A DNA stretch of 64,000 bases, taken from contig CAMBYG010000001.1 of the NCBI GenBank assembly GCA_945872085.1, forward strand, positions 98,297-162,296. The letters run 5' to 3'. Under the pieces are notes generated by a model. That model did not search any database. It saw only the letters and a program-made list of their open reading frames with translations, and had not been told where the DNA came from. This document shows, piece by piece, positions 1 through 64,000 of the stretch (the first letter of the stretch is position 1; each line of letters starts with the position of its first letter). The DNA is from Chitinophaga pinensis (lineage in GTDB: Bacteria > Bacteroidota > Bacteroidia > Chitinophagales > Chitinophagaceae). Made by a program: the position numbers and the translations under genes.

Positions 1-540
1 GATTTACATTTTCATACCAATACATCTATCGATACGCTCGACTACTCTGGCGAAAGCCTCAATCAAGGAAGTAAAGTAGTTTTTGCTGCCTATGGTCCTG
101 TTTTGCGAAGCTTGGCTACCGAAGTGCCAGAGCACGCCAATCACCTAAGAAGTTTTCATAATCCTCAAATAGCACAGCCTGGCGTTTTAGTTTTTGAAAC
201 AACTGCATTTAATAATTACGCAACTGCGCAACAAGAACTACTAGCATTGGAGCAACAAGTAGCATCGCTTGACCTTTCGCAAATAGCCATGATCGTCATT
301 GCCGATGAAAGCGCCTTTGTAACAGCCAACTTAAATAATTTTGTGTGGAGCACCTTTACCAAATGCAATCCATCGCATGATATCTATGGCATTCAATCTT
401 TCGTTAAAAATAAACATTGGGGATGTGAAGGACCATTAGTGATCGATGCACGCACTAAACCACATCATGCACCGGCATTAGAAAAAGATCCGCTTACAGA
501 ACAAAAAGTAAGTATACTTTTAAATAAGTACGGCTATTAA
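1..540 (+). CDS. UbiD-family decarboxylase, C-terminal part (5' end outside window)
   Basis: The reading frame is open from the first base, giving 179 residues of a gene that begins before the window. A TTG at 103 is internal, not the start. The C-terminal half of UbiD-type decarboxylases is recognisable: a hydrophobic strand followed by an acidic loop (IVIADES), a W-STFTKCNPSHDI segment equivalent to the usual W-x-x-x-TR-NP motif, and a GCEGPLVIDARTK block. Family members use prenylated FMN to decarboxylate aromatic acids. In Bacteroidota such proteins of about 600 residues are usually assigned to menaquinone synthesis. The flavin-binding residues lie upstream, so activity cannot be judged here. 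It ends in a shared bidirectional terminator with the convergent gene. Confidence 0.85.
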   Translation, partial: DLHFHTNTSIDTLDYSGESLNQGSKVVFAAYGPVLRSLATEVPEHANHLRSFHNPQIAQPGVLVFETTAFNNYATAQQELLALEQQVASLDLSQIAMIVIADESAFVTANLNNFVWSTFTKCNPSHDIYGIQSFVKNKHWGCEGPLVIDARTKPHHAPALEKDPLTEQKVSILLNKYGY

Positions 541-553
541 ATATAGGGCCTAT

Positions 554-587
554 AAAAAAAACGACCACCTTTTAGGTGGTCGTTTTT
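554..587. terminator. Bidirectional intrinsic terminator
   Basis: A 10-bp perfect stem (561-570 with 574-583) and a 3-base loop are flanked by an A-run before and a T-run after. It can therefore stop transcription of the UbiD-type gene on the plus strand and of the convergent T9SS cargo gene on the minus strand. Confidence 0.85.
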
Positions 588-606
588 AGTATAAAGGGTT
601 ACCGTA

Positions 607-2448
607 TTATTTTGTAACCGCTAATTTGATAGTTTTAGAACCAGCAGTGGTTTGTACTTGTACAAAGTAGCAACCAGTAGCTAAGTTAGCAACATTAATT
701 TCAAATTGGTGAGCACCAGCAGCTAAGTTACCATTGAAAACAGTAGCTACTGTTTTACCTGTCATATCGATTACAGAAACGTTAGCTTGATTAGCTTCAA
801 TTAAGTTGAAGTTAATAGTAGCTGTTTCGATAGCTGGATTAGGATATACACTGATCGCATTAATGTTATTATTTACATTCGCAACGCTAGTAGGGAATTC
901 TGTAGTGTTCGTCATAGAATAATCGGTATTCACTGGATCAAAGTTTGTCCATTTTGCCATCCAATTATCGGTAGTTGTTTGCGTACCTGCAAAAGCACCT
1001 ACATAGTTTACTTTAGTAAAGAAAGCATCTGATGCTTTTGAATTTGTAAAATCTGGAGCTACACCAGGTACATTCCAATTGATACCTAAACCAGTTGTAT
1101 CTGTACTGATTGGTTTTGTTGGATTAAACGTACGAGTTACCCCTCCAAAAGTTGCTTGCGCATAGCAAATAGGCGACTGTGAAGTTGGAACTGGATTTGG
1201 ATTTACTAAATTAAATGGAGATTGTAATTTTACACCTGTTTGTGCCGTAGGATAAACTTTATTTTTATTAGCACTTGAAGCTAACCAAGTTTTAGGACCT
1301 ACTAAACCAGAAGTAGACCAAGGTGCTACCGTTGTATCTCCCCAAGTAGTAGTTGGTGTTAAGTTACGCGCACCATCTCTAACATAAAATACATCGCTAG
1401 CGTTTTGATTACCTGCTAAAATATTATTTTTAAACTGTGCTTGATTAGATGTGAAATTATTAATAGTTGATCCATAAGAAGAAGAAGACTCGTCTAATAA
1501 TAAACCTACTGGCCATCCGATAATTACACTATTTAAAATGCTCTGAGCAGAACCACGACGGGTGTGAACACCTGAAGTATATTGAGGATCAAATGCTGTA
1601 GAGGTAGGGCTTACTAATGGACCTACAACAGTAGTATTTGAAAATATAGCTTTGGTAGCCAAAGTATCTGTAAGCAAACCAGAATTAGTACCAGAAAGGT
1701 AACTGTCATTTTCAAATGCTTTTGAACCTGATTGGTCAGCTGCATAAGGATCTCTTAAACCAAAAACGAATTGATTTTTACCAGAATATCCACAGTCTGT
1801 ATCAAAATCATCGTCCCAACCACGATAAGCAACTAAATATTTTGAGTTTACATTACCGCCAAACCACTCATAAGAATCGTCGCCGCAATAAGATACTTGA
1901 ATATGGTCGATAGTAGTACCAGCACCAACGCCGCATAAACTTAAACCATTCACCTCATTACCTGGAGAAAACGCTACACCTGGAAACTCGATACGTACAT
2001 ATTGTAAAGTACCGCTATTATCCGCAGCATCTGTACCGCCGTAGAAAGAACGTAAACCACCTTCTACTTGCGCTTGACCAGCTGTCCAATTGGTAGGCGC
2101 TTTACCGCAAAGCACAATACCACCCCAGTCGCCATATGAACGAGCACCTGCAGGTTGGTTAGATGTAAATACGATAGGTGCAGTAGCTGTACCTTTTGCA
2201 ATAATTTTTGCACCTCTTTCGATTACTAAAGTTCCTTTCGTGTTTTTATCACCTTTGATGATAACACCACTATCAATAGTTAATGTTGCACCAGAGGTTA
2301 CATACACAAAACCTTTTAATAAATATTGTTTGTTGTTGGTCCAAGTAGTATTAGTTGAAATACTGTCTTGTACGGTTTGCACGGTTACTTGCGCTTGTGC
2401 CGAGTAAATGCCGCATACTGATAATGCGAGGAGTAATAATTTTTTCAT
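607..2448 (-). CDS. Secreted protein with T9SS type A C-terminal sorting domain
   Basis: This is a 613-residue exported protein. The N-terminus MKKLLLLALSVCG...AQAQ is a Sec signal peptide with cleavage expected after residue 19. The central part, rich in G, N, T and D with repeated short strands (for example GATLTIDSGVIIKGD and GDWGGIVLCG), looks like a right-handed beta-helix or other all-beta adhesin-like fold. The last roughly 85 residues are a T9SS type A signal: VYPNPA motif, VIDMTGK, then GCYFVQVQT and a basic end. It should be exported by the SprA-dependent T9SS, and sprA lies at 45424-52944. It sits 66 bp downstream of a TonB receptor on the same strand. A cargo/receptor pair for uptake of an unidentified nutrient is an inference; the substrate is unknown. 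Confidence 0.8.
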   Translation of the reverse strand: MKKLLLLALSVCGIYSAQAQVTVQTVQDSISTNTTWTNNKQYLLKGFVYVTSGATLTIDSGVIIKGDKNTKGTLVIERGAKIIAKGTATAPIVFTSNQPAGARSYGDWGGIVLCGKAPTNWTAGQAQVEGGLRSFYGGTDAADNSGTLQYVRIEFPGVAFSPGNEVNGLSLCGVGAGTTIDHIQVSYCGDDSYEWFGGNVNSKYLVAYRGWDDDFDTDCGYSGKNQFVFGLRDPYAADQSGSKAFENDSYLSGTNSGLLTDTLATKAIFSNTTVVGPLVSPTSTAFDPQYTSGVHTRRGSAQSILNSVIIGWPVGLLLDESSSSYGSTINNFTSNQAQFKNNILAGNQNASDVFYVRDGARNLTPTTTWGDTTVAPWSTSGLVGPKTWLASSANKNKVYPTAQTGVKLQSPFNLVNPNPVPTSQSPICYAQATFGGVTRTFNPTKPISTDTTGLGINWNVPGVAPDFTNSKASDAFFTKVNYVGAFAGTQTTTDNWMAKWTNFDPVNTDYSMTNTTEFPTSVANVNNNINAISVYPNPAIETATINFNLIEANQANVSVIDMTGKTVATVFNGNLAAGAHQFEINVANLATGCYFVQVQTTAGSKTIKLAVTK

Positions 2449-2514
2449 AGGTTGTTTTTAAATTTGATGTAAAAGTAAGTTCGCAGTGTTACTTAAATAT
2501 TATGCCTATATTAT

Positions 2515-5331
2515 CTAAATCTTAACTTTCAAACCTAAACTGATATAAGAACCCGGCTTGTATTCTCGAACTAATTTATCGATACCGTTATTTTTATATT
2601 CAAATTTGTTATTAAAGTCGGTATCATAAACTGAACGCATCGTAGCATTCAATAAATTCTGCACGCCAAAGCTGAGGATATAACGTTTCTTAAACGTCTT
2701 ATCGATAGAGAAATCTAAGGAATGGAAAGGCATTTCTATCATGCTCGCTGTTCTATCTAAACCAATTAAAGAAATACGCGGACCCGCCACATTATATAAC
2801 AATGAACTTCTTATTACTTTTTCTTCGTTGGTATAATATAAGCCCGTATTGAAGGTGTATGGCGATTGGCCTTGTAAACGCGTAGTATAATTTGGCGTAA
2901 TACCCATAAAGCTTAAGGTATTACCAAAATTCAACTCACTTTTAATAAAAGAAGCATTGGCAATAAATGATAATTTATCCCACCAAGAAGTAGCAACTAA
3001 TTTATTTAATACATCTAAATTTTTACGGATGTCAATTTCAATACCATACGCTTTAGCCGATTGCGCATTGGTAAAGGTATATGCCAAATCAGCGGCATTC
3101 GAAATCATTACATTCTGAATAGGATCTTGGAACGATTTATAAAAAGCACCTACTTGCACCATTTCAGTTGCGCTTGGATACCACTCATAACGCACATCTA
3201 CATTTTGAATTTGCGCAATTTTTAAAACTTGTCCGTTCGGACCCCCAATAGGATTGCCATACAAAGAACCATAGGTGCCTGCTCTATTATCTAAATCATA
3301 AAAGAAAATAGGCGCCCACTCTCTAAACTCTGGTCTATTCAAGGTTTTGCCATATGCTAAACGAACTAATTGTTTGTCCGTAAAATTATACGATGCATTT
3401 ACAGAAGGCAAAATAAAATTGGAAATAATACTTGGACTGATTTTATTAAAGTTAACGCTTGCCTTTAAAGATTGATCTGCTTGTTCATTTCGAATACCAG
3501 CTACAATTTTCAACTTTGGATTTACCTGTACCGTTGCATTAAAGTAGCTCGCAACTAATTTATTGGTTGCATCGTATGTATCATAATCATGTGTTTTTTC
3601 ATTCAATATAAAGCTAGTGCTTTCGCCTACATTATTTAAATTGAAAATATCATTAATGCCTAATTTTTGTAATTGTACCGATTGTGCACCAGGCTTGATG
3701 GTATAAGCAAAAGAACGAAGATTATAGTGTCTGTCTTTAAATTCAATGTAGTTACCTAAAGCTAATTCAATTGCCATTTTCTTAACCACAAACTTTTGAG
3801 CAAACTGATGCGAGAAGCTATAGGTTTTTTCTTTTAACTCAGAAAAAATTCTTCCTCCATTTCTAGACTCATCACCATCGGTAGAAATAGCCGTTGCCAA
3901 TGGTGCAGTTTGACTCATAGCACGATACGTAATACGCATTAAGTCAGGCATGTTTCTATACATATCCGCATAACCCAACGACCAATTGTATTTGGTATTA
4001 CCATCTTTTGTAGCATGGGTTCCGCCCAATTCACTCATGTAATTACGAATGCTCTCGTAACCCATATTATAAACCAATTCTCTACTAAACGAATCTTGAG
4101 GCATGAAATTATTTTTTCTCACATTTACTGATGCTCTACCCGATTGCGATAATAAGTTTTTAAATTCTATTCTTGAATTTCTAAAGGAAACACCCGTATT
4201 CCACATCACATTTACAGCATTACGCGTATTGCTTACTTGGTCTTTATAACTAAAATTATAATTCAAGGAATCGAAATCCTGACGCAAGATGGCATAATTC
4301 GTTCCTGTTTTTGAATAAGAAACACTACCAATAGTACCCAATTTCATTTTCTTCCTTTTCCAAACACGCGCAACAGAAAAATTGATGCGTTGGTCTAAAC
4401 CTAAATTAGCTTGGTGCAATAACCAATTATTATTAAAGCGTTTGGTAGCGGCTAAGGCATTGCTGCTCGATTTATCTAAAAACGCTGGCGTACCTGCTGG
4501 CATGGCGCGTTGACCATTATCATAACCTAAGAAATCGGTGCTGGAGCGCTCGTTGTAATTAATGGTTGTGCCCGTAGAATTTTGACGGTAAGAAGATTGC
4601 ACACCAAAACTCATGCCATTCTTTTCTGGAATAGAAGAAGTATATACTTTTACCATACCACCCGCAAAGTCACCCGGTAAATCTGCTGAAGGTGTTTTGA
4701 AAACCAACAAACGATCTATCGCACCACTCGGAATTACATCAAATGAAAATGCTTTTTTATCAATCTCACTACTAGGCGCTGCCGCATCGTTTAACCAAGT
4801 GGTATTATAACGATCCATCAATCCACGCACCATAATAAATTTATCGTCTTGCACGGTTACACCTGGAATACGCTTCACTACATCTGCCGCATTTCTATCC
4901 ATCGACTTGGAAATCTGCGCTGCACCTACTGCACTCACCGTTACACTGTTCTTTTTCACTTCACTAATGACCGCCATTTCGGTATGGGTAATTTTGCTCG
5001 ATTTTAATGTTACGCCCTTCAATTCATTGCCTTCGCCTACTAGTTTCACTAATACCGAAGCGGTATTATCACTTACGTTTACATTTATCGTTTGCGCTTT
5101 GTAAGAAATATAACGTACCGTCAATTTATACGCCCCATTCGGAATATCTTTAAATTCAAATACGCCATTAGCATCGGTAACGGTGGTTTTGTTTTGTTTT
5201 TCTAGAATAACAATAACGCCTGTTAAATTAGAGGCATCTTTTGCATCAATAACGGTTCCTTTTATCGTGCCTGCAAACGAAGCGACTACTAAACCTAAAT
5301 AGAAAATAACTAATAAAATAAATGATCTCAT
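2515..5331 (-). CDS. TonB-dependent receptor with carboxypeptidase-regulatory-like N-terminal domain
   Basis: This outer-membrane active transporter has about 938 residues from the chosen start. An upstream in-frame ATG at 5439 was rejected because it would overlap the preceding gene, place 36 non-signal residues before a clear signal peptide (MRSFILLVIFYLGLVV) and run through a TAnnTTTG promoter box. The order is: signal peptide; a CarboxypepD_reg beta-sandwich (GTIKGTVIDA to about residue 100); a plug domain with RIPGVTV and FIMVRG; a long beta-barrel. The plug carries a PSADLPGDFAGG segment typical of one Bacteroidota subfamily often found beside a secreted beta-rich partner, as here. No anti-sigma or SusD gene is adjacent. 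The ligand is unknown; closeness to ppk-ppx makes a phosphate link conceivable but unproven. Confidence 0.85.
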   Translation of the reverse strand: MRSFILLVIFYLGLVVASFAGTIKGTVIDAKDASNLTGVIVILEKQNKTTVTDANGVFEFKDIPNGAYKLTVRYISYKAQTINVNVSDNTASVLVKLVGEGNELKGVTLKSSKITHTEMAVISEVKKNSVTVSAVGAAQISKSMDRNAADVVKRIPGVTVQDDKFIMVRGLMDRYNTTWLNDAAAPSSEIDKKAFSFDVIPSGAIDRLLVFKTPSADLPGDFAGGMVKVYTSSIPEKNGMSFGVQSSYRQNSTGTTINYNERSSTDFLGYDNGQRAMPAGTPAFLDKSSSNALAATKRFNNNWLLHQANLGLDQRINFSVARVWKRKKMKLGTIGSVSYSKTGTNYAILRQDFDSLNYNFSYKDQVSNTRNAVNVMWNTGVSFRNSRIEFKNLLSQSGRASVNVRKNNFMPQDSFSRELVYNMGYESIRNYMSELGGTHATKDGNTKYNWSLGYADMYRNMPDLMRITYRAMSQTAPLATAISTDGDESRNGGRIFSELKEKTYSFSHQFAQKFVVKKMAIELALGNYIEFKDRHYNLRSFAYTIKPGAQSVQLQKLGINDIFNLNNVGESTSFILNEKTHDYDTYDATNKLVASYFNATVQVNPKLKIVAGIRNEQADQSLKASVNFNKISPSIISNFILPSVNASYNFTDKQLVRLAYGKTLNRPEFREWAPIFFYDLDNRAGTYGSLYGNPIGGPNGQVLKIAQIQNVDVRYEWYPSATEMVQVGAFYKSFQDPIQNVMISNAADLAYTFTNAQSAKAYGIEIDIRKNLDVLNKLVATSWWDKLSFIANASFIKSELNFGNTLSFMGITPNYTTRLQGQSPYTFNTGLYYTNEEKVIRSSLLYNVAGPRISLIGLDRTASMIEMPFHSLDFSIDKTFKKRYILSFGVQNLLNATMRSVYDTDFNNKFEYKNNGIDKLVREYKPGSYISLGLKVKI

Positions 5332-5348
5332 TGCTTTGTTTTTGAGCG

Positions 5349-5356
5349 CAAAATTA
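5349..5356 (-). promoter_or_regulatory. -7 box (TAATTTTG) of the TonB receptor gene
   Basis: Read on the minus strand this matches the Bacteroidota -7 consensus TAnnTTTG, about 17 bases before the ATG at 5331. No TTTG -33 box stands at the usual distance. It supports both an independent promoter and the shorter start of the receptor gene. Confidence 0.45.
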
Positions 5357-5422
5357 CATTGCTTCTGCTCCTTAGCGGGAGCTGGCTGGTTACCAAATTG
5401 TTTCCGGTATATTAAGTAATTG

Positions 5423-6439
5423 TTAAGCATGTATCGCAAAAGGCTCTAAATAGTGAAATTTATGGTTGGCTATTAGAAGTTCTATGATTTCATAGGTTTG
5501 ATCGGGGTAGTCTACAACAATAGATTGACTGGCTTTTAACCATTCGGCAATAGCGGGTGCCGCAGTATAAACATCCATCCAAACGGGCACGCCCATTTGG
5601 GCCAATGCCGCCGCATTACAATATTGCTCGTACTGCTTTTTCATAGGCACTACCGCCAATTTTTTTTGCAAATACAAAGCCTCGGCCGGGGTTTCAAAGC
5701 CTGCACCGCATAATACGCCCGCTGCTGCAGCCATACTCAGCAAAAAAGCATCATCGGATACCGGATAAATAGTCACATTATTAAAATAATTGGTGCCTTT
5801 GGCATCTTTTGAAAAGATATGCCATTGCACTTCTTTAAATTGTGCTAAAAAGCTAGCTAAGCGGTCTTGTTGGTAGGCCGGCAAATAAACGGTATAGTGC
5901 CCTGCATTTACCGATTGCAAATTCCTAACCTTGGGCCTAATGATGGGGGTAAATAACAACGGATCATAACGCTGAAAATGAAAACCAAAAGCAAAGGTAG
6001 TGGGTGCATAATTTTTTAATATCCACGCACTCAGTCCATGCATAGCTCCGGGTTTCGGACTCGAAGGATGCGCCACTGCCGCTTGATGACTCAAACCATA
6101 GCACGTTTTATTTCTTAGTTTACAAGCCCAAGCTACCACGGGCTCAAAATCATTGATGATGATATCATATTCCTGCACGGGCAAGGTATATACCTGCCTA
6201 AAAAACTGCCACCAATCAAAATGAAAAAAACTGCGCACTAGATCTATGCCGCCTTTTTTGCCTATGATAAAACTCAAACCTTTCAATTGGTATTTTACAG
6301 GAAACGCTTTGGGTACACTCGATTGTGTACCACTCACCAATACATCCACTTCGCCATATTTTTGTAAGATGGGGTAAATCGCTTGCGCTCTACTAATGTG
6401 GCCATTCCCCGTTGCCTGAATTGCCAATAAGATTTTCAT
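5423..6439 (-). CDS. Glycosyltransferase of the Glyco_trans_1_3 / GT28-like group
   Basis: This 338-residue cytoplasmic GT-B-type protein begins MKILLAIQATGNGHISRAQAI, the glycine-histidine N-terminal loop seen in UDP-sugar transferases such as MurG/GT28 relatives. The C-terminal half has CGAGFETPAEAL, the acceptor/donor-site glycine-rich turn of that fold. It starts 10 bp after the LpxH-like phosphoesterase and is surely co-transcribed with it. Pairing with a UDP-sugar-lipid type phosphoesterase suggests work on an envelope glycolipid, but acceptor and sugar cannot be read from sequence. Its stop lies 91 bp before the TonB receptor start. Confidence 0.7.
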   Translation of the reverse strand: MKILLAIQATGNGHISRAQAIYPILQKYGEVDVLVSGTQSSVPKAFPVKYQLKGLSFIIGKKGGIDLVRSFFHFDWWQFFRQVYTLPVQEYDIIINDFEPVVAWACKLRNKTCYGLSHQAAVAHPSSPKPGAMHGLSAWILKNYAPTTFAFGFHFQRYDPLLFTPIIRPKVRNLQSVNAGHYTVYLPAYQQDRLASFLAQFKEVQWHIFSKDAKGTNYFNNVTIYPVSDDAFLLSMAAAAGVLCGAGFETPAEALYLQKKLAVVPMKKQYEQYCNAAALAQMGVPVWMDVYTAAPAIAEWLKASQSIVVDYPDQTYEIIELLIANHKFHYLEPFAIHA

Positions 6440-6449
6440 GTGCTGCTAT

Positions 6450-7280
6450 TTAATGCTGATTAATGAATAAACTAAACAACTCTGGGATATCCATCGTTTT
6501 GGATGTCGTTGTGCTTAAATCAACGGTTTTGGCAAGCGGATCTTGCTCGTAGAAATATAATTTCCATTGCTCATCCTGATATTCAAGGGCACTTAAATTC
6601 TCTATCCAATCGCCCGAGTTTAAATAACGCACTACACCATGCGGCGTAACAATAATTTTATTTTCTGGCTGATGGATATGCCCACAAATGGCATAGTCAT
6701 AATGATGCTCGGCCGCAATACTGCATACCGTATCTTCAAATTTATTAATGAAGGCAACCGCTTTCTTCACACTATTTTTTATGGTTTTGGATATAGAAAT
6801 GCGCTCTCTACCCATTTTTTGTAGCCCATTATTCACCGTTCTGTTGAGCAGTATTAGTGCATCATAACCAATAGCACCAAGCTTTGCCAACCATTTACTG
6901 TTTTGCATCACCACATCAAATACATCGCCATGAAAAACCCAGACTTGCTTATTGTTTAATTTTAAGGATAATTTATTTTTAATTTTTAACGCACCCAATT
7001 CGGTATCTGCAAACTTGCGCAAATACTCATCATGATTACCAGTTATATAGTACACCGGTATTTGCTCGGTAGCCCAAGCTATAAACTGAAGCAATACTGC
7101 AGTATGCAAAGGAGGCCAATAGCGTTTTTTAAATTGCCAGATATCTATGATATCGCCATTTAAAATCACCATCTTAGGCTGAATGGTTTTGAGATATTGT
7201 AAAAGTTCTTGAGCATGGCAGCCTGTGGTACCCAAGTGGATATCCGAAAGTACCAATACTTCAACTTCTCTTTTTGTCAT
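6450..7280 (-). CDS. Calcineurin-like metallophosphoesterase, LpxH-like
   Basis: This 276-residue two-metal phosphoesterase has all metal motifs in order: SDIHLG (about residues 12-17), NGDIID, GNHDE, FHGD and GHIHQP. The spacing and the central helical insertion resemble UDP-2,3-diacylglucosamine diphosphatase (LpxH) of lipid A synthesis, and such Bacteroidota proteins are usually annotated that way. The exact substrate is not proven. lpxB, another lipid A gene, lies far away at 30059-31165. It is the first gene of a two-gene unit with the following glycosyltransferase. Confidence 0.72.
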   Translation of the reverse strand: MTKREVEVLVLSDIHLGTTGCHAQELLQYLKTIQPKMVILNGDIIDIWQFKKRYWPPLHTAVLLQFIAWATEQIPVYYITGNHDEYLRKFADTELGALKIKNKLSLKLNNKQVWVFHGDVFDVVMQNSKWLAKLGAIGYDALILLNRTVNNGLQKMGRERISISKTIKNSVKKAVAFINKFEDTVCSIAAEHHYDYAICGHIHQPENKIIVTPHGVVRYLNSGDWIENLSALEYQDEQWKLYFYEQDPLAKTVDLSTTTSKTMDIPELFSLFINQH

Positions 7281-7357
7281 CGTTCAGAATTTGACTCCGA
7301 CAAAATAAAACTTCTAGTATGTACAAATTATTAAGCAGGCATTAAGCTTATGTAAAC

Positions 7358-8239
7358 TTATAGTGCTTCTTGATAGTAAATAGAGCGCACAATGCCATCG
7401 GCCAAGCCAATTTTGGGCACATAAATTTCTTTACTATGGGTATGTTGCATAATCTTTAAAAAGATCGATAAGGCCGGCACCATAACATCGGCACGGTCTT
7501 CGCGCAAATCATAATGATGCATGCGCTCTGCTATACTCATCGCGCTTAAGCTGTTGTAATAATTGCTTAGCACATCGATACTTAGTGGCTTGCCTTCTTT
7601 TTGTTTGGATAGGGAAAAAAGCTTATTGATATTGCCCCCACTACCTACCAATTGCAGCTGTGCATTTTTCTTACTAATTGCTTTTAAGAAACTGGCCATT
7701 GCTTGCCAATGGGCTTTCTCAACTTGATTTTGCAATAAGCGAATGGTGCCAATATTAAAGGATTCTTTTTTTACTAATTGATTATCTTGAAATAAAGACA
7801 ATTCGGTACTACCCCCGCCTACATCGATATACAATAAGGTTTTTTTGGCATTGTTTTGCTCTCCCAAATGAGCATTATAAATAATGGTCGCTTCTTCTTG
7901 TCCAGAAATAATATCGATATCGATATCGGTTGTTGCTTTAATCGATTTTATTAATGCCTTTCCATTTTTTGCATCCCGCATAGCAGAGGTTGCACATGCG
8001 CGATATACGTCTACTTTATAAACATTCATGAGCATCTTAAATGCCTGCATAGAATCGGCCAATTGCACTTGCTTCTTTTTGCTGATCTTCCCTTTTTCAA
8101 ATACATCAAAACCTAGCCGCAGCGGTATGCGCAGAAATAATAATTTAGTAAAATCTACTTCCTTGTCTTTGTAAGGATGGGCTTCGGATATCAATAAACG
8201 AATGGCATTAGAACCAATATCTATAGCGGCTATTTTCAA
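7358..8239 (-). CDS. ppx: Exopolyphosphatase, Ppx/GppA family (short form)
   Basis: This 293-residue protein of the actin-like ATPase fold releases phosphate from the end of polyphosphate chains or acts on pppGpp. Both phosphate-binding loops are present: AIDIGSNAIRLLI at the N-terminus and YIDVGGGSTELSLF near residue 140. It lacks the C-terminal HD-like domain of the roughly 500-residue E. coli enzyme, as is common for the short Ppx type. The start is a TTG that overlaps the ppk stop in TTGA, so the two are translationally coupled. No nearby ATG would keep the first phosphate loop. Confidence 0.88.
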   Translation of the reverse strand: MKIAAIDIGSNAIRLLISEAHPYKDKEVDFTKLLFLRIPLRLGFDVFEKGKISKKKQVQLADSMQAFKMLMNVYKVDVYRACATSAMRDAKNGKALIKSIKATTDIDIDIISGQEEATIIYNAHLGEQNNAKKTLLYIDVGGGSTELSLFQDNQLVKKESFNIGTIRLLQNQVEKAHWQAMASFLKAISKKNAQLQLVGSGGNINKLFSLSKQKEGKPLSIDVLSNYYNSLSAMSIAERMHHYDLREDRADVMVPALSIFLKIMQHTHSKEIYVPKIGLADGIVRSIYYQEAL

Positions 8240-10311
8240 TTCAAATACTTTTTATTGCTCAAATAAGAAAATGTTTCGGTTTGCGAGCGCAGCTTTTTTG
8301 CTTTAGCTGCTGGCAACACATACGTATTCATTTGTTCGTTATCTAAGATACGACCTTTTACATTTTCCTGCAATTGTATAGCCAAAATATCTTTCAATTC
8401 TTCTGCAATCAGCGGATCTAAAATTGGACAAGCCACTTCTATGCGATGATCTAAATTGCGCACCATCCAATCGGCAGAAGAGATAAAGGTTTTGGCTTGC
8501 TTGCCCGTACCAAAAACAAATACGCGCGCATGCTCTAAATACTGATCTACAATACTGATGGCCTTTATCGGTTTTTTAAACGCTGCTAATTCTGTTATGG
8601 CGCAGCAGATTCCTCTTATGATCAAGTGCACCGGCACCCCATCTTTTGCAGCATCATACAATTTTTCTATCAGCGCTTCATCTACCAAGCTGTTCAGCTT
8701 TATGATCATTTGCCCTTGCTTATTATTTTTATGCTGCTTTATTTCTTGCTGTATTAAATTTAAAAAATAGGGCCGCATATGCTTCGGTGTTGCCACAAGC
8801 AATTTCAAATTGTCGAGCGGATTTTTTTTGAGCTGCGGTTTTTCTATATACATAAATACCGCATTCACATCGCGTAAGATTTGCGTATGACTGGTAAACA
8901 ATAAATGATCGCCATATACCTTCGAGGTCGATTCGTTGAAGTTGCCCGTAGCTATAAAACCGTAGTATTTAATGCGGTTGAATTGCTTCTTTTTAATCAC
9001 ACATAATTTGGCATGCACTTTCATATTCGGCATGCCTATTAGCACCTTCACGCCCTCTTCTTCCAATACCGCTTTCCAATGCAGATTGGCTTCTTCATCA
9101 AAACGCGCACGGAGCTCTAGCACCACCGTTACTTCTTTACCATTGCGCACCGCATTGAGCAAGGCATTGATGATTTTAGAATCTTTAGCCAATCGATAGC
9201 AAGTAATTTTTACACTTTGCACAAAAGGATCAATGGCTGCTTCGCGCAATAAATCAATCACGGAGTCGAAGGAATGGTAGGGCAAATGCAACATCACATC
9301 GCGCTGCTCCAATACACTCATAATTCTGCAGGGCTGCGTAAGCAAAGGATGAATAAATGGTTTTGGTCGCTCGGCATAGGTGCTAAATACCGATTTCGGA
9401 AAATCCATAAAATCTTTGAAATTATGAATGCGGCCGCCGGCAATCAAATTATCTTTTTTAGAAAGGTTGAGGCGCTTGATTAAAAAATCTAAAAGCCTAG
9501 GGTCTATTTGTTTGTCGTATACAAAACGAGTGGCTTTCCCTTTCTTTCTATTCTTCAACCCTTTCTCTAGCTCTTCTACTACATTGGAGTGAAAATCGTT
9601 ATCGATCTCCAACTCCGCATCGCGGGTCAATTTTACGATATGACTCGAGAATTGATTATAACCAAAAGGCGCGAAGAGATTCGATAAGTTGAAGCGAATA
9701 ATATCTTCTAATAAAATGACGTGCACTTCTTTTTTACTGTCGGGCAATATCACAAAGCGCGGCAAGGTTTTAGACGGAATATCTATTAAGGCATACGATT
9801 GCAAATTGGTATGCGCGGCATTGCCCATTACACAAGCCAAGTAGATATGCTTATCTCTCAAGAATGGCGTATGCGGCATGCTCTCTATCATGAGCGGCAC
9901 AATTCTTGAGCGCACCTGATCTTCGAAATAGCTTTTTACAAATTGCTTTTGTGCGGCATTGAGCTGACGCTCATTTTTAAAATAAATATGGTGCTTTTTT
10001 TCTAACTGTGTTATGATGCTCGAAAAAGTTTTATCAAAAACACGTTGTTGCTCTACTACGGTATCGTGAATTTGCTTAAGTATTTTTTCCGGATGCGCTT
10101 CGGCATGAAATTTATTAAAGGCACTGATGGTTTTCATTTTATTAAGCGTAGCTACACGCACTCTAAAAAACTCATCGAGGTTATTAGAAAAAATGCCTAA
10201 AAATTTGAGTCGGTCGTAGAGATGCACGCTTTCGTCCATCGCTTCTTGCAATACGCGCTCATTAAAGGCTAGCCAGCTAATATCGCGGATAATGGTCTGC
10301 TTTGTTTTCAA
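8236..10311 (-). CDS. ppk1: Polyphosphate kinase 1
   Basis: This 691-residue enzyme reversibly polymerises ATP gamma-phosphate into polyphosphate. The N-terminal domain begins at once with ISWLAFNERVLQEA, matching the usual SWL-FN-RVL-EA motif. The autophosphorylated histidine is His433 in VHAKLCVIKK (His435 in E. coli), and a second conserved histidine is His622 in DHRIEVACP. The phospholipase-D-like C-terminal domains are complete. The start codon is TTG at 10309-10311; no in-frame ATG occurs until codon 25, inside the conserved motif. It forms an operon with ppx, with a 4-bp overlap. Having synthesis and breakdown genes coupled suggests co-control of polyphosphate level. Confidence 0.95.
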   Translation of the reverse strand: MKTKQTIIRDISWLAFNERVLQEAMDESVHLYDRLKFLGIFSNNLDEFFRVRVATLNKMKTISAFNKFHAEAHPEKILKQIHDTVVEQQRVFDKTFSSIITQLEKKHHIYFKNERQLNAAQKQFVKSYFEDQVRSRIVPLMIESMPHTPFLRDKHIYLACVMGNAAHTNLQSYALIDIPSKTLPRFVILPDSKKEVHVILLEDIIRFNLSNLFAPFGYNQFSSHIVKLTRDAELEIDNDFHSNVVEELEKGLKNRKKGKATRFVYDKQIDPRLLDFLIKRLNLSKKDNLIAGGRIHNFKDFMDFPKSVFSTYAERPKPFIHPLLTQPCRIMSVLEQRDVMLHLPYHSFDSVIDLLREAAIDPFVQSVKITCYRLAKDSKIINALLNAVRNGKEVTVVLELRARFDEEANLHWKAVLEEEGVKVLIGMPNMKVHAKLCVIKKKQFNRIKYYGFIATGNFNESTSKVYGDHLLFTSHTQILRDVNAVFMYIEKPQLKKNPLDNLKLLVATPKHMRPYFLNLIQQEIKQHKNNKQGQMIIKLNSLVDEALIEKLYDAAKDGVPVHLIIRGICCAITELAAFKKPIKAISIVDQYLEHARVFVFGTGKQAKTFISSADWMVRNLDHRIEVACPILDPLIAEELKDILAIQLQENVKGRILDNEQMNTYVLPAAKAKKLRSQTETFSYLSNKKYLN

Positions 10312-10382
10312 AATATAAAATTGTAACGCAAATTTACTAGCGCAAGCGCTTAGCCAATATTAATTAATTGTAAACAATCGCA

Positions 10383-10973
10383 TTACTCTAATGCTAAAAA
10401 TTGCACTTTGCCGGTAGCAATATTATAGATTGCTGGCACCACGCCTACTTTCCCTTCGGCCACTAGGGCTTTTATAATCGGACTGCGTTCGGTAATTTCT
10501 CTCGCACCAATCAATGCATTGGTTTTGGTTACTTCATACTCAAACAATTCGTATTGATTTTCTTTGTTTATTGTTTTCGCTACTTCGTCTACCGCTGGTT
10601 CTATTTTTTCTATCAACTCGCTTAAGTGGCCCAAACGAATATGATTGCAAGCGCCTTTGATAGCCCCGCAATTGGTATGCCCCAGCACTACAATCAATTT
10701 GCTCCCCACCACCGAAGTAGCATATTCCAAACTGCCCAAGATACCATTCGTCACTACATTGCCGGCAATGCGAATACTAAAAATATCGCCAAAGCCTTGA
10801 TCAAATATCAGTTCGGCCGCTGTTCTCGAATCCATGCAACTCACAATAGCCGCAAAGGGACGCTGATTATCTTTAAGCTGGTTTAAAACTTCTAGATGAT
10901 CTCTATCCTTTTTTAAATTATTTAGAAATCTAAAATTTCCTTCTTTCAATAATTGTAAACTATGTTCGGGCAT
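10383..10973 (-). CDS. can: Beta-class carbonic anhydrase
   Basis: This 196-residue zinc enzyme interconverts CO2 and bicarbonate. The zinc ligands and acid are visible: Cys46 and Asp48 with Arg50 in SCMDSR, and His99 and Cys102 in GHTNCGA. The length fits the bacterial beta class. It begins 11 bp after the stop of a SulP transporter gene, so the two are one transcript. SulP-carbonic anhydrase pairs are a recognised arrangement and point to bicarbonate as the transporter substrate. Confidence 0.92.
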   Translation of the reverse strand: MPEHSLQLLKEGNFRFLNNLKKDRDHLEVLNQLKDNQRPFAAIVSCMDSRTAAELIFDQGFGDIFSIRIAGNVVTNGILGSLEYATSVVGSKLIVVLGHTNCGAIKGACNHIRLGHLSELIEKIEPAVDEVAKTINKENQYELFEYEVTKTNALIGAREITERSPIIKALVAEGKVGVVPAIYNIATGKVQFLALE

Positions 10974-10984
10974 ACGCTAAGGTA

Positions 10985-12631
10985 TTAATTTTTTAATTGC
11001 TGAATTAATTTATGATGATTGCCGGCAAATCGCTTTGGCAATTCATCAAGATACGCTAAGGAACTTAATAATTCTGTTTCGCTAGCGGTATCTTTTAATT
11101 TATATCGATTGCTAAAACCAATCATGGCTGCTTGTATATTGCGCTCTACTGCTTTTATTTCCTGAAATTCTCTTATTAATTCTATGACATCATAATCGAT
11201 ATATTCATTCAAACGAGCATCGAGCACCAAAAAGCTATTATTTGGCAAAAGCTCTAGCGCTTCTTTAATGCTTGCTTTGTTTAAAAAAGAAACTACCTGA
11301 GCCAATTCTATTTTTATAATTTGTGTAGTGCTATAAATGCTGCGTTGAAAATAAAAGGGCGCATGCATATTACGCTTCAAGATATAAAAAACACTCACCA
11401 GCAAACCAATGCAAACCCCTTTCAGCAAATCGGTAGCTACTACAGCTACAATGGTTACTAGGAAAGGAATAAACTGACTCAGTCCGCCCTCTTTATAGAT
11501 ATGTTTAAATATAGCCGGTTTGCATAGTTTATATCCCGTAGCTATTAAGATAGCTACCAATGCAGCTTTAGGTATCCAATTTAAATAGTGCGGTATTGCC
11601 AGTACGCAAATCAATAGTAAAACCCCATGCAAAATGGCAGACATTTTACTTTTAGCTCCGGCATTCAAATTTGCCGAAGAGCGCACAGTCACCGAGGTGA
11701 TAGGCATACCGCCTATCAATCCGTTTATGATATTACCTATTCCTTGTGCACGCAACTCTACATCGGTAGGGGTTACGTTTTTATGCGGATCCAATTTGTC
11801 GATAGCTTCTATACTCAAGAGGGTTTCTATAGAGGCCACCAGAGCAATTTCTATACCTACAATCCATACCTCAGGCATGGTAAAACCTTTTAGGTTGGGG
11901 AATAAAAAATGACTGCCAAATTCTGATAAAGATTTAGCAATAGGGATATGAACAAAATGGGCTTGTTCTAATTCTAAATTTGGATAAAAATATTGGTAAA
12001 GCAAAACGCCCAATACCGATACCAATACAACGATTAATCCGCTAGGTAGTTTATTGATTTTTTTGGCATAGCTACTTTGCCAAAAGAAAATAATCACTAA
12101 ACCCAAAAGGGTAATGAGCAATACGCCATAATGGATATGATGAAACGCCTCATTCAAAAAACTGAAGGAGATACCATCTTCGGCATCTAAAAGCTCCGAC
12201 CATTTTTGTTTGTGAAAACCAAATGCTTCGGGCAATTGTTTGATGATGATGGTGATGCCTATTGCGGCTAGCATGCCTTCTATAACACTTGTAGGGATAT
12301 AATCGGCTATAAAACCCGCTTTCAAAATACCGAGCACCAATTGTATGCAACCCGCTATGAGCACAGCGCATAAAAATAATTCGTAGGATTGCAATTGTAG
12401 TACGGCAGCTAAAACAATGGCCGTAAGGCCCGCAGTCGGACCCGATACACTCAAGGACGATTTACTCCAGGCGCCCACTACAATACCCCCAATAACCCCT
12501 GCTATAACGCCAGAAAAAATAGGCGCACCTGAGGCTTGAGCAATACCTAAACATAGCGGCAAGGCCACTAAAAAAACAACGATACTCGATGCAAAATTGG
12601 CTTGCACAGATTTTATGACTTTCGAAAACAT
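10985..12631 (-). CDS. SulP-family anion (probable bicarbonate) transporter with STAS domain
   Basis: This polytopic inner-membrane protein has about 548 residues. The ATG at 12631 (MFSKVIKSVQANF) was chosen over one at 12688, which would overlap the preceding small gene and add an aromatic-rich stretch without precedent in the family. Transmembrane helices start near residue 13 with SSIVVFLVALPLCLGIAQASG, the family's first helix and substrate loop. Further conserved parts are SGPTAGLT and GGMPITSVTVRSS. The C-terminal 110 or so residues form a STAS domain (SFLVLDARLNEYID...). Family substrates include sulfate, bicarbonate and dicarboxylates; the carbonic anhydrase gene 11 bp downstream favours bicarbonate. 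Confidence 0.88.
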   Translation of the reverse strand: MFSKVIKSVQANFASSIVVFLVALPLCLGIAQASGAPIFSGVIAGVIGGIVVGAWSKSSLSVSGPTAGLTAIVLAAVLQLQSYELFLCAVLIAGCIQLVLGILKAGFIADYIPTSVIEGMLAAIGITIIIKQLPEAFGFHKQKWSELLDAEDGISFSFLNEAFHHIHYGVLLITLLGLVIIFFWQSSYAKKINKLPSGLIVVLVSVLGVLLYQYFYPNLELEQAHFVHIPIAKSLSEFGSHFLFPNLKGFTMPEVWIVGIEIALVASIETLLSIEAIDKLDPHKNVTPTDVELRAQGIGNIINGLIGGMPITSVTVRSSANLNAGAKSKMSAILHGVLLLICVLAIPHYLNWIPKAALVAILIATGYKLCKPAIFKHIYKEGGLSQFIPFLVTIVAVVATDLLKGVCIGLLVSVFYILKRNMHAPFYFQRSIYSTTQIIKIELAQVVSFLNKASIKEALELLPNNSFLVLDARLNEYIDYDVIELIREFQEIKAVERNIQAAMIGFSNRYKLKDTASETELLSSLAYLDELPKRFAGNHHKLIQQLKN

Positions 12632-12677
12632 GTAGAAAAAATAAAAAAAAGAAAAGGTATAAATAGGCAATCGATAC

Positions 12678-12986
12678 TTATACCCCATTCGGAGGAGGGG
12701 TGTGCACTTCTGCTATAGGAGAAACTATATTTTGATTATGATTATGCATATTAAAATGCTTCAGAACAATAGCTAATGTGTTTGATACATATACTATTCT
12801 GGAACCACCTGTAATTACAAATTCAAATTCTTCAAGTAAATTTAAACGACCATCTTGATCGTCATCTCCAAAATCGGTATCAGCTGAAGTGTTATATTCT
12901 ATATTGGACAATTGACACACAATACCCTGCTTAAAAACCATAGTTGATAAGAAAAGTATAATGATAAATTTAGCCAGCACTTGCAT
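12678..12986 (-). CDS. Small secreted protein with one EF-hand-like loop
   Basis: This 102-residue protein is not assigned to a known family. It starts with a plausible Sec signal peptide (residues 1 to about 25, ending near GIVCQ). Residues 41-52 (DDDQDGRLNLLE) fit a canonical EF-hand loop: Asp at positions 1, 3 and 5, Gly at 6, a hydrophobic residue at 8 and Glu at 12. The tail is rich in His, Asn and Pro. A TAnnTTTG box ends 5 bases before its ATG, which supports a real gene. It lies directly upstream of sulP-can on the same strand, with its stop 47 bp before the chosen SulP start, so co-transcription is likely. A calcium-linked envelope role is only a guess. Confidence 0.6.
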   Translation of the reverse strand: MQVLAKFIIILFLSTMVFKQGIVCQLSNIEYNTSADTDFGDDDQDGRLNLLEEFEFVITGGSRIVYVSNTLAIVLKHFNMHNHNQNIVSPIAEVHTPPPNGV

Positions 12987-12991
12987 TATTT

Positions 12992-12999
12992 CAAAAATA
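12992..12999 (-). promoter_or_regulatory. -7 box (TATTTTTG) before the EF-hand-like gene
   Basis: On the minus strand this matches TAnnTTTG and ends 5 bases before the ATG at 12986, so the transcript would have almost no leader. No clear TTTG -33 box is seen. It probably drives the small gene and the sulP-can genes behind it. Confidence 0.45.
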
Positions 13000-13041
13000 A
13001 AGAAAAAAAATGATCATTATTTTTTCTGTGTGTTAATTTAA

Positions 13042-13075
13042 AATAAAAAAAAAGCCTTCATTAAATGAAGGCTTT
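13042..13075 (-). terminator. Intrinsic terminator of tRNA-Lys
   Basis: A 10-bp stem (13052-13061 with 13065-13074) is followed on the minus strand by a run of nine U residues. It stands 5 bases after the mature 3' end of tRNA-Lys, which it terminates. Confidence 0.85.
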
Positions 13076-13079
13076 TATG

Positions 13080-13152
13080 TGATCCCGTTGGGACTCGAAC
13101 CCAAGACCCCATCATTAAAAGTGATGTGCTCTACCAACTGAGCTACGAGATC
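13080..13152 (-). tRNA. tRNA-Lys (anticodon TTT)
   Basis: This 73-nt cloverleaf lies on the minus strand. The 7-bp acceptor stem pairs 13146-13152 with 13081-13087 and includes one G-T pair. The D-arm reads GCTCAGTTGGTAGAGC, the anticodon loop CTTTTAA sits on a CATCA/TGATG stem, and the T-loop is GGTTCGAGTCC. The discriminator base is A and CCA is not encoded. It has its own promoter and terminator, so it is a single-gene unit. Confidence 0.97.
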
Positions 13153-13180
13153 ATCCCACTGTTCAAAACTGAACGGGCAG

Positions 13181-13211
13181 CAAAGATAATTATTATTCTA
13201 TTTTAATCAAA
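13181..13211 (-). promoter_or_regulatory. Promoter of tRNA-Lys (TTTG-19-TATCTTTG)
   Basis: On the minus strand a TTTG (13208-13211) is separated by 19 bases from TATCTTTG (13181-13188), a full match to the Bacteroidota housekeeping promoter. Transcription should begin near 13177, giving a leader of about 25 nt. That leader contains a small hairpin (13162-13175, GTTCA/TGAAC arms) before the mature tRNA. Confidence 0.85.
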
Positions 13212-13250
13212 TCTTTTTTTAAGTTTTTTTATTTTATTTTTTATGCCTTT

Positions 13251-15701
13251 TTAAAACTTCACGATCAACTTCAAATTGAGCAATCTACTCGTAAGCCTAT
13301 TGGGCACCGCAAAGGTTTTGCCACTACTCTGATCTTGCACCCATGTGTAAGAAAGCGTGTTTTGAATGCCTAATAAATTAAACACTTCTAAACTCAACCA
13401 AGCGGAATTTATTTTTTTGTGTGCCGCTGTAGTCGCCGCTTCTTGCGACTTGCGTTTAAATAATTGCGCACTAAAACCAATATCTACCCGCTTATAACTT
13501 GGCAAGCGCAAGGTATCGGAATACCGAATAGCATCGGGCGGACCAAAAGGCAATCCCGTGCCGTACATAAAATTAAGATGCACTTTGACATTTTCGTTAT
13601 TGGGCAAATAATCTTCGAAATACATACCCAACATCAAACGCTGATCGCTAGGCCTTGGTATAAAGCCTGGACGAACAATTGCCGAATCGGCACCGGCAAT
13701 ATTTTTTAGGGTATAAAAATCATCTTTCAAATCTTCGGCTGTTTTCATTAAGCCAACACTAATCCAAGAGGTAGCATTTTTAACTAAGTCGCCATAAAAA
13801 CGGGTTTCTATACCATAGGCATATCCACTCGAATTGCTTTTGCCAAAATAACGAATGCGAATATTGTCATACTCGTAGGGCACTAAATCCCATAATTTTT
13901 TATAATAAATTTCATTGGTAATGCGCAATGATCGTCGGCCCCAGCGTGCATTATAATCATAGCCCAATACGGCATGCATCGATTTTTGCGATAATAAGGC
14001 GGTATTTAAAACCCCTTCTAAATTGCGCATTTCTCTATACAAAGGTGGCTGTGCATACCAACCCAAAGCTGCGCGCATAACCACATCGCGTTGCCACTTG
14101 GGTTTGTACGCTACTTGCATACGAGGCGACACAACAAGTTCTTTATTTAAAAAATCATAGTTGAACCGAACGCCTACCGAAAAGGTGAGATCTAGCGAAT
14201 CGTTCCACTTAAAATTATTTTGTATAAAGCCTTGTACTTTTTCATAGCTCAAATTGGCATTGCTCCGATACGATTTCATCATCGTCAATTGCGCCGGATT
14301 ATAAGGCTGCGTGAAACCCGCCGAATCTCTGCGCTCCCACTCGAGCAACTGATCTTGGATGGCAATAGATTGCAAATCGGCACCCCATAACCAAACTTGT
14401 TTTTTATGAATATAGGAGCCCCGATGACCGATACTTTTTTGCTGCACCTGCAAAAAATTGCGGGCATAATTTTGAATCACTCCGGTGCCTAAATAGGTTT
14501 TCACTTGTCCGAAATTAGCTTTGCCCAAATCGGTTTCCAGCTCACCCAACAAATACTCGCCACTGATATCGTAGCTTTCTTTTTCGTTGCTAAAATAAGC
14601 GCTCGCTAAAAATTTTAAACGCAGATTTTTATTAGGTCGATACGTGGTAGATAGGCCCATGAATTTGGTATCGAACTGATCGAGCTCGGCACCGGTATAA
14701 AACATGCGCAACTGATAAGCTTTATTCACTAAACCAAAACTAGAGGTTTGCTCTTCGGGTAAAAAATTAAACCGATTGCGTGCATAATTGCCTAAAAATT
14801 CCCATTCCCATTGTTCATTTACTTTATAATTGAGGAGGGTTTGCACATCGGTAAAAGAAGGATTATAAACGCCTTTGGTAGGCTGTGCTTGTAGCAAATA
14901 TTGATTGGTTTTTTGTCGGAGCCCAACTAAATAACTGAGCTTATTATTTTTGGTGGCACCCTCGAGGTGCAAGCTGCCGCCCAATAAACTCAGCGAAGCC
15001 GAGCCGGCAAATTGCTTGGGTTTTTTGTAGGTAATGTCTAAAACGCTCGACATTTTATCGCCGTATTTCGATTGAAAGCCGCCAACAGAAAACTGCACAT
15101 GACTGGCAAGGTCGGCATTTACAAAACTAAGTCCTTCTTGCTGACCGCTGCGCACTAAGAAAGGACGTGTAATCTCAAAGTCGTTTACGTACACTAAATT
15201 CTCATCGTAATTGCCGCCGCGCACATTATACTGTGAAGTGAGCTCATTAGTGCTGCCCACCAAGGTTTTAATAATCCCTTCAATACCGCCAATCGTACTG
15301 GGATTGATGCCCGCTTTAGAAGCATCAACGATGATAGCGCCCGCTTCAAAGCGTTGACGGTCGGCTTTTTTAACCACTTCTTTAATTTCGAAAATGCGTT
15401 CTTTCAATTGCACTTCCAATATTTTTGTTTCGTCTTTTTTTAATTGCAGCGTGTATTGCTGCGCTATAAAACCGGTTTTGCTCAAGCGCAAGGCGCCTTT
15501 TTTATCGGCTGTAATAGCTAATTGAAAAAAACCTTGTGCATCACTTACAGCTTGTTGCTGCTCAAAACTAATGAGCACATCGGCAACGGCACGCTGCTGC
15601 TCATCTTTGATACTCCCTTTAATCCATGCTTGCTGCGCATACAAGTGAGTTTGTAGCAGCAGACACAGCAATACGATAAAGGTTGAGCGTAAAAACTTCA
15701 T
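13251..15701 (-). CDS. TonB-dependent receptor with carboxypeptidase-regulatory-like domain
   Basis: This outer-membrane receptor has about 816 residues. The ATG at 15701 (MKFLRSTFIVLLCLLLQTHLYAQ, a clear signal peptide) is preferred over 15728. After the signal come a CarboxypepD_reg domain (AWIKGSIKDEQQ to about residue 100), a plug with the NVRGGNYDENLVYVNDFEI block, and a long beta-barrel ending in LKLIVKF with the usual terminal aromatic residue. It begins 32 bp after rpe and is the last gene of a tightly spaced minus-strand run with pyrD, terC, a TPR lipoprotein and rpe. The ligand is unknown; no SusD partner is present. Confidence 0.85.
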   Translation of the reverse strand: MKFLRSTFIVLLCLLLQTHLYAQQAWIKGSIKDEQQRAVADVLISFEQQQAVSDAQGFFQLAITADKKGALRLSKTGFIAQQYTLQLKKDETKILEVQLKERIFEIKEVVKKADRQRFEAGAIIVDASKAGINPSTIGGIEGIIKTLVGSTNELTSQYNVRGGNYDENLVYVNDFEITRPFLVRSGQQEGLSFVNADLASHVQFSVGGFQSKYGDKMSSVLDITYKKPKQFAGSASLSLLGGSLHLEGATKNNKLSYLVGLRQKTNQYLLQAQPTKGVYNPSFTDVQTLLNYKVNEQWEWEFLGNYARNRFNFLPEEQTSSFGLVNKAYQLRMFYTGAELDQFDTKFMGLSTTYRPNKNLRLKFLASAYFSNEKESYDISGEYLLGELETDLGKANFGQVKTYLGTGVIQNYARNFLQVQQKSIGHRGSYIHKKQVWLWGADLQSIAIQDQLLEWERRDSAGFTQPYNPAQLTMMKSYRSNANLSYEKVQGFIQNNFKWNDSLDLTFSVGVRFNYDFLNKELVVSPRMQVAYKPKWQRDVVMRAALGWYAQPPLYREMRNLEGVLNTALLSQKSMHAVLGYDYNARWGRRSLRITNEIYYKKLWDLVPYEYDNIRIRYFGKSNSSGYAYGIETRFYGDLVKNATSWISVGLMKTAEDLKDDFYTLKNIAGADSAIVRPGFIPRPSDQRLMLGMYFEDYLPNNENVKVHLNFMYGTGLPFGPPDAIRYSDTLRLPSYKRVDIGFSAQLFKRKSQEAATTAAHKKINSAWLSLEVFNLLGIQNTLSYTWVQDQSSGKTFAVPNRLTSRLLNLKLIVKF

Positions 15702-15733
15702 GTTAGTTATTAAACGAGAAAAGGGCAAACTTA

Positions 15734-16381
15734 TTATAGCTGTTTCAAAGCAGCTATGGCTGCAATTGGGTCGGCAGCCGAAAATACGGTATTGCCCGCC
15801 ACCAATACATCGGCACCAGCTGCAATAATAGAGGCTGCATTATCTAAGGTAACGCCGCCATCAATTTCAATTAATGCGCTACTACCCGACGCCACAATCA
15901 TTTGCTTCAGAGCTTTGATTTTATCGATGGTTTGTGGAATAAATTTCTGTCCACCAAAACCAGGGTTCACACTCATCAAGCAAAATACATCTACCTCTTG
16001 CACAATTGCCTCTAACTGATTGATAGCGGTATGCGGATTAACCGCTACACCGGCTTTCATACCCAATGCTTTAATATGTTGTAAGGTTCTATGCAAATGG
16101 ATACTCGCTTCTATATGCACACTCAATACATCGGCCCCTGCCTTGTGAAAAGCTTCTACATAGTTTTCGGGTTGCTCGATCATCAAATGTACATCGCATA
16201 CTTTTTTAGTGGCGCGTTTCATCGCTTGAATAACGGGTATGCCAAAAGAGATATTGGGTACAAAACGACCATCCATAACATCTAAATGAAACCAATCGGC
16301 CTCACTATTATTAATCATGTCGATATCTTTTTCTAAATGCAAAAAATTTGCAGAAAGCATGCTAGGTGCAATGAGTGCCAT
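15734..16381 (-). CDS. rpe: Ribulose-phosphate 3-epimerase
   Basis: This 215-residue TIM-barrel enzyme of the pentose phosphate pathway interconverts ribulose 5-phosphate and xylulose 5-phosphate. The diagnostic motifs are complete: HLDVMDGRFVPN (metal His and catalytic Asp), VHLMIEQP, MSVNPGFGGQKF and EIDGGV. The length is standard. It follows the TPR lipoprotein gene by 4 bp, so both belong to the same transcript. Confidence 0.96.
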   Translation of the reverse strand: MALIAPSMLSANFLHLEKDIDMINNSEADWFHLDVMDGRFVPNISFGIPVIQAMKRATKKVCDVHLMIEQPENYVEAFHKAGADVLSVHIEASIHLHRTLQHIKALGMKAGVAVNPHTAINQLEAIVQEVDVFCLMSVNPGFGGQKFIPQTIDKIKALKQMIVASGSSALIEIDGGVTLDNAASIIAAGADVLVAGNTVFSAADPIAAIAALKQL

Positions 16382-16385
16382 AGGA

Positions 16386-17405
16386 TTATTTTTTTATAAA
16401 AGGTTGAATACGTTGAATTGCGACTGTTGTGTTTTTATTTTTTGCGTCGAAGACTAAAGCTTGTTGATAATCTTCTTGTGCTTCGGCATATTTTTTCATC
16501 AGCTCTTTGCACAAGCCTCGGTTATAATACGCTTCTGCATTGGTAGGCTCCACCATGGTGATAATATCAAATTGTCGACTTGCCTTTTCTAAAGAATCTT
16601 CTTGCATTAATAACCAACCTAAATTAAAATAGGCTTTAGTATATTGATTGTCTTTAAAAATACATTGCTGATAGTATTCCTTAGCTTTTGGAATAGCGCC
16701 TTGTGCTTGGTAATAGTTGGCAATAGCAAATAAGGGAAATACATTACTCGTATCGATCTTAAAAGAATTTTGAAAATATTTTAAACACAGATCGTTTTTT
16801 TGCGCTGCATAGAGTAATCCCAATTGATCGATAGCCTCGGTATAATTGGGCTGCACTTGCACCGCCGTTTGAAAACTAGAAATAGCATGACTCGTGTCTT
16901 TGACATTTTTATAAATAATGCCTTTTAAAAAATAAGCTTCCGGATTGTATACATCTTTTTTGAGCACGGTATTAATTTCTGCAAAAGCCTTATTGTATTC
17001 TTTTAGGAAGACAAACATCTTCGCAATTTTTAAATGCGCCACCGGATCTTCGGGATCGAGCTGAATGGCTTTTTGCAACCATTGTACCGACCCACTGATA
17101 TCTTTATGCTCGAATAACAAATCGCCAATAACACTGAAATAAATGGCTTTTGTGGAATCTAAACGGCACGCCTGTTTAAAATCTAATAAACCAATAGAAT
17201 CTACCCCTAAAGCACAAAGTGCTCTACCACGATCGAAATAAAGCGCGGCCTCATCGGGCGAGCTCACAATTTTTTGCGTATACGGCTCAATGCTGGGCTC
17301 GTGATAAATAGCCGCATCGGTAAAGGATGTAGCCGATTTATTTTTGCAGGATACAAAACTAATTCCGGCAAGGGTAAGCACTACTATCGATTGGTATACC
17401 TTCAT
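16386..17405 (-). CDS. TPR-repeat lipoprotein
   Basis: This 339-residue protein has a short signal and lipobox (GISFVSC, lipidated Cys20), so it should be anchored in a membrane facing the periplasm. The rest is a run of about seven to eight tetratricopeptide repeats, visible as recurring A-Y--LG--Y---------A---F--A patterns such as AEAYYNRGLCKELMKKYAEA. TPR arrays bind other proteins; no enzymatic part is seen. Its ATG shares one base with the terC stop. The partner is unknown. Confidence 0.8.
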   Translation of the reverse strand: MKVYQSIVVLTLAGISFVSCKNKSATSFTDAAIYHEPSIEPYTQKIVSSPDEAALYFDRGRALCALGVDSIGLLDFKQACRLDSTKAIYFSVIGDLLFEHKDISGSVQWLQKAIQLDPEDPVAHLKIAKMFVFLKEYNKAFAEINTVLKKDVYNPEAYFLKGIIYKNVKDTSHAISSFQTAVQVQPNYTEAIDQLGLLYAAQKNDLCLKYFQNSFKIDTSNVFPLFAIANYYQAQGAIPKAKEYYQQCIFKDNQYTKAYFNLGWLLMQEDSLEKASRQFDIITMVEPTNAEAYYNRGLCKELMKKYAEAQEDYQQALVFDAKNKNTTVAIQRIQPFIKK

Positions 17406-18193
17406 TATAATTTGCTTGTGTCGTTGTTCATACTTGCATCCATATCGGGCTCATTGAGCTCAACAGGGTGTGATTTTTTTCTCAATCGCATATTCAATAA
17501 TTCTACCGAAAAAGAAAAGGCCATACTAAAATAAACATAGTTTTTGAGATGCATACTTTCTGCTGTTGCCGAATCCCATCCTTCTACCAACAAAACAAAA
17601 CCTACTAACACTAAAAAAGAAAGCGCCAACATTTTTAATGTAGGATGCTTATCGATAAAGGCTGCTATACGACCACTGAATAAAAACATCACAAACATAG
17701 CAATCACCACAGCTACAATCATAATCTGCACCTGATTGGCAATACCTACAGCGGTGATCACACTATCAAAAGAGAAGACCATATCCACTAATAATATTTG
17801 TAAGATCATATACGCAAAGGCATTTTGTTTAGATGCCGATGGTCCGCCGCCATGTTCTTCGCCTTCTAATTTTTGATGAATCTCACCTACCGTTTTTACT
17901 AATAAAAACAAGCCCCCCGCCAGCATGATAAGGCCTCGTAAGGTAAAGCCTTTATCGAGCACGGGTAGGGAGAATAAAACCGAATTGCCATGTTGTATCA
18001 ACCAAGTCAAGCTAGACAATAAGGCTATACGAATGACAATACCGCCGAACATCCAATAATAGCGCGCTTTCTTTTGCTGCGCTTTGGGCATACGACCCAT
18101 GATAATGGATACAAAAATGACATTATCGATACCCAATACGATTTCTAATAACGTAAGGGTTAATAAACTAATAAGTGCACTGAGTGAAAACAT
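17405..18193 (-). CDS. TerC-family integral membrane protein
   Basis: This 262-residue protein has about seven transmembrane helices. The family signature is at the start: LLEIVLGIDNVIFVSI, followed by a second acidic helix pair, VDMVFSFDSVITAVGI. These conserved Asp and Asn residues bind metal in the family. TerC relatives take part in metal (manganese) export or metalation of exported proteins, and in tellurite resistance operons. No other ter genes are nearby, so tellurite resistance is not implied. It is fused tightly between pyrD (0 bp gap) and the TPR lipoprotein (1-bp overlap). Confidence 0.88.
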   Translation of the reverse strand: MFSLSALISLLTLTLLEIVLGIDNVIFVSIIMGRMPKAQQKKARYYWMFGGIVIRIALLSSLTWLIQHGNSVLFSLPVLDKGFTLRGLIMLAGGLFLLVKTVGEIHQKLEGEEHGGGPSASKQNAFAYMILQILLVDMVFSFDSVITAVGIANQVQIMIVAVVIAMFVMFLFSGRIAAFIDKHPTLKMLALSFLVLVGFVLLVEGWDSATAESMHLKNYVYFSMAFSFSVELLNMRLRKKSHPVELNEPDMDASMNNDTSKL

Positions 18194-19231
18194 TTAATTT
18201 TTATTTTGTTGCATAAGCGCGTTACAAATATTTTTTACAATACCCGGACCTTCATAAATAAAGCCCGTATATACTTGCACCAAAGAGGCGCCAGCATTGA
18301 GTTTTTCTAAAGCATCTTCGGCAGTGAAAATACCCCCAACCGCAATCATAGGTATACTACCTTTTGTTTTCTGATGGATATAGCGAATCACTTCGGTAGC
18401 GCGTGCCGTAACGGGTTTCCCGCTCAATCCGCCCGCACCTATTGCATCAACGCGTTCTTTAGCGGTTTGCAATTGACTACGATCAATAGTGGTATTAGTC
18501 GCCACAATACCATCGATCTGCGTTGCCGCCACGATGTCTATAATATCATCTAATTGCGTATCCGTTAAATCGGGAGCGATCTTTAATAAAATCGGCTTTG
18601 GATGAGGCAGCGATTTATTAACGGCTTGCACTTTGTGCAATAACGCCATCAAAGGTTCTTTCTCTTGCAACTCGCGCAGGCCTGGCGTATTGGGACTGCT
18701 TACATTCACCACAAAATAATCGACAACTGCATGCAAAGCTTTTACATTATACTCGTAATCTTTATAGGCTTCCTCGTTGGGAGTAATTTTATTCTTACCA
18801 ATATTGCCACCAATAATAATGCGCTCTTTTCGTTTTTGCAATCTTAATACCGCCGCATCTACACCGCCATTATTGAAGCCCATTCTATTGATCAAAGCCT
18901 TATCGGCAGGCAATCTAAACAAGCGCGGTTTGGGATTGCCATCTTGTGCTTTAGGTGTAAGGGTGCCAATTTCTATAAACCCAAAACCTAAGCAGGCCAA
19001 GGCATCTATATGTTTGGCATCTTTATCGAAACCTGCAGCCAAGCCCACAGGGTTGGGAAAATCAATACCCCAAAGTGTTTTGTGCAAGCTGTCGGATTTT
19101 TTTTGATACGTGATTTGTAGTAATTTTCTAATTGGAGCGATATTATAAGCCCTGTCTAATTGGCGCATGGTCCATAAATGAACCGCCTCGGGTGCAAATT
19201 GAAATAATATAGAGCGAAGAAGTGCGTACAT
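18194..19231 (-). CDS. pyrD: Dihydroorotate dehydrogenase (quinone), class 2
   Basis: This membrane-associated FMN enzyme oxidises dihydroorotate to orotate with quinone, the fourth step of pyrimidine synthesis. The start at 19231 (MYALLRSILFQFAPEAVH) gives 345 residues and aligns with the usual class 2 N-terminal helix. Upstream in-frame ATGs at 19249 and 19276 would lie before or within the promoter box at 19239-19246. Motifs are NPVGLAAGFDKD, NVSSPNTPGLREL (the catalytic Ser of class 2), GAGGLSG and AVGGIFTAEDA. It is the first gene of the minus-strand unit through terC, the TPR lipoprotein, rpe and probably the TonB receptor. Confidence 0.95.
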   Translation of the reverse strand: MYALLRSILFQFAPEAVHLWTMRQLDRAYNIAPIRKLLQITYQKKSDSLHKTLWGIDFPNPVGLAAGFDKDAKHIDALACLGFGFIEIGTLTPKAQDGNPKPRLFRLPADKALINRMGFNNGGVDAAVLRLQKRKERIIIGGNIGKNKITPNEEAYKDYEYNVKALHAVVDYFVVNVSSPNTPGLRELQEKEPLMALLHKVQAVNKSLPHPKPILLKIAPDLTDTQLDDIIDIVAATQIDGIVATNTTIDRSQLQTAKERVDAIGAGGLSGKPVTARATEVIRYIHQKTKGSIPMIAVGGIFTAEDALEKLNAGASLVQVYTGFIYEGPGIVKNICNALMQQNKN

Positions 19232-19238
19232 AGCTTTG

Positions 19239-19267
19239 CAAAGATACATTGTTGCGTTGAAATCAAA
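19239..19267 (-). promoter_or_regulatory. Promoter of the pyrD unit (TTTG-17-TATCTTTG)
   Basis: On the minus strand TTTG (19264-19267) and TATCTTTG (19239-19246) are 17 bases apart. The -7 box ends 7 bases before the pyrD ATG at 19231, so the mRNA should be nearly leaderless. This position argues against longer pyrD starts. Confidence 0.7.
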
Positions 19268-19292
19268 TGCATGCAATTAGCAACAATTTGTA

Positions 19293-19322
19293 TTGAGTTT
19301 AACAAGTAATCTTTTATTTTTG
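19293..19322 (+). promoter_or_regulatory. Promoter of the 19331 gene (TTG-19-TATTTTTG)
   Basis: TTG (19293-19295) and TATTTTTG (19315-19322) are 19 bases apart. The ATG follows only 8 bases after the -7 box, so the transcript begins at or a few bases before the start codon. It is divergent from the pyrD promoter. Confidence 0.72.
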
Positions 19323-19330
19323 GCATACCG

Positions 19331-20044
19331 ATGCGTTACTCACCTCTTTTTACTACCCTATTATTGCTCTGCTTGGCTTTCCAAAGCCTGGCGCAACAAC
19401 GCATCATTCATGGTTTGGTACTAGAGGCCGCAAGCAAACAAGCCATGGGACAGGTGAGCATAAAGAATATTTATACCAATGAGCAAGTACAAAGTGATAG
19501 TAACGGCGTTTTTAAAATAGGGGTGGAACAGGGGCAACTGGTAGAGTTTAGAAAAGCGGGCTTTAAAATAGCTCGTATGCGCATACCCAAAGGTGCTATG
19601 GCGCAGTATTTTAAAATCCTACTTCACAAGCAGGGGAATGCGGTTCCCGAATATATTCAAAATCAATTTAAGGCCGACAGTATTCGCTATCATGAGTTAT
19701 ATAAAACAGCCTTAAATTTTCCTAAGCTGAGCCCCTTCGAAGCCATGCAGCATCCGTTTAGCGCTTTAAGTAAGAAGAATAGAATGATTTGGGCTTTCCA
19801 AGATGCCTATAGCGAGTTTGAGAAACAGAAGTATATCGACTATATGTTTAATGATAAATTAATTGAGCAAATGACTGGTATCAAAGGCGATAGTTTGGTT
19901 TTATATAAACGCTATTATACACCGAGCTATGATTTTATTCGAAAATCGAACACCTACGATTTCTACCTTTATATCAACAAAACAGGCGAGCGCTTTAAGA
20001 GCGGTAATATTTATAATTTCGGTATCAACCGATCTGCGCAATAA
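19331..20044 (+). CDS. Exported protein with carboxypeptidase-regulatory-like domain
   Basis: This 237-residue protein has a signal peptide (LLLLCLAFQSLAQ, cleavage near residue 22). Residues of about 23-95 form a CarboxypepD_reg/CNA-B-like beta-sandwich: RIIHGLVLEAASKQAMGQVSI, then DSNGVFKI, as found at the N-terminus of TonB receptors. Here it is not followed by a plug or barrel. The C-terminal 140 residues are charged and aromatic, mostly helical, with no motif I recognise. The gene stands alone with its own promoter and a shared terminator. It probably acts in the periplasm or at the outer membrane; the role is unknown. Confidence 0.75.
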   Translation: MRYSPLFTTLLLLCLAFQSLAQQRIIHGLVLEAASKQAMGQVSIKNIYTNEQVQSDSNGVFKIGVEQGQLVEFRKAGFKIARMRIPKGAMAQYFKILLHKQGNAVPEYIQNQFKADSIRYHELYKTALNFPKLSPFEAMQHPFSALSKKNRMIWAFQDAYSEFEKQKYIDYMFNDKLIEQMTGIKGDSLVLYKRYYTPSYDFIRKSNTYDFYLYINKTGERFKSGNIYNFGINRSAQ

Positions 20045-20079
20045 AAAAAAGAGCCCCGAAAATTCGGGGCTCTTTTTTT
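20043..20079. terminator. Bidirectional intrinsic terminator
   Basis: A 10-bp GC-rich stem (20051-20060 GAGCCCCGAA with 20063-20072) lies between an A-run and a T-run and serves the two convergent genes on either side. Its arms are identical to those of the terminator at 25274-25311. Confidence 0.9.
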
Positions 20080-20089
20080 ATTGCAATTA

Positions 20090-20590
20090 CTAATCTTGTT
20101 TACTTAATTCTAATACTTTTTCAAATACTTCTTGTTCGCCTCCCTCTTCATAACCACTGTGCATAAAGGCAATTTTACCTTTCTTATCGATGATAATGGT
20201 AAACGGAACATTTTGAAAATTTAAAGAGCGTTTTAAATCCGAATTGGGATCGATGAAAGTAGGGAATTCCCATCCTTGTGATTTTACATAGCTTTTTACC
20301 AAACCTTCTGTTCTCGATTCATCGATAGAAACCGTCATGAAATTAAAGTCGGCTTCTTTTTTCCATTCTGGTAATTGCTCACGAATATTTTTAATTTCTT
20401 TTTTGCAAGGCACACACCAAGTAGCCCAGAAACTTACTATGGTTACTTTTCCTTTTACAAAGCATTGATTGAACGCTACTTTTTTGCCAGAGGCAATGTC
20501 TTTTACTTGCGTATCAGGTGTTTCCGCTTGTTGTGCCCATGCAGCTACCGTTATAAAACTGGCTACCACTGCAAACATAATTTTTTTCAT
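20090..20590 (-). CDS. TlpA-like periplasmic thioredoxin-fold oxidoreductase
   Basis: This 166-residue exported protein (signal MKKIMFAVVASFITVAAWAQ) has a thioredoxin fold. The active-site motif is WATWCVPC with Cys59 and Cys62, and a cis-proline loop VPFTIII follows near residue 130. TlpA/ResA relatives reduce disulfides of periplasmic or outer-membrane proteins and of apocytochrome c. The gene is divergent from the DUF6029 barrel gene, whose C-terminus carries a closely spaced cysteine pair. A substrate relation is an inference. Confidence 0.88.
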   Translation of the reverse strand: MKKIMFAVVASFITVAAWAQQAETPDTQVKDIASGKKVAFNQCFVKGKVTIVSFWATWCVPCKKEIKNIREQLPEWKKEADFNFMTVSIDESRTEGLVKSYVKSQGWEFPTFIDPNSDLKRSLNFQNVPFTIIIDKKGKIAFMHSGYEEGGEQEVFEKVLELSKQD

Positions 20591-20685
20591 AAGCTACTGT
20601 TTATTTAAATACTTGCAATTATGTTGCTAAAGTATATGAAGATTGCTAATTTAGCCAAAATATTTAGACAATTAACAACTCCTTA

Positions 20686-22287
20686 ATGAAAAAATTATTT
20701 TACGGGCTCTTATTGAGTTCCATTCCTTGTTTCGGTTTTGCCCAAGGTACCATTACCGGCGACCTAATGACGAATGTCAATTTCTTTAGTAGAGACTCCG
20801 CTATAAAAGCTAATGGAAATCCTTTATACGATAATCTATTGAGTGGAGGCGAAACGTGGTTGAGTTTGCGCTACAATAATAATAAGGGCATTACCGCTAC
20901 CCTACGTGCCGATGCTTTTCAAAATTCTATTTTGCTTACCCCCGGACAAGCCTTTACCGGTTTTGGCATCGGCGCTTGGAATGTGAGCAAAGAGTTTAAA
21001 GATTTGCATATCTCTTTTGGCTATGTTTACGATCAAATAGGCAGTGGTATTTTATTTCGCTCCTACGAAGACAGAGGTTTGCTGATTGACAATGCGCTAG
21101 TAGGTCTTCAATTGAAATACAAACTCAACGAGCACATCAACTTGAAAGCCCTTACGGGTCAGCAAAAGAAAGTGCCTACCTTTTTTAAAGCAGGTGAAAA
21201 TTTATACCAACCCATCATAAAAGCTATCAATATAGAAGGCGATTATACCGTAGGCAACGATATCCATATCACACCCGGCATTGGTATACTCAATAGAACC
21301 TTAGATCAGAACAGCATGGATATTATTGTGAATAATATCAACAACCAGGTCTTAAGCACGCGTTTTGTGCCTACCTACAATACCAATGCTTATACGTTTT
21401 ACAATACGCTCAACAAAGGCGATTTTAGTTGGTATGCCGAAGCGGCTTTTAAATCGCACGAAGCCATTTCGAAAAATAATAGTCTACAAGACCTTAGTGG
21501 CTCTGTATACTATTCCACTTTGGGCTATGCTAAAAAAGGGATCGCAATTAATGTCTCTGGGAAACGCACAGAGAATTTTGTAATGCGCACCTCGCCCAAC
21601 GAAATATTATTACGCGGCATGATGAACTGGCAACCCGTAATTGCGCGCATTCGTCCACAACGCGTGATGAGCAGATACACGCCTCCATCTCAGGATATTT
21701 CGGAAATATCTTATGGCACAGACATTTTATTATCACCCAATGAGCAAACCAGTTTTAATGTAAATTATACCTATATCAATACCTTAGAAAAGGTGAAACT
21801 TTTTCGCGAATTGTTTGTTGAAGGAGAGTATAGAGGTATTCAAAACTGGATCATAGAAGGTGGTGTGCAGTATTTAGAATACAATAAAGAAATCTATCAA
21901 GTAGCGCCTAAAGAAGGCATCTTATATGCACTAACCCCATTTGCAGAAATCACTTATAAAATCAATAGAAAAAAATCGATTCGTACCGAATTTCAATATA
22001 TGAGTACGAAACAAGATTACGGCTCTTGGTTGTTTGCCTTAGTAGAATATAATATTGCACCAAAACTTTCTTTTGCGCTATCAGACATGTATAATATTGC
22101 GCCTAATCATGAATTAGTGAGTAAAGCCAACCATTATTATAATTGCTTTGTAGCCTATACAAAAGGCGCCAATCGCTTTACAGCGGCTTATGTAAAACAA
22201 GTAGAAGGTATCAATTGCACCGGTGGGGTATGTAGATATGAGCCGGCTTTTAGTGGTTTTAAAATAGGTATCACCAGTTCCTTTTAA
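20686..22287 (+). CDS. DUF6029-like outer-membrane beta-barrel protein
   Basis: This 533-residue protein has a signal peptide (LLLSSIPCFGFAQ, cleavage near residue 19). The mature part opens with GTITGDLMTNVNFFSRD and continues as alternating amphipathic strands, ending in a GFKIGITSSF strand with terminal Phe, as in outer-membrane barrels. This matches my recollection of the Bacteroidota family DUF6029, whose function is not known. A CTGGVC pair (Cys511 and Cys516) lies close to the last strand. It is divergent from a TlpA-like oxidoreductase gene, a neighbourhood that suggests thiol handling of this protein. Confidence 0.72.
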   Translation: MKKLFYGLLLSSIPCFGFAQGTITGDLMTNVNFFSRDSAIKANGNPLYDNLLSGGETWLSLRYNNNKGITATLRADAFQNSILLTPGQAFTGFGIGAWNVSKEFKDLHISFGYVYDQIGSGILFRSYEDRGLLIDNALVGLQLKYKLNEHINLKALTGQQKKVPTFFKAGENLYQPIIKAINIEGDYTVGNDIHITPGIGILNRTLDQNSMDIIVNNINNQVLSTRFVPTYNTNAYTFYNTLNKGDFSWYAEAAFKSHEAISKNNSLQDLSGSVYYSTLGYAKKGIAINVSGKRTENFVMRTSPNEILLRGMMNWQPVIARIRPQRVMSRYTPPSQDISEISYGTDILLSPNEQTSFNVNYTYINTLEKVKLFRELFVEGEYRGIQNWIIEGGVQYLEYNKEIYQVAPKEGILYALTPFAEITYKINRKKSIRTEFQYMSTKQDYGSWLFALVEYNIAPKLSFALSDMYNIAPNHELVSKANHYYNCFVAYTKGANRFTAAYVKQVEGINCTGGVCRYEPAFSGFKIGITSSF

Positions 22288-22306
22288 ATTATACCCATTC
22301 CTATAT

Positions 22307-22340
22307 AAAAAAGAGGATCGCCAAAGCGATCCTCTTTTTT
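22307..22340 (+). terminator. Intrinsic terminator of the DUF6029 gene
   Basis: An 11-bp stem (22311-22321 with 22326-22336) with a 4-base loop is followed by a T-run, 20 bases after the stop codon. Confidence 0.88.
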
Positions 22341-22378
22341 ATTAAAATAGCTTAGTTTTTAAGTGTATAACAAAGAGT

Positions 22379-22386
22379 ACCTTTGC
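22379..22386 (+). promoter_or_regulatory. -7 box (TACCTTTG) of the ABC exporter gene
   Basis: This fits TAnnTTTG and ends 4 bases before the ATG at 22391, right after the preceding gene's terminator. No TTTG box is at the proper upstream distance. If used, the mRNA is leaderless or nearly so. Confidence 0.45.
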
Positions 22387-22390
22387 AACT

Positions 22391-24148
22391 ATGAAATTAT
22401 TATTTACCTATTTAAAGCCTTTTAGAAAATTACTCCTCGTTGCCTTATTTTTAGCAGCTATCAATCAAATATTTTCTTTGCTCGACCCCTATGTGATGGG
22501 GCATTATATCATTGACCCCTTTGCAAAAAACGCCCAAGCCTATGCTGGCCAACAATCGGTTTTTATTGCCGGCATAACCAAAGGCTTGCTCTTATTAATT
22601 TCGGTAGCCATGGTGTCGCGCATTGCCAAAGCCTTTCAAGACTATACCCTCAACGTGGTGATTCAGAAATTTGGTGCCGCTCTTTATACCGATGGATTGA
22701 AGCATGCTTTACGCTTACCCTTTGGCGAATTTGAAGACCAACGCAGTGGCGAAACACTCTCTATACTTCAAAAAGTGCGCACCGATTGTGAGAAATTAAT
22801 TAGTGCATTGGTGAATATTTTATTCACCACCTTGGTAGGCATCATATTCGTGATGATCTATGCTATCACACTCAATTCTTGGTTGGTAGTTGTTTATTTA
22901 GGCGGCGCCTTTTTACTAGGATGGCTTACGAATTTATTGTCTAAAAAAATTAAAAACATTCAAAAGCGAATTGTAAAAGAAACCACCGCATTGGCAGGTG
23001 CCACTACCGAATCGCTGCGTAATATAGAATTGATAAAAAGCTTGGGCTTAACCCAACAAGAAGTAAAACGATTAAATGGTAATACCATAAAAATTTTACA
23101 ATTAGAATTGGATAAAGTAAAAAGCATTCGTACCATTTCCTTTGTGCAAGGCACTTTCGTCAATTTCATTCGCCAATGTATCATGTTTGCCCTCTTGTAT
23201 TTTGTTTTTAAAGGGCATCTTACACTTGGACAAATGATAACCATGCAATTTTATTCCTTTTTTATTTTTGGTCCATTACAAGAGTTAGGCAATATTATTT
23301 TGGCTTACCGCGAAGCACAAGCATCACTGAGTAATTTTGATACCTTAATGAATAAACCTATCGAAGCAAAACCGGCTTCTCCAATTTCGCTAGGCGCAAT
23401 TCATAGCTTACAATTCGACCAAGTTCGTTTTCAACACAAAACAGCGAAACAAGCTGCGCTTAATGATATTAGCTTTAGCGTAGAAAAAGGTAAAACCATT
23501 GCTTTTGTTGGCCCTTCCGGATCTGGCAAAACAACCTTAGTGAAATTACTCGTGGGTTTGTATACCCCTAATAAAGGGCATGTATTGTATAATCAATTGA
23601 GCAATGCCAGCATCGATTTCGAAGAATTACGTCATCAAATTGGATTGGTAACACAAGACACTCAATTATTCTCTGGCACCATCAAAGAGAATTTATTATT
23701 TGTAAATCCAAGCGCTACCGATGCATTGCTTACGAAAGTATTACAACAAGCAGCCTGCACCAATCTATTGGCAAGAGCTGACAATGGCTTAGATACGTTG
23801 ATTGGCGAAGGCGGATTAAAATTATCAGGGGGCGAGCGCCAACGCTTATCCATTGCTAGAGCCTTACTGCGTAATCCTAATTTATTGATTTTTGATGAGG
23901 CTACCTCTGCTTTGGATTCCTTAACAGAAGAAGAAATTTCGCAAACTATACAAAGTATTACGGCACAGCGTGCGCATATCACCATTATGATTGCACATCG
24001 CTTATCGACCATCATGCATGCCGATACGATTTATGTTTTAGAAAAAGGTAGTATTGTGGAAACCGGCACGCATCAATCTTTGCTGGAAGAGAAAGGATTG
24101 TATTATGCTATGTGGCGTCAGCAAATTGGCGAACGAACACACTCATAA
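22391..24148 (+). CDS. ABC exporter, fused membrane and ATPase domains (MsbA-like)
   Basis: This 585-residue half-transporter would act as a homodimer in the inner membrane. A type I exporter membrane domain with six helices fills residues 1 to about 315. The nucleotide-binding domain shows Walker A GPSGSGKTT (near residue 374), the Q-loop region LVTQDTQLFSG, signature LSGGERQR (near 478), Walker B LLIFDEATSALD and the H-loop IAHRLS. The substrate could be lipid A precursor, another lipid or a drug; a lone gene without partner does not decide this. Confidence 0.88.
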   Translation: MKLLFTYLKPFRKLLLVALFLAAINQIFSLLDPYVMGHYIIDPFAKNAQAYAGQQSVFIAGITKGLLLLISVAMVSRIAKAFQDYTLNVVIQKFGAALYTDGLKHALRLPFGEFEDQRSGETLSILQKVRTDCEKLISALVNILFTTLVGIIFVMIYAITLNSWLVVVYLGGAFLLGWLTNLLSKKIKNIQKRIVKETTALAGATTESLRNIELIKSLGLTQQEVKRLNGNTIKILQLELDKVKSIRTISFVQGTFVNFIRQCIMFALLYFVFKGHLTLGQMITMQFYSFFIFGPLQELGNIILAYREAQASLSNFDTLMNKPIEAKPASPISLGAIHSLQFDQVRFQHKTAKQAALNDISFSVEKGKTIAFVGPSGSGKTTLVKLLVGLYTPNKGHVLYNQLSNASIDFEELRHQIGLVTQDTQLFSGTIKENLLFVNPSATDALLTKVLQQAACTNLLARADNGLDTLIGEGGLKLSGGERQRLSIARALLRNPNLLIFDEATSALDSLTEEEISQTIQSITAQRAHITIMIAHRLSTIMHADTIYVLEKGSIVETGTHQSLLEEKGLYYAMWRQQIGERTHS

Positions 24149-24172
24149 ATTACTTATATTTATAGTTCATCC

Positions 24173-24180
24173 TAATTTTG
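24173..24180 (+). promoter_or_regulatory. Possible -7 box (TAATTTTG) of the endonuclease gene
   Basis: A TAnnTTTG match ends 3 bases before the ATG at 24184, in the 35-bp gap after the ABC exporter gene. There is no -33 match, so chance occurrence is possible. Confidence 0.3.
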
Positions 24181-24183
24181 AAT

Positions 24184-25275
24184 ATGCGATTTTTACTACT
24201 TCTTAGTATTTCTTGTGGTCTAGTTTGGAATTCACAAGCACAGCCACCGGCTACTTATTATACCACCGCTTTTAATAAGCAAGGTGAACCCTTGCGCGCT
24301 GCTTTATACAATATCATTAAAGGGCATAGCGCGCAAACCTATACACCCGGTTTATGGAATGCCTTTTATACCACCGATGTAAAGCCCAATGGCAAACTTT
24401 GGGATATGTATTCCGACAAGCCTGGAGCTACAGCGCCTTACGAGTATGCCCTAGGCACTAAACAATGTAGTAGCACCTCTGCTACGGGCGAAAATTTTTG
24501 CTACAATAGAGAACACTCTTGGCCTAAAAGTTTTTTTGGTGGCGCTAATTCCTATACGATATACGGTTTTCCTATGTATACCGATTTATTTTTAGTGATA
24601 CCATCGGATGCTTGGGTAAATAGTAAACGAAGTAATTTGCCTTATGGTAAAGCCGTAGCGCCCTTTACCTTTACTGCACAAAACGGCTCTCGCATTGGCA
24701 ATCAAAGTTACGCAGGTGCTCCATCAGGACAATGCTTTGAGCCTATTGATTCTTTTAAAGGAGATTTAGCGCGCAATTATTTTTATGTAAGCACCCGTTA
24801 CTTAGGCGATAGCAATCAATTTATTACTTGGGAAATGGCCGATAAGATAAACCTAAAACCTTGGGCTATACAAATGCTTTTAGAATGGCACCATAACGAT
24901 CCTGTAAGTAAAAAAGAAATCGATCGCAACGAGGCTGTTTATGCTATACAAAATAATAGAAACCCTTTTATTGACTACCCCCTTTTTGCAGATTGCATTT
25001 GGGGCACTGGCAATTGTAGCACCTTAGGCATCGACCAAAATGAACACATTGACCTACTATTATTTCCTAATCCGGCAAAGCACTCTGTTAATCTTATTGG
25101 CGCAGCTAATGCTCAGCAAATTATAATTATGGACATTACAGGCAGAACCGTATTAGAAATGGCACCATCAGCAAATATGCAAATACCTATAGCCTCTTTC
25201 AACAATGGCGTGTATATCGTAGCTATCTTATTTAAAGAAGAAAAAATAATTAAAAAACTAATTATTGAAAATTAA
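24184..25275 (+). CDS. Secreted endonuclease I family nuclease with T9SS type A signal
   Basis: This 363-residue extracellular nuclease starts at the ATG at 24184 (MRFLLLLSISCGLVWNSQAQ, signal peptide); a TTG two codons earlier adds nothing. The catalytic region has the family motif NREHSWPKSFFGG with His111, followed by YTDLFLVIPSDAWVN and WHHNDPVSKKEIDRNEAV, typical of the His-Me-finger endonuclease I fold (EndA/BsnI type). The last 75 residues are a T9SS sorting signal: LLFPNPAKHSV, IMDITGR, NNGVYIVAI and a lysine-rich end. It probably degrades external DNA for nutrients or acts on the cell surface. It depends on the SprA-containing secretion system. Confidence 0.9.
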   Translation: MRFLLLLSISCGLVWNSQAQPPATYYTTAFNKQGEPLRAALYNIIKGHSAQTYTPGLWNAFYTTDVKPNGKLWDMYSDKPGATAPYEYALGTKQCSSTSATGENFCYNREHSWPKSFFGGANSYTIYGFPMYTDLFLVIPSDAWVNSKRSNLPYGKAVAPFTFTAQNGSRIGNQSYAGAPSGQCFEPIDSFKGDLARNYFYVSTRYLGDSNQFITWEMADKINLKPWAIQMLLEWHHNDPVSKKEIDRNEAVYAIQNNRNPFIDYPLFADCIWGTGNCSTLGIDQNEHIDLLLFPNPAKHSVNLIGAANAQQIIIMDITGRTVLEMAPSANMQIPIASFNNGVYIVAILFKEEKIIKKLIIEN

Positions 25276-25311
25276 AAAAAGAGCCCCGAAAAATTCGGGG
25301 CTCTTTTTTTT
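25274..25311. terminator. Bidirectional intrinsic terminator
   Basis: A 10-bp stem (25281-25290 GAGCCCCGAA with 25294-25303) has an A-run before and a T-run after, between convergent genes. Both arms are identical to those of the terminator at 20043-20079; the loop is one base longer. Confidence 0.9.
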
Positions 25312-27712
25312 ATCTTAATAAGGTTACGTTTCCTTGATAATGTTCGGCATGGCCGTTTTTGAGCGTTGCATCTAACAAATAAATGTATACTCCATTAGGC
25401 TGCATTACGCCATTCCATCTGCCATCCCATCCTCTTCCTTCGGGATTCGTAGTTTCGAAAATGAGTTGTCCCCAACGATTGAAGATAGACATTTTGAAAG
25501 CCGTTACCCCTCTCGACAATAATGATTTAGGGAAGAAATACTCATTCAAATCATCGCCATTAGGTGTAAAGGTGTTGGGCATTTCGATATAGCAATCTTT
25601 TTTCACTTCCACACTATCGCTCGTTATACAACCATCCATATTTACGGTAATACCAAAAATACCCGGATGATAAACTACAATAGATGAAGCGGTATCGCCG
25701 GTAGTCCACCAACTTACAGCATTTGCTTTGGGTATACGATCGAATAAAACAATTGGACTACTATTAGGACACATCAAGGTATCGGGACCTAAATCTACCA
25801 TTGGATAAGGTTTTAAGGTAACCGATTTTTCGTAAGTAGAATCTGGACAAATACGGTAACTAGCTGTCAATTTCACCGTAAACGTACCACTACTATCATA
25901 GGCATGTAAAATAGAATCGCGGTTATAAATTTTAGAGCCGTCGCCAAAATCCCACATTAATTGACGAATACCTAGCGTATCGTATACTGCATAGAAATTA
26001 ATACCATTGCCTTCGCACAGCGAATCTTTATCGGTATAGAAATTTAAACTTGGTGCAGGATAAACATTTATAATTTGTTTAGCAGAATCGATACAGGGTA
26101 CAAAATCATTTACATACAAGGTAGCGGTATAAACCCCCGGTGCTGCATAGGTATGTGTAGCTGTTGGATTATTATCAAATGCACCATCGCCAAAATCCCA
26201 TAAATAAGTAGGTGCTGCCATACCCGTAGGTGAGTTGAAGGTGCTGGTACTTGTAAATGTAATAGGTGTATTACCACAAATAGAGTCTTCGCTTACTGTA
26301 AACGAAGCATCTATGGAATGACGCGTATCTATTGTTTTTACTACTGTGTCTTTACACACCCCATTAGAGCTTATTAGTGTAATACTTTGCACTGCTTTAA
26401 TAGGATATATAACGGTTGTATTTTTTGCTGTATCGCCGGTGCCATTGCCAAAATCCCAACTATAACTCATAAAGCCCGATTGGGTAGAATTATTAACTAG
26501 GGTAACGGTGTCTTCATCACATCCATATTTGATAGCGGAACTAAAATCGGCAATAAATGGCGGATTGGTAATGGTTATGGGTCCAATAGGTGGCGTAAAA
26601 CATAATCCTTGATATACTACGATATTAGAATACGTACCTGCAGGCAAATACATTTTTATAGCACCCGTATTATCAGAACTTACGTTAACCGTAACAAGCA
26701 CTGCATTTTTTACATATTTCACTACATAATTGGTATTTGGCATTAATCCATTTAATTGAACAATACCATTACCTCCACATACGGTTGGACTAATACCTAA
26801 AAAAGAAGTAACCACAGGTAAGCCACCCATAGAAATACAAACTGTATCGCGGGTAGTATCCTGACAGCTTGTACCCAAAACGGTATAACAGGTATTGCTT
26901 GCTGGCGAAACAGTAAGGGTAGGAGAAGTGCCCAATGAAGTAGTGGTACCCGTCTGTACCCAATTCAAATCCATGTAGGCATCAGGAATAAGATAATAAG
27001 CTATAGGTGTAATCGTATAATTGGTAGTAGAAGTTGGGGTAAAGCGGTGACTGCTTCTGAAGGCGGTCCACTGTTGCGCGTTTCTACCCGTTACTGGGTG
27101 TGCAATAGTGCCTGTAGCATTTTGCAAGCCCTCAATAGCTAAGCCGCCATTCCAAGTGGTGCACAAAGGCGCATTAGCAATATGAATTTCAATTTCATTG
27201 GTCGTTTCAAATAAGATAATTTGAAACGAAGTTTTTAGCGTAGTGCAAGAGAACATGGGGATGTCGCAGAAAGATACAATGAACTTTCTGTTAGGCGCTG
27301 TTCCAACCGTTGCATAATCTAAACTACCAGAAGTTGGGAAAATATCAGAGTAGAAAGCTGCAATAGAATTGAGTAAAGCCGTATTGCCAGGTATCCCTCC
27401 TGTTATCGACCATGGAGAAAACAATCCTGCGTTAGACGTATTAAAACAGATATACCCGTTCGATGAAAATACACATTGCGAATAGGTATTGCCATAGAAG
27501 GTAAATGGGAATCCAATATTGATAACACTAGTATATAAATCATCCGTTAGCGAAAGGTTGGTTGGCACCCTTCCATTACGTATAGCATTTAGAGTAATTG
27601 ATGCTCCGGGACATATGGTAGTATCATTTTGCTGAATAGTTACTTGTGCATTTGATTGAAAAGAGCAAATGAACAAGAACAAACTCAGCAAGAATACGCC
27701 TAATTTATTCAT
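25310..27712 (-). CDS. Large surface protein with PKD domains and T9SS type B (CHU_C) signal
   Basis: This 800-residue exported protein has signal peptide LLSLFLFICSFQSNAQ. An N-terminal cysteine-containing beta region (NDTTICPGASI, then a SNGYICFN segment) is followed by at least three PKD-type Ig-like domains, recognisable by the WDFGDG or WDFGNG turn (three or more copies between about residues 415 and 610). The last 90 residues are the gliding-motility-associated C-terminal domain: PNTFTPNGDDLNEYF, FNRWGQLIFET, WDGRWNG and PNGVYIYLL. This is a T9SS type B signal. It is likely an adhesin or cell-surface filament protein. No PorP/SprF-type partner gene is adjacent, although type B cargo often has one. 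Confidence 0.85.
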   Translation of the reverse strand: MNKLGVFLLSLFLFICSFQSNAQVTIQQNDTTICPGASITLNAIRNGRVPTNLSLTDDLYTSVINIGFPFTFYGNTYSQCVFSSNGYICFNTSNAGLFSPWSITGGIPGNTALLNSIAAFYSDIFPTSGSLDYATVGTAPNRKFIVSFCDIPMFSCTTLKTSFQIILFETTNEIEIHIANAPLCTTWNGGLAIEGLQNATGTIAHPVTGRNAQQWTAFRSSHRFTPTSTTNYTITPIAYYLIPDAYMDLNWVQTGTTTSLGTSPTLTVSPASNTCYTVLGTSCQDTTRDTVCISMGGLPVVTSFLGISPTVCGGNGIVQLNGLMPNTNYVVKYVKNAVLVTVNVSSDNTGAIKMYLPAGTYSNIVVYQGLCFTPPIGPITITNPPFIADFSSAIKYGCDEDTVTLVNNSTQSGFMSYSWDFGNGTGDTAKNTTVIYPIKAVQSITLISSNGVCKDTVVKTIDTRHSIDASFTVSEDSICGNTPITFTSTSTFNSPTGMAAPTYLWDFGDGAFDNNPTATHTYAAPGVYTATLYVNDFVPCIDSAKQIINVYPAPSLNFYTDKDSLCEGNGINFYAVYDTLGIRQLMWDFGDGSKIYNRDSILHAYDSSGTFTVKLTASYRICPDSTYEKSVTLKPYPMVDLGPDTLMCPNSSPIVLFDRIPKANAVSWWTTGDTASSIVVYHPGIFGITVNMDGCITSDSVEVKKDCYIEMPNTFTPNGDDLNEYFFPKSLLSRGVTAFKMSIFNRWGQLIFETTNPEGRGWDGRWNGVMQPNGVYIYLLDATLKNGHAEHYQGNVTLLR

Positions 27713-27777
27713 GGCAGTAATTGGTTTTTAATTGGTGAATTTAACGATTTTTTTCAAGAAAAATACTGCCGAAAGGG

Positions 27778-29802
27778 CTATTTCCTACTTTTTTTCTGCT
27801 CTTCCAATTTTAAAAACAAGTCTCTTAAGCGAGCTGCTTCAATAAAATCGAGGCTTTTGGCCGCCTTTTCCATGGCTTTTTTAGTAGCTGCCAATTGTTT
27901 GTCTAACTCTTTTATAGAACTATAGGTAGCATACGTTTCCGCTGCCAAAGTAGCTTCTGTATCATTAAGGGCGTAAGTAGCTGCTTGGGCTCCTTTGATA
28001 TTTAAAACGGAGGTTTGTTGCATAATCTGCTCCACCGTTTTATGCACGGTTTTAGGCGTTATCTGATGTGCTGTATTAAATATAATCTGCTTAGCTCTGC
28101 GTCGATCGGTTTCGTCCATCGTGCGTTGCATGCTTTGTGTAATCTTATCTGCATAAAAAATAACACGACCCTTTTCATTACGCGCCGCCCTTCCTGCCAT
28201 CTGCGTCAGCGACCGCTCGTCTCTCAAAAACCCTTCTTTGTCTGCGTCTAGTATAGCCATCAAAGTTACTTCTGGCAAATCTAATCCTTCGCGTAAAAGA
28301 TTTACACCAACGACAACATCTAAAACACCCAATCGTAAATCTCTCAAAATTTCTATGCGCTCCAAGGTGTCTACATCAGAGTGAATATATTTCGACTTAA
28401 TTTGGATTTTCTGCAAATATTTATCTAGCTCTTCGGCCATTCGCTTAGTGAGTGTAGCCACCAAAATACGTTCCGATAATTTTACGCGTTCGTCTATTTC
28501 TTCCAATAAATCATCGATTTGATTAATACTTGGTCGCACTTCTATCACCGGATCCAATAAGCCCGTTGGCCTTACAATTTGCTCTACAACAATTCCGCCT
28601 GTACGTTCCAATTCATAATTAGCCGGGGTGGCGCTCACAAAAATAACTTGGTTCAATAGTTTTTCGAATTCATAAAAATTCAATGGTCTATTATCCATTG
28701 CCGAAGGCAATCGAAACCCATATTCTACTAAATTTATTTTTCTCGATCGATCGCCCCCATACATACCACTTATTTGCGGAATGGTAACGTGGCTTTCATC
28801 TATCACTAATAAATAATCATCGGGGAAATAATCTAACAAGCAAAACGGACGGGTGCCCGGTTCGCGTCGATCTAAGAAACGAGAATAATTTTCAATGCCA
28901 CTACAATAGCCCAACTCTTGTATCATTTCAATATCATACGTTACGCGTTCTTTAATGCGATGCGCCTCGTGTGGTTTGTTTATTTTCTTAAAATACTCCA
29001 CTTGCCTATTCATCTCGTCGTAGATTTCCGTGATGATCATATTCATTTGATCTTTAGGCGCCACATACAAATTGGCCGGGAATATAGCTGCCTCTTGCAA
29101 ACCCTTGATACGTTTGCCTGTAGTGATTTCAAAATGATCAATAGCTTCTATCTCATCACCAAAAAAAGTAATGCGCATCCCCATATCCGCATAAGGCAAA
29201 TTGACATCTACCACATCACCTTGCACCCTAAAGGTGCCTCTTGTAAAATCGCCCTGACTTCGATGATATAAGGCATGAACGAGTTTATGTAAAAATACAT
29301 TTCTGCTATGGGTATCGCCTACTTTAAAACGAATAATACCGTTGGCATAATCGGTAGGGTTTCCCATACCGTAAATGCAAGAAACCGATGCCACTACAAT
29401 AATATCTCGTCTGCCGCTAAGCAAACTAGAGGTAGCACGCAAGCGCAATTTTTCTACTTCTTGATTAATGGAAAGATCTTTTTCTATATACGTATCTGTT
29501 GTTGGCAAATATGCTTCGGGTTGATAATAATCGTAATAAGAAACAAAATACTCTACCGCATTTTCTGGAAAAAACTGTTGTAATTCGCCATATAATTGAG
29601 CAACGAGTGTTTTGTTATGCGTGAGCACTAAAGTGGGTCTTTGAATATCTTGAATAACATTAGCAATGGTAAACGTTTTACCAGAACCCGTAACACCCAA
29701 TAAGGTCTGAAAAGTTTCGCCTTCTTGCAAGCCCTTTACCAGCGCCTGAATGGCTTCGGGCTGATCACCAGCGGGTGTATAAGGACGATGAATTTGAAAC
29801 AT
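27778..29802 (-). CDS. uvrB: Excinuclease ABC subunit B
   Basis: This 674-residue DNA helicase-like damage-verification subunit of nucleotide excision repair starts at 29802 (MFQIHRPYTPAGDQPEAI), which fits the family; a longer reading from 29838 adds 12 hydrophobic residues without match. Motifs are Walker A GVTGSGKT, the beta-hairpin region YYDYYQPEAYLP, DESH, the helicase motif SATPANYE, HSDVDTLERIEI and GVNLLREGLDLPEV. The C-terminal UVR motif (SLDFIEAARLRD) contacts UvrC. A near-consensus promoter (CATCTTTG box at about 29805-29812, one mismatch) precedes it. No other uvr genes are in the window. Confidence 0.97.
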   Translation of the reverse strand: MFQIHRPYTPAGDQPEAIQALVKGLQEGETFQTLLGVTGSGKTFTIANVIQDIQRPTLVLTHNKTLVAQLYGELQQFFPENAVEYFVSYYDYYQPEAYLPTTDTYIEKDLSINQEVEKLRLRATSSLLSGRRDIIVVASVSCIYGMGNPTDYANGIIRFKVGDTHSRNVFLHKLVHALYHRSQGDFTRGTFRVQGDVVDVNLPYADMGMRITFFGDEIEAIDHFEITTGKRIKGLQEAAIFPANLYVAPKDQMNMIITEIYDEMNRQVEYFKKINKPHEAHRIKERVTYDIEMIQELGYCSGIENYSRFLDRREPGTRPFCLLDYFPDDYLLVIDESHVTIPQISGMYGGDRSRKINLVEYGFRLPSAMDNRPLNFYEFEKLLNQVIFVSATPANYELERTGGIVVEQIVRPTGLLDPVIEVRPSINQIDDLLEEIDERVKLSERILVATLTKRMAEELDKYLQKIQIKSKYIHSDVDTLERIEILRDLRLGVLDVVVGVNLLREGLDLPEVTLMAILDADKEGFLRDERSLTQMAGRAARNEKGRVIFYADKITQSMQRTMDETDRRRAKQIIFNTAHQITPKTVHKTVEQIMQQTSVLNIKGAQAATYALNDTEATLAAETYATYSSIKELDKQLAATKKAMEKAAKSLDFIEAARLRDLFLKLEEQKKSRK

Positions 29803-29923
29803 AGAACAAAGATGCAAAAAAATAAAGACAAGGGCCAAGTAAACTTAGTAGGAAAATTAAAACACAAGTAGGAAGGGTCATTTAAAATTATAAAAACCGT
29901 ATCTTAGAGAAAACCAATCGACT

Positions 29924-30082
29924 ATGTGGCAACAAATTTTACAGTATTTATTTATTAAAAAGAAGCACCCAGATGCACCCAAAAGCATTGATTTAAAATT
30001 AATGCATGGCATGAATCGAATTTCAATTATAGTTTTTCTAATTGCTGTAATAGTGATGCTAGTGCGCTTGTTGCGCCATTGA
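29924..30082 (+). CDS. Small DUF6728-like membrane protein
   Basis: This 52-residue gene starts MWQQILQYLFIKKKHPDAPK and contains LKLMHGMNRISIIVFLIAVIVM, a single transmembrane segment at about residues 33-50, and a basic end. The MW-x-x-x-L-YL-IKKK-PDAP and MHG-NRIS pattern matches what I recall of the Bacteroidota family DUF6728 (function unknown); confirmation by search is needed. The start ATG is followed by a full open frame to TGA at 30080-30082. Its 3' end overlaps the 3' end of lpxB on the other strand by 24 bp. It may sit in the inner membrane with its lysine-rich N-terminus in the cytoplasm. Confidence 0.72.
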   Translation: MWQQILQYLFIKKKHPDAPKSIDLKLMHGMNRISIIVFLIAVIVMLVRLLRH

Positions 30083-31165
30083 TAACACGGCTTGTGCAGC
30101 TGTATCCGAAGCACTTTTCGAACCCAAGGCGGTCCATAATTCGGTATAGTCGGCTTGCAATTGTTGCTGTGTAGTCTTGTCTTGCAGTAGCTTTTGCAAA
30201 TGCCTTTGCAAGGCAGCGGTATGTAAATCATCTTGTATCAACTCGGGCACAATAGACCGATTCATAATTAAATTGGCCAGGGCAATAAATTTGATTTTAA
30301 TAAAGCGCTTTGCCAACCAATATGAAATAGGATTTCCTTTATAACAAACAATTTGTGGCACTCCAAATAAAGCGGTTTCCAAGGTTGCGGTGCCGCTCGT
30401 TACTATGGCTGCAGCCGCTTGCTGTACAATATCATACGTTCTATTGGGGATTAATAAAACGCCCGTTGCCGGCATCCATTCTTTATAAAAATCTGCATCC
30501 ATACTTGGCGCCTGCGCTATAACAAATTGATACTCGGGAAACAAGGGTACTAGTGATAACATGATAGGCAGCTTAGCGGCAATTTCTTGTTTTCTACTAC
30601 CGGGCAATAAGGCAATAATGGGCTTATCGGCAATCGTTGCTCCTTTACCTTTTTGTTTGGCTGCTGCTATCACTTCTATCAAAGGATGACCTACATAATC
30701 TACTTCAAAATTCCATTGCTTATAATAGTCCACTTCAAAAGGTAAGATTACCAAAAGCTTATCTACAGATGCTTTCAAAGAATGCACGCGCTTTTCTTTC
30801 CAAGCCCACACTTGAGGTGAAATATAATACACCACTTTAATGCCTTGCTGTTTAGCCCATGTTGCGATGCGCATATTAAAACCAGGATAGTCGATCAATA
30901 CCAATACGTCGGGTTGAAATTGTAGGATATCTGCTTTGCAAAAAGATAAATTTCGAAGGATCGTTTTTAAATGAAATAGGACTTCTACAAAGCCCATAAA
31001 GGCTAAGTCTTTATAGTGTTTTCTGAGGGTTGCACCTGCAGCTTCCATTGCTTCACCACCCCAACATTGAATAGTAGCTTGAGGATCTTTTGCATGTATG
31101 GCTTTAATGAGATTACTCCCATGCAAATCGCCACTTGCCTCGCCTGCTATGATGTAATATTTCAT
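30059..31165 (-). CDS. lpxB: Lipid-A-disaccharide synthase
   Basis: This 368-residue peripheral inner-membrane GT-B glycosyltransferase joins UDP-2,3-diacylglucosamine and lipid X to form the lipid A disaccharide. The family signature IAGEASGDLHGSNLI is at the N-terminus, YYISPQVWAWKEKR follows, and LLPGSRKQEIAAKLP and VTSGTATLETALFG form the UDP-binding half. The length is typical. It follows a small membrane-protein gene by 6 bp and shares its 3' end with the convergent 52-codon gene. Confidence 0.96.
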   Translation of the reverse strand: MKYYIIAGEASGDLHGSNLIKAIHAKDPQATIQCWGGEAMEAAGATLRKHYKDLAFMGFVEVLFHLKTILRNLSFCKADILQFQPDVLVLIDYPGFNMRIATWAKQQGIKVVYYISPQVWAWKEKRVHSLKASVDKLLVILPFEVDYYKQWNFEVDYVGHPLIEVIAAAKQKGKGATIADKPIIALLPGSRKQEIAAKLPIMLSLVPLFPEYQFVIAQAPSMDADFYKEWMPATGVLLIPNRTYDIVQQAAAAIVTSGTATLETALFGVPQIVCYKGNPISYWLAKRFIKIKFIALANLIMNRSIVPELIQDDLHTAALQRHLQKLLQDKTTQQQLQADYTELWTALGSKSASDTAAQAVLSMAQQAH

Positions 31166-31171
31166 AATTAT

Positions 31172-31462
31172 TTACCAAACATATTTTAATAATAAAATAA
31201 GTAATGCAAATAGAATGGTTGCCGATAAAACACCTTTCGCCGTTTGATCAGCTCTGCGATTAAAGTAATAGAAAAAGGGAATTAAATTTGTTAAAATAGA
31301 AAGACTCAAAACTTTAGCAGCGTTGGTATGACTTTGCATTAAGCCATTTAAAAAAGCGCCTAAGGGTATATCTTGATGTAATAATACGAATACCAATAAG
31401 AACCCAAACACCGGTGCAATTATTCCCAATACAAATCCTAATAGCGCATTATTTTTAAGCAT
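31172..31462 (-). CDS. Small integral membrane protein, unknown function
   Basis: This 96-residue protein has three likely transmembrane helices: residues about 5-28 (ALLGFVLGIIAPVFGFLLVFVLL), 50-65 and 78-94 (GVLSATILFALLILLL). A positively charged RRADQTAK loop lies before the last helix. I do not recognise a named family. It is the first gene of a two-gene unit with lpxB, 6 bp apart, driven by a good promoter, so a role beside lipid A synthesis or simply shared expression is possible. Confidence 0.72.
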   Translation of the reverse strand: MLKNNALLGFVLGIIAPVFGFLLVFVLLHQDIPLGAFLNGLMQSHTNAAKVLSLSILTNLIPFFYYFNRRADQTAKGVLSATILFALLILLLKYVW

Positions 31463-31481
31463 CTTTTCTTTTTTGATGTTA

Positions 31482-31510
31482 CAAACTTACAAAAAAATCA
31501 AGTTTAACAA
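31482..31510 (-). promoter_or_regulatory. Promoter of the lpxB unit (TTG-18-TAAGTTTG)
   Basis: On the minus strand TTG (31508-31510) is 18 bases from TAAGTTTG (31482-31489). The expected leader to the ATG at 31462 is about 15 nt. Confidence 0.65.
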
Positions 31511-31584
31511 GGTTTTGAATTTTGCAATTACCCGAAATAAATTAAAATTGGTAACTTTACCTTCTAACACATAATTGAAGTAAT

Positions 31585-32346
31585 ATGAATTTTAATTTAA
31601 AACAAATGCCGGAAAGAACGGCTCGACCAAGAACTAATGGACTTACCATGATTATGGATAAAGGATTAGGATTGGATGAAGTGCGTAATTTTTTATCTAC
31701 TTCACTTCCCTATGTTGATATTGTTAAGTTAGGATTTGGTACGTCATACGTTACTAGCAACTTGAAAGAAAAATTAGCTATTTATAAAGAGCATAATGTA
31801 CCTGTATATTTCGGCGGCACTTTATTTGAAGCATTTATTATTCGCGATCAATTTCAAGATTATATAGATGCCATGAAAGAATACGGCATTAATCATGTAG
31901 AAGTTTCTGATGGCTCGATGGATATCGATCATAAAGAAAAATGCAACTATATTAGCGAATTGGCAAAGCATGCAACGGTATTATCTGAAGTCGGTTCTAA
32001 AGATGCCGCTCATATTATTCCTCCTTACAAATGGATTGAATTGATGCGTGCCGAATTAGAAGCTGGCTCGAGCTATGTAATTGCAGAAGCACGCGAAGCA
32101 GGCAATGTAGGTATTTACAGAGGCAGTGGAGAGGTAAGAGAAGGATTGGTGCAAGAAATTTTAACCCAAATCCCATCGGAGAAAATTATTTGGGAAGCAC
32201 CACAAAAAGCACAACAATTATACTTTTTAGAACTACTAGGTGCTAATGTAAACTTAGGTAATATTGCCCCTCATGAAGTTATTGCGTTAGAAGCAATGCG
32301 TATTGGTTTGCGTGGCGACACCTTTCATTTATACCTTAATAAATAA
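31585..32346 (+). CDS. Phosphosulfolactate synthase homologue (ComA family)
   Basis: This 253-residue TIM-barrel protein is full length for the family. Recognisable parts are ARPRTNGLTMIMDKGLGL at the N-terminus, DIVKLGFGTSYV, NHVEVSDGSMDI, SEVGSKDA, VIAEAREAGNVGIYRG and GLRGDTFHLYL at the end. The characterised archaeal enzyme adds sulfite to phosphoenolpyruvate to give phosphosulfolactate, the first step of coenzyme M synthesis. ComB and ComC are not in the window and Bacteroidota do not make coenzyme M, so the product must go elsewhere. Sulfonate lipid (capnine) or sulfolactate metabolism is a speculative possibility. It is 3 bp upstream of aroE and clearly co-transcribed. Confidence 0.85.
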   Translation: MNFNLKQMPERTARPRTNGLTMIMDKGLGLDEVRNFLSTSLPYVDIVKLGFGTSYVTSNLKEKLAIYKEHNVPVYFGGTLFEAFIIRDQFQDYIDAMKEYGINHVEVSDGSMDIDHKEKCNYISELAKHATVLSEVGSKDAAHIIPPYKWIELMRAELEAGSSYVIAEAREAGNVGIYRGSGEVREGLVQEILTQIPSEKIIWEAPQKAQQLYFLELLGANVNLGNIAPHEVIALEAMRIGLRGDTFHLYLNK

Positions 32347-32349
32347 GTC

Positions 32350-33096
32350 TTGAGCGCATACGGATTAATTGGCTATCCACTCTCTCATTCCTTTTCACCA
32401 GCTTATTTTGAAAAGAAATTTGCAGCTTTGCACCGAAAGGATTCGTATGCGTTATTTCCCCTTCAAGATATTAACGAATTGCCGGCGCTTATACAAGCAA
32501 ACCCAAACCTTGCCGGACTCAATGTAACCATACCCTACAAAGAAACAGTACTTAAGTATTTAGATTATATCGATGCTACTGCACAAGCTATTGGCGCAGT
32601 TAATTGTATTAAAATTAGCCATGGGCAACTGATTGGTTTCAATACCGATTGGATAGGCTTTACGAAGAGTCTGCAACCCTTATTAGCTACCCAAAAAACC
32701 TATACCGCACTTGTATTAGGAACGGGCGGGGCTTCTAAAGCTGTGCAATATGCATTAACGCAGATGCACATTCCTTTTCAATTAGTAAGTAGAAAATCTG
32801 CCACTACAAGTATCCACTACGATGCACTTACGCCTTCGATTATAACAGCGCACAAGCTCCTTATTAATACCACCCCTGTAGGTATGTATCCTGAAATAGC
32901 TGCTTGTCCGCTCCCTTTTACAGAGGCGCTCGGTGATCAGCATATCGTTATGGATCTCCTTTATAACCCAAGCGAAACGCTCTTATTACAAAAAGCGGCT
33001 GCAAAAGGAGCGCTTATAAAAAATGGATATGACATGCTTTGCTTGCAAGCAGATGCCTGTTGGGAAATATGGCAACACGCTTATCCTACTGAATAA
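32350..33096 (+). CDS. aroE: Shikimate dehydrogenase
   Basis: This 248-residue NADPH enzyme reduces 3-dehydroshikimate to shikimate in aromatic amino acid synthesis. The start is TTG at 32350, 3 bp after the comA-like stop; no ATG lies near the conserved N-terminus YGLIGYPLSHSFSP. Active-site parts are LNVTIPYKE (catalytic Lys), INNT-type NTDWIGF (Asp) and the nucleotide loop VLGTGGASKAV. Its last 16 bases overlap the convergent methyltransferase gene. The DAHP synthase-chorismate mutase gene of the same pathway is close by on the other strand. Confidence 0.94.
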   Translation: MSAYGLIGYPLSHSFSPAYFEKKFAALHRKDSYALFPLQDINELPALIQANPNLAGLNVTIPYKETVLKYLDYIDATAQAIGAVNCIKISHGQLIGFNTDWIGFTKSLQPLLATQKTYTALVLGTGGASKAVQYALTQMHIPFQLVSRKSATTSIHYDALTPSIITAHKLLINTTPVGMYPEIAACPLPFTEALGDQHIVMDLLYNPSETLLLQKAAAKGALIKNGYDMLCLQADACWEIWQHAYPTE

Positions 33097-33872
33097 TAAA
33101 CACAAGTAGTAAGAAAATTGCGAACGAAAGGAATTGCTTTTATAAAAGCAAATTGTACGCGCGCATCTAATCCAAATTTATATTTATAAATAGGATTGAT
33201 GAGATAGTGGCGATTATTTTTTATGCTTAATCCAGCTGCTTTTACAATTCGTTCGAAGTGCTCAATAGTGATACGCGTGGATTTTATCTCCAGCAACTCC
33301 CCAATTTTCCCATCTGTTTCTCCGCCTAATTTTAAAATACCAGCATAAAGAAAATTAGGAAGCAAATGATAATAAGGCAATTTGCTTGTCCATTTGTTTA
33401 GGGCTAATTGTTGATGGCCACCAAAAGGCATTTGCCACGGCGGGAAACCAAAAAATAGTTGCCCAGCTGGTGCTAATAAATTTTTTAGATGCGGAATAAA
33501 GGCTTCTTGATTGGGGATATGCTCAATGGCATCTTTTAAAATAATGACATCGAAATACTGATGAAACTTGTTTACAAAAGCAGCTTCATAAACATCTTGA
33601 TTGATAAACTGCACTTTACCTTGAGTAATTTGGTTGGCAAAATAATCATTCGCAATATCAATACGAATTTGATCTAAATCGACACCTACACATTGGCAAC
33701 CGCTGTCTATAAAGGGTTTTAAAACACCGCCTTCTCCACAGCCAATTTCCAAGACCTTTAATCCGGCTTGAATTTTTTTAGTTTCATTGATGAATGCTAA
33801 CACATAGGCTTGCGAATTTTCTACTTGTTGCGTAAAACGCAGTTTACTATCGAGATGATGTTCTAATGCCAC
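33081..33872 (-). CDS. Class I SAM-dependent methyltransferase
   Basis: This 263-residue protein has a Rossmann methyltransferase core: VLEIGCGEGG (motif I), GVDLDQ (acidic residue at the end of strand 2), VIILKDAIEHIP (motif IV region) and LKNLLAPAGQLFFGFPPW (post-motif). The start is GTG at 33870-33872. The substrate cannot be told; the fold is near UbiE/COQ5 and general SAM methyltransferases, and the C-terminal 90 residues contain aromatic and basic segments that may touch a membrane or glycolipid. It overlaps aroE tail-to-tail and follows the DAHP synthase gene by 28 bp. Confidence 0.82.
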   Translation of the reverse strand: MALEHHLDSKLRFTQQVENSQAYVLAFINETKKIQAGLKVLEIGCGEGGVLKPFIDSGCQCVGVDLDQIRIDIANDYFANQITQGKVQFINQDVYEAAFVNKFHQYFDVIILKDAIEHIPNQEAFIPHLKNLLAPAGQLFFGFPPWQMPFGGHQQLALNKWTSKLPYYHLLPNFLYAGILKLGGETDGKIGELLEIKSTRITIEHFERIVKAAGLSIKNNRHYLINPIYKYKFGLDARVQFAFIKAIPFVRNFLTTCVYYSVG

Positions 33873-33900
33873 TGGAAGAATATTTTATTTTACAAGATAC

Positions 33901-34977
33901 TTATTTCTTAGAAGTTGTAGGATCTAAAAATAAACCTAATTGATGATTAATACTGGCGTCATGAATTTGCTCAAATACTTGTTTGATCAATTGAGGATCT
34001 AAGCCTTTCAACGCTGCTGTATGGGTTTTGGAAGCTATAATTTCTCTCCAGCGTTCGGGTTGATAAGCACTTAAGTTCATTTCTTTTTTCAATACCCCTA
34101 ATTGATTACTTAATTCCATTCTACGGGCAATTAAAGCAATGATTTCATCATCTACACTATCCATCAATTGACGATAAAAATCTAATTGCGCTAATTGATT
34201 TGATGTTTCTAAATGCGGGGTACGTATTTTCAGTCCTTGAATTAATTGCCATAAAGCCTCCGGCGTTATTTGTTGCGCGGCATCACTTAATGCTTGATTT
34301 GGCTGTGGATGTGTTTCTATCATCAAACCATCAAAACCCATATCCATAGCACGTTGCGACATAGCAGCAACCTGTGCACTTTGTCCGGTTATATGGCTTG
34401 GATCATTGATGAGTATAAGTTCCGGTCTTCTACGTTTTAATTCAATTGGAATAATCCAATTCGGTTCATTTCTATAGGTAGTTGATTTTGCATAAGTAGA
34501 AAACCCTCTATGAATGGCTGCAATATCGGTGATGCCAACTTTCTCCATGCGTTCTATTGCACCTATCCATAAATCTACATCTGGCGTAACCGGATTTTTA
34601 ATCATAACAGGCAGCTGCACACCTTTTAAACTATCTGCAAGTCGTTGTACTTGAAAGGGATTCACTACTGTTCTTGCACCCAACCACAATACATCTACTT
34701 GATAGCGCAAAGCCAACTCGATATGCGCAGGCTCTGCAACTTCTATGGCAATAGGAATGTTGAATTCTTTTTTTATTTCTTGCAACCATACTAAAGCCTG
34801 CTCGCCCATTCCTTCAAAACTTCCTGGTCGGGTTCTTGGTTTCCACACACCTGCACGTAACAATTGTATGGGCATGGATTGGAATGCCCTAGCAATTTGA
34901 TGCAATTGTTCTTTCGACTCTACACTGCAAGGACCAGCAATATAGATAGGCGCAGAAGATTTAGAAAAAAAAGACAT
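33901..34977 (-). CDS. Bifunctional DAHP synthase / chorismate mutase (AroQ type)
   Basis: This 358-residue fusion combines two steps of aromatic amino acid synthesis. Residues 1 to about 255 are a DAHP synthase of the KDO8P-synthase-like class: GPCSVESKEQ, RAGVWKPRTRPGSFEG, AIHRGFSTY, LILINDPSHITG and GFDGLMIETHP. Residues from about 262 to the end are an AroQ chorismate mutase helix bundle, with DSVDDEIIALIARRMELS and a YQPERWREI helix. The fusion order is usual in Bacteroidota and lets the mutase domain give feedback control by aromatic end products. aroE is encoded nearby on the opposite strand. Confidence 0.94.
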   Translation of the reverse strand: MSFFSKSSAPIYIAGPCSVESKEQLHQIARAFQSMPIQLLRAGVWKPRTRPGSFEGMGEQALVWLQEIKKEFNIPIAIEVAEPAHIELALRYQVDVLWLGARTVVNPFQVQRLADSLKGVQLPVMIKNPVTPDVDLWIGAIERMEKVGITDIAAIHRGFSTYAKSTTYRNEPNWIIPIELKRRRPELILINDPSHITGQSAQVAAMSQRAMDMGFDGLMIETHPQPNQALSDAAQQITPEALWQLIQGLKIRTPHLETSNQLAQLDFYRQLMDSVDDEIIALIARRMELSNQLGVLKKEMNLSAYQPERWREIIASKTHTAALKGLDPQLIKQVFEQIHDASINHQLGLFLDPTTSKK

Positions 34978-35007
34978 GCTGCAAGTTACAAAAACAAACT
35001 GGTACTC

Positions 35008-35805
35008 TTACTTCCAACCATCTCCATCGAGTATATTTCCTATGCCGCCTAATATACTGCCTTCTTCTTTTCTATGAAAAGCTCCAAAGCTCAATATACG
35101 TGCTGCCAATCTACTTACTGGCAAGGATTGAATCCAAACTTTACCAGATCCGGACAAGGTGGCAAAAAATAATCCTTCACCACCAAAAAGCGTATTCTTT
35201 ATGCCGCCCACAAATTGAATGTCATAGTTTATAGCGCCAGTAAATCCTACGATGCACCCGGTATCAATCTTCAACGTTTCACCTGGTGTTAAATAAATTT
35301 CTTTCACAAACCCACTGGCATGCAAAAAAGCCATACCATCCCCTTCAATTTTTTCCATGATAAATCCCTCACCGCCAAACAAACCTGTTCCTAATTTTTT
35401 TTGAAATTCTATTCCAATACTCACCCCTTTTGCCGCACATAAGAAAGCATCTTTCTGACAAATAACTTTTCCGCCTAATTGCGATAAATCAAGGGGAACA
35501 ATTTTACCTGGATAAGGAGAAGCAAAACTAACCGTTCTTTTTTGTGCACCTTGATTGGTAAATGCAGTCATGAATAAATTTTCACCTACCAACAATCGCT
35601 TACCCGCATTGAACAATTTGCCAAGTAAACCATTTTGCTGATTGCTTCCATCACCAAATAATGTTTGCATGCTGATATCGTCTTGCATCATCATAAATGC
35701 TCCTGGCTCAGCAATTACGCTTTCTTGAGGATCCAGTTCTACTTCTACATACTGCATCTCTTCACCAAAAATGGTATAGTCTATTTCATGATTATTCATA
35801 GTCAT
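35008..35805 (-). CDS. AIM24 / TIGR00266-family protein
   Basis: This 265-residue beta-rich protein of the AIM24/TIGR00266 family has no known biochemical function. Characteristic elements are VIAEPGAFMMMQDDI near the N-terminus and repeated glycine-rich turns LFGGEGFIMEKIEGDG and LFGGEGLFFATLSGSG, which build a trimeric pseudo-symmetric beta-barrel. No signal peptide or membrane helix is seen. The start may be 35805 or the ATG at 35799. A TAnnTTTG box lies just upstream. It is monocistronic between the aromatic-pathway gene and truB. Confidence 0.85.
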   Translation of the reverse strand: MTMNNHEIDYTIFGEEMQYVEVELDPQESVIAEPGAFMMMQDDISMQTLFGDGSNQQNGLLGKLFNAGKRLLVGENLFMTAFTNQGAQKRTVSFASPYPGKIVPLDLSQLGGKVICQKDAFLCAAKGVSIGIEFQKKLGTGLFGGEGFIMEKIEGDGMAFLHASGFVKEIYLTPGETLKIDTGCIVGFTGAINYDIQFVGGIKNTLFGGEGLFFATLSGSGKVWIQSLPVSRLAARILSFGAFHRKEEGSILGGIGNILDGDGWK

Positions 35806-35815
35806 TTATTTTTTA

Positions 35816-35823
35816 CAAATATA
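35816..35823 (-). promoter_or_regulatory. -7 box (TATATTTG) of the AIM24-family gene
   Basis: On the minus strand it matches TAnnTTTG and ends 10 bases before the ATG at 35805. There is no good -33 match. Confidence 0.4.
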
Positions 35824-35911
35824 TTTTTAATCTCCCATTCCCCTCTTAAAAGAAATGCTAATTTTTAAGATTGCATTATTAATAGTACTTTTAAAAATTA
35901 TTTAGTTTTCC

Positions 35912-36628
35912 ATGCAACCGATTCCAGATTTAGAAACACTCAAAACAGGCGCTTTAATGCTTATCGACAAATCGTATAAGTGGACCTCCTTTGATGCGTT
36001 GTTCAAAATCAAAAAAGGACTTAAAGTAAAAAAAATTGGCCATTGCGGTACGCTCGATCCGCTGGCTACTGGATTGCTAATTGCCTGCACTGGCAAACAA
36101 ACCAAACAAATTATGATGTATCAAAAATTACCTAAAGTATATACAGGTATTTTTGAATTAGGCGCTACCACCGAATCGTATGATTTAGAAACAACGCCCA
36201 GTAATCATTTACCTTATGCACATATTAGTGCAGAAGATATTGAAGCAGCTAGAAAAAAATTTGAAGGTCTTATACAACAAGTGCCCCCAATACATTCTGC
36301 TATTAAGAAAGATGGGAAACGTGCTTACGAATCGGCAAGAGAAGGTATTGAAATTGTATTAGCGCCACGACAAGTAGAAATCACACAATTTATAATTACT
36401 AAAATAAACTTACCTGAAGTGCATTTTGAAGTACATTGTAGTACGGGTACCTATATTCGTTCGCTAGCGCATGACTTTGGTGCTGCCTTGCAATGTGGTG
36501 CGCATTTAAAAGAACTGAGACGAACAAAAATTGGTAATTTTTCTATAGAAGATGCTAAAACAACAGATGAGTGGATTGATTTATTAAAGCCACCCAAAGT
36601 AGCTCAAATAAAAAATCCTGAACCGTAG
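35912..36628 (+). CDS. truB: tRNA pseudouridine(55) synthase TruB
   Basis: This 238-residue enzyme makes pseudouridine 55 in the T-loop of tRNAs. The catalytic motif GHCGTLDPLATG contains the nucleophile Asp49. Downstream are PPIHSAIKKDGKRAYE and CSTGTYIRSLAHDFG, both family hallmarks. It lacks the long C-terminal PUA domain of some TruB proteins, as usual for Bacteroidota. The stop codon lies in the loop of its own terminator hairpin, so the last five codons form the left arm. Confidence 0.95.
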   Translation: MQPIPDLETLKTGALMLIDKSYKWTSFDALFKIKKGLKVKKIGHCGTLDPLATGLLIACTGKQTKQIMMYQKLPKVYTGIFELGATTESYDLETTPSNHLPYAHISAEDIEAARKKFEGLIQQVPPIHSAIKKDGKRAYESAREGIEIVLAPRQVEITQFIITKINLPEVHFEVHCSTGTYIRSLAHDFGAALQCGAHLKELRRTKIGNFSIEDAKTTDEWIDLLKPPKVAQIKNPEP

Positions 36629-36643
36629 TTCAGGATTTTTTTT
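36610..36643. terminator. Bidirectional terminator overlapping the end of truB
   Basis: A 10-bp stem (36614-36623 with 36628-36637) has the truB TAG in the loop and A- and T-runs on both sides. It also serves the convergent DUF2795 gene, whose stop codon touches the T-run. Confidence 0.88.
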
Positions 36644-36863
36644 AATATTCATCTTCGTTAAAGAAGAAATCTTCTTGCGTAGGATAGTCGGGCCAAATAT
36701 CTTCAATGGCTTCATAGATTTCACCTTCGTCATCTAATTCCTGCAAATTTTCTACAACCTCTAAAGGAGAACCCGAGCGAATGGCATAATCAATTAACTC
36801 GTCTTTAGTAGCTGGCCATGGTGCTTCTTCTAAATGAGAAGCTAATTCAAGTGTCCAAAACAT
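36642..36863 (-). CDS. DUF2795-family small acidic protein
   Basis: This 73-residue cytoplasmic protein starts MFWTLELASHLEEAPWPATKDELIDYAIRSG and matches the DUF2795 pattern (A-xLe-a-yPatkdeLiaYA, then LP/EEx-s-xEV). The C-terminal half is very acidic, with many Asp, Glu and aromatic residues. Function is unknown in the family; a conserved short form is common in Bacteroidota. It is a single-gene unit with a good promoter. Confidence 0.82.
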   Translation of the reverse strand: MFWTLELASHLEEAPWPATKDELIDYAIRSGSPLEVVENLQELDDEGEIYEAIEDIWPDYPTQEDFFFNEDEY

Positions 36864-36900
36864 ATGCTATATTTTATTTTTTAAATTTTGATAATTTACG

Positions 36901-36931
36901 CAAATGTAAGTTTTCATTTAAAATATACAAA
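36901..36931 (-). promoter_or_regulatory. Promoter of the DUF2795 gene (TTTG-19-TACATTTG)
   Basis: On the minus strand TTTG (36928-36931) and TACATTTG (36901-36908) are 19 bases apart (counting from the TTG core). The expected leader to the ATG at 36863 is about 34 nt. Confidence 0.75.
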
Positions 36932-37023
36932 TTTTGTTTTTTATTATTTTCTTAAAAAGTGCGAAATGTAATTTTTAATTAAAAAAAATAGTTTTTCTTT
37001 GAAGGATAAATAATAGATACAGC

Positions 37024-37677
37024 ATGCTGCAAGCAGAAGATATAAAAAAGCAATACGATCAGTCTATCATTTTAAAAGGGGTTTCGCTTTCGGTGAAGCC
37101 TGCGGAGATGGTTGCTATTATGGGCCCATCTGGTGCTGGTAAAAGTACCCTATTGCATATACTAGGCACTTTAGATAGCGCTGATGCAGGCACTATTCGC
37201 ATTAATAATACCCCAGTACATACACTAAGTAAAAACGAAATGGCTGATTTTAGAAATGAAGCTATCGGTTTTGTATTTCAGTTTCATCATCTATTGCCCG
37301 AATTCAATGCGCTAGAAAATATTTGCTTGCCACAATGGATCGCTAAAAAAGATAAAATACAAGCAAAGCACTATGCGCTTGAACTTTTAGACTATATGCA
37401 TTTAGCCGATAAAGCGCTTAAGAAACCCAATGAACTCTCTGGCGGAGAGCAACAGCGTATTGCCATAGCAAGGGCTTTAATCAATAAACCGGCCATTATA
37501 TTTGCCGATGAGCCCACTGGAAATTTGGACAGTCACAACGCACAAAGTATTCACGAATTGTTTTCAAAATTGCGTAATGAATTGCAACAAACCTTTGTTA
37601 TTGTAACCCATAATGAACACTTAGCCAAGAGCACTGATCGGGTGATAAAAATGCAAGACGGGCTTATAATAGCTTAA
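37024..37677 (+). CDS. ABC transporter ATP-binding protein, LolD-like
   Basis: This 217-residue ATPase of the MacB/LolD/FtsE group has Walker A GPSGAGKST, a Q-loop at FVFQFHHLLPEFNALEN (the FQ-HHLLPEF form is typical of LolD), signature LSGGEQQR, Walker B IIFADEPTGNLD and the H-loop VTHNEH. LolCDE releases lipoproteins from the inner membrane for delivery to the outer membrane. Permease partners are not in the window, which is usual in Bacteroidota, where lolD is often separate. MacB-type function is the alternative. Confidence 0.85.
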   Translation: MLQAEDIKKQYDQSIILKGVSLSVKPAEMVAIMGPSGAGKSTLLHILGTLDSADAGTIRINNTPVHTLSKNEMADFRNEAIGFVFQFHHLLPEFNALENICLPQWIAKKDKIQAKHYALELLDYMHLADKALKKPNELSGGEQQRIAIARALINKPAIIFADEPTGNLDSHNAQSIHELFSKLRNELQQTFVIVTHNEHLAKSTDRVIKMQDGLIIA

Positions 37678-37837
37678 AATTAGGGTTTTTTAGTATTATA
37701 TTATAAATTTATTATTGTATATTTGAATATTAAACAATAATTTGCAAAATATTTAATAAAAGAATTGGATAAACATTTCCCCTTTTTAGTAAAAAGTATA
37801 TTTTTGCACTCTAATAACAAACTAAAAATTAGATAAC
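37678..37837 (+). promoter_or_regulatory. Upstream region of acpP with -7 box TATTTTTG at 37799-37806
   Basis: This is a 160-bp AT-rich gap. The only clear element is a TAnnTTTG match ending 31 bases before the acpP ATG; a TTG at the usual -33 distance is not evident. No terminator hairpin for the LolD-like gene is seen. Strong expression of acpP would be expected. Confidence 0.5.
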
Positions 37838-38074
37838 ATGTCTGAAATTGCAAATCGCGTAAAAAAAATCATCGTTGACAAATTAGGTGTTGACGAGTCT
37901 GAAGTAACTCCAGAAGCTAGCTTTACTAATGATTTAGGAGCTGATTCTTTAGATACCGTAGAATTGATTATGGAATTCGAAAAAGAATTCAATATCTCTA
38001 TTCCAGACGAACAAGCTGAAACCATCACAACTGTTGGTATGGCTGTTTCTTACTTAGAAGAACACGTTAAGTAA
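37838..38074 (+). CDS. acpP: Acyl carrier protein
   Basis: This 78-residue acidic carrier protein holds growing fatty acids on a phosphopantetheine arm. The attachment site is Ser37 in [15 protein letters not shown], the universal DSL motif. N-terminal [23 protein letters not shown] is typical. It is followed after 27 bp by fabF and then rnc, the conserved fatty-acid cluster order. Confidence 0.98.
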
Positions 38075-38101
38075 TTTTAATTTTTTTACTGAATTAATAC
38101 A

Positions 38102-39361
38102 ATGAATAAACCGTTAAAACGCGTAGTGGTAACGGGTCTCGGCGCCCTTACTCCCTTAGGAAACTCAGTATCTGCATATTGGGAAGGACTTATAAATGGG
38201 GTTTCGGGTGCCGATTCTATTACATTGTTTGATGCAAGTAAATTCAAAACACAATTTGCTTGTGAATTGAAAGGATTTAATCCAGAGGATTATTTCGACA
38301 GAAAAGAAGCAAGAAAATTAGACCGTTTTTCTCAATTAGCGGTTGTAGCTGCTTCCCAAGCAGTAGAACATGCTCAACTAACCGATGAGGCTATCAACAA
38401 AGATAGAGTCGGTGTTATTTGGGGATCGGGCATTGGTGGTATGACTACCTTCATGGAGGAAGTGCGCAACTTTTATTTAGGTGATGGCACTCCTCGATTC
38501 AACCCTTTCTTTATTCCAAAGTTAATTTTAGACATCGCTTCTGGTCATATCTCTATGAAATATGGTTTTAGAGGCCCCAATTTTGCAACGGTAAGTGCTT
38601 GTGCATCTTCTACCAATGCTATAATTGATGCTTATAATTATATTAGACTAGGAAAAGCAGACGCAATTATTTGTGGCGGTTCTGAAGCCGTAATTAATGA
38701 AGCAGGTGTGGGTGGTTTTAATGCCATGAAAGCACTTTCTGAACGCAATGATGCTCCAAAAACAGCTAGTCGTCCTTTTGATGTGGACAGAGATGGCTTT
38801 GTAATGGGCGAAGGCGCAGGTGCTATCATTTTAGAAGAATACGAACACGCTATTAAAAGAGGCATACCTATCATTGCAGAAATAGCTGGTGGTGGTGCTA
38901 GTGCTGATGCACATCATTTAACGGCTCCTCATCCAGAAGGATTGGGCGCTTATAATGTAATGAAAAATGCTTTAGAGGATGCTGAAATGCGCCCTGAAGA
39001 TATTGACTATATTAATGTTCACGGTACGTCTACCCCATTAGGTGATATCAGTGAAGTTACGGCTATTCAAAAAGTATTTGGAGCACACGCATATAAATTA
39101 AATATTAGCTCTACTAAATCTATGACCGGTCACCTATTAGGTGCTGCAGGTGCTATAGAAGCGATTGCTAGTATTTTATCCGTGGTCAACAATGCGATTC
39201 CTCCAACCATTAATCACTTCACGGACGATCCTGCATTTGATTCTAAATTAAATTTCACGTTCAACAAAGCCCAACATAAAGAAGTAAGAGCTGCATTAAG
39301 CAACACTTTTGGTTTTGGCGGACATAATGCATCCGTTATATTTAAGAAATACGAGCCTTAA
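38102..39361 (+). CDS. fabF: Beta-ketoacyl-ACP synthase II
   Basis: This 419-residue thiolase-fold condensing enzyme elongates acyl-ACP with malonyl-ACP. The catalytic triad is visible: Cys167 in VSACASSTNA, the first His in VHGTSTPLGD and the second in KSMTGHLLGAAGA. The Lys before the second His and the GFGGHNAS C-terminal loop are conserved. Length is standard. It lies between acpP and rnc in one operon. Confidence 0.97.
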   Translation: MNKPLKRVVVTGLGALTPLGNSVSAYWEGLINGVSGADSITLFDASKFKTQFACELKGFNPEDYFDRKEARKLDRFSQLAVVAASQAVEHAQLTDEAINKDRVGVIWGSGIGGMTTFMEEVRNFYLGDGTPRFNPFFIPKLILDIASGHISMKYGFRGPNFATVSACASSTNAIIDAYNYIRLGKADAIICGGSEAVINEAGVGGFNAMKALSERNDAPKTASRPFDVDRDGFVMGEGAGAIILEEYEHAIKRGIPIIAEIAGGGASADAHHLTAPHPEGLGAYNVMKNALEDAEMRPEDIDYINVHGTSTPLGDISEVTAIQKVFGAHAYKLNISSTKSMTGHLLGAAGAIEAIASILSVVNNAIPPTINHFTDDPAFDSKLNFTFNKAQHKEVRAALSNTFGFGGHNASVIFKKYEP

Positions 39362-39363
39362 TT

Positions 39364-40095
39364 TTGAGCCTCTTTTCTCGACTGCATATTCGCTATTTAT
39401 TTTCACGCAATAAGGCGTTATTTGTTCAATTAGAACACGTATTAGGTTTCCAACCTAAGCAATTACGCTTTTACGAAATTGCCCTTACACACCGCTCAAG
39501 CTCCGATGAAATCAGCAGAAACAACGAGCGTCTAGAATTTTTAGGCGACGCTATGCTGGGTGCTATTGTAGGTGAATTTTTATTTAGAAAATATCCTAAT
39601 CAAGACGAAGGCTTTCTTACCGAAATTAGATCGCGTATTGTTAGAAGAGAATCTTTAAATGCCATTGCAACAAGAATGGGCATTGAAAAAATTGTTCAAT
39701 ATAATAAATATGATCGCGGTTTGAGTCGCTCGCATATTTTTGGTAATGCCTTAGAAGCATTGATAGGTGCTATTTATCTCGACAGAGGCTATGAACTCAC
39801 CCGAAAATTTGTACTGAATGAGCTTATTAAAAATTATATCGATCTTGATACCATTGAGAAAACGGATACCAATTATAAAAATCAATTATTGACCTGGGCT
39901 CAAAAAAACATGGTGAGCATCGTATTTGAAGAGTTAGACGAACAACAAGAAGGTATTAAACGCATGTTTACCATCGGCATTAAAATGGACGAAACCATTA
40001 TTGCCACAGGCAACGGTTATAATAAAAAAGATGCAGGGCAAGTAGCCGCAAAAAATGCTATGCAGCATTTAGGAATTTCTAATAAACGAAATTAA
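39364..40095 (+). CDS. rnc: Ribonuclease III
   Basis: This 243-residue double-strand-specific endoribonuclease processes rRNA and mRNAs. The catalytic signature NERLEFLGDAMLG (residues about 57-69) and the second acidic cluster at FGNALEALIGAIYLDRGYE are intact. The C-terminal dsRNA-binding domain ends in GQVAAKNAMQHLG. The start is TTG at 39364, 2 bp after the fabF stop, so coupled translation is likely. Its last 4 bases overlap the convergent small membrane-protein gene. Confidence 0.96.
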   Translation: MSLFSRLHIRYLFSRNKALFVQLEHVLGFQPKQLRFYEIALTHRSSSDEISRNNERLEFLGDAMLGAIVGEFLFRKYPNQDEGFLTEIRSRIVRRESLNAIATRMGIEKIVQYNKYDRGLSRSHIFGNALEALIGAIYLDRGYELTRKFVLNELIKNYIDLDTIEKTDTNYKNQLLTWAQKNMVSIVFEELDEQQEGIKRMFTIGIKMDETIIATGNGYNKKDAGQVAAKNAMQHLGISNKRN

Positions 40096-40445
40096 TCGAC
40101 ATCGATATTTAAACTGTGAAATAAGCGGTGCGCCATCGGTGCTAATATTAAACCGATGTTGGTAATAAAGGCCACTCCGCTAAACAAAGCATAGACCGAA
40201 CTAAATAATTTTCCACCTACAGAATTAATTTGCACTACAGGACCCATACCACTCAAAATCATAGAAGCGTTGTGCAATGCATCGATCCATGGAACACCAT
40301 CGGTATAATGATAACCCAAAACACCAATAGCTAAGCAGGCCAATAAAACAGTGAATGCAAAGAGTATATTTTTTAGCACCCGCTTCAAGTATACCGCTTT
40401 GCTTGCCAATGCTTGATTCCTTTTTTCAAATTTATGAAAGATCAT
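40092..40445 (-). CDS. Two-helix membrane protein resembling an ion-channel pore with degenerate filter
   Basis: This 117-residue protein has a basic N-terminus, one transmembrane helix at residues about 26-47 (NILFAFTVLLACLAIG), a re-entrant-like segment at 52-72 (PWIDALHNASMILSGMGPV), and a second helix at 83-108 (VYALFSGVAFITNIGLIL). The order helix, DAL-x-(S/A)-x-x-L-x-GMG-P, GKLFSSVYALFSG, helix is that of two-helix potassium channels, where TVGYGD would stand in place of SGMGPV. The usual filter residues are absent, so potassium selectivity is doubtful. I know no named family. It is convergent with rnc and 9 bp upstream of paaD on the same strand in coordinates, so it probably follows paaD in transcription. 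Confidence 0.65.
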   Translation of the reverse strand: MIFHKFEKRNQALASKAVYLKRVLKNILFAFTVLLACLAIGVLGYHYTDGVPWIDALHNASMILSGMGPVVQINSVGGKLFSSVYALFSGVAFITNIGLILAPMAHRLFHSLNIDVD

Positions 40446-40454
40446 ACGCTAGTT

Positions 40455-40943
40455 TTAATGACATTTAAAATGCTCAAACGGTTCTTGGCAATGATTACAT
40501 TTATATAAAGCCTTGCAAGATGTGGCTCCAAATTGACTGCTTAATTGTGTATCAACAGATTTGCATTTTGGACAAGTTACAGCATCTTCTTCGAAGAGCC
40601 CAAGAGGAGCAGCCGATTTTCTTTTGGGCGGTGCTATACCATAAGCCTCTAATTTTTCTTTCCCTTTTTCCGACATCCAATCGGTTGTCCAGGAAGGACT
40701 AATCTGATTTTCTACTACTACTTTTTTTGCACCTTTGCTCAACAAACACATTTTAATTTGCATAGCAATAACATCCATAGCCGGACAACCACTATAGGTA
40801 GGTGTTATCACTACCCGTATTGTTTCTATAGTACTATCTACTTCTACTGCACGCACAATGCCTAAATCTACAATAGAAAGCACCGGCACTTCGGGATCGG
40901 CCACTTCTTCTAAATACGCCCAACAATTATCTACGGTAATCAT
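40455..40943 (-). CDS. paaD: Phenylacetyl-CoA epoxidase subunit PaaD
   Basis: This 162-residue protein has an N-terminal MIP18/DUF59 domain (VADPEVPVLSIVDLGIVR, then TYSGCPAMDVI) and a C-terminal zinc-ribbon-like part with CPKCKS and CKALYKCNHC. This is the architecture of PaaD (PaaJ in older naming), needed to mature or assemble the iron-containing epoxidase. The start overlaps the stop of the large membrane-protein gene by 17 bp, so translation is coupled to that gene rather than directly to paaC. Confidence 0.93.
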   Translation of the reverse strand: MITVDNCWAYLEEVADPEVPVLSIVDLGIVRAVEVDSTIETIRVVITPTYSGCPAMDVIAMQIKMCLLSKGAKKVVVENQISPSWTTDWMSEKGKEKLEAYGIAPPKRKSAAPLGLFEEDAVTCPKCKSVDTQLSSQFGATSCKALYKCNHCQEPFEHFKCH

Positions 40944-43203
40944 TACTTAAAATGTGATTGTTTAAAATAAAATAAGATGCATTTAAAACATCGAAACGAC
41001 TAGTAGCTATCGGTCTAATTTCTAAACGATCTATAGCTATAAAGTTATTACAATCATTCGGCATTATTTTAACTAAAACATAGGCCGTATTTTTTGGAAT
41101 TGAAAAATAGGTTTTCGCTCTATACCAGACTTGCCAACTATCATCTGCAGTTTTTGCATTAACATCTACCTGTTGCAATTGTTCTTGATTAGCATTATAA
41201 AAACAAATTGAAAAATAAGGGTATTTTAAATTGTCTTTTGTGTAGTCAACCCAAATAGAAAACTCGTTTAATGATGTGGTATTCAACTGTTCAACTGGAA
41301 TACGAGCCAATACGGTATCTTTCAAATAATCTTGCCACGCAAATGCTCTACCTCGAATTCCATTTCCAGTTCCCTGCTCAAATTCATTGAGATAATAAAC
41401 AGTATGTTTAGGATTGGCAGCAAGAATACAAGAATCAATCACTTTTTGTTGTAGCTGCAAATATTGAGCTACGGATAAACGATACACATATACTTCATCA
41501 AAAAATCCTAAACTATCACAAGCATTTAATAAGCCTTGTTGATCTGGAGTGATACAATTTTCTTCTTTTAATCGTAATACTAAAATATTTTTTGTTGACG
41601 GCAGTTTTTTAAATAATGCATGATCAACAAAATAACCTGCATCAAATTTAACTTGCTCAAATGATTGCGACCACGAAGCTCTTGCTAAAAGTGCATTCAT
41701 CATAGGCAAACCCAACTCATATCCTATAATAGCATTCTCACTAAGCATCCAAGTATTAGTAACCACACCTTCTCTCCAAATTTTATCTGAACCCACATGA
41801 ATAAAGGGCACAGCAGCAATACACTGAAAATCATTTTTTGAATAGCCTTTAGATTGCAAGAACGATTCCCAAGAAGCCTGGTTGAGTCTGTGGAAATAAT
41901 CAAAATTACTTTTATAAGCCACTGCATTTTGTTTCATATACAATATGCGTCCATTGGCATCTATTAGCCAAATGAAACAGGCCAGTGCAATGATGATCAT
42001 GCGCACTTTTTTAGATAGCAACTGCGATTGATATACCTTGCTCATAGCAACCACTACCAACAAAGTAGCTACATAATAAAAATACCAACTAAACCTACCT
42101 AAGCTTCTAAATTGTTTTAAGAAGGGTGCATAATGAAATAAACGATCCATACCAATCGTCAAATGCAAGCCCATAGCAAAGAGCAATAAGAGCACTGCGC
42201 TAATAAAAAATACGGCTTCTATAGTACGAAGGAAAGGATACTTTTTATGGATTAGTATTTGGAAGACATAATAAAAAGCTATAATCAGCAAACTACTAAT
42301 GGGAATAATGCCCAAATAACACAAACCTTCAGTAACATCATTAACATTGGCAATAAAACCTTTGTCTTGAAAAAAATCGATGATTGTTGAAAATGGATCG
42401 GCAATGAAATCAATAAAATTAGTTTTATAGGTTAGATGCCCTCCAGGATTTGTAGGTCGATCTAAAATGGGATCTGTGAAATATAAAAAGACTTTCACTA
42501 GCCCTAATATGAATACGGGAATAGCATTAATAGCTACTAGTATTCGAATTTTATTTTCCTTTACTAAACAATAATATACCAATGTAAAAGATAGGCTCAT
42601 GAGCAATAAAAGCCCAGCAAAATAAAGATGTAAAAAACTAGCCGTAAAATTCAAAAGCAGTAAATAAAGGAGATACTGTTTCTTTTCTGTCTTACTAAAC
42701 TTCAAAATAAAATAAAGCCACATAGGTATAATATGCGCGAAGCTTAAACCATAGTGTGCTTGCGTTCGTAATAATTGTGGAGAAAGCAATACAATTAATA
42801 ACGACGTAATGGTGCTTAGCCATTTTGGAACTTTATATTCGTTTAGAAATAGAAAACAGTAATAACTTGCAAGAAAATAAGAAAGGGCTATACTTTCAAA
42901 AAAAACAAAATTGACGAAGCCTATGCCCAAATTAAAATGATGTACTAAAAAGGAAAGGGGCACCGACAAGAGCGGTTCGTTGTCGGTATAGATAACATGA
43001 TCTCCAAATGGATAATGCATACCGGTATAATGAAACCCATAACCATGCATAGCATGATTTAAAAAACAGTAATAATTTTTAAGTCCATCCCCGCCAAGGG
43101 TTATTACACTACTATTGAAATGAACGATATAATCAAAAAAAACATAGCCAATTACAAGAAGTAAAATGGCTATGTAACTAATATTCGTTTTTTTTAAAAA
43201 CAT
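40927..43203 (-). CDS. Large polytopic GT-C-like membrane protein inserted in the paa operon
   Basis: This protein has about 758 residues. The ATG at 43203 (MFLKKTNISYIAILLL) is chosen; starts at 43245 or 43344 would overlap paaC with a hydrophilic stretch that is out-of-frame paaC code. Residues 1 to about 425 hold 11-12 transmembrane helices. The first periplasmic loop has GGDGLKNYY and HYPFGDHVIYTDNEP, an acidic loop like that of GT-C glycosyltransferases, and RSLGRFSWYFYY stands near the last helices. The C-terminal 330 residues are soluble and beta-rich, ending in a galactose-binding-like module (FSICFYN...AIDRLEIRPI). No link to phenylacetate breakdown is known. It lies 35 bp after paaC and overlaps paaD. 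Confidence 0.75.
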   Translation of the reverse strand: MFLKKTNISYIAILLLVIGYVFFDYIVHFNSSVITLGGDGLKNYYCFLNHAMHGYGFHYTGMHYPFGDHVIYTDNEPLLSVPLSFLVHHFNLGIGFVNFVFFESIALSYFLASYYCFLFLNEYKVPKWLSTITSLLIVLLSPQLLRTQAHYGLSFAHIIPMWLYFILKFSKTEKKQYLLYLLLLNFTASFLHLYFAGLLLLMSLSFTLVYYCLVKENKIRILVAINAIPVFILGLVKVFLYFTDPILDRPTNPGGHLTYKTNFIDFIADPFSTIIDFFQDKGFIANVNDVTEGLCYLGIIPISSLLIIAFYYVFQILIHKKYPFLRTIEAVFFISAVLLLLFAMGLHLTIGMDRLFHYAPFLKQFRSLGRFSWYFYYVATLLVVVAMSKVYQSQLLSKKVRMIIIALACFIWLIDANGRILYMKQNAVAYKSNFDYFHRLNQASWESFLQSKGYSKNDFQCIAAVPFIHVGSDKIWREGVVTNTWMLSENAIIGYELGLPMMNALLARASWSQSFEQVKFDAGYFVDHALFKKLPSTKNILVLRLKEENCITPDQQGLLNACDSLGFFDEVYVYRLSVAQYLQLQQKVIDSCILAANPKHTVYYLNEFEQGTGNGIRGRAFAWQDYLKDTVLARIPVEQLNTTSLNEFSIWVDYTKDNLKYPYFSICFYNANQEQLQQVDVNAKTADDSWQVWYRAKTYFSIPKNTAYVLVKIMPNDCNNFIAIDRLEIRPIATSRFDVLNASYFILNNHILSNDYRR

Positions 43204-43238
43204 GTTCAAAACTTTATAGTCGAAAGGGAGATGGTTTT

Positions 43239-44063
43239 CTACCATTCCATATTTGGATACGCTCTTTGCAAATACTGCATTTCGGCAAGCATATATCCTA
43301 AATGCTCGGTATGCACCCCATTCTTGCCACCTGTTTGCATCCAAGCGGCAGTTGGCATTTGCAAACCTGCTTCATTTACAATAGCTTCGATTTGCTGCTG
43401 ATAAGCTTGCTGTAAACTACTTACATCTACACCTATGTTTGCTTGCATTGCTGCTTGTTCTATTGCATTCATAGCAAATAATTCACCTGTATATTCCCAA
43501 CGTGCTTGTAAGGCTTGCTGCATTTTTTCTTTACTAATATCGGTGCCGTCGCCTAGACGGATAACCCATTCGCTAGCCCATTTAATATGATATTGTACTT
43601 CTTTCAACGATTTTTCTGCAATTGCAGCTAAAGTACTATCCGTACTTTTTTGAAGGGCTGTAAATAATAAATATTGGAATCGATCGAAAAAGAAAGAGCG
43701 TGCTACCGTATAAGCCCAGTCACCATTTTCCTGCTCTACTAATAAACAATTTCTAAAATCCCATGCATCTCGGAGATACGCTAAATCATCTTCCGTAATA
43801 GTATGTTGATTATTAATTTTCTCTTGCAATAATGGTGCATTAAATAAATGCGCTTTATCTGCTGCTGGCATATTATTGATGATAAGCGCAGCATATTGAT
43901 ATAAAGATCGTGCTTGCCCAATCTGATCTAAAGAAATATTTGTTAAGGCAATATCTTGTTCCAAGATAGGCCCTTTGCCGCACCATGCTGCTAATCGCTG
44001 TCCCATAATAAGCACATTATCGGCTAACTGCAGGGTGTATTTTAAAGTTGTTATAGAGCTCAT
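43239..44063 (-). CDS. paaC: Phenylacetyl-CoA epoxidase structural subunit PaaC
   Basis: This 274-residue ferritin-like four-helix protein pairs with PaaA and gives the epoxidase its structure. Recognisable are LADNVLIMGQRLAAWCGKGP (first helix), ALTNISLDQIGQARSLY, NGDWAYTVARSFFFDRFQY and KEVQYHIKWASEWVIRLGDGT. The end reads HTEHLGYMLAEMQYLQRAYP, as in the family. It follows paaB by 16 bp. Confidence 0.95.
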   Translation of the reverse strand: MSSITTLKYTLQLADNVLIMGQRLAAWCGKGPILEQDIALTNISLDQIGQARSLYQYAALIINNMPAADKAHLFNAPLLQEKINNQHTITEDDLAYLRDAWDFRNCLLVEQENGDWAYTVARSFFFDRFQYLLFTALQKSTDSTLAAIAEKSLKEVQYHIKWASEWVIRLGDGTDISKEKMQQALQARWEYTGELFAMNAIEQAAMQANIGVDVSSLQQAYQQQIEAIVNEAGLQMPTAAWMQTGGKNGVHTEHLGYMLAEMQYLQRAYPNMEW

Positions 44064-44079
44064 AGCTATATCTTAAAAC

Positions 44080-44373
44080 CTACATGTGCTTAAGCTCATC
44101 AGGCAAATTATAAAAAGTGGGATGTCTGTAGATTTTATCTTGAGCTGGGTCAAAGAAAGCAGCTGCTTCTTCTGGATTAGAGGCATGTATATGATTACTT
44201 TCTACCACCCAAATGCTTATTCCTTCCATACGACGCGTATATACATCGCGTGCATTTTCTATAGCCATTTGCGCATCTGCAGCATGCAAACTTCCTGCAT
44301 GTTTATGATCTAAACCTGCTTTACTTCTAATGAAAACCTCCCACAAAGGCCATTCCTTATTTTCGTTGCTCAT
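44080..44373 (-). CDS. paaB: Phenylacetyl-CoA epoxidase subunit PaaB
   Basis: This small subunit has about 97 residues. The start at 44373 (MSNENKEWPLWEVFIRSKAG) matches the family; a longer reading from 44451 would run through the paaA stop region. Conserved segments are WEVFIRSK-GLDHKHAGSLHA, DAQMAIENARDVYTRR and the end DKIYRHPTFY-LPDELKHM. PaaB bridges the PaaAC core in the multicomponent epoxidase. It starts 10 bp after paaA. Confidence 0.95.
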   Translation of the reverse strand: MSNENKEWPLWEVFIRSKAGLDHKHAGSLHAADAQMAIENARDVYTRRMEGISIWVVESNHIHASNPEEAAAFFDPAQDKIYRHPTFYNLPDELKHM

Positions 44374-44383
44374 ATAAATAAAT

Positions 44384-45322
44384 TTAAGCTGCTTTTTTTG
44401 TTTTTCTTTTTTCTGCATAAGCACTGGCTGCTTCGCGCACCCATGCGCCATCTTCCCATGCTTTTACACGAGTAGCTAGGCGTTCTTTATTGCAAGGGCC
44501 ATTACCTTTTACTACATTCCAAAATTCGTCCCAATTCAATTCGCTAGAATCATAATGTCCTCGTTCTTCGTTCCATTTTATGTTGGCATCTGGCAATTCT
44601 AATCCTAATATTCTTATCTGCTCTACGGTAACATCTATAAAACGCTGACGTAATTCGTCGTTGGTAAAGCGTTTAATTCTCCATTCCATACTTTTTGCCG
44701 TGTTTGGACTTACCGCATCTAGCGGACCAAACATCATAAGTGCTGGAGCCCACCAACGATTTAAGGCATCTTGTGCCATTTGCTTTTGTACAGGGGTACC
44801 CTTAGCAAGAGATAGCATAATTTCATATCCTTGACGTTGATGAAAACTTTCTTCTTTGCATACGCGTACCATGGCTCTAGCATAAGGACCATAAGAGGTT
44901 CTGCACAAAGGCACTTGATTCATAATCGCCGCACCATCTACCAACCAACCAATAGCACCCATATCAGCCCAAGTGATAGTAGGGTAATTAAATATAGATG
45001 AATATTTAGCTGCACCTGTATGAAGTTGATGCAACATTTGATCGCGCGTAATGCCCAATGTTTCGGCAGCGCTGTATAAATATAATCCATGTCCGCCTTC
45101 ATCTTGCACTTTAGCCAACAGTACTGCTTTTCTTCTCAAGGATGGCGCACGGGTAATCCAGTTCGCTTCTGGCAACATGCCCACAATTTCGCTGTGTGCA
45201 TGCTGTGAAATTTGACGAATCAATGTTTTTCTATACTCATCAGGCATATAATCCTGAGGCTCGATCATAATTTCTTCATCTATTTTCTTTTGAAAAGATG
45301 CTTCAAAGGATACTTGTGTCAT
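44384..45322 (-). CDS. paaA: Phenylacetyl-CoA epoxidase catalytic subunit PaaA
   Basis: This 312-residue di-iron subunit epoxidises the aromatic ring of phenylacetyl-CoA. Iron-binding helices contain [17 protein letters not shown] and [15 protein letters not shown], the ExxH-type pairs of bacterial multicomponent monooxygenases. A lysine-rich tail ends the protein. It is first in the operon paaA-paaB-paaC-membrane protein-paaD. The reductase PaaE, the ligase PaaK and the ring-opening enzyme PaaZ are not in the window. Confidence 0.96.
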
Positions 45323-45339
45323 AGTGTTATTTATTAATA

Positions 45340-45347
45340 CAAATATA
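45340..45347 (-). promoter_or_regulatory. -7 box (TATATTTG) of the paa operon
   Basis: On the minus strand it matches TAnnTTTG, 17 bases before the paaA ATG. No TTTG at the -33 distance is present, which could mean dependence on an activator, but this is only an inference. Confidence 0.45.
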
Positions 45348-45423
45348 AGTTAGTATTTGCTAATGGTAAATTGATTTTTATCACGATTTGAACTAAAACA
45401 GCTCATAAAGCCTCTTTGTTGAA

Positions 45424-48400
45424 TTAATTAGCAAAAATAAAGCGTAAGGTTACACCGCCCGTTGTGGTAGTCATTGGGAATGAATTAGATACATACGGAA
45501 TCGTTTGTCTTCTATCATAGAAGAAGCGAAGGGTAATTTTATCACTTACTATATAATCTGCAGAAGGCGAAATCGAAATTACTTGTTGTCCTCTGCTGAT
45601 CACCGATAAATTTTGTGCTATAAAGGTATTGGTGGTTTTATCATCGCGCAAACCGATATCTAATTTTAAATTCAGATCATTTTTAAGTTTTTTAACCCCT
45701 GCGATTTTAAACGGCAATACTACCCCTTTTACACGCCAGCCGGCACCAAAAACAAACTCAGCACTTTTCACCTCACTTACTTGATAATCGATCAAACTTA
45801 AGCTAGAGGTTCTAGACTTTTTAAACTCTATGTGAAAGGTCATTTTGTTTTTCAAGGCTACGTCTACTCCCAACAAAGGATTGAATTGCTCATTGATGGT
45901 AATATTTGGCACTTGATAAAAAGGCACTAAATTATTGGAATTAGAATCTATGAACGAAGGGAAGCCAATAGACAAGGCATCTCTGTAGAATAAAGAAGAT
46001 ACAAAGCCATTCATGGAGAGTGTACCGGTATAAGCATGATTGACTACCACATTGGTAAAGATTTCTTTCAATTTAGGTAGTTTTGCCAAGCCCGTGTAAG
46101 AAAGTTTCCAATTGGGTAAAGGTATAAAATACTTAAATGGATTGGCTTTTATCTGATCTACTTCATTATTCATTAATGGAATATCTTTTGCCGTTTTGCC
46201 GCTATAAGCTGCTATGAAAGACGGTATTAAAACGGACTGCGAAAACTTCGTATATCCTTTACTATAAGCAGGGTTGGTAGGGTCGGGCAAGCCAGCAATA
46301 TAAGGATTATTTGCCCCTAAACGATTAGACACTGTAGCCGTATTGGCAATGAATGTATTGAACAGTTCAGAATTAGCTCCGCCATCTTTAAACATGGATT
46401 TTACCCCAATGTAGCTCATCGTAAACGAACCGGTTTCGTATGGGTTGTTATGATCAAATACGCCATCATTATTGACGTCTTTAAATAATTCGCTATGCGA
46501 TTTTGAAAAGTTTTTTGTTAATGACAAATCAACCCTTAAATCAGCAATAGGCTCTAAGGTTCCTGTAATCGATAAGTTTTGAGAAAAGGTTTGCCTAAGT
46601 TGCCCATTAAACAAGGTGTCTTTGCTTAAGCGACCTAAGTTGGCCTGTTGCTCAAACCATGAATTATTGGGTTGTCCGCCAAAAACATAATTTAAACCAG
46701 GCTGCATCGACTGCGGATTTAAGCCCAGTACTACAGCACTATCTATAAAGCCAGGTAAAATAGTACCCCCTGTTTCGGTATAATTGAGGGTTGCTCTTTT
46801 TATCATAGTGAGCAATTTCCCAAAAAATCTTCTAACACCCGTAATGCTAGTTTGTGTTTGTCGTTTCTGCAAACGGGCTAGTTTTTTCTCAAGTTTAATT
46901 TTTTGTTTTTCTGCTTTTATTAGAGCTAATTGTTGCTTACGCATTATAGATTTCAAAGAGTCTAATTGCTTATTACTATACTTCGCTATTTGCATTGGCG
47001 TAAGCTCTACACCGTTAATAATGATTTTATTTTTTTGTTGCTCCAGTAGTTTTTTATTTTCTTCTGCTATTTGCAATTTAGTTTTTTGATCTTCTTTTGA
47101 ATTAGCGGTGTTGTCTTTAGAAGCACCGCCTGAAGCGCTTTCCCTAGCGCCTTTAGCTCCTTGTTTTTTATCGTCGGATGGTGCAACATCCATTACATCA
47201 AAAGGATTATTTTTACTAATCAGATTTTTAACCGAATTAGGTAGTTTAGTAGTTGCATCTGTTCTTACAGGCTGAGAAAGCATACGCATCCATCTCGATT
47301 TATTATAAAGCTGCGTAAAATTCATCTCACCATTTATCTGAATATTTTGTGTATTGGCAATTGTATTACCCAAACTAGCAGCTATTCTCGACGCGGCCGT
47401 CCAATTATAAGTAGTACCATAGGTCAATCGTAAACTTGTCCAATCGGTAAGCGGAAATTTATTGAGGGGCACATTATAGCTTGCATTGGCGCTTTGTGTG
47501 TACAAGGTATTCCTACCACCAGTTTGTAATAACTGCAATAAGGTATCTTGTTTTTCTTTTGTATCTATTCTGCCAAAAGGTTCATCTATTCGAGAATTAT
47601 TATTTGCATTTAAATCAAACGAAAGTGAATTGGTTAATTGCCAACGTATCGTATAGGTTCTATTCCAAATAAAGTTTTTGAAATAGGTAGGATCTAATGG
47701 ATAGGCAGCATCGCCAATTGTTCTCATTTGTGTTTCATTAAACACCCTATTTAAATCGGTTCTAAAAGTTAACGTAGAAGGAACTAAATTTAGATTCACG
47801 TCTCTTATTAATGCCCACCATTTAGATCTTGATTTGATTAATTTTTTAAACGGCTCAATTGGTTTTGACTTGATACTATAGGTGTATCCAATTCCTAATT
47901 TCTGCTGGGTAATTTCATCACTTGCTATAAGAGAATTTCTTTTAAATTGCTTGTTGTAGGAATACGAAAAGTCGAAATTCTTTATACTCAAAGGCGAAAC
48001 AAATTTTCTTTGTTTCTCCTGATTACCCATTATCCTAACGTTAGTAAAATTGAAACTCAAAATACTAGAAAAATCTTGTGCTGCTTTTTTTATACTATCG
48101 CGTTGCTCTGAAGAGGTTGCTCTGTTTAACTTATCTGCAAACTTCACATCTAAATCATAAGGATCGAAAATAGGATTGCTAATTGTAGAGGAATAGCCCA
48201 CATAAAAAGGCAATTGCACGCCCCATTGTTTTGGTAAAAGTCGACCTAAACTTAAGTTTGTAGATGCATCATACTGATAAAAATTATCTCTAAATCGTTG
48301 ATTTAGTTTTTGATCGATATTACCATAACCACTTGTATGCATGCTGCCACTTGCACGTACACTTCCCAAATCAGCTAATTGAATATTCACTTTGCCAGAA

Positions 48401-51400
48401 GCAGCATAACCCGGCTCTTGATTCATTCCGGTCATGCGCATCTCATTAAACCAAACTTCTACACACTTCGAAAGCCCATCATCATTTGGCGTAGCACTCG
48501 TTTTCTTTGGATTTAAAATGCCTAACATGATAGTTTTTGCTTCTCCCACATTTGGATTACCAACTACTACAATGGTATTGCCTTTAGCATCGATCGATTG
48601 GTAAGGAATATAGCTTGGTAGTCCCGCATTATTACGCGCTGTTTTAGCAGCAACCAACTGATCTAATAGTAACTCTAATTTATTCTTATCTGGCCACACT
48701 TGATAAGGATCTGCTGTGTTATTAGGAGTAACCGCTAAAGGAATTTGATATTCATAATAATTGTTGGTAAAATCGCTACCTATACGAATAGCTGCACATA
48801 CATCGCCATCTTTTAGAGGCGCCTGCCCTAAACGAGATTCAGCATGAATAAACATTTTCATAGTAGAAAACTGACGCATATCAATACCTACTTCTTTATA
48901 TACCGCTCTCGCATCGCCATCTTTCAAACCACATACTTGAAGGGACAAAGACTGCTCGTTTAATTGAATATTTTGGCCGTTTGATACTGCACTTTGTTGA
49001 CGGATAATACCTGGAGGCATTACATAATTAACAGGAGCACGTTGTCCGTTTTCTTCTAAACTAACAGAAGTGATAGCAAATTCGGTTGTTTTTTTATCCG
49101 CTTCTGGAATGTTTTCACCTGGAGATTGTAATGAAAAAAGATACTGACGCCATTGATTCCTTCCGAGTTCTAATCTTGCTAAACGAAGCACAACACTATC
49201 TTCAAAACCATTTAAATACAAACGCATAAAGCGAATAGATCTAAAGTCGGCTATGTTACCAATCTTTTGTTGATACTCGCGAATAGGTATTTTAAATTGA
49301 TACCAGGTTTCGGGTTCTGTATTACCATTTGGTAATTTTACATTACTAACTTGTTTATTTACTATAAAGTTGGTACCTACTTGCATGTTAGGTTGCACAT
49401 CTATACGATATTGGAAGTAATCTTCGGATTCACTTAGGGCATTATCGCGATTGATATCTTCTGTTTCTGGCAATGTGGTTGCGGCATTAGACACCGCTGC
49501 ATTTGCTGCAGGAATTGGCGAATTACCTTGCGGATTATTAAAGTATTTATAGCGCGAAATTACACTGACTGTACTCTGATCAAATACGGCATCTCTAAAG
49601 TGTTTAAAATTATCGGTTGCCGGATCGGCAAGGGCATCTAAATATACTTTGGAACTCGTTCCAAAACTTGCTGCTAAGCGATCTAAATAAACTTTAAAAA
49701 ATTGCTGTTCCTCTTCATCCGTTAATCCATCATAGCCCACATCTTGCACCGATCTTGCACTTGGATCATTATCAAAGGAGCGGGTGATTTGTTGTTGAAA
49801 CCTCGGAATATAACCCCAAATACTCTGATCTAATTGAGCTGGATTTTTGGGTGCTGCAATTCCATTTTCAAAAAACTTTCTGGAGTCTTTCATCACATCC
49901 TCTGATACATTGCCTAAGTTGATATACATCGAACCATTGGATGAAGGATTATTGTTATTGATAAACGGATCTAACATCCAAAACTCTATAAATTCTACAT
50001 TAGATGCTTCAAAATCACTATATTCGATAGGCCTCATAATACCGCCCCATCTAGCTTGTGGATCTTTTAAGGAACCATCGGTATTTACATTTTGATCATC
50101 GAAATTATACGGTCCTCGTTGTTTGGGATAAAAACCAAGATCTAAAGTAGTGAGTGCATTTTGCAAGGTGGTATACGATCTTTGTGGGAACACGTCTTGC
50201 AATTGTACTAAGCGAATATAATGTTGATTAATATCTTTTTTTACATTCGTAGTGGTACCTCCAAAACTCGGATCTACTAATTGTGGCTCAATAAAATACC
50301 ATGCAAATCGCGCTCTGTTTTTTCCTATGCTGAGTTTATTATTATCTGCAGCCTCCGGAAATAAAACACTGCCATACTTGTTTAGCGCATTAAGTGGTGT
50401 AGATGCTAATGACCATGACAACATGGGCGATTTTAAATCATAACTACTTCTTGTTCCTTCAAAATCATCTATGTATACCGCACCTTCAGGATCGGCACCG
50501 GTATTTATTAATTTAGAAGAACCCGGAAATATACCCGCTCCTTCTGCCGAAAACGATAGGAAAGAAGGTGTGGTTGTAGCATAAATAGGTAATTTATCTA
50601 ATAGTCGGGTGATGAATTTAGATTCGGATTGGTAGTTGACATCAACACCTAAAACAGTATTTCTTATAGGATCCTCATTAATAATTGTTTTTTGTGTAAA
50701 TGGACGTTCGGTTAATTTCATAACCGTAGAACCAATATTGAATTTGTCATTCAAATAATAATCCAAACGAATACCCATTAAATTTTGTTGCTGAAATCCG
50801 AAAGTAGCATTATCTTCATATTGAATATTGATAGGAATACCCGAACTTAAAATACCTGTATTGGTAATTTTAATTCTACCCAAACCATAATCCATTTGAA
50901 AATCTATATTCTCTAATAATCGCTGTCCGCCTGCCGTTACCGATACCGATCCTTGAGGAATATTAAATCCACCCAAGAAAATTTCTGATGATGAAGCAGA
51001 TTTGTATGTGCCCCTCATTACATATCTATTGTTTTGCTGAAACTGGCGGGCTATAGTTTTAGTGGAATCATATAAAATCTGATATAGATATTTGCGCTGC
51101 AATTGTGGGTCATTGGCAACAGCTGGAAGCAGATCGGATCCAAAGGGTTCTAGTACCGGGAAAATTAATTTTCCTTGTTGAGTATTGATCGTAAGCCCTT
51201 CTATAAAATCGAATACTCCATCTGGAGCTGGATCATTTTGGGGATTTAATCGATCGAGATTTAAAACACTAATTAAGGGAACTCCTGCTTTTACGCCTTC
51301 AGGTAAATATCTTTTTTCTCCTCCACCTGGATCTTGAAATAAAACATTTAATCTAAAATCTTCTTTTGAAATCCCATATCCGCCTAAAGCATAAATGTTT

Positions 51401-52944
51401 TTCATCATTAAATTCCAAATCGGCAATCGTGGTCTTGCAGAAGTTCCTTTCAACAACTTCATATACATCACCTTGGTATTGGTAGAATCGGGAGGTAGAT
51501 CTTCAGCAAATTCACCTACTTGAAAAACCTGACCATTATACGTATAACGATAAGACACCGCCAATATATCATCTGGATTTAATTGGGTATTTAAAGAAAT
51601 GTAACCAAGCTGAGTATTAAACGAATACTCACTTGTAGCTAATTTTCTAGCTGTAGTGCGTTCAAAATCTAATCCTTGTTGAAAACCCAATGCTAAGGCT
51701 GCACTTGTTGCATTGCTTTGTAATCGTGCATTACTTGTTTGCATGATCATATCATACAACGTATTAGCTCTATTGTCTGGGTAAGTTGGTTTTGCAGCAT
51801 TAGTCAAGCTGGCATTATAAGGCTTTTGTTCTCCTAAATCCATGAATGCCAATATATCGCGCACACCTTCTACAGCACCGGTTCGATTGGTAACCCAAAC
51901 TTCAATTTTATTAATGGTAACTAGGGAATTAATTAATGGAAAATTTTTTAAGCTCGTATTATATTGTTCTTTGAAATATTGGCCTAGTAAAAAATGTCGA
52001 TTCTCTTCATAATCATCTGCTTTAGCCGAAAAAGTTTGAGCTTGTCCTCCACCTTGTATGGTTAAACTTTGCTTTTTAGATTTTTGCTGAGACACTACGC
52101 CTGTTACCCACAGCTTTCCAAATTGCAATTGGGTTTTTAATCCAAATAGGGATTGTACACCTTTAATCAAATTGCTTTTTAAGGGGAAACTAATATTGCC
52201 GGCTTCAATCTTTTTTATTATTTCATCGTCTTTGCCGGTATAATCTAATTTTTGTACGTTTTGAAAATCAAAGGTTGCTTTGGTATTATTGCTGATATTG
52301 AATTTCATTTTGTCGCCAATGGCTGCAATAAAATTCACATTCATTTGCATGTCAAAATCAAAGATGCCATATTTTTGAGCGCGTTGAGTAAGTGCCGGGT
52401 TTTTAATATTTTGCCAGTTACCCCCAAACTTTACATCTACATTTCCTTGAGGCCTAACGGAAATAGAACTGCCCCCAAAAATGCGATCAAATATCCCATC
52501 TTTATACATAACGGGCAATTGCGGTTTCTTTTCAAATAATGCCAAGGCATCTAATCTTCTTCTCCAATATGCTTGCTCATCTTGCTTGGATTTGTATTTT
52601 AAATATTCTTCTCTAGTAAGATAGGTAGGTGTTCTAAAATAGCGACTACCAATTTTCTCAATAAAATAATAATGACCATCAACGGGATCATATTCTATTT
52701 GTTTGGAGAGATTAGCAGGATCATTTAAATCAACACTGGGTGTTTTTTTTCCTGTTAATGGATCGCCATTGCTATCATCAATTCTAAATTTTAATGCTCG
52801 TGTAGTTTCTTTTTGTGTACTATCTTTTTCTGCAGCTAAAACTGAATGATTTTGATACAGCAAGAAAAGGATTGTTGATACAACAATCCATTTACTACTA
52901 TTTTTATTTTTTTTAGTCGTTCTTCCCGACATTAAGCACTTCAT
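45424..52944 (-). CDS. sprA: T9SS translocon / gliding protein SprA (Sov)
   Basis: This 2,506-residue protein is a giant outer-membrane barrel that forms the protein-conducting channel of type IX secretion; in Flavobacterium it is needed for gliding, and the Porphyromonas homologue is Sov. After an export signal (about residues 18-38; an alternative start is the ATG at 52932) come long beta-rich regions with many repeats of barrel-like strands. A charged lysine-, glutamate- and glutamine-rich helix is seen at about residues 1940-2035 (KLQIAEENKKLLEQQ, KAEKQKIKLEKKLARL), and the last strand ends TTGGVTLRFIFAN. Length matches the family (about 2,400). It lies 9 bp after ruvA. It should export the cargo encoded at 607, 24184 and 25310. 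Confidence 0.95.
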   Translation of the reverse strand: MKCLMSGRTTKKNKNSSKWIVVSTILFLLYQNHSVLAAEKDSTQKETTRALKFRIDDSNGDPLTGKKTPSVDLNDPANLSKQIEYDPVDGHYYFIEKIGSRYFRTPTYLTREEYLKYKSKQDEQAYWRRRLDALALFEKKPQLPVMYKDGIFDRIFGGSSISVRPQGNVDVKFGGNWQNIKNPALTQRAQKYGIFDFDMQMNVNFIAAIGDKMKFNISNNTKATFDFQNVQKLDYTGKDDEIIKKIEAGNISFPLKSNLIKGVQSLFGLKTQLQFGKLWVTGVVSQQKSKKQSLTIQGGGQAQTFSAKADDYEENRHFLLGQYFKEQYNTSLKNFPLINSLVTINKIEVWVTNRTGAVEGVRDILAFMDLGEQKPYNASLTNAAKPTYPDNRANTLYDMIMQTSNARLQSNATSAALALGFQQGLDFERTTARKLATSEYSFNTQLGYISLNTQLNPDDILAVSYRYTYNGQVFQVGEFAEDLPPDSTNTKVMYMKLLKGTSARPRLPIWNLMMKNIYALGGYGISKEDFRLNVLFQDPGGGEKRYLPEGVKAGVPLISVLNLDRLNPQNDPAPDGVFDFIEGLTINTQQGKLIFPVLEPFGSDLLPAVANDPQLQRKYLYQILYDSTKTIARQFQQNNRYVMRGTYKSASSSEIFLGGFNIPQGSVSVTAGGQRLLENIDFQMDYGLGRIKITNTGILSSGIPINIQYEDNATFGFQQQNLMGIRLDYYLNDKFNIGSTVMKLTERPFTQKTIINEDPIRNTVLGVDVNYQSESKFITRLLDKLPIYATTTPSFLSFSAEGAGIFPGSSKLINTGADPEGAVYIDDFEGTRSSYDLKSPMLSWSLASTPLNALNKYGSVLFPEAADNNKLSIGKNRARFAWYFIEPQLVDPSFGGTTTNVKKDINQHYIRLVQLQDVFPQRSYTTLQNALTTLDLGFYPKQRGPYNFDDQNVNTDGSLKDPQARWGGIMRPIEYSDFEASNVEFIEFWMLDPFINNNNPSSNGSMYINLGNVSEDVMKDSRKFFENGIAAPKNPAQLDQSIWGYIPRFQQQITRSFDNDPSARSVQDVGYDGLTDEEEQQFFKVYLDRLAASFGTSSKVYLDALADPATDNFKHFRDAVFDQSTVSVISRYKYFNNPQGNSPIPAANAAVSNAATTLPETEDINRDNALSESEDYFQYRIDVQPNMQVGTNFIVNKQVSNVKLPNGNTEPETWYQFKIPIREYQQKIGNIADFRSIRFMRLYLNGFEDSVVLRLARLELGRNQWRQYLFSLQSPGENIPEADKKTTEFAITSVSLEENGQRAPVNYVMPPGIIRQQSAVSNGQNIQLNEQSLSLQVCGLKDGDARAVYKEVGIDMRQFSTMKMFIHAESRLGQAPLKDGDVCAAIRIGSDFTNNYYEYQIPLAVTPNNTADPYQVWPDKNKLELLLDQLVAAKTARNNAGLPSYIPYQSIDAKGNTIVVVGNPNVGEAKTIMLGILNPKKTSATPNDDGLSKCVEVWFNEMRMTGMNQEPGYAASGKVNIQLADLGSVRASGSMHTSGYGNIDQKLNQRFRDNFYQYDASTNLSLGRLLPKQWGVQLPFYVGYSSTISNPIFDPYDLDVKFADKLNRATSSEQRDSIKKAAQDFSSILSFNFTNVRIMGNQEKQRKFVSPLSIKNFDFSYSYNKQFKRNSLIASDEITQQKLGIGYTYSIKSKPIEPFKKLIKSRSKWWALIRDVNLNLVPSTLTFRTDLNRVFNETQMRTIGDAAYPLDPTYFKNFIWNRTYTIRWQLTNSLSFDLNANNNSRIDEPFGRIDTKEKQDTLLQLLQTGGRNTLYTQSANASYNVPLNKFPLTDWTSLRLTYGTTYNWTAASRIAASLGNTIANTQNIQINGEMNFTQLYNKSRWMRMLSQPVRTDATTKLPNSVKNLISKNNPFDVMDVAPSDDKKQGAKGARESASGGASKDNTANSKEDQKTKLQIAEENKKLLEQQKNKIIINGVELTPMQIAKYSNKQLDSLKSIMRKQQLALIKAEKQKIKLEKKLARLQKRQTQTSITGVRRFFGKLLTMIKRATLNYTETGGTILPGFIDSAVVLGLNPQSMQPGLNYVFGGQPNNSWFEQQANLGRLSKDTLFNGQLRQTFSQNLSITGTLEPIADLRVDLSLTKNFSKSHSELFKDVNNDGVFDHNNPYETGSFTMSYIGVKSMFKDGGANSELFNTFIANTATVSNRLGANNPYIAGLPDPTNPAYSKGYTKFSQSVLIPSFIAAYSGKTAKDIPLMNNEVDQIKANPFKYFIPLPNWKLSYTGLAKLPKLKEIFTNVVVNHAYTGTLSMNGFVSSLFYRDALSIGFPSFIDSNSNNLVPFYQVPNITINEQFNPLLGVDVALKNKMTFHIEFKKSRTSSLSLIDYQVSEVKSAEFVFGAGWRVKGVVLPFKIAGVKKLKNDLNLKLDIGLRDDKTTNTFIAQNLSVISRGQQVISISPSADYIVSDKITLRFFYDRRQTIPYVSNSFPMTTTTGGVTLRFIFAN

Positions 52945-52953
52945 GTTTGAATC

Positions 52954-53532
52954 CTAAATTAATCTTAACGCTTGTTTTATTATTTCTTCAATGGTAAGCG
53001 ATGCTATTCCTTCAATTTTATTTAATGCATTTTCAGCGGCCACTTTGTTTATCCCTAAATTCACTAATGCTATTAACGCATCTTGCTCAATAGTATTGTG
53101 CATTTTGGTCGTATTTATAGCAGAATTTTTATCGACTTGTAATTTACCCTTCAGTTCTAAAATAATACGTTGGGCTGTTTTAGAGCCAATGCCTTTTACT
53201 CGCTCTAGCGTTTTAGCATCTTCTGTAGCAACTGCTCTCTCTAGCTCTTCTGGAGTTAATGAAGATAAAATGATTCGGGCCGTAGCAGCTCCTACTCCAT
53301 TGATATTCAATAGCTGACGAAACGTTTGTCGCTCTTGCTCATCTGCAAAACCATATAATACCCAAGCATCTTCACGTATTTGCAAATGCATCCAAAGGAG
53401 GCAGGTATCTAAATGCTGGATTTTAGAAAAGGTCTGAAGGGTAATATGAATTTCATATCCCACACCCCCAGCTTGCAAATGCAACATAGAGGGTGATTTG
53501 TAAACTAAATTTCCTTCAAGAAAGGCAAACAT
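52954..53532 (-). CDS. ruvA: Holliday junction branch-migration protein RuvA
   Basis: This 192-residue subunit forms the tetramer that holds Holliday junctions and recruits RuvB. The N-terminal OB domain begins MFAFLEGNLVYKSPSMLHLQAGGVGYEI. Two helix-hairpin-helix motifs follow, LLNINGVGAATARIIL and LERVKGIGSKTAQRIILELKGKL, and a C-terminal three-helix domain (ALIALVNLGINKVAAENAL) binds RuvB. The ruvA-sprA neighbourhood is recurrent in Bacteroidota. ruvB and ruvC are not in the window. Confidence 0.95.
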   Translation of the reverse strand: MFAFLEGNLVYKSPSMLHLQAGGVGYEIHITLQTFSKIQHLDTCLLWMHLQIREDAWVLYGFADEQERQTFRQLLNINGVGAATARIILSSLTPEELERAVATEDAKTLERVKGIGSKTAQRIILELKGKLQVDKNSAINTTKMHNTIEQDALIALVNLGINKVAAENALNKIEGIASLTIEEIIKQALRLI

Positions 53533-53583
53533 ATATCATCAATTTATTACCCGCAATTTACACCAAATAGTTGATTCTATTGC

Positions 53584-53613
53584 AAAAAAATGCGACAAGA
53601 GCATCTTGTCGCA
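53584..53613 (-). terminator. Intrinsic terminator after the DUF6089 gene
   Basis: A 10-bp stem (53591-53600 with 53604-53613) and 3-base loop are followed by seven U residues on the minus strand. It stands 28 bases after the stop codon and separates this gene from ruvA-sprA. Confidence 0.85.
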
Positions 53614-53640
53614 TACGTTAAAATGTGCTTTTGATGAGTT

Positions 53641-54606
53641 TTACCACCACTGATTCCATCTACTCGATAAACGATAAATAAAAGTGACCGCTATAGTTGA
53701 ATAGCCATCTTTATTTGCACTATTCCCTCTCTTATCGCCCGCATTGTGTTGGTAGTTTGGAATAAGTACCCAAGATTTATCATAAATATCGGCTGCAATT
53801 GCTGCTTTTTCTGGACTTAAACTCGCTGCAAATACTTGAGGATTTACATATTTATCGCTTACATCATCCAATAAATCAGTCATCGTCATTCTATAAATAT
53901 ATTCCATACCTAAAGAAACTTTCTGATTTAAATCCCATCGCATACCAAAGCCCATAGGAATGGCTACTTGCCAAAGGCTTGGCAAAGCGGCACTGGTGGC
54001 GCCTGTAGTACTTAAGCCAACACCTTCGGTGTGTAAATCTATTAAATCTACCCATTGCTCTCTTCTTGTAGCTCTATTTACATACAATCCTTGCGGTTTG
54101 TAGTGAAACACACCAATTCCTCCTGTAACATAAGGCTGCATTCTTTTTCTTGATCTGTTCGATTCTGTATTCATTCTAAAAGGAGTAAACTCAAACATGA
54201 TATTTCCTTCCCATATATTAGTTCGAACATTTAAGTTTCTATAATAACGCTGAGCTGCATCTTCTTCTAAACTAGTAGCTTTTTTAGCTAAATCTTCATT
54301 GAAATTATCAGATGCGTATAATTTACCATAATTAACCCCAAAACGAAGAGAAAAAGCAGGCACAAAAGTATAGCGAAATAATAAACCTCCCATGAAGGTT
54401 AAATTCTTCTTATAATTAGAATTCATGTAATGGTCCATTGGACTTGCAGTACCAATATCACCCCACAGATCAGACAAGCCAACAGTTGTTCCTAAAGAAA
54501 AACCAGGTGCTTCAGAGTAATAATCTTCAATTTGTGCTTGCACAACTGAGCTACTTATGATAAATAAACTAAATAATAATACTAGTTTTTTATTTATTCT
54601 TTGCAT
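53641..54606 (-). CDS. DUF6089-like outer-membrane beta-barrel protein
   Basis: This protein has about 321 residues. The ATG at 54606 (MQRINKKLVLLFSLFIISSSVVQAQ) gives a proper signal peptide, so it is preferred over 54639. The mature protein starts IEDYYSEAPGFSLGTTVGLSDLWGDIG and continues with barrel strands such as FMGGLLFRYTFVPAFSLRFGVNYG and PYVTGGIGVFHY, ending in an aromatic RWNQWW. This matches my recollection of DUF6089, a Bacteroidota outer-membrane family often near bamA; here it stands alone. Function is unknown. Confidence 0.75.
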   Translation of the reverse strand: MQRINKKLVLLFSLFIISSSVVQAQIEDYYSEAPGFSLGTTVGLSDLWGDIGTASPMDHYMNSNYKKNLTFMGGLLFRYTFVPAFSLRFGVNYGKLYASDNFNEDLAKKATSLEEDAAQRYYRNLNVRTNIWEGNIMFEFTPFRMNTESNRSRKRMQPYVTGGIGVFHYKPQGLYVNRATRREQWVDLIDLHTEGVGLSTTGATSAALPSLWQVAIPMGFGMRWDLNQKVSLGMEYIYRMTMTDLLDDVSDKYVNPQVFAASLSPEKAAIAADIYDKSWVLIPNYQHNAGDKRGNSANKDGYSTIAVTFIYRLSSRWNQWW

Positions 54607-54675
54607 GAGCAAATTATTTTTAAAACTACAAGTTATCATTTTTTACGGTAATTATTATAGGATTAGGAAAAAAAT

Positions 54676-55455
54676 TTAAGCGCCTTTAAAGCTCGCTTTT
54701 CTCTTTTCTATAAAAGCACTGATGCCTTCTTTTTTATCTTCGGTATCAAAACAAGCGCCAAACAAATCAATTTCTTGTTGCAAACCATCTTTAGCACCAA
54801 TAGCCGCTTGATTTACTAAATGAATAATATGCTGAATAGCAAGAGGTGCTTTGGTGCAAATTTTAGTCAAAATATGATTTGCTAAAGACAATAATTCCTC
54901 TTTGGGTACTACATGATTAACCAAACCCAATTGCAACGCTTCACTTGCCGTTATCATATCGGCAGTCATTAATAATTCCATGGCTTTACCTTTGCCTATA
55001 AGTTGGGTGAGGCGTTGTGTGCCTCCATAACCTGGAATCAATCCTAAATTAACTTCGGGCTGACCAAATTTTGCGTTTTCACTGGCAATTCTAAAATGGC
55101 AAGCCATTGCTAATTCGCAACCTCCACCTAAGGCAAATCCATTAACTACTGCAATAATTGGTTTTGGAAATTGCTCTATTTTATTGAATACTAATTCGGC
55201 ACCAACAGTTGCTAAGGCCTTTCCTCCTGCCGCTTGCAATGCTGTAAATTCGGTAATATCTGCTCCCGCTACAAAAGCTTTTTCTCCCGCACCCGTAATG
55301 ATAAGCGCTTGCACTGCAGTATCTATAAGTGCCGCATCTAATGCAGCACCCAATTCTTGAATGACGTCTTTATTGAGCGCATTCATTTTGTCGGGACGAT
55401 TAATAGTGATGGTACAAATCCCTTGTTCGGTATGTGTTAAAATAGTTTGATACAT
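54676..55455 (-). CDS. Enoyl-CoA hydratase / isomerase (crotonase family)
   Basis: This 259-residue enzyme hydrates the double bond of 2-enoyl-CoA. The oxyanion-hole and CoA-binding parts KAFVAGADITEF and NGFALGGGCELAMACHFRIA are complete. Both catalytic glutamates of true hydratases are present (in GGCELAMA and QPEVNLGLIPGYGGTQRL). It may serve general beta-oxidation or the PaaF-type step of phenylacetate breakdown, given the paaABCD genes 9 kb away; sequence alone does not decide. It begins 10 bp after the cobalamin-binding gene, so they are co-transcribed. Confidence 0.92.
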   Translation of the reverse strand: MYQTILTHTEQGICTITINRPDKMNALNKDVIQELGAALDAALIDTAVQALIITGAGEKAFVAGADITEFTALQAAGGKALATVGAELVFNKIEQFPKPIIAVVNGFALGGGCELAMACHFRIASENAKFGQPEVNLGLIPGYGGTQRLTQLIGKGKAMELLMTADMITASEALQLGLVNHVVPKEELLSLANHILTKICTKAPLAIQHIIHLVNQAAIGAKDGLQQEIDLFGACFDTEDKKEGISAFIEKRKASFKGA

Positions 55456-55465
55456 AAATAGTTTT

Positions 55466-55888
55466 TTAAAATAAATCTGCTCGGTGTGTAGCTACCCATT
55501 CTTGGATATAGTTGGCAATGCTTGCGGTGCTCGTGCCTGGAGCAAAAAGCTGACCAACACCCATAGCTGCTAGTGTATTCATATCCGCATCTGGGATGAT
55601 GCCACCGCCCGTCAATAATACATTGCTTAAGTTCTTAGCCTTCATCTCTTCTACAATTTTCGGAAACACGGTCATGTGTGCGCCACTTAAGATACTGACG
55701 CCAATAGCATCTACATCTTCTTGTAAGGCAGCATTAACAACCATCTCTGGAGTTTGACGCAAACCTGTATAGATAACTTCCATGCCCGCATCGCGCAAAG
55801 CAGCAGCAATTACTTTTGCTCCACGATCGTGCCCATCTAATCCAACTTTAGCTACTAATACCCGTATTGGTCTTGTTTTCGAATTCAT
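55466..55888 (-). CDS. Stand-alone cobalamin-binding subunit of an acyl-CoA mutase
   Basis: This 140-residue Rossmann-like B12 domain has the base-off cobalamin motif [11 protein letters not shown], with His20 as the lower cobalt ligand, then SILSGAHM and [11 protein letters not shown] loops. It equals the C-terminal domain of methylmalonyl-CoA mutase, here as a separate gene as in archaeal-type split mutases and isobutyryl-CoA mutase. The catalytic TIM-barrel subunit is not in the window. Co-transcription with an enoyl-CoA hydratase suggests acyl-CoA or branched-chain catabolism. Confidence 0.9.
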
Positions 55889-55978
55889 AGAATTAGTAAT
55901 TTTTCAAGGGTAAAAATACAATTTTAAACTGATTTTCAAGCTATTCGCTTAGTGCTTGGGCACAATTGCCTTTGGCAT

Positions 55979-56011
55979 AAAAAAACGTGCATAGTTTTTT
56001 CTATGCACGTT
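55979..56011 (-). terminator. Intrinsic terminator of the RND efflux operon
   Basis: An 11-bp stem (55984-55994 with 56001-56011) and 6-base loop are followed on the minus strand by a U-run. It stands 18 bases after the stop of the RND pump gene. Confidence 0.88.
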
Positions 56012-56029
56012 ATTAAATTTTGGATTATA

Positions 56030-59000
56030 CTACTTTACAAAATTTGCCCATTGTGCCTTTTTAGCTTTGATCCAATCTTTCAATTGGAAACTCAATAAAC
56101 ACATTACAGGCACTAAAATTAAGGTTAGGAAGGTTGCAAAAGACAAACCATAAATCATAGTCCATGCTAATGGTCCCCAGAAAGCAACGCTGTCGCCACC
56201 AAAATAAATATGTGGATTCCACTCACTTAATAAGGTTGCAAAATCAATATTCATACCTACAGCCAACGGAATTAAACCTAAAATAGCTGCAGTTGCGGTA
56301 AGCAATACCGGTGTCATACGGGTTCTTCCTGCTTCTAGTATAGCGGCTCTTGGCTCCATGCCTTCGTGTAATTTACTATCCATAAACTCAACTAACAAGA
56401 TACCATTACGCACCACTATACCCGCTAAGGCTACAATACCAATACCACTCATAACTATAGAAATATCTGTTTTGAACAAACCACAGCCCAACATTACCCC
56501 AAATACACTGAAAATAATTTCTGTCATAATAATAATGGTTCTACTGAAAGAGTTGAACTGCATTACTAAAATTAAGAAAATTAATGCCACAGCAATAAAC
56601 ATAGCATTACCTAAGAAACCCATCGTTTCTGCTTGCTCTTCTTGTTGCCCGCCCATTTTCAACTGCACGCCACTTGGGGCATTAAAATCTTTAATAGCTT
56701 CTGTTACCGATGCTACTACTTCATTTTCATTGAAGCCGGTAAGTACATTGGAGGACAAAGAAATAATTCGTTTCTGGTTTTTACGTTTGATACCACCATA
56801 GGTAGTTGCATAGTCGATGGTTGCAAAGGAGCTAATAGGAATTGTTCTTACAATACCCGTAGCCATATCTCTATACGTAATTGGCATATTGCGCACCGCA
56901 TCAATATTATCGCGTTGCTCTTTTGCTAAGCGCAACGTAATTGGATAATCTTCGTTGGCATCTCTAAAACGAGATACTTCTTTACCAAATACAGCGGTTC
57001 TTAATCCCATAGCCACCTGATAGGTATTCATACCTTCTGCATTCATGCGTTGACGATCTAAATCAAACACAATTTCTGGATTGCTCGATTGGAAATCGCT
57101 ACGTAATTCTTCAACACCAGGAATTTGTTTCAATTTCAATTCGCGTTTCAAACGATCAGCTGTATGCACTAAGGAGTCTAAATTATCGCCACTAATTTCT
57201 ATCACAACAGGTTTAGGCAATGGCGGACCACCCTGTTCTTTGTCAACCGTAATTTCTGCACCTGGCACACCTTTAACTGCTTCTCTTATCTTCATCAAAC
57301 AATCATTGGTATTGCCACCTTCGCGCTCTGCAAAAGGCACATAGGCAACGGTAATTTTACCTTTATTAGGAAACTCACCTACCTCTCCACTATTAGGATC
57401 TACAGCACCTACCGTTACGTTGGAGATAATAGATTTGACCATAACATTTTTCTTATTCTTCGCCGGATCCATATCTAAAGCCTTGTATACTTTAGTTTCT
57501 ATTGTTTTCAATACTTCATTGGTATAGGCTTGATCGGTACCTACAGGCATATTTAAATAGACATAGGTAAAGTTGGGTTGTCCGCTTGGAAAGAAAACCA
57601 CATTTGGTTTTCTTATAGCTACCACTACAATAGATAAAATACAAATTAAACCCGCAATACCTAAGACTTTAAATGGATGATTCAAGGATCGATTTAAAAT
57701 GCTAGTATACCAATTTTGGAAGGCTGGCCAAGTTTTATTTTGAAACGAGTGAATCCATTTTTCTAAAACAAATTTCTCTAGTAAAACAAAACCGTATAGC
57801 AATAATATAAAGTTGCCAAACGACCATGAACGGGTGATGTAGCTTAATAAAATTATTGTTGCTGCTATCACCATTATAATTTTGTCTTTCTTCGAAAACA
57901 AGCGTACACCCGTATCATTAGGGCTGTGCGGTTTCATGAAATCAACGGCAAAAACAGGATTGATGATATATGCAACAAATAATGATGCTAATAGGGTGAT
58001 GATTAATGTAATTGGCAAATAGAACATAAACTGACCAATTACACCACTCCAAAATGCTAATGGAATAAATGGAATCAAGGTGGTTAGGGTACCAGACAAT
58101 ACCGGTAAAAACACTTCACCCGTTGCTAGTTTAGCTGCTTTTTTAATAGGCATTTTGCCATTATCAAATATACGATGCGTATTTTCTATAACCACTATGG
58201 CATCGTCTACAACAATACCAAGGGCTAATAAGAAAGAGAACAACACGATCATATTTAAAGTAAATCCAATTGTTGGCATCACTAAAAATGCAATCGCACA
58301 CGATAAAGGCACCGACATCGCAACAAACAACGCATTGGATACACCCATAAAGAACATTAAAATAAATGTCACTAAAATAAATCCAATGATAATTGTGTTG
58401 ACTAAATCATGTAAGGTATTTCTTGTTGTTTCCGATTGATCGCCGGTAACTACTACCGATAAGTCAATAGGTAATTCTTGCGCTTGCATATCTTCTAGCA
58501 AGGCATTTATTTTATCTGAAGCATTGATCAAATTCTGTCCGCTGGCTTTAATGATATTTAAGGTAATTACATTTTTGCCATATAAGCGGGCATAACTTTT
58601 TTGTTCTTGAAAGGCATCTTTAATTTCTGCTATATCTCGGAGATACACCGCTTTACCAAATGCATTTTTTACAATAATTTGTTGAATTTGATCTACTGAT
58701 TTAAACTCATTTTTGATACTTAAAATGCGCTTTTGATTATTCATACTCACCTGTCCGGGTGTTGCAGATAAATTCTCTGAGGCTACACCACGTTCAATAT
58801 CATCAAAACCGATACCCGCAGCTTGCATTTTATAGAGATCTACATTGATTTGGATTTCTCGCTCTAAAGCCCCAACAACATCAACACGTTTTATTTCTTT
58901 AAGCGCTTCAACTTTATCTTTAATTTTATCGGCGTATTTTTTTAATTTATTTAGGTCATAATTACCCGATAAATTGACATATAAAATAGGTAATTCCGAT

Positions 59001-59422
59001 AAGTCGATATCTTTTACTTCAGGTTCATTAGGTAAGTTCTTCGGCAAATCTTTTTTCGCTTTATCTACCGCATCTTTAACGTCACGCTTAGCTTTGTCGA
59101 CCTTCACATCCGTATTGAACTCTACAATCACTACCGAATAATCTTGAAACGAATTGCTCGTAACTTTTTTTACACCCGTTAGATTTTTTACCTGCTTTTC
59201 TATTTGCTTAGATACCAAATTCTCCATGTTTTCTGGAGATGTACCGGGATAAATTGTTTGAACAATAATTTGTGGCAATTTAATCTCCGGAAATTGCTCT
59301 TTCGGCAAATTCAAATAAGCCGATAAGCCCGCCAAAGTAATAATGATGGTGAAAATATATATCGCTGTTCTATTATCAATAGACCAACTTGAAGGTTTAA
59401 ACTCTTTAAATAGTTCTTTCAT
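56030..59422 (-). CDS. RND-family efflux pump, inner-membrane subunit
   Basis: This 1,130-residue proton-driven transporter of the AcrB/HAE1-CzcA superfamily has the first helix at residues about 20-37, then a large periplasmic loop beginning NLPKEQFPEIKLPQIIVQT with TIYPGTSPENMENLVS, a central helix bundle with LALGIVVDDAIVVIEN (conserved proton-relay Asp pair), a second periplasmic loop, and a final bundle. Length is somewhat above AcrB (1,049) because of extra segments around residues 500-570. It is the last gene of the tetR-tolC-adaptor-pump operon. Substrate is unknown. Confidence 0.93.
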   Translation of the reverse strand: MKELFKEFKPSSWSIDNRTAIYIFTIIITLAGLSAYLNLPKEQFPEIKLPQIIVQTIYPGTSPENMENLVSKQIEKQVKNLTGVKKVTSNSFQDYSVVIVEFNTDVKVDKAKRDVKDAVDKAKKDLPKNLPNEPEVKDIDLSELPILYVNLSGNYDLNKLKKYADKIKDKVEALKEIKRVDVVGALEREIQINVDLYKMQAAGIGFDDIERGVASENLSATPGQVSMNNQKRILSIKNEFKSVDQIQQIIVKNAFGKAVYLRDIAEIKDAFQEQKSYARLYGKNVITLNIIKASGQNLINASDKINALLEDMQAQELPIDLSVVVTGDQSETTRNTLHDLVNTIIIGFILVTFILMFFMGVSNALFVAMSVPLSCAIAFLVMPTIGFTLNMIVLFSFLLALGIVVDDAIVVIENTHRIFDNGKMPIKKAAKLATGEVFLPVLSGTLTTLIPFIPLAFWSGVIGQFMFYLPITLIITLLASLFVAYIINPVFAVDFMKPHSPNDTGVRLFSKKDKIIMVIAATIILLSYITRSWSFGNFILLLYGFVLLEKFVLEKWIHSFQNKTWPAFQNWYTSILNRSLNHPFKVLGIAGLICILSIVVVAIRKPNVVFFPSGQPNFTYVYLNMPVGTDQAYTNEVLKTIETKVYKALDMDPAKNKKNVMVKSIISNVTVGAVDPNSGEVGEFPNKGKITVAYVPFAEREGGNTNDCLMKIREAVKGVPGAEITVDKEQGGPPLPKPVVIEISGDNLDSLVHTADRLKRELKLKQIPGVEELRSDFQSSNPEIVFDLDRQRMNAEGMNTYQVAMGLRTAVFGKEVSRFRDANEDYPITLRLAKEQRDNIDAVRNMPITYRDMATGIVRTIPISSFATIDYATTYGGIKRKNQKRIISLSSNVLTGFNENEVVASVTEAIKDFNAPSGVQLKMGGQQEEQAETMGFLGNAMFIAVALIFLILVMQFNSFSRTIIIMTEIIFSVFGVMLGCGLFKTDISIVMSGIGIVALAGIVVRNGILLVEFMDSKLHEGMEPRAAILEAGRTRMTPVLLTATAAILGLIPLAVGMNIDFATLLSEWNPHIYFGGDSVAFWGPLAWTMIYGLSFATFLTLILVPVMCLLSFQLKDWIKAKKAQWANFVK

Positions 59423-59433
59423 AAATTTCTTTT

Positions 59434-60531
59434 TTATTTAATTGTTACTGGAGCACCATTATCTAATTCAGAAAACCCTTCTACAATTACCTTGTCGCCA
59501 GATTTTAATCCTTCTAATACTTCAACTTTGCCATTGTATAAATTACCTAATTTCACCATTACCGCTTTTGCTTTATTATTTTCTTCTATGTATATCAAAT
59601 CGCCATCTGCAGTTTTTTGTACAATTGAAATTGGAATCACTAAAGCACTAGCGTTTTTGTAATTAGTAATTTGCATTTTGCAAGACATATTAGGATGCAA
59701 TAATTTATTATGAGGCATGCTCACTTCTACATGAAAGGTTCTTGAAGCATTATCCACCGCTTGAGATACATAGCTTAATTTAGTGCTAATACTATCATGA
59801 ATATCTGGCAATACTAATAAAACAGGGTTGCCCGTTTTCACTTTACCTAAATAATTTTCACCAAGATTAGCTTCCACTTTCAATTTATCAAAGCTTACTA
59901 CACGGATACCTGTTTGTGCAGGACCGCCACCAGGCTGTGCTACATCGCCTACTTTAATTGTTACTGCGTCTACAGTACCTGTAATTGGTGCTTTGATTTT
60001 GTACATATTCAATTGCGCTTGTAGTGCATTTTTTTGTCTAGACGCACTTTCATATTGCGCTTTTGTTTCTAATAATTTAATCTCAGAACCAATATTTTGC
60101 GCATACAATTTTTGTAAACGATCATAGGCAGAACGGGCAAATGAAAGTGTAGCTTCAACAGATTCAATTTGTTGCTCTAGTGCGCTAGCATCTAAAGTGG
60201 CTAAAACTTGTCCGCTACTAACATGTTGTCCAGGTTTTACAAAAATTCGGGTAACAGTACCGGGCGCTTGAGGCGACGCCAATACATTTTGTTCGCCCGT
60301 TACTTGAGCTTGAATATCAATATTGGCAACAAAAGCTGAAGCTGAAATTACGGCTACCGATACATCCGTTGATTTTCTTACTTTTTTGCTTGTTTCTTTA
60401 GATTCCAAATCTTTGATTTGTGCATCTAGTGCCGCTCTTTCTGCTTTGAGCGTTGCCAAATTTTTTTGTTGTTCTTGTTTACATGCAAACAAGAAGGTGC
60501 TTGCTATAAATACTACGATTATTTTTTTCAT
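59434..60531 (-). CDS. RND efflux periplasmic adaptor lipoprotein
   Basis: This 365-residue membrane-fusion protein has a lipoprotein signal (STFLFACK, lipidated Cys17). A short helical linker (residues 25-50) precedes the barrel-sandwich halves: SPQAPGTVTRIFVKPGQHVSSGQVLATLD and APITGTVDAVTIKVGD. A coiled-coil hairpin lies between them (about 110-180). The beta-barrel and membrane-proximal domains follow, ending VIVEGFSELDNGAPV. It links the RND pump to the TolC-like channel encoded upstream. Confidence 0.93.
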   Translation of the reverse strand: MKKIIVVFIASTFLFACKQEQQKNLATLKAERAALDAQIKDLESKETSKKVRKSTDVSVAVISASAFVANIDIQAQVTGEQNVLASPQAPGTVTRIFVKPGQHVSSGQVLATLDASALEQQIESVEATLSFARSAYDRLQKLYAQNIGSEIKLLETKAQYESASRQKNALQAQLNMYKIKAPITGTVDAVTIKVGDVAQPGGGPAQTGIRVVSFDKLKVEANLGENYLGKVKTGNPVLLVLPDIHDSISTKLSYVSQAVDNASRTFHVEVSMPHNKLLHPNMSCKMQITNYKNASALVIPISIVQKTADGDLIYIEENNKAKAVMVKLGNLYNGKVEVLEGLKSGDKVIVEGFSELDNGAPVTIK

Positions 60532-60551
60532 ACTTTATTTTTTAGAGGGGA

Positions 60552-61898
60552 TTATTTTAATAAACCTAAAGATTTTTGTAAGTCAATTTTTGCTATAAAT
60601 ACATTTAATAAAGCACCATAATAATTAGACTGAGCTTCTCTAAGCGAAGATTCTGCTTGAATAACTTCTGTATTGCTTCCCACACCCGCTTCGTACTTTT
60701 TCTTAGACAAATCAAATACCGATTGTGCCAAATTCACATTGGTTTTCTGGCTTTCTAAGGCTAAAAAATTATTTTTCAAATTGGTACTTGCTTGCTCTTG
60801 TTCTAAATCGATAGCTTGCGATAAGGTTGCTAAATCATTCTTGGTTTTTTCTATAGCAAATTCTGCTTGCTTTAATTTATTTCTTCTCTGCAAGCCATCA
60901 AACAAAGGCATGCTTGCTTGTATTCCCCATAGTGAAGAAAATATATATTTACTTCCGAAAAGGTTTTTAAATTCAGAGGTAGAATAGTTATAGCCTGCAT
61001 TACCAAATGCAACAATGGTAGGCATGGCAGCCCATTTGTAGCGTTTAGCATCTAATTTATTGAGATTTAATTGCGTGCTTACTAGATTATAATCTAATCG
61101 ATTCTCGTATTGAAAATTTGCTTTATCAATACTTGCTGACAATTGTTTTATGCTTGCTTCATCAACTTTTTGAATAGCTAATTTTTGTTGCATAGGCATA
61201 CCCATTTGAAACTTCAATAATTGCATGCTCAGCTCTACAAAATTGGTCAATTTAATTTTCTCTGTTTCAATATTATTATAGGTTACAGCCATTCTATCTA
61301 CATCCAATTTTTCTACTAAGCCACTTTTATACATGGCTTCTACATCATTTTTCAATTTTTTAATATTATCTGTAGTTTGCGCTAATAATACTAATCGCTC
61401 TTGCGCAATTTGCACATTATAATAGGCTTTAGATACATCCATCCTTACTTGCTCTATGCTACGCTTCGTATTAATTTCATATAATCCTACGAGCGTTTTC
61501 CTAGCTTCTAACGCAACGGCTACGCTACCGTCAAACAAAATTTGAGATATACTACTACTAAGCGTATTACCATATTTAGGTGTAAATTCTACAGCCACAA
61601 AACCACCTGGTTGTCCAAAGAAGGCACCGGGAATAAAACTTTGTGGGATATTGCCAAATTCTTGATACTTACCATCTACAGATATCTTAGGAAATGCTAA
61701 ACCTTTTACTTCATCATTTTTTGCTTTACCAATAGCCTCATCGAAACGGGCATTTTTAATGGAATTTCGATTTTTAATGGCATAATCAATACAGTCTTCG
61801 ATAGCCATTTTTGTATCTTGTTGAGCATATATGGGCATTGCAGATACAAAAAGCGCAAAAGCCATCAAGAGAGATTTTAAATAAGTGGTGTTGTTCAT
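60552..61898 (-). CDS. TolC-family outer-membrane efflux channel
   Basis: This 448-residue protein has a signal peptide (LLMAFALFVSAMPIYAQ). Two structural repeats of the TolC fold are seen as long alpha-helical stretches with the DCIDYAIKNRNSIKNA opening and a second copy at DLSKKKYEAGVGSNTEVIQAESSLREAQ, the latter a hallmark of the family. It forms the exit duct for the adaptor and RND pump encoded next. It begins 3 bp after tetR. Confidence 0.92.
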   Translation of the reverse strand: MNNTTYLKSLLMAFALFVSAMPIYAQQDTKMAIEDCIDYAIKNRNSIKNARFDEAIGKAKNDEVKGLAFPKISVDGKYQEFGNIPQSFIPGAFFGQPGGFVAVEFTPKYGNTLSSSISQILFDGSVAVALEARKTLVGLYEINTKRSIEQVRMDVSKAYYNVQIAQERLVLLAQTTDNIKKLKNDVEAMYKSGLVEKLDVDRMAVTYNNIETEKIKLTNFVELSMQLLKFQMGMPMQQKLAIQKVDEASIKQLSASIDKANFQYENRLDYNLVSTQLNLNKLDAKRYKWAAMPTIVAFGNAGYNYSTSEFKNLFGSKYIFSSLWGIQASMPLFDGLQRRNKLKQAEFAIEKTKNDLATLSQAIDLEQEQASTNLKNNFLALESQKTNVNLAQSVFDLSKKKYEAGVGSNTEVIQAESSLREAQSNYYGALLNVFIAKIDLQKSLGLLK

Positions 61899-61901
61899 AG
61901 T

Positions 61902-62519
61902 TTATGCTTGTATTTTTTTATAATTATCGTAAAGTTGTCTTCCTTTATCTGTTACTATTCCGTACATAAAATGATCTAATAGTTCTTTTTCAATAGAGAA
62001 AAAAGCATTGCTTAGATGATTGATTGCATTAGACGATTGCAATAACCATAAGGTAAATTCTAGCCTGAAGAAAGCCATTACGTCTATATTAATATCCGAC
62101 CGATAAAGGCCTTCTTCAATTCCTTGTTGCAAATTTTGCTTGATGGTTTCTAAATCTTTTTCTAACAAAGTTTTTTTAAACATTAAGAATGCCTCGGTAT
62201 AATATTTCTGCAACTCCAGTAAAGCAATAGGATTGATTTCTTGGTGCATTTTTTGAATATCGTTAGTAACCAACACCATAGCTTCAACTGCATTGGTAGC
62301 TTTCTTTATGTGCTGCAAACAACGCTCGAACTTAATGGTATGAAAATGGGTAACCGCTGCAACAATGATTTCTAATTTAGTTTCAAAGTGTTGATACAAG
62401 GTTTTTTTAGATACCCCTGCATGACGGGCAATATCATCCATCGTAATGGTCTTGAAACCAAAACGAGTGAATTGCTCGGCAGCAGAATTCAATATTTTAT
62501 CTAAAATGCTTATTTGCAT
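61902..62519 (-). CDS. TetR/AcrR-family transcriptional regulator of the efflux operon
   Basis: This 205-residue repressor has an N-terminal helix-turn-helix: FGFKTITMDDIARHAGVSKKTLYQHFETK, the standard TetR DNA-binding signature at about residues 19-48. The C-terminal part is helical and ligand-binding, with no identifiable ligand. It is first in the operon with tolC, adaptor and RND pump, so it probably controls its own transcript through the inverted repeat at 62539-62566. Confidence 0.92.
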   Translation of the reverse strand: MQISILDKILNSAAEQFTRFGFKTITMDDIARHAGVSKKTLYQHFETKLEIIVAAVTHFHTIKFERCLQHIKKATNAVEAMVLVTNDIQKMHQEINPIALLELQKYYTEAFLMFKKTLLEKDLETIKQNLQQGIEEGLYRSDINIDVMAFFRLEFTLWLLQSSNAINHLSNAFFSIEKELLDHFMYGIVTDKGRQLYDNYKKIQA

Positions 62520-62529
62520 AATTGCGGCG

Positions 62530-62566
62530 CAAAACTACGGAAACTATTTTTAAATAAAAAGTTTCC
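62530..62566 (-). promoter_or_regulatory. tetR promoter box and candidate TetR operator
   Basis: On the minus strand TAGTTTTG (62530-62537) fits TAnnTTTG and lies 10 bases before the tetR ATG. Directly upstream, 62539-62566 is a 28-bp imperfect palindrome with perfect 7-bp outer arms GGAAACT and AGTTTCC and an AT-rich centre. A bound dimer would cover the -33 region, giving autorepression of the efflux operon. No other repeat of this kind is in the gap. Confidence 0.65.
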
Positions 62567-62661
62567 AAATTGTTAATTATTAATAATTATGGGCATTTCT
62601 TATATTGTTTAACAAATTAATAGTAAAATTGCAGTATCGTTAACCTTAAAATCAACACATT

Positions 62662-63078
62662 ATGAGAATTTTAAAAGAATTTAAAGACTTCGCCTTAAAA
62701 GGAAATGCTATGGATTTAGCAATAGGCGTAATTATTGGAGCAGCTTTTGGGAAAATTGTAAGCTCTTTAGTAGAAGATGTATTAATGCCTTTTATTGCCA
62801 TTTTTACCGGCGGTGTTTCCTTCAAAGAACTCTATTTTGCTACCGATGGCAAACATTATGAAAGTTTAGCTAAAGCAAAAGAAGCAGGTGCTAATATCAT
62901 GAGTTATGGTAATTTTATTCAGTCTATTTTAGATTTCACCATTATTGCATTTTGCATCTTCTTGATTGTCAAACTAATTATTTCTCATAAAAAGAAAGAA
63001 GAAACAAGTGCTGTTGCAGCTATTAGCTCTACAGATGCGCTCTTAACAGAAATAAGAGATGCCTTAAAAAATAAGTAA
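62662..63078 (+). CDS. mscL: Large-conductance mechanosensitive channel MscL
   Basis: This 138-residue inner-membrane protein opens under membrane tension to release solutes during osmotic downshock. N-terminal MRILKEFKDFALKGNAMDLAIGVIIGAAFGKIV is the conserved amphipathic helix and pore helix TM1, SLVEDVLMPFI follows, and TM2 is at about residues 92-112 (SILDFTIIAFCIFLIVKLI). The C-terminal helix is charged. Length is standard. Confidence 0.96.
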   Translation: MRILKEFKDFALKGNAMDLAIGVIIGAAFGKIVSSLVEDVLMPFIAIFTGGVSFKELYFATDGKHYESLAKAKEAGANIMSYGNFIQSILDFTIIAFCIFLIVKLIISHKKKEETSAVAAISSTDALLTEIRDALKNK

Positions 63079-63117
63079 AAAAATAAGCAGAATTAGCTTA
63101 ATTTTACAGCTACAATA

Positions 63118-63882
63118 ATGATGCTTCAAAATACGATATACCAATCTTTTTGTCAATTCAAAGCAGCGCAGCAGCATGCTTTTGCTGTATTGATAGATCC
63201 TGACAAAAAAACAGCTTCACAGATTGCAGCTATTGCCCAAACCTGCGAAGATGCTCAGGTAGATTATATCTTTATTGGTGGCAGCTTATTAGTAAAAGAA
63301 ACCACTCAGCTTTGCATAAACACCTTGAAATCAACTACTTCCATACCCCTAGTAATTTTCCCCGGTAGCCCTTCTCAAGTTTGTGACCAAGCCGATGCTT
63401 TGTTATATTTAAGTTTAATATCTGGAAGAAATCCTGAACTGCTGATTGGACAACATGTGCAATCAGCAGCTTTAGTTAAAGCAAGTGGTTTAGAAATCAT
63501 ACCTACAGGCTATATGCTCATTGATGGCGGCAATGCTACCACGGTGTCTTATATCAGCCAAACCTTACCTATCCCTCAAGACAAAGCTGATATAGCCCTT
63601 TGTACTGCTTGGGCAGGCGAAATGTTGGGATTGAAAACCATTTATATGGATGCCGGCAGTGGAGCTAAAAACCCCATTTCAGAATCCCTAATTGCAAGAG
63701 TAAGTGGCCAAATACACGTGCCCTTAATTATTGGCGGCGGTATCAAAACAGCAGAAAAAATAGAAGCTAATTGTAGGGCAGGTGCCACGATTAATGTTGT
63801 AGGTAATGCCATTGAAAAAAGCCCTGCTTTGATCATTGAAATGGCACAAGCTACCAAAGAAGCTAAAAGTTTTGCCAACTAA
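63118..63882 (+). CDS. Geranylgeranylglyceryl / heptaprenylglyceryl phosphate synthase family protein
   Basis: This 253-254-residue TIM-barrel prenyltransferase starts ATGATG, so either ATG may be used. Motifs are AVLIDPDKK, FIGGSLLVKE, VIFPGSP, GYMLIDGGNATTV, YMDAGSGAKNPI, IIGGGIKT and NVVGNAIE, all diagnostic of GGGP synthase and the PcrB relatives. The archaeal enzyme makes the first ether bond of membrane lipids from sn-glycerol-1-phosphate. Group II members occur in Bacteroidota, where the physiological ether lipid is unclear. It lies 39 bp after mscL and directly before the rpmH promoter. Confidence 0.9.
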   Translation: MMLQNTIYQSFCQFKAAQQHAFAVLIDPDKKTASQIAAIAQTCEDAQVDYIFIGGSLLVKETTQLCINTLKSTTSIPLVIFPGSPSQVCDQADALLYLSLISGRNPELLIGQHVQSAALVKASGLEIIPTGYMLIDGGNATTVSYISQTLPIPQDKADIALCTAWAGEMLGLKTIYMDAGSGAKNPISESLIARVSGQIHVPLIIGGGIKTAEKIEANCRAGATINVVGNAIEKSPALIIEMAQATKEAKSFAN

Positions 63883-63914
63883 TTTGGTAGGAATAAAAAA
63901 TAGTTGTACTTTTG
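63883..63914 (+). promoter_or_regulatory. Promoter of rpmH (TTTG-20-TACTTTTG)
   Basis: TTTG (63883-63886), immediately after the preceding stop codon, is 20 bases from TACTTTTG (63907-63914). This is a full match to the Bacteroidota housekeeping promoter. The leader to the ATG at 63964 is about 45 nt. Confidence 0.85.
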
Positions 63915-63963
63915 CAGTCCTTTATAAAAAATCATATTCAAATAAAGAAGTAAAATATATTTT

Positions 63964-64000
63964 ATGAAACGTACTTATCAACCGCACCGCAAACGTCGTA
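63964..64000 (+). CDS. rpmH: 50S ribosomal protein L34 (5' end only)
   Basis: The window ends 12 codons into this gene. MKRTYQPHRKRR matches the start of L34 (MKRTxQPxxRKR), a very basic 45-55-residue protein of the large ribosomal subunit. A strong promoter precedes it. In many bacteria rnpA follows; that would lie beyond the window. Confidence 0.92.
   Translation, partial: MKRTYQPHRKRR

Follow-up and report, generated by a model that had tools for sequence, protein, structure and literature searches.

The 758-residue membrane protein encoded between paaC and paaD in this Chitinophaga pinensis genome is likely a GT-C glycosyltransferase. Probably, it derives from a pair of neighbouring GT2 and GT-C genes that entered the paaC-paaD junction of the phenylacetyl-CoA epoxidase operon a single time, early in the bacterial family, and was then inherited together with the operon and frequently lost. 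The window, i.e. the whole stretch of 64,000 nucleotides that was analysed, carries the genes concerned on its minus strand in the following order:

44384-45322, minus strand: paaA, phenylacetyl-CoA epoxidase subunit (TIGR02156, 521 bits)
44080-44451, minus strand: paaB (TIGR02157, 145 bits)
43239-44063, minus strand: paaC (TIGR02158, 274 bits; HMM match in two pieces)
40927-43203, minus strand: likely GT-C-type membrane glycosyltransferase of 758 residues, without a Pfam or NCBIfam family (topology and profile comparison)
40455-40943, minus strand: paaD, the first 17 bp of which are shared with the GT-C gene (TIGR02159, 190 bits)
40092-40445, minus strand: membrane protein of 117 residues, without a family, frequent 3' of paaD or of the GT-C gene

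PaaA, PaaB, PaaC and PaaD all score above the Pfam and NCBIfam cut-offs, so that paaA-D of the epoxidase operon are all present. The open reading frame of the polytopic protein begins with an ATG at 43203, 35 bp beyond the end of paaC at 43239, and runs past the start of paaD at 40943; these coordinates agree with the placement of the gene between paaC and paaD in the sequence-only reading. Between 39900 and 45700, no terminator-like site was seen on the coding strand, the sole one found being on the plus strand, and the genes are probably co-transcribed. The GT-C gene is at the same place in all three genomes examined from the window's genus. In three within-genus comparisons, its dN/dS is 0.10-0.12 (0.04-0.08 for PaaC and 0.05-0.08 for PaaD), and thus the gene is under purifying selection. 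The 117-residue membrane protein also adjoins the GT-C gene in two g6 genomes that have no paaD there.

Topology and family assignment

When hydropathy was averaged over the family (alignment A2, 27 homologues), 11 helices were obtained, with the N terminus assigned to the inside by the positive-inside rule; the window sequence alone, under a stricter threshold, yields 8. The earlier count was 11-12 helices. In the accessible parts of PMC11127046 and PMC5836110, GT-C enzymes are defined by 7-13 transmembrane helices and a catalytic extracytoplasmic loop after the first of these; the window protein has 11 predicted helices and a 70-residue predicted periplasmic loop 1. The following regions stand out:

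42913-43122, minus strand: predicted periplasmic loop 1, residues 28-97, with the invariant D39 (GGDG) and the conserved GMHYPFGDH
42316-42483, minus strand: predicted periplasmic loop 7, residues 241-296, with the motifs TDP...DRP and EG..YLG
40930-41412, minus strand: C-terminal beta-sandwich domain, CBM-like, residues 598-758 (model pLDDT 63.8)

Across the 27-homologue alignment, D39, M62, Y64, P65, R249, E292, Y296, Q364-R366, G369, R370, R508, S649 and W651 are invariant, as are P142, Y194 and G298, which are at or near helix ends; apart from the start methionine, every invariant residue lies in a loop predicted to be periplasmic or at the outer end of a helix. A strict DXD motif is absent: there is one invariant aspartate in loop 1, i.e. 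D39, which may have a catalytic role, and D244 and D248 in loop 7 are nearly invariant.

The C-terminal 161 residues form a nine-stranded sandwich in a predicted model of modest confidence, so that the prediction bears out the beta-rich C-terminal domain of the sequence-only reading. The closest matches to this model (Foldseek TM up to about 0.54, VIA Z 7-9) include carbohydrate-binding modules of families CBM22, 65, 16 and 27. Tailspike, viral capsid, toxin-component, seipin and accessory-secretion proteins match as well, and because of these sandwiches other than CBMs the label is limited to 'beta-sandwich, CBM-like'. A full-length model built from three close sequences was unusable (pLDDT 37.4).

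Searches with the window protein returned no Pfam family at E ≤ 1, weak NCBIfam matches alone (E of 0.06 or weaker, none near the cut-off) and no match in the PDB sequence search, including to any solved GT-C. In profile-to-profile comparison with hhalign, the GT-C profile matches a set of 16 YfhO-type proteins of relatives with a probability of 95.9 (pairwise E of 5e-9), the same set without its strongest YfhO member with 92.5, and a four-protein PMT_2 set, three members of which were scanned and all match PMT_2, with 95.0. Among 16 other polytopic sets, the top scores are 28.1 and 7.7, and 14 sets score below 3; the set scoring 28.1 is without an accepted Pfam match and appears GT-C-like by eye. 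Against the GT-C assignment, two of these low-scoring sets, the two-member PMT/PMT_2 sets 13 and 14, score just 2.5 and 1.1; most of the control sets are shallow (2-4 rows), compared to 16 rows in the YfhO set. Membership in the YfhO family itself (PF09586) was rejected, given that the Pfam test failed and that no YfhO match was found in the 27 homologues at E ≤ 0.1.

Taken together, the topology, the profile comparison and the C-terminal model make a GT-C glycosyltransferase the best and a likely identification. The earlier description of the protein as GT-C-like is thereby strengthened by its topology and by YfhO and PMT_2 scores that far exceed those of most other sets, except that two PMT/PMT_2 sets went undetected. 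These results point to a GT-C family that lacks a Pfam or NCBIfam model and often has a GT2 partner.

Distribution and partner genes

Profile searches detected homologues in 64 of the 394 genomes of the bacterial family, distributed over 22 of its 101 genera; phylum-wide, 5 of 296 genomes match, including the window's own. The place of the GT-C gene was read in 59 of the 64 genomes, leaving out weak or partial matches in five (G074, G203, G224, G286 and G344) along with second weak GT-C matches in some others. A copy was considered paa-linked if paaC and/or paaD is on the same strand and no more than 2.6 kb away. Such copies are present in 34 of the 64 GT-C-bearing genomes (33 from tree rows, plus G323) and in nine genera (g1, g6, g42, g46, g50, g62, g89, g94 and g97), and in the 27-homologue alignment, 11 linked homologues of other genera share 25-29% of their residues with the window protein. 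The distance from the GT-C gene to paaD, overlaps included, is at most 50 nt in 22 of the 28 junctions, which fits an operon arrangement. Among all 70 GT-C rows, 34 are paa-linked and 36 are away from paaC and paaD.

These numbers bear on the idea that the gene is a recent chance insertion that left the reading frame intact; the sequence-only reading had considered a chance insertion that kept the operon whole. In operons without the glycosyltransferase (hereinafter GT-less), paaC and paaD are mostly close, within 150 bp in 22 of 26 among the matches listed, and this speaks for such an insertion. However, the presence of the gene in all three genus members examined, its position at paaC or paaD in nine genera, the low identity between these copies and the broad agreement between the GT-C and Paa trees described below refute it by distribution, and we regard it as exceedingly improbable.

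An adjacent GT2 gene of the polyprenyl-phosphate-sugar-synthase type was identified in 31 of the 70 homologue rows, 20 of them linked and 11 unlinked, and many operons have the layout paaABC-GT2-GTC-paaD. All four adjacent GT2 proteins scanned match PF00535, and in a profile comparison with solved structures, ArnC, GtrB (sll0501) and dolichol-phosphate-mannose synthase rank first. The adjacent GT2 proteins share the invariant stretches TDxDxPY and DTQCGLK, which we take to resemble those of ALG5/DPMS-type enzymes. Because more than half of the GT-C rows are unlinked, and 11 of these have the GT2 gene, the pair appears to be a self-contained glycosylation module. Outside paa operons, two or three GT-C genes of the P0001 type are also found in tandem around a single GT2 gene (L093:3664-11525 and L096:6033-11609).

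At the place of the GT-C gene, no GT2 gene was found in the window's genus, in the g94 and g6 operons, in G282 (g42) or in G298 (g97). A profile built from nine adjacent GT2 proteins finds no partner-level GT2 in the window genome (95% complete, in 95 contigs), the best match scoring 80 bits vs. 241-398 for the adjacent GT2 proteins themselves; a complete three-component glycosylation system was therefore rejected for this genome. Unlinked relatives beyond the clade do have the adjacent GT2 gene, so that its absence from the window's genus is more simply read as a loss. The genome does encode one GtrA_DPMS_TM protein, away from the GT-C locus, and other GT2 proteins, one of which (PF00535) is directly 5' of a PMT_2 gene and forms with it a second GT2/GT-C pair (L063:1465-3620).

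Among known systems, multi-component transmembrane glycosylation systems come closest, and the window protein would correspond to their GT-C component. As described in the accessible parts of PMC5836110 and PMC8035078, CsbB-GtcA-YfhO is a three-component glycosylation system of Bacillus subtilis. Like that system, so far as those parts describe it, the homologue loci have a GT2/GT-A gene adjoining a polytopic GT-C gene, and the GT-C protein has a large, predicted extracytoplasmic C-terminal part as well as profile similarity to YfhO. Unlike it, the window protein has no Pfam YfhO match, belongs to a Bacteroidota host, is embedded in a catabolic operon and, in the window's genus, is without the GT2. 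The O-antigen modification systems GtrB-GtrA-Gtr and GT136 (ORF12), covered by the accessible part of PMC11127046, combine in the same logic a polyprenyl-phosphate-sugar synthase, a flippase and a GT-C, and the GT-C of GT136 also has a CBM; here, in contrast, no flippase gene was seen within the module, and the likeness to GT136 is one of description. With respect to the phenylacetyl-CoA epoxidase operon paaABCDE, the locus has paaA, B, C and D in the same order on one strand, and differs in the glycosyltransferase gene or genes between paaC and paaD.

On the model of these systems, the GT-C would work in the inner membrane and transfer a sugar from a polyprenyl-phosphate carrier at the periplasmic face to an acceptor in the envelope, which the C-terminal CBM-like domain may hold. 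The GT2 of the presumed ancestral pair would charge the carrier lipid with the sugar, in the manner of the CsbB-YfhO and GtrB-Gtr systems. Within the window's genus, the pair seems to be reduced to the GT-C alone, and another GT2 of the genome, along with its GtrA-type protein, may supply the donor.

History at the paaC-paaD junction

In the GT-C tree, all 34 linked rows belong to one clade of 44 rows (support 92/83, increasing to 99/98 when the window's genus, a long branch, is removed), in which the other 10 copies are unlinked. The GT-C trees exclude identical rows as well as reading frames shorter than 640 residues (the short type, fragments and the broken copies in G388 and G247), and the careful tree further omits nine long or distant rows. 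The PaaA-D tree places every one of the 29 GT-bearing operons in a single group of 48 rows (SH-aLRT 86), and none of the 14 rows outside the group is GT-bearing. The other 19 rows of the group are labelled GT-less, including G171, where a GT-C gene is with paaD, and G156, where the contig ends 180 bases past paaC. The match to TIGR02158 in two pieces, as observed for the window's paaC, is a feature of the operon clade that bears the GT-C gene. In both trees, the basal position is taken by the window's genus.

The two trees are largely congruent. On 14 representatives, hand-picked from 28 paired loci, 8 of 11 splits are shared by the GT-C and Paa trees (shuffle mean 0.29; none of 5000 shuffles as high), and on nine genus representatives, the shared splits are 4 of 6 (reached in 7 of 5000 shuffles) or 5 of 6 (0 of 5000); this test was run after a Mantel test. 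The Mantel test itself was significant at the tip level (0 of 2000), but significance was lost at the genus level, both with g1 (349 of 5000) and without it (1313 of 5000). The Paa topology was marginally rejected by the GT-C data (AU 0.048), and the GT-C topology was strongly rejected by the Paa data (2e-6). Because the distance test is not significant at the genus level and each dataset rejects the topology of the other, some swaps are likely.

The junction also holds genes other than GT-C genes of the P0001 type. PMT_2 proteins, another kind of GT-C, occur there in G372, G393 and G282, and in G026, G169, G392 and G264, a small TonB_C protein is encoded between the two paa genes, with or without a GT-C gene. 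In G011, a polytopic protein of 506 residues without a Pfam match fills the gap, and in G038, which is outside the clade, an Rce1-like protease is at the junction. The positions are:

L076:3572-5071, L078:4212-5840 and L085:9149-10672: PMT_2 proteins
L123:7000-7449, L114:7420-7815, L089:2446-2892 and L097:8957-9394: TonB_C proteins
L127:6198-7718: polytopic protein of 506 residues

Relics of the GT gene were sought in GT-less operons with tblastn and HMMs, and none was recognised. The short matches obtained correspond to the out-of-frame end of paaC or to the ends of flanking genes, and a longer weak match in L127 (25.5% over 137 residues) falls within the 506-residue membrane protein.

This variety of occupants could mean that a permissive junction took up GT-C genes several times, with functions not tied to phenylacetate. 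The unlinked copies in the linked clade (10 of 44 rows) and the 6-7 changes between linked and unlinked that the GT-C tree requires are compatible with repeated insertion. Against it, the shared splits are far above those of the shuffles, and the same genus is basal in both trees, so that we consider repeated insertion unlikely. The best reading of the trees is a single early entry of the pair, followed by mostly vertical inheritance with the operon, losses in many lineages, and some exchanges or movements out of it.

Relation to phenylacetate breakdown

The GT-C protein might be a functional membrane partner of the epoxidase pathway, altering the envelope when aromatic CoA esters are broken down or with the products of that breakdown. 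In favour of this, the genes stay linked in several genera although the locus itself has broken up. In five g89 loci (L035, L079, L081, L083 and L103), paaC, GT2 and GT-C genes are together with no paaA or paaB in about 5 kb upstream of paaC; in g6 and g62, the GT-C gene remains beside paaABC, and the stretch read contains no paaD; and in three g97 genomes (G171, G298 and G221), it is found beside paaD, and the stretch read contains no paaC. The genomes with both types of PaaC, moreover, are all GT-bearing (7 of 7 among the matches listed): both types are present in 7 of 14 GT-bearing vs. 0 of 18 GT-less genomes (0 of 17 without G156) or, by genus, in 4 of 7 vs. 0 of 11, all counts being uncorrected for kinship. 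In these seven genomes, the two co-occurring types are the one with the split match to TIGR02158 and the ordinary one.

However, 36 of the 70 homologue rows have no paa linkage, at least 17 genomes of the clade (with G171 and G156 uncounted) have this type of paaC with no GT-C gene behind it, and the traits of the family indicate sugar transfer and not CoA chemistry. The GT-less operons were taken from the best matches listed, so that their counts are lower bounds, and were drawn from 195 genomes, compared to 394 for the GT-bearing rows. Overall, a functional partnership seems very unlikely. The link from CoA-ester flux to an envelope glycolipid, put forward in the sequence-only reading, is unsupported; the 36 copies away from paaC and paaD, 11 of them with a GT2 gene, point to a self-contained module. 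Because other genes share the junction, and given the unlinked rows and the clade members whose paaC is without a GT-C gene, we favour a glycosylation module that is a passenger at a tolerant junction over a metabolic partner.

PaaZ is above the cut-off in all 17 genomes searched, and phenylacetate-CoA ligase (TIGR02155) has no match in either of the two genomes of the window's genus that were searched (G000, i.e. the window genome, and G017). In the open-licence PMC text searched, none of the titles and abstract openings listed concerns a glycosyltransferase inside a paa operon; the accessible part of PMC13186573 does not mention 'bacteroid', 'glycosyl' or 'chitinophag'.

It is conceivable, albeit quite unlikely, that this type of epoxidase operon is a composite unit in which catabolism and envelope glycosylation are expressed and selected together; if so, the cell surface would be re-glycosylated while aromatic CoA esters and reactive epoxides are processed. 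Operon position alone would mis-assign the GT-C protein to phenylacetate metabolism. A likely surface-glycosylation gene appears to have stayed in a catabolic operon while at least nine genera diverged, and this presents a testable case for whether long-kept operon mates without an obvious link to the pathway are selected together.
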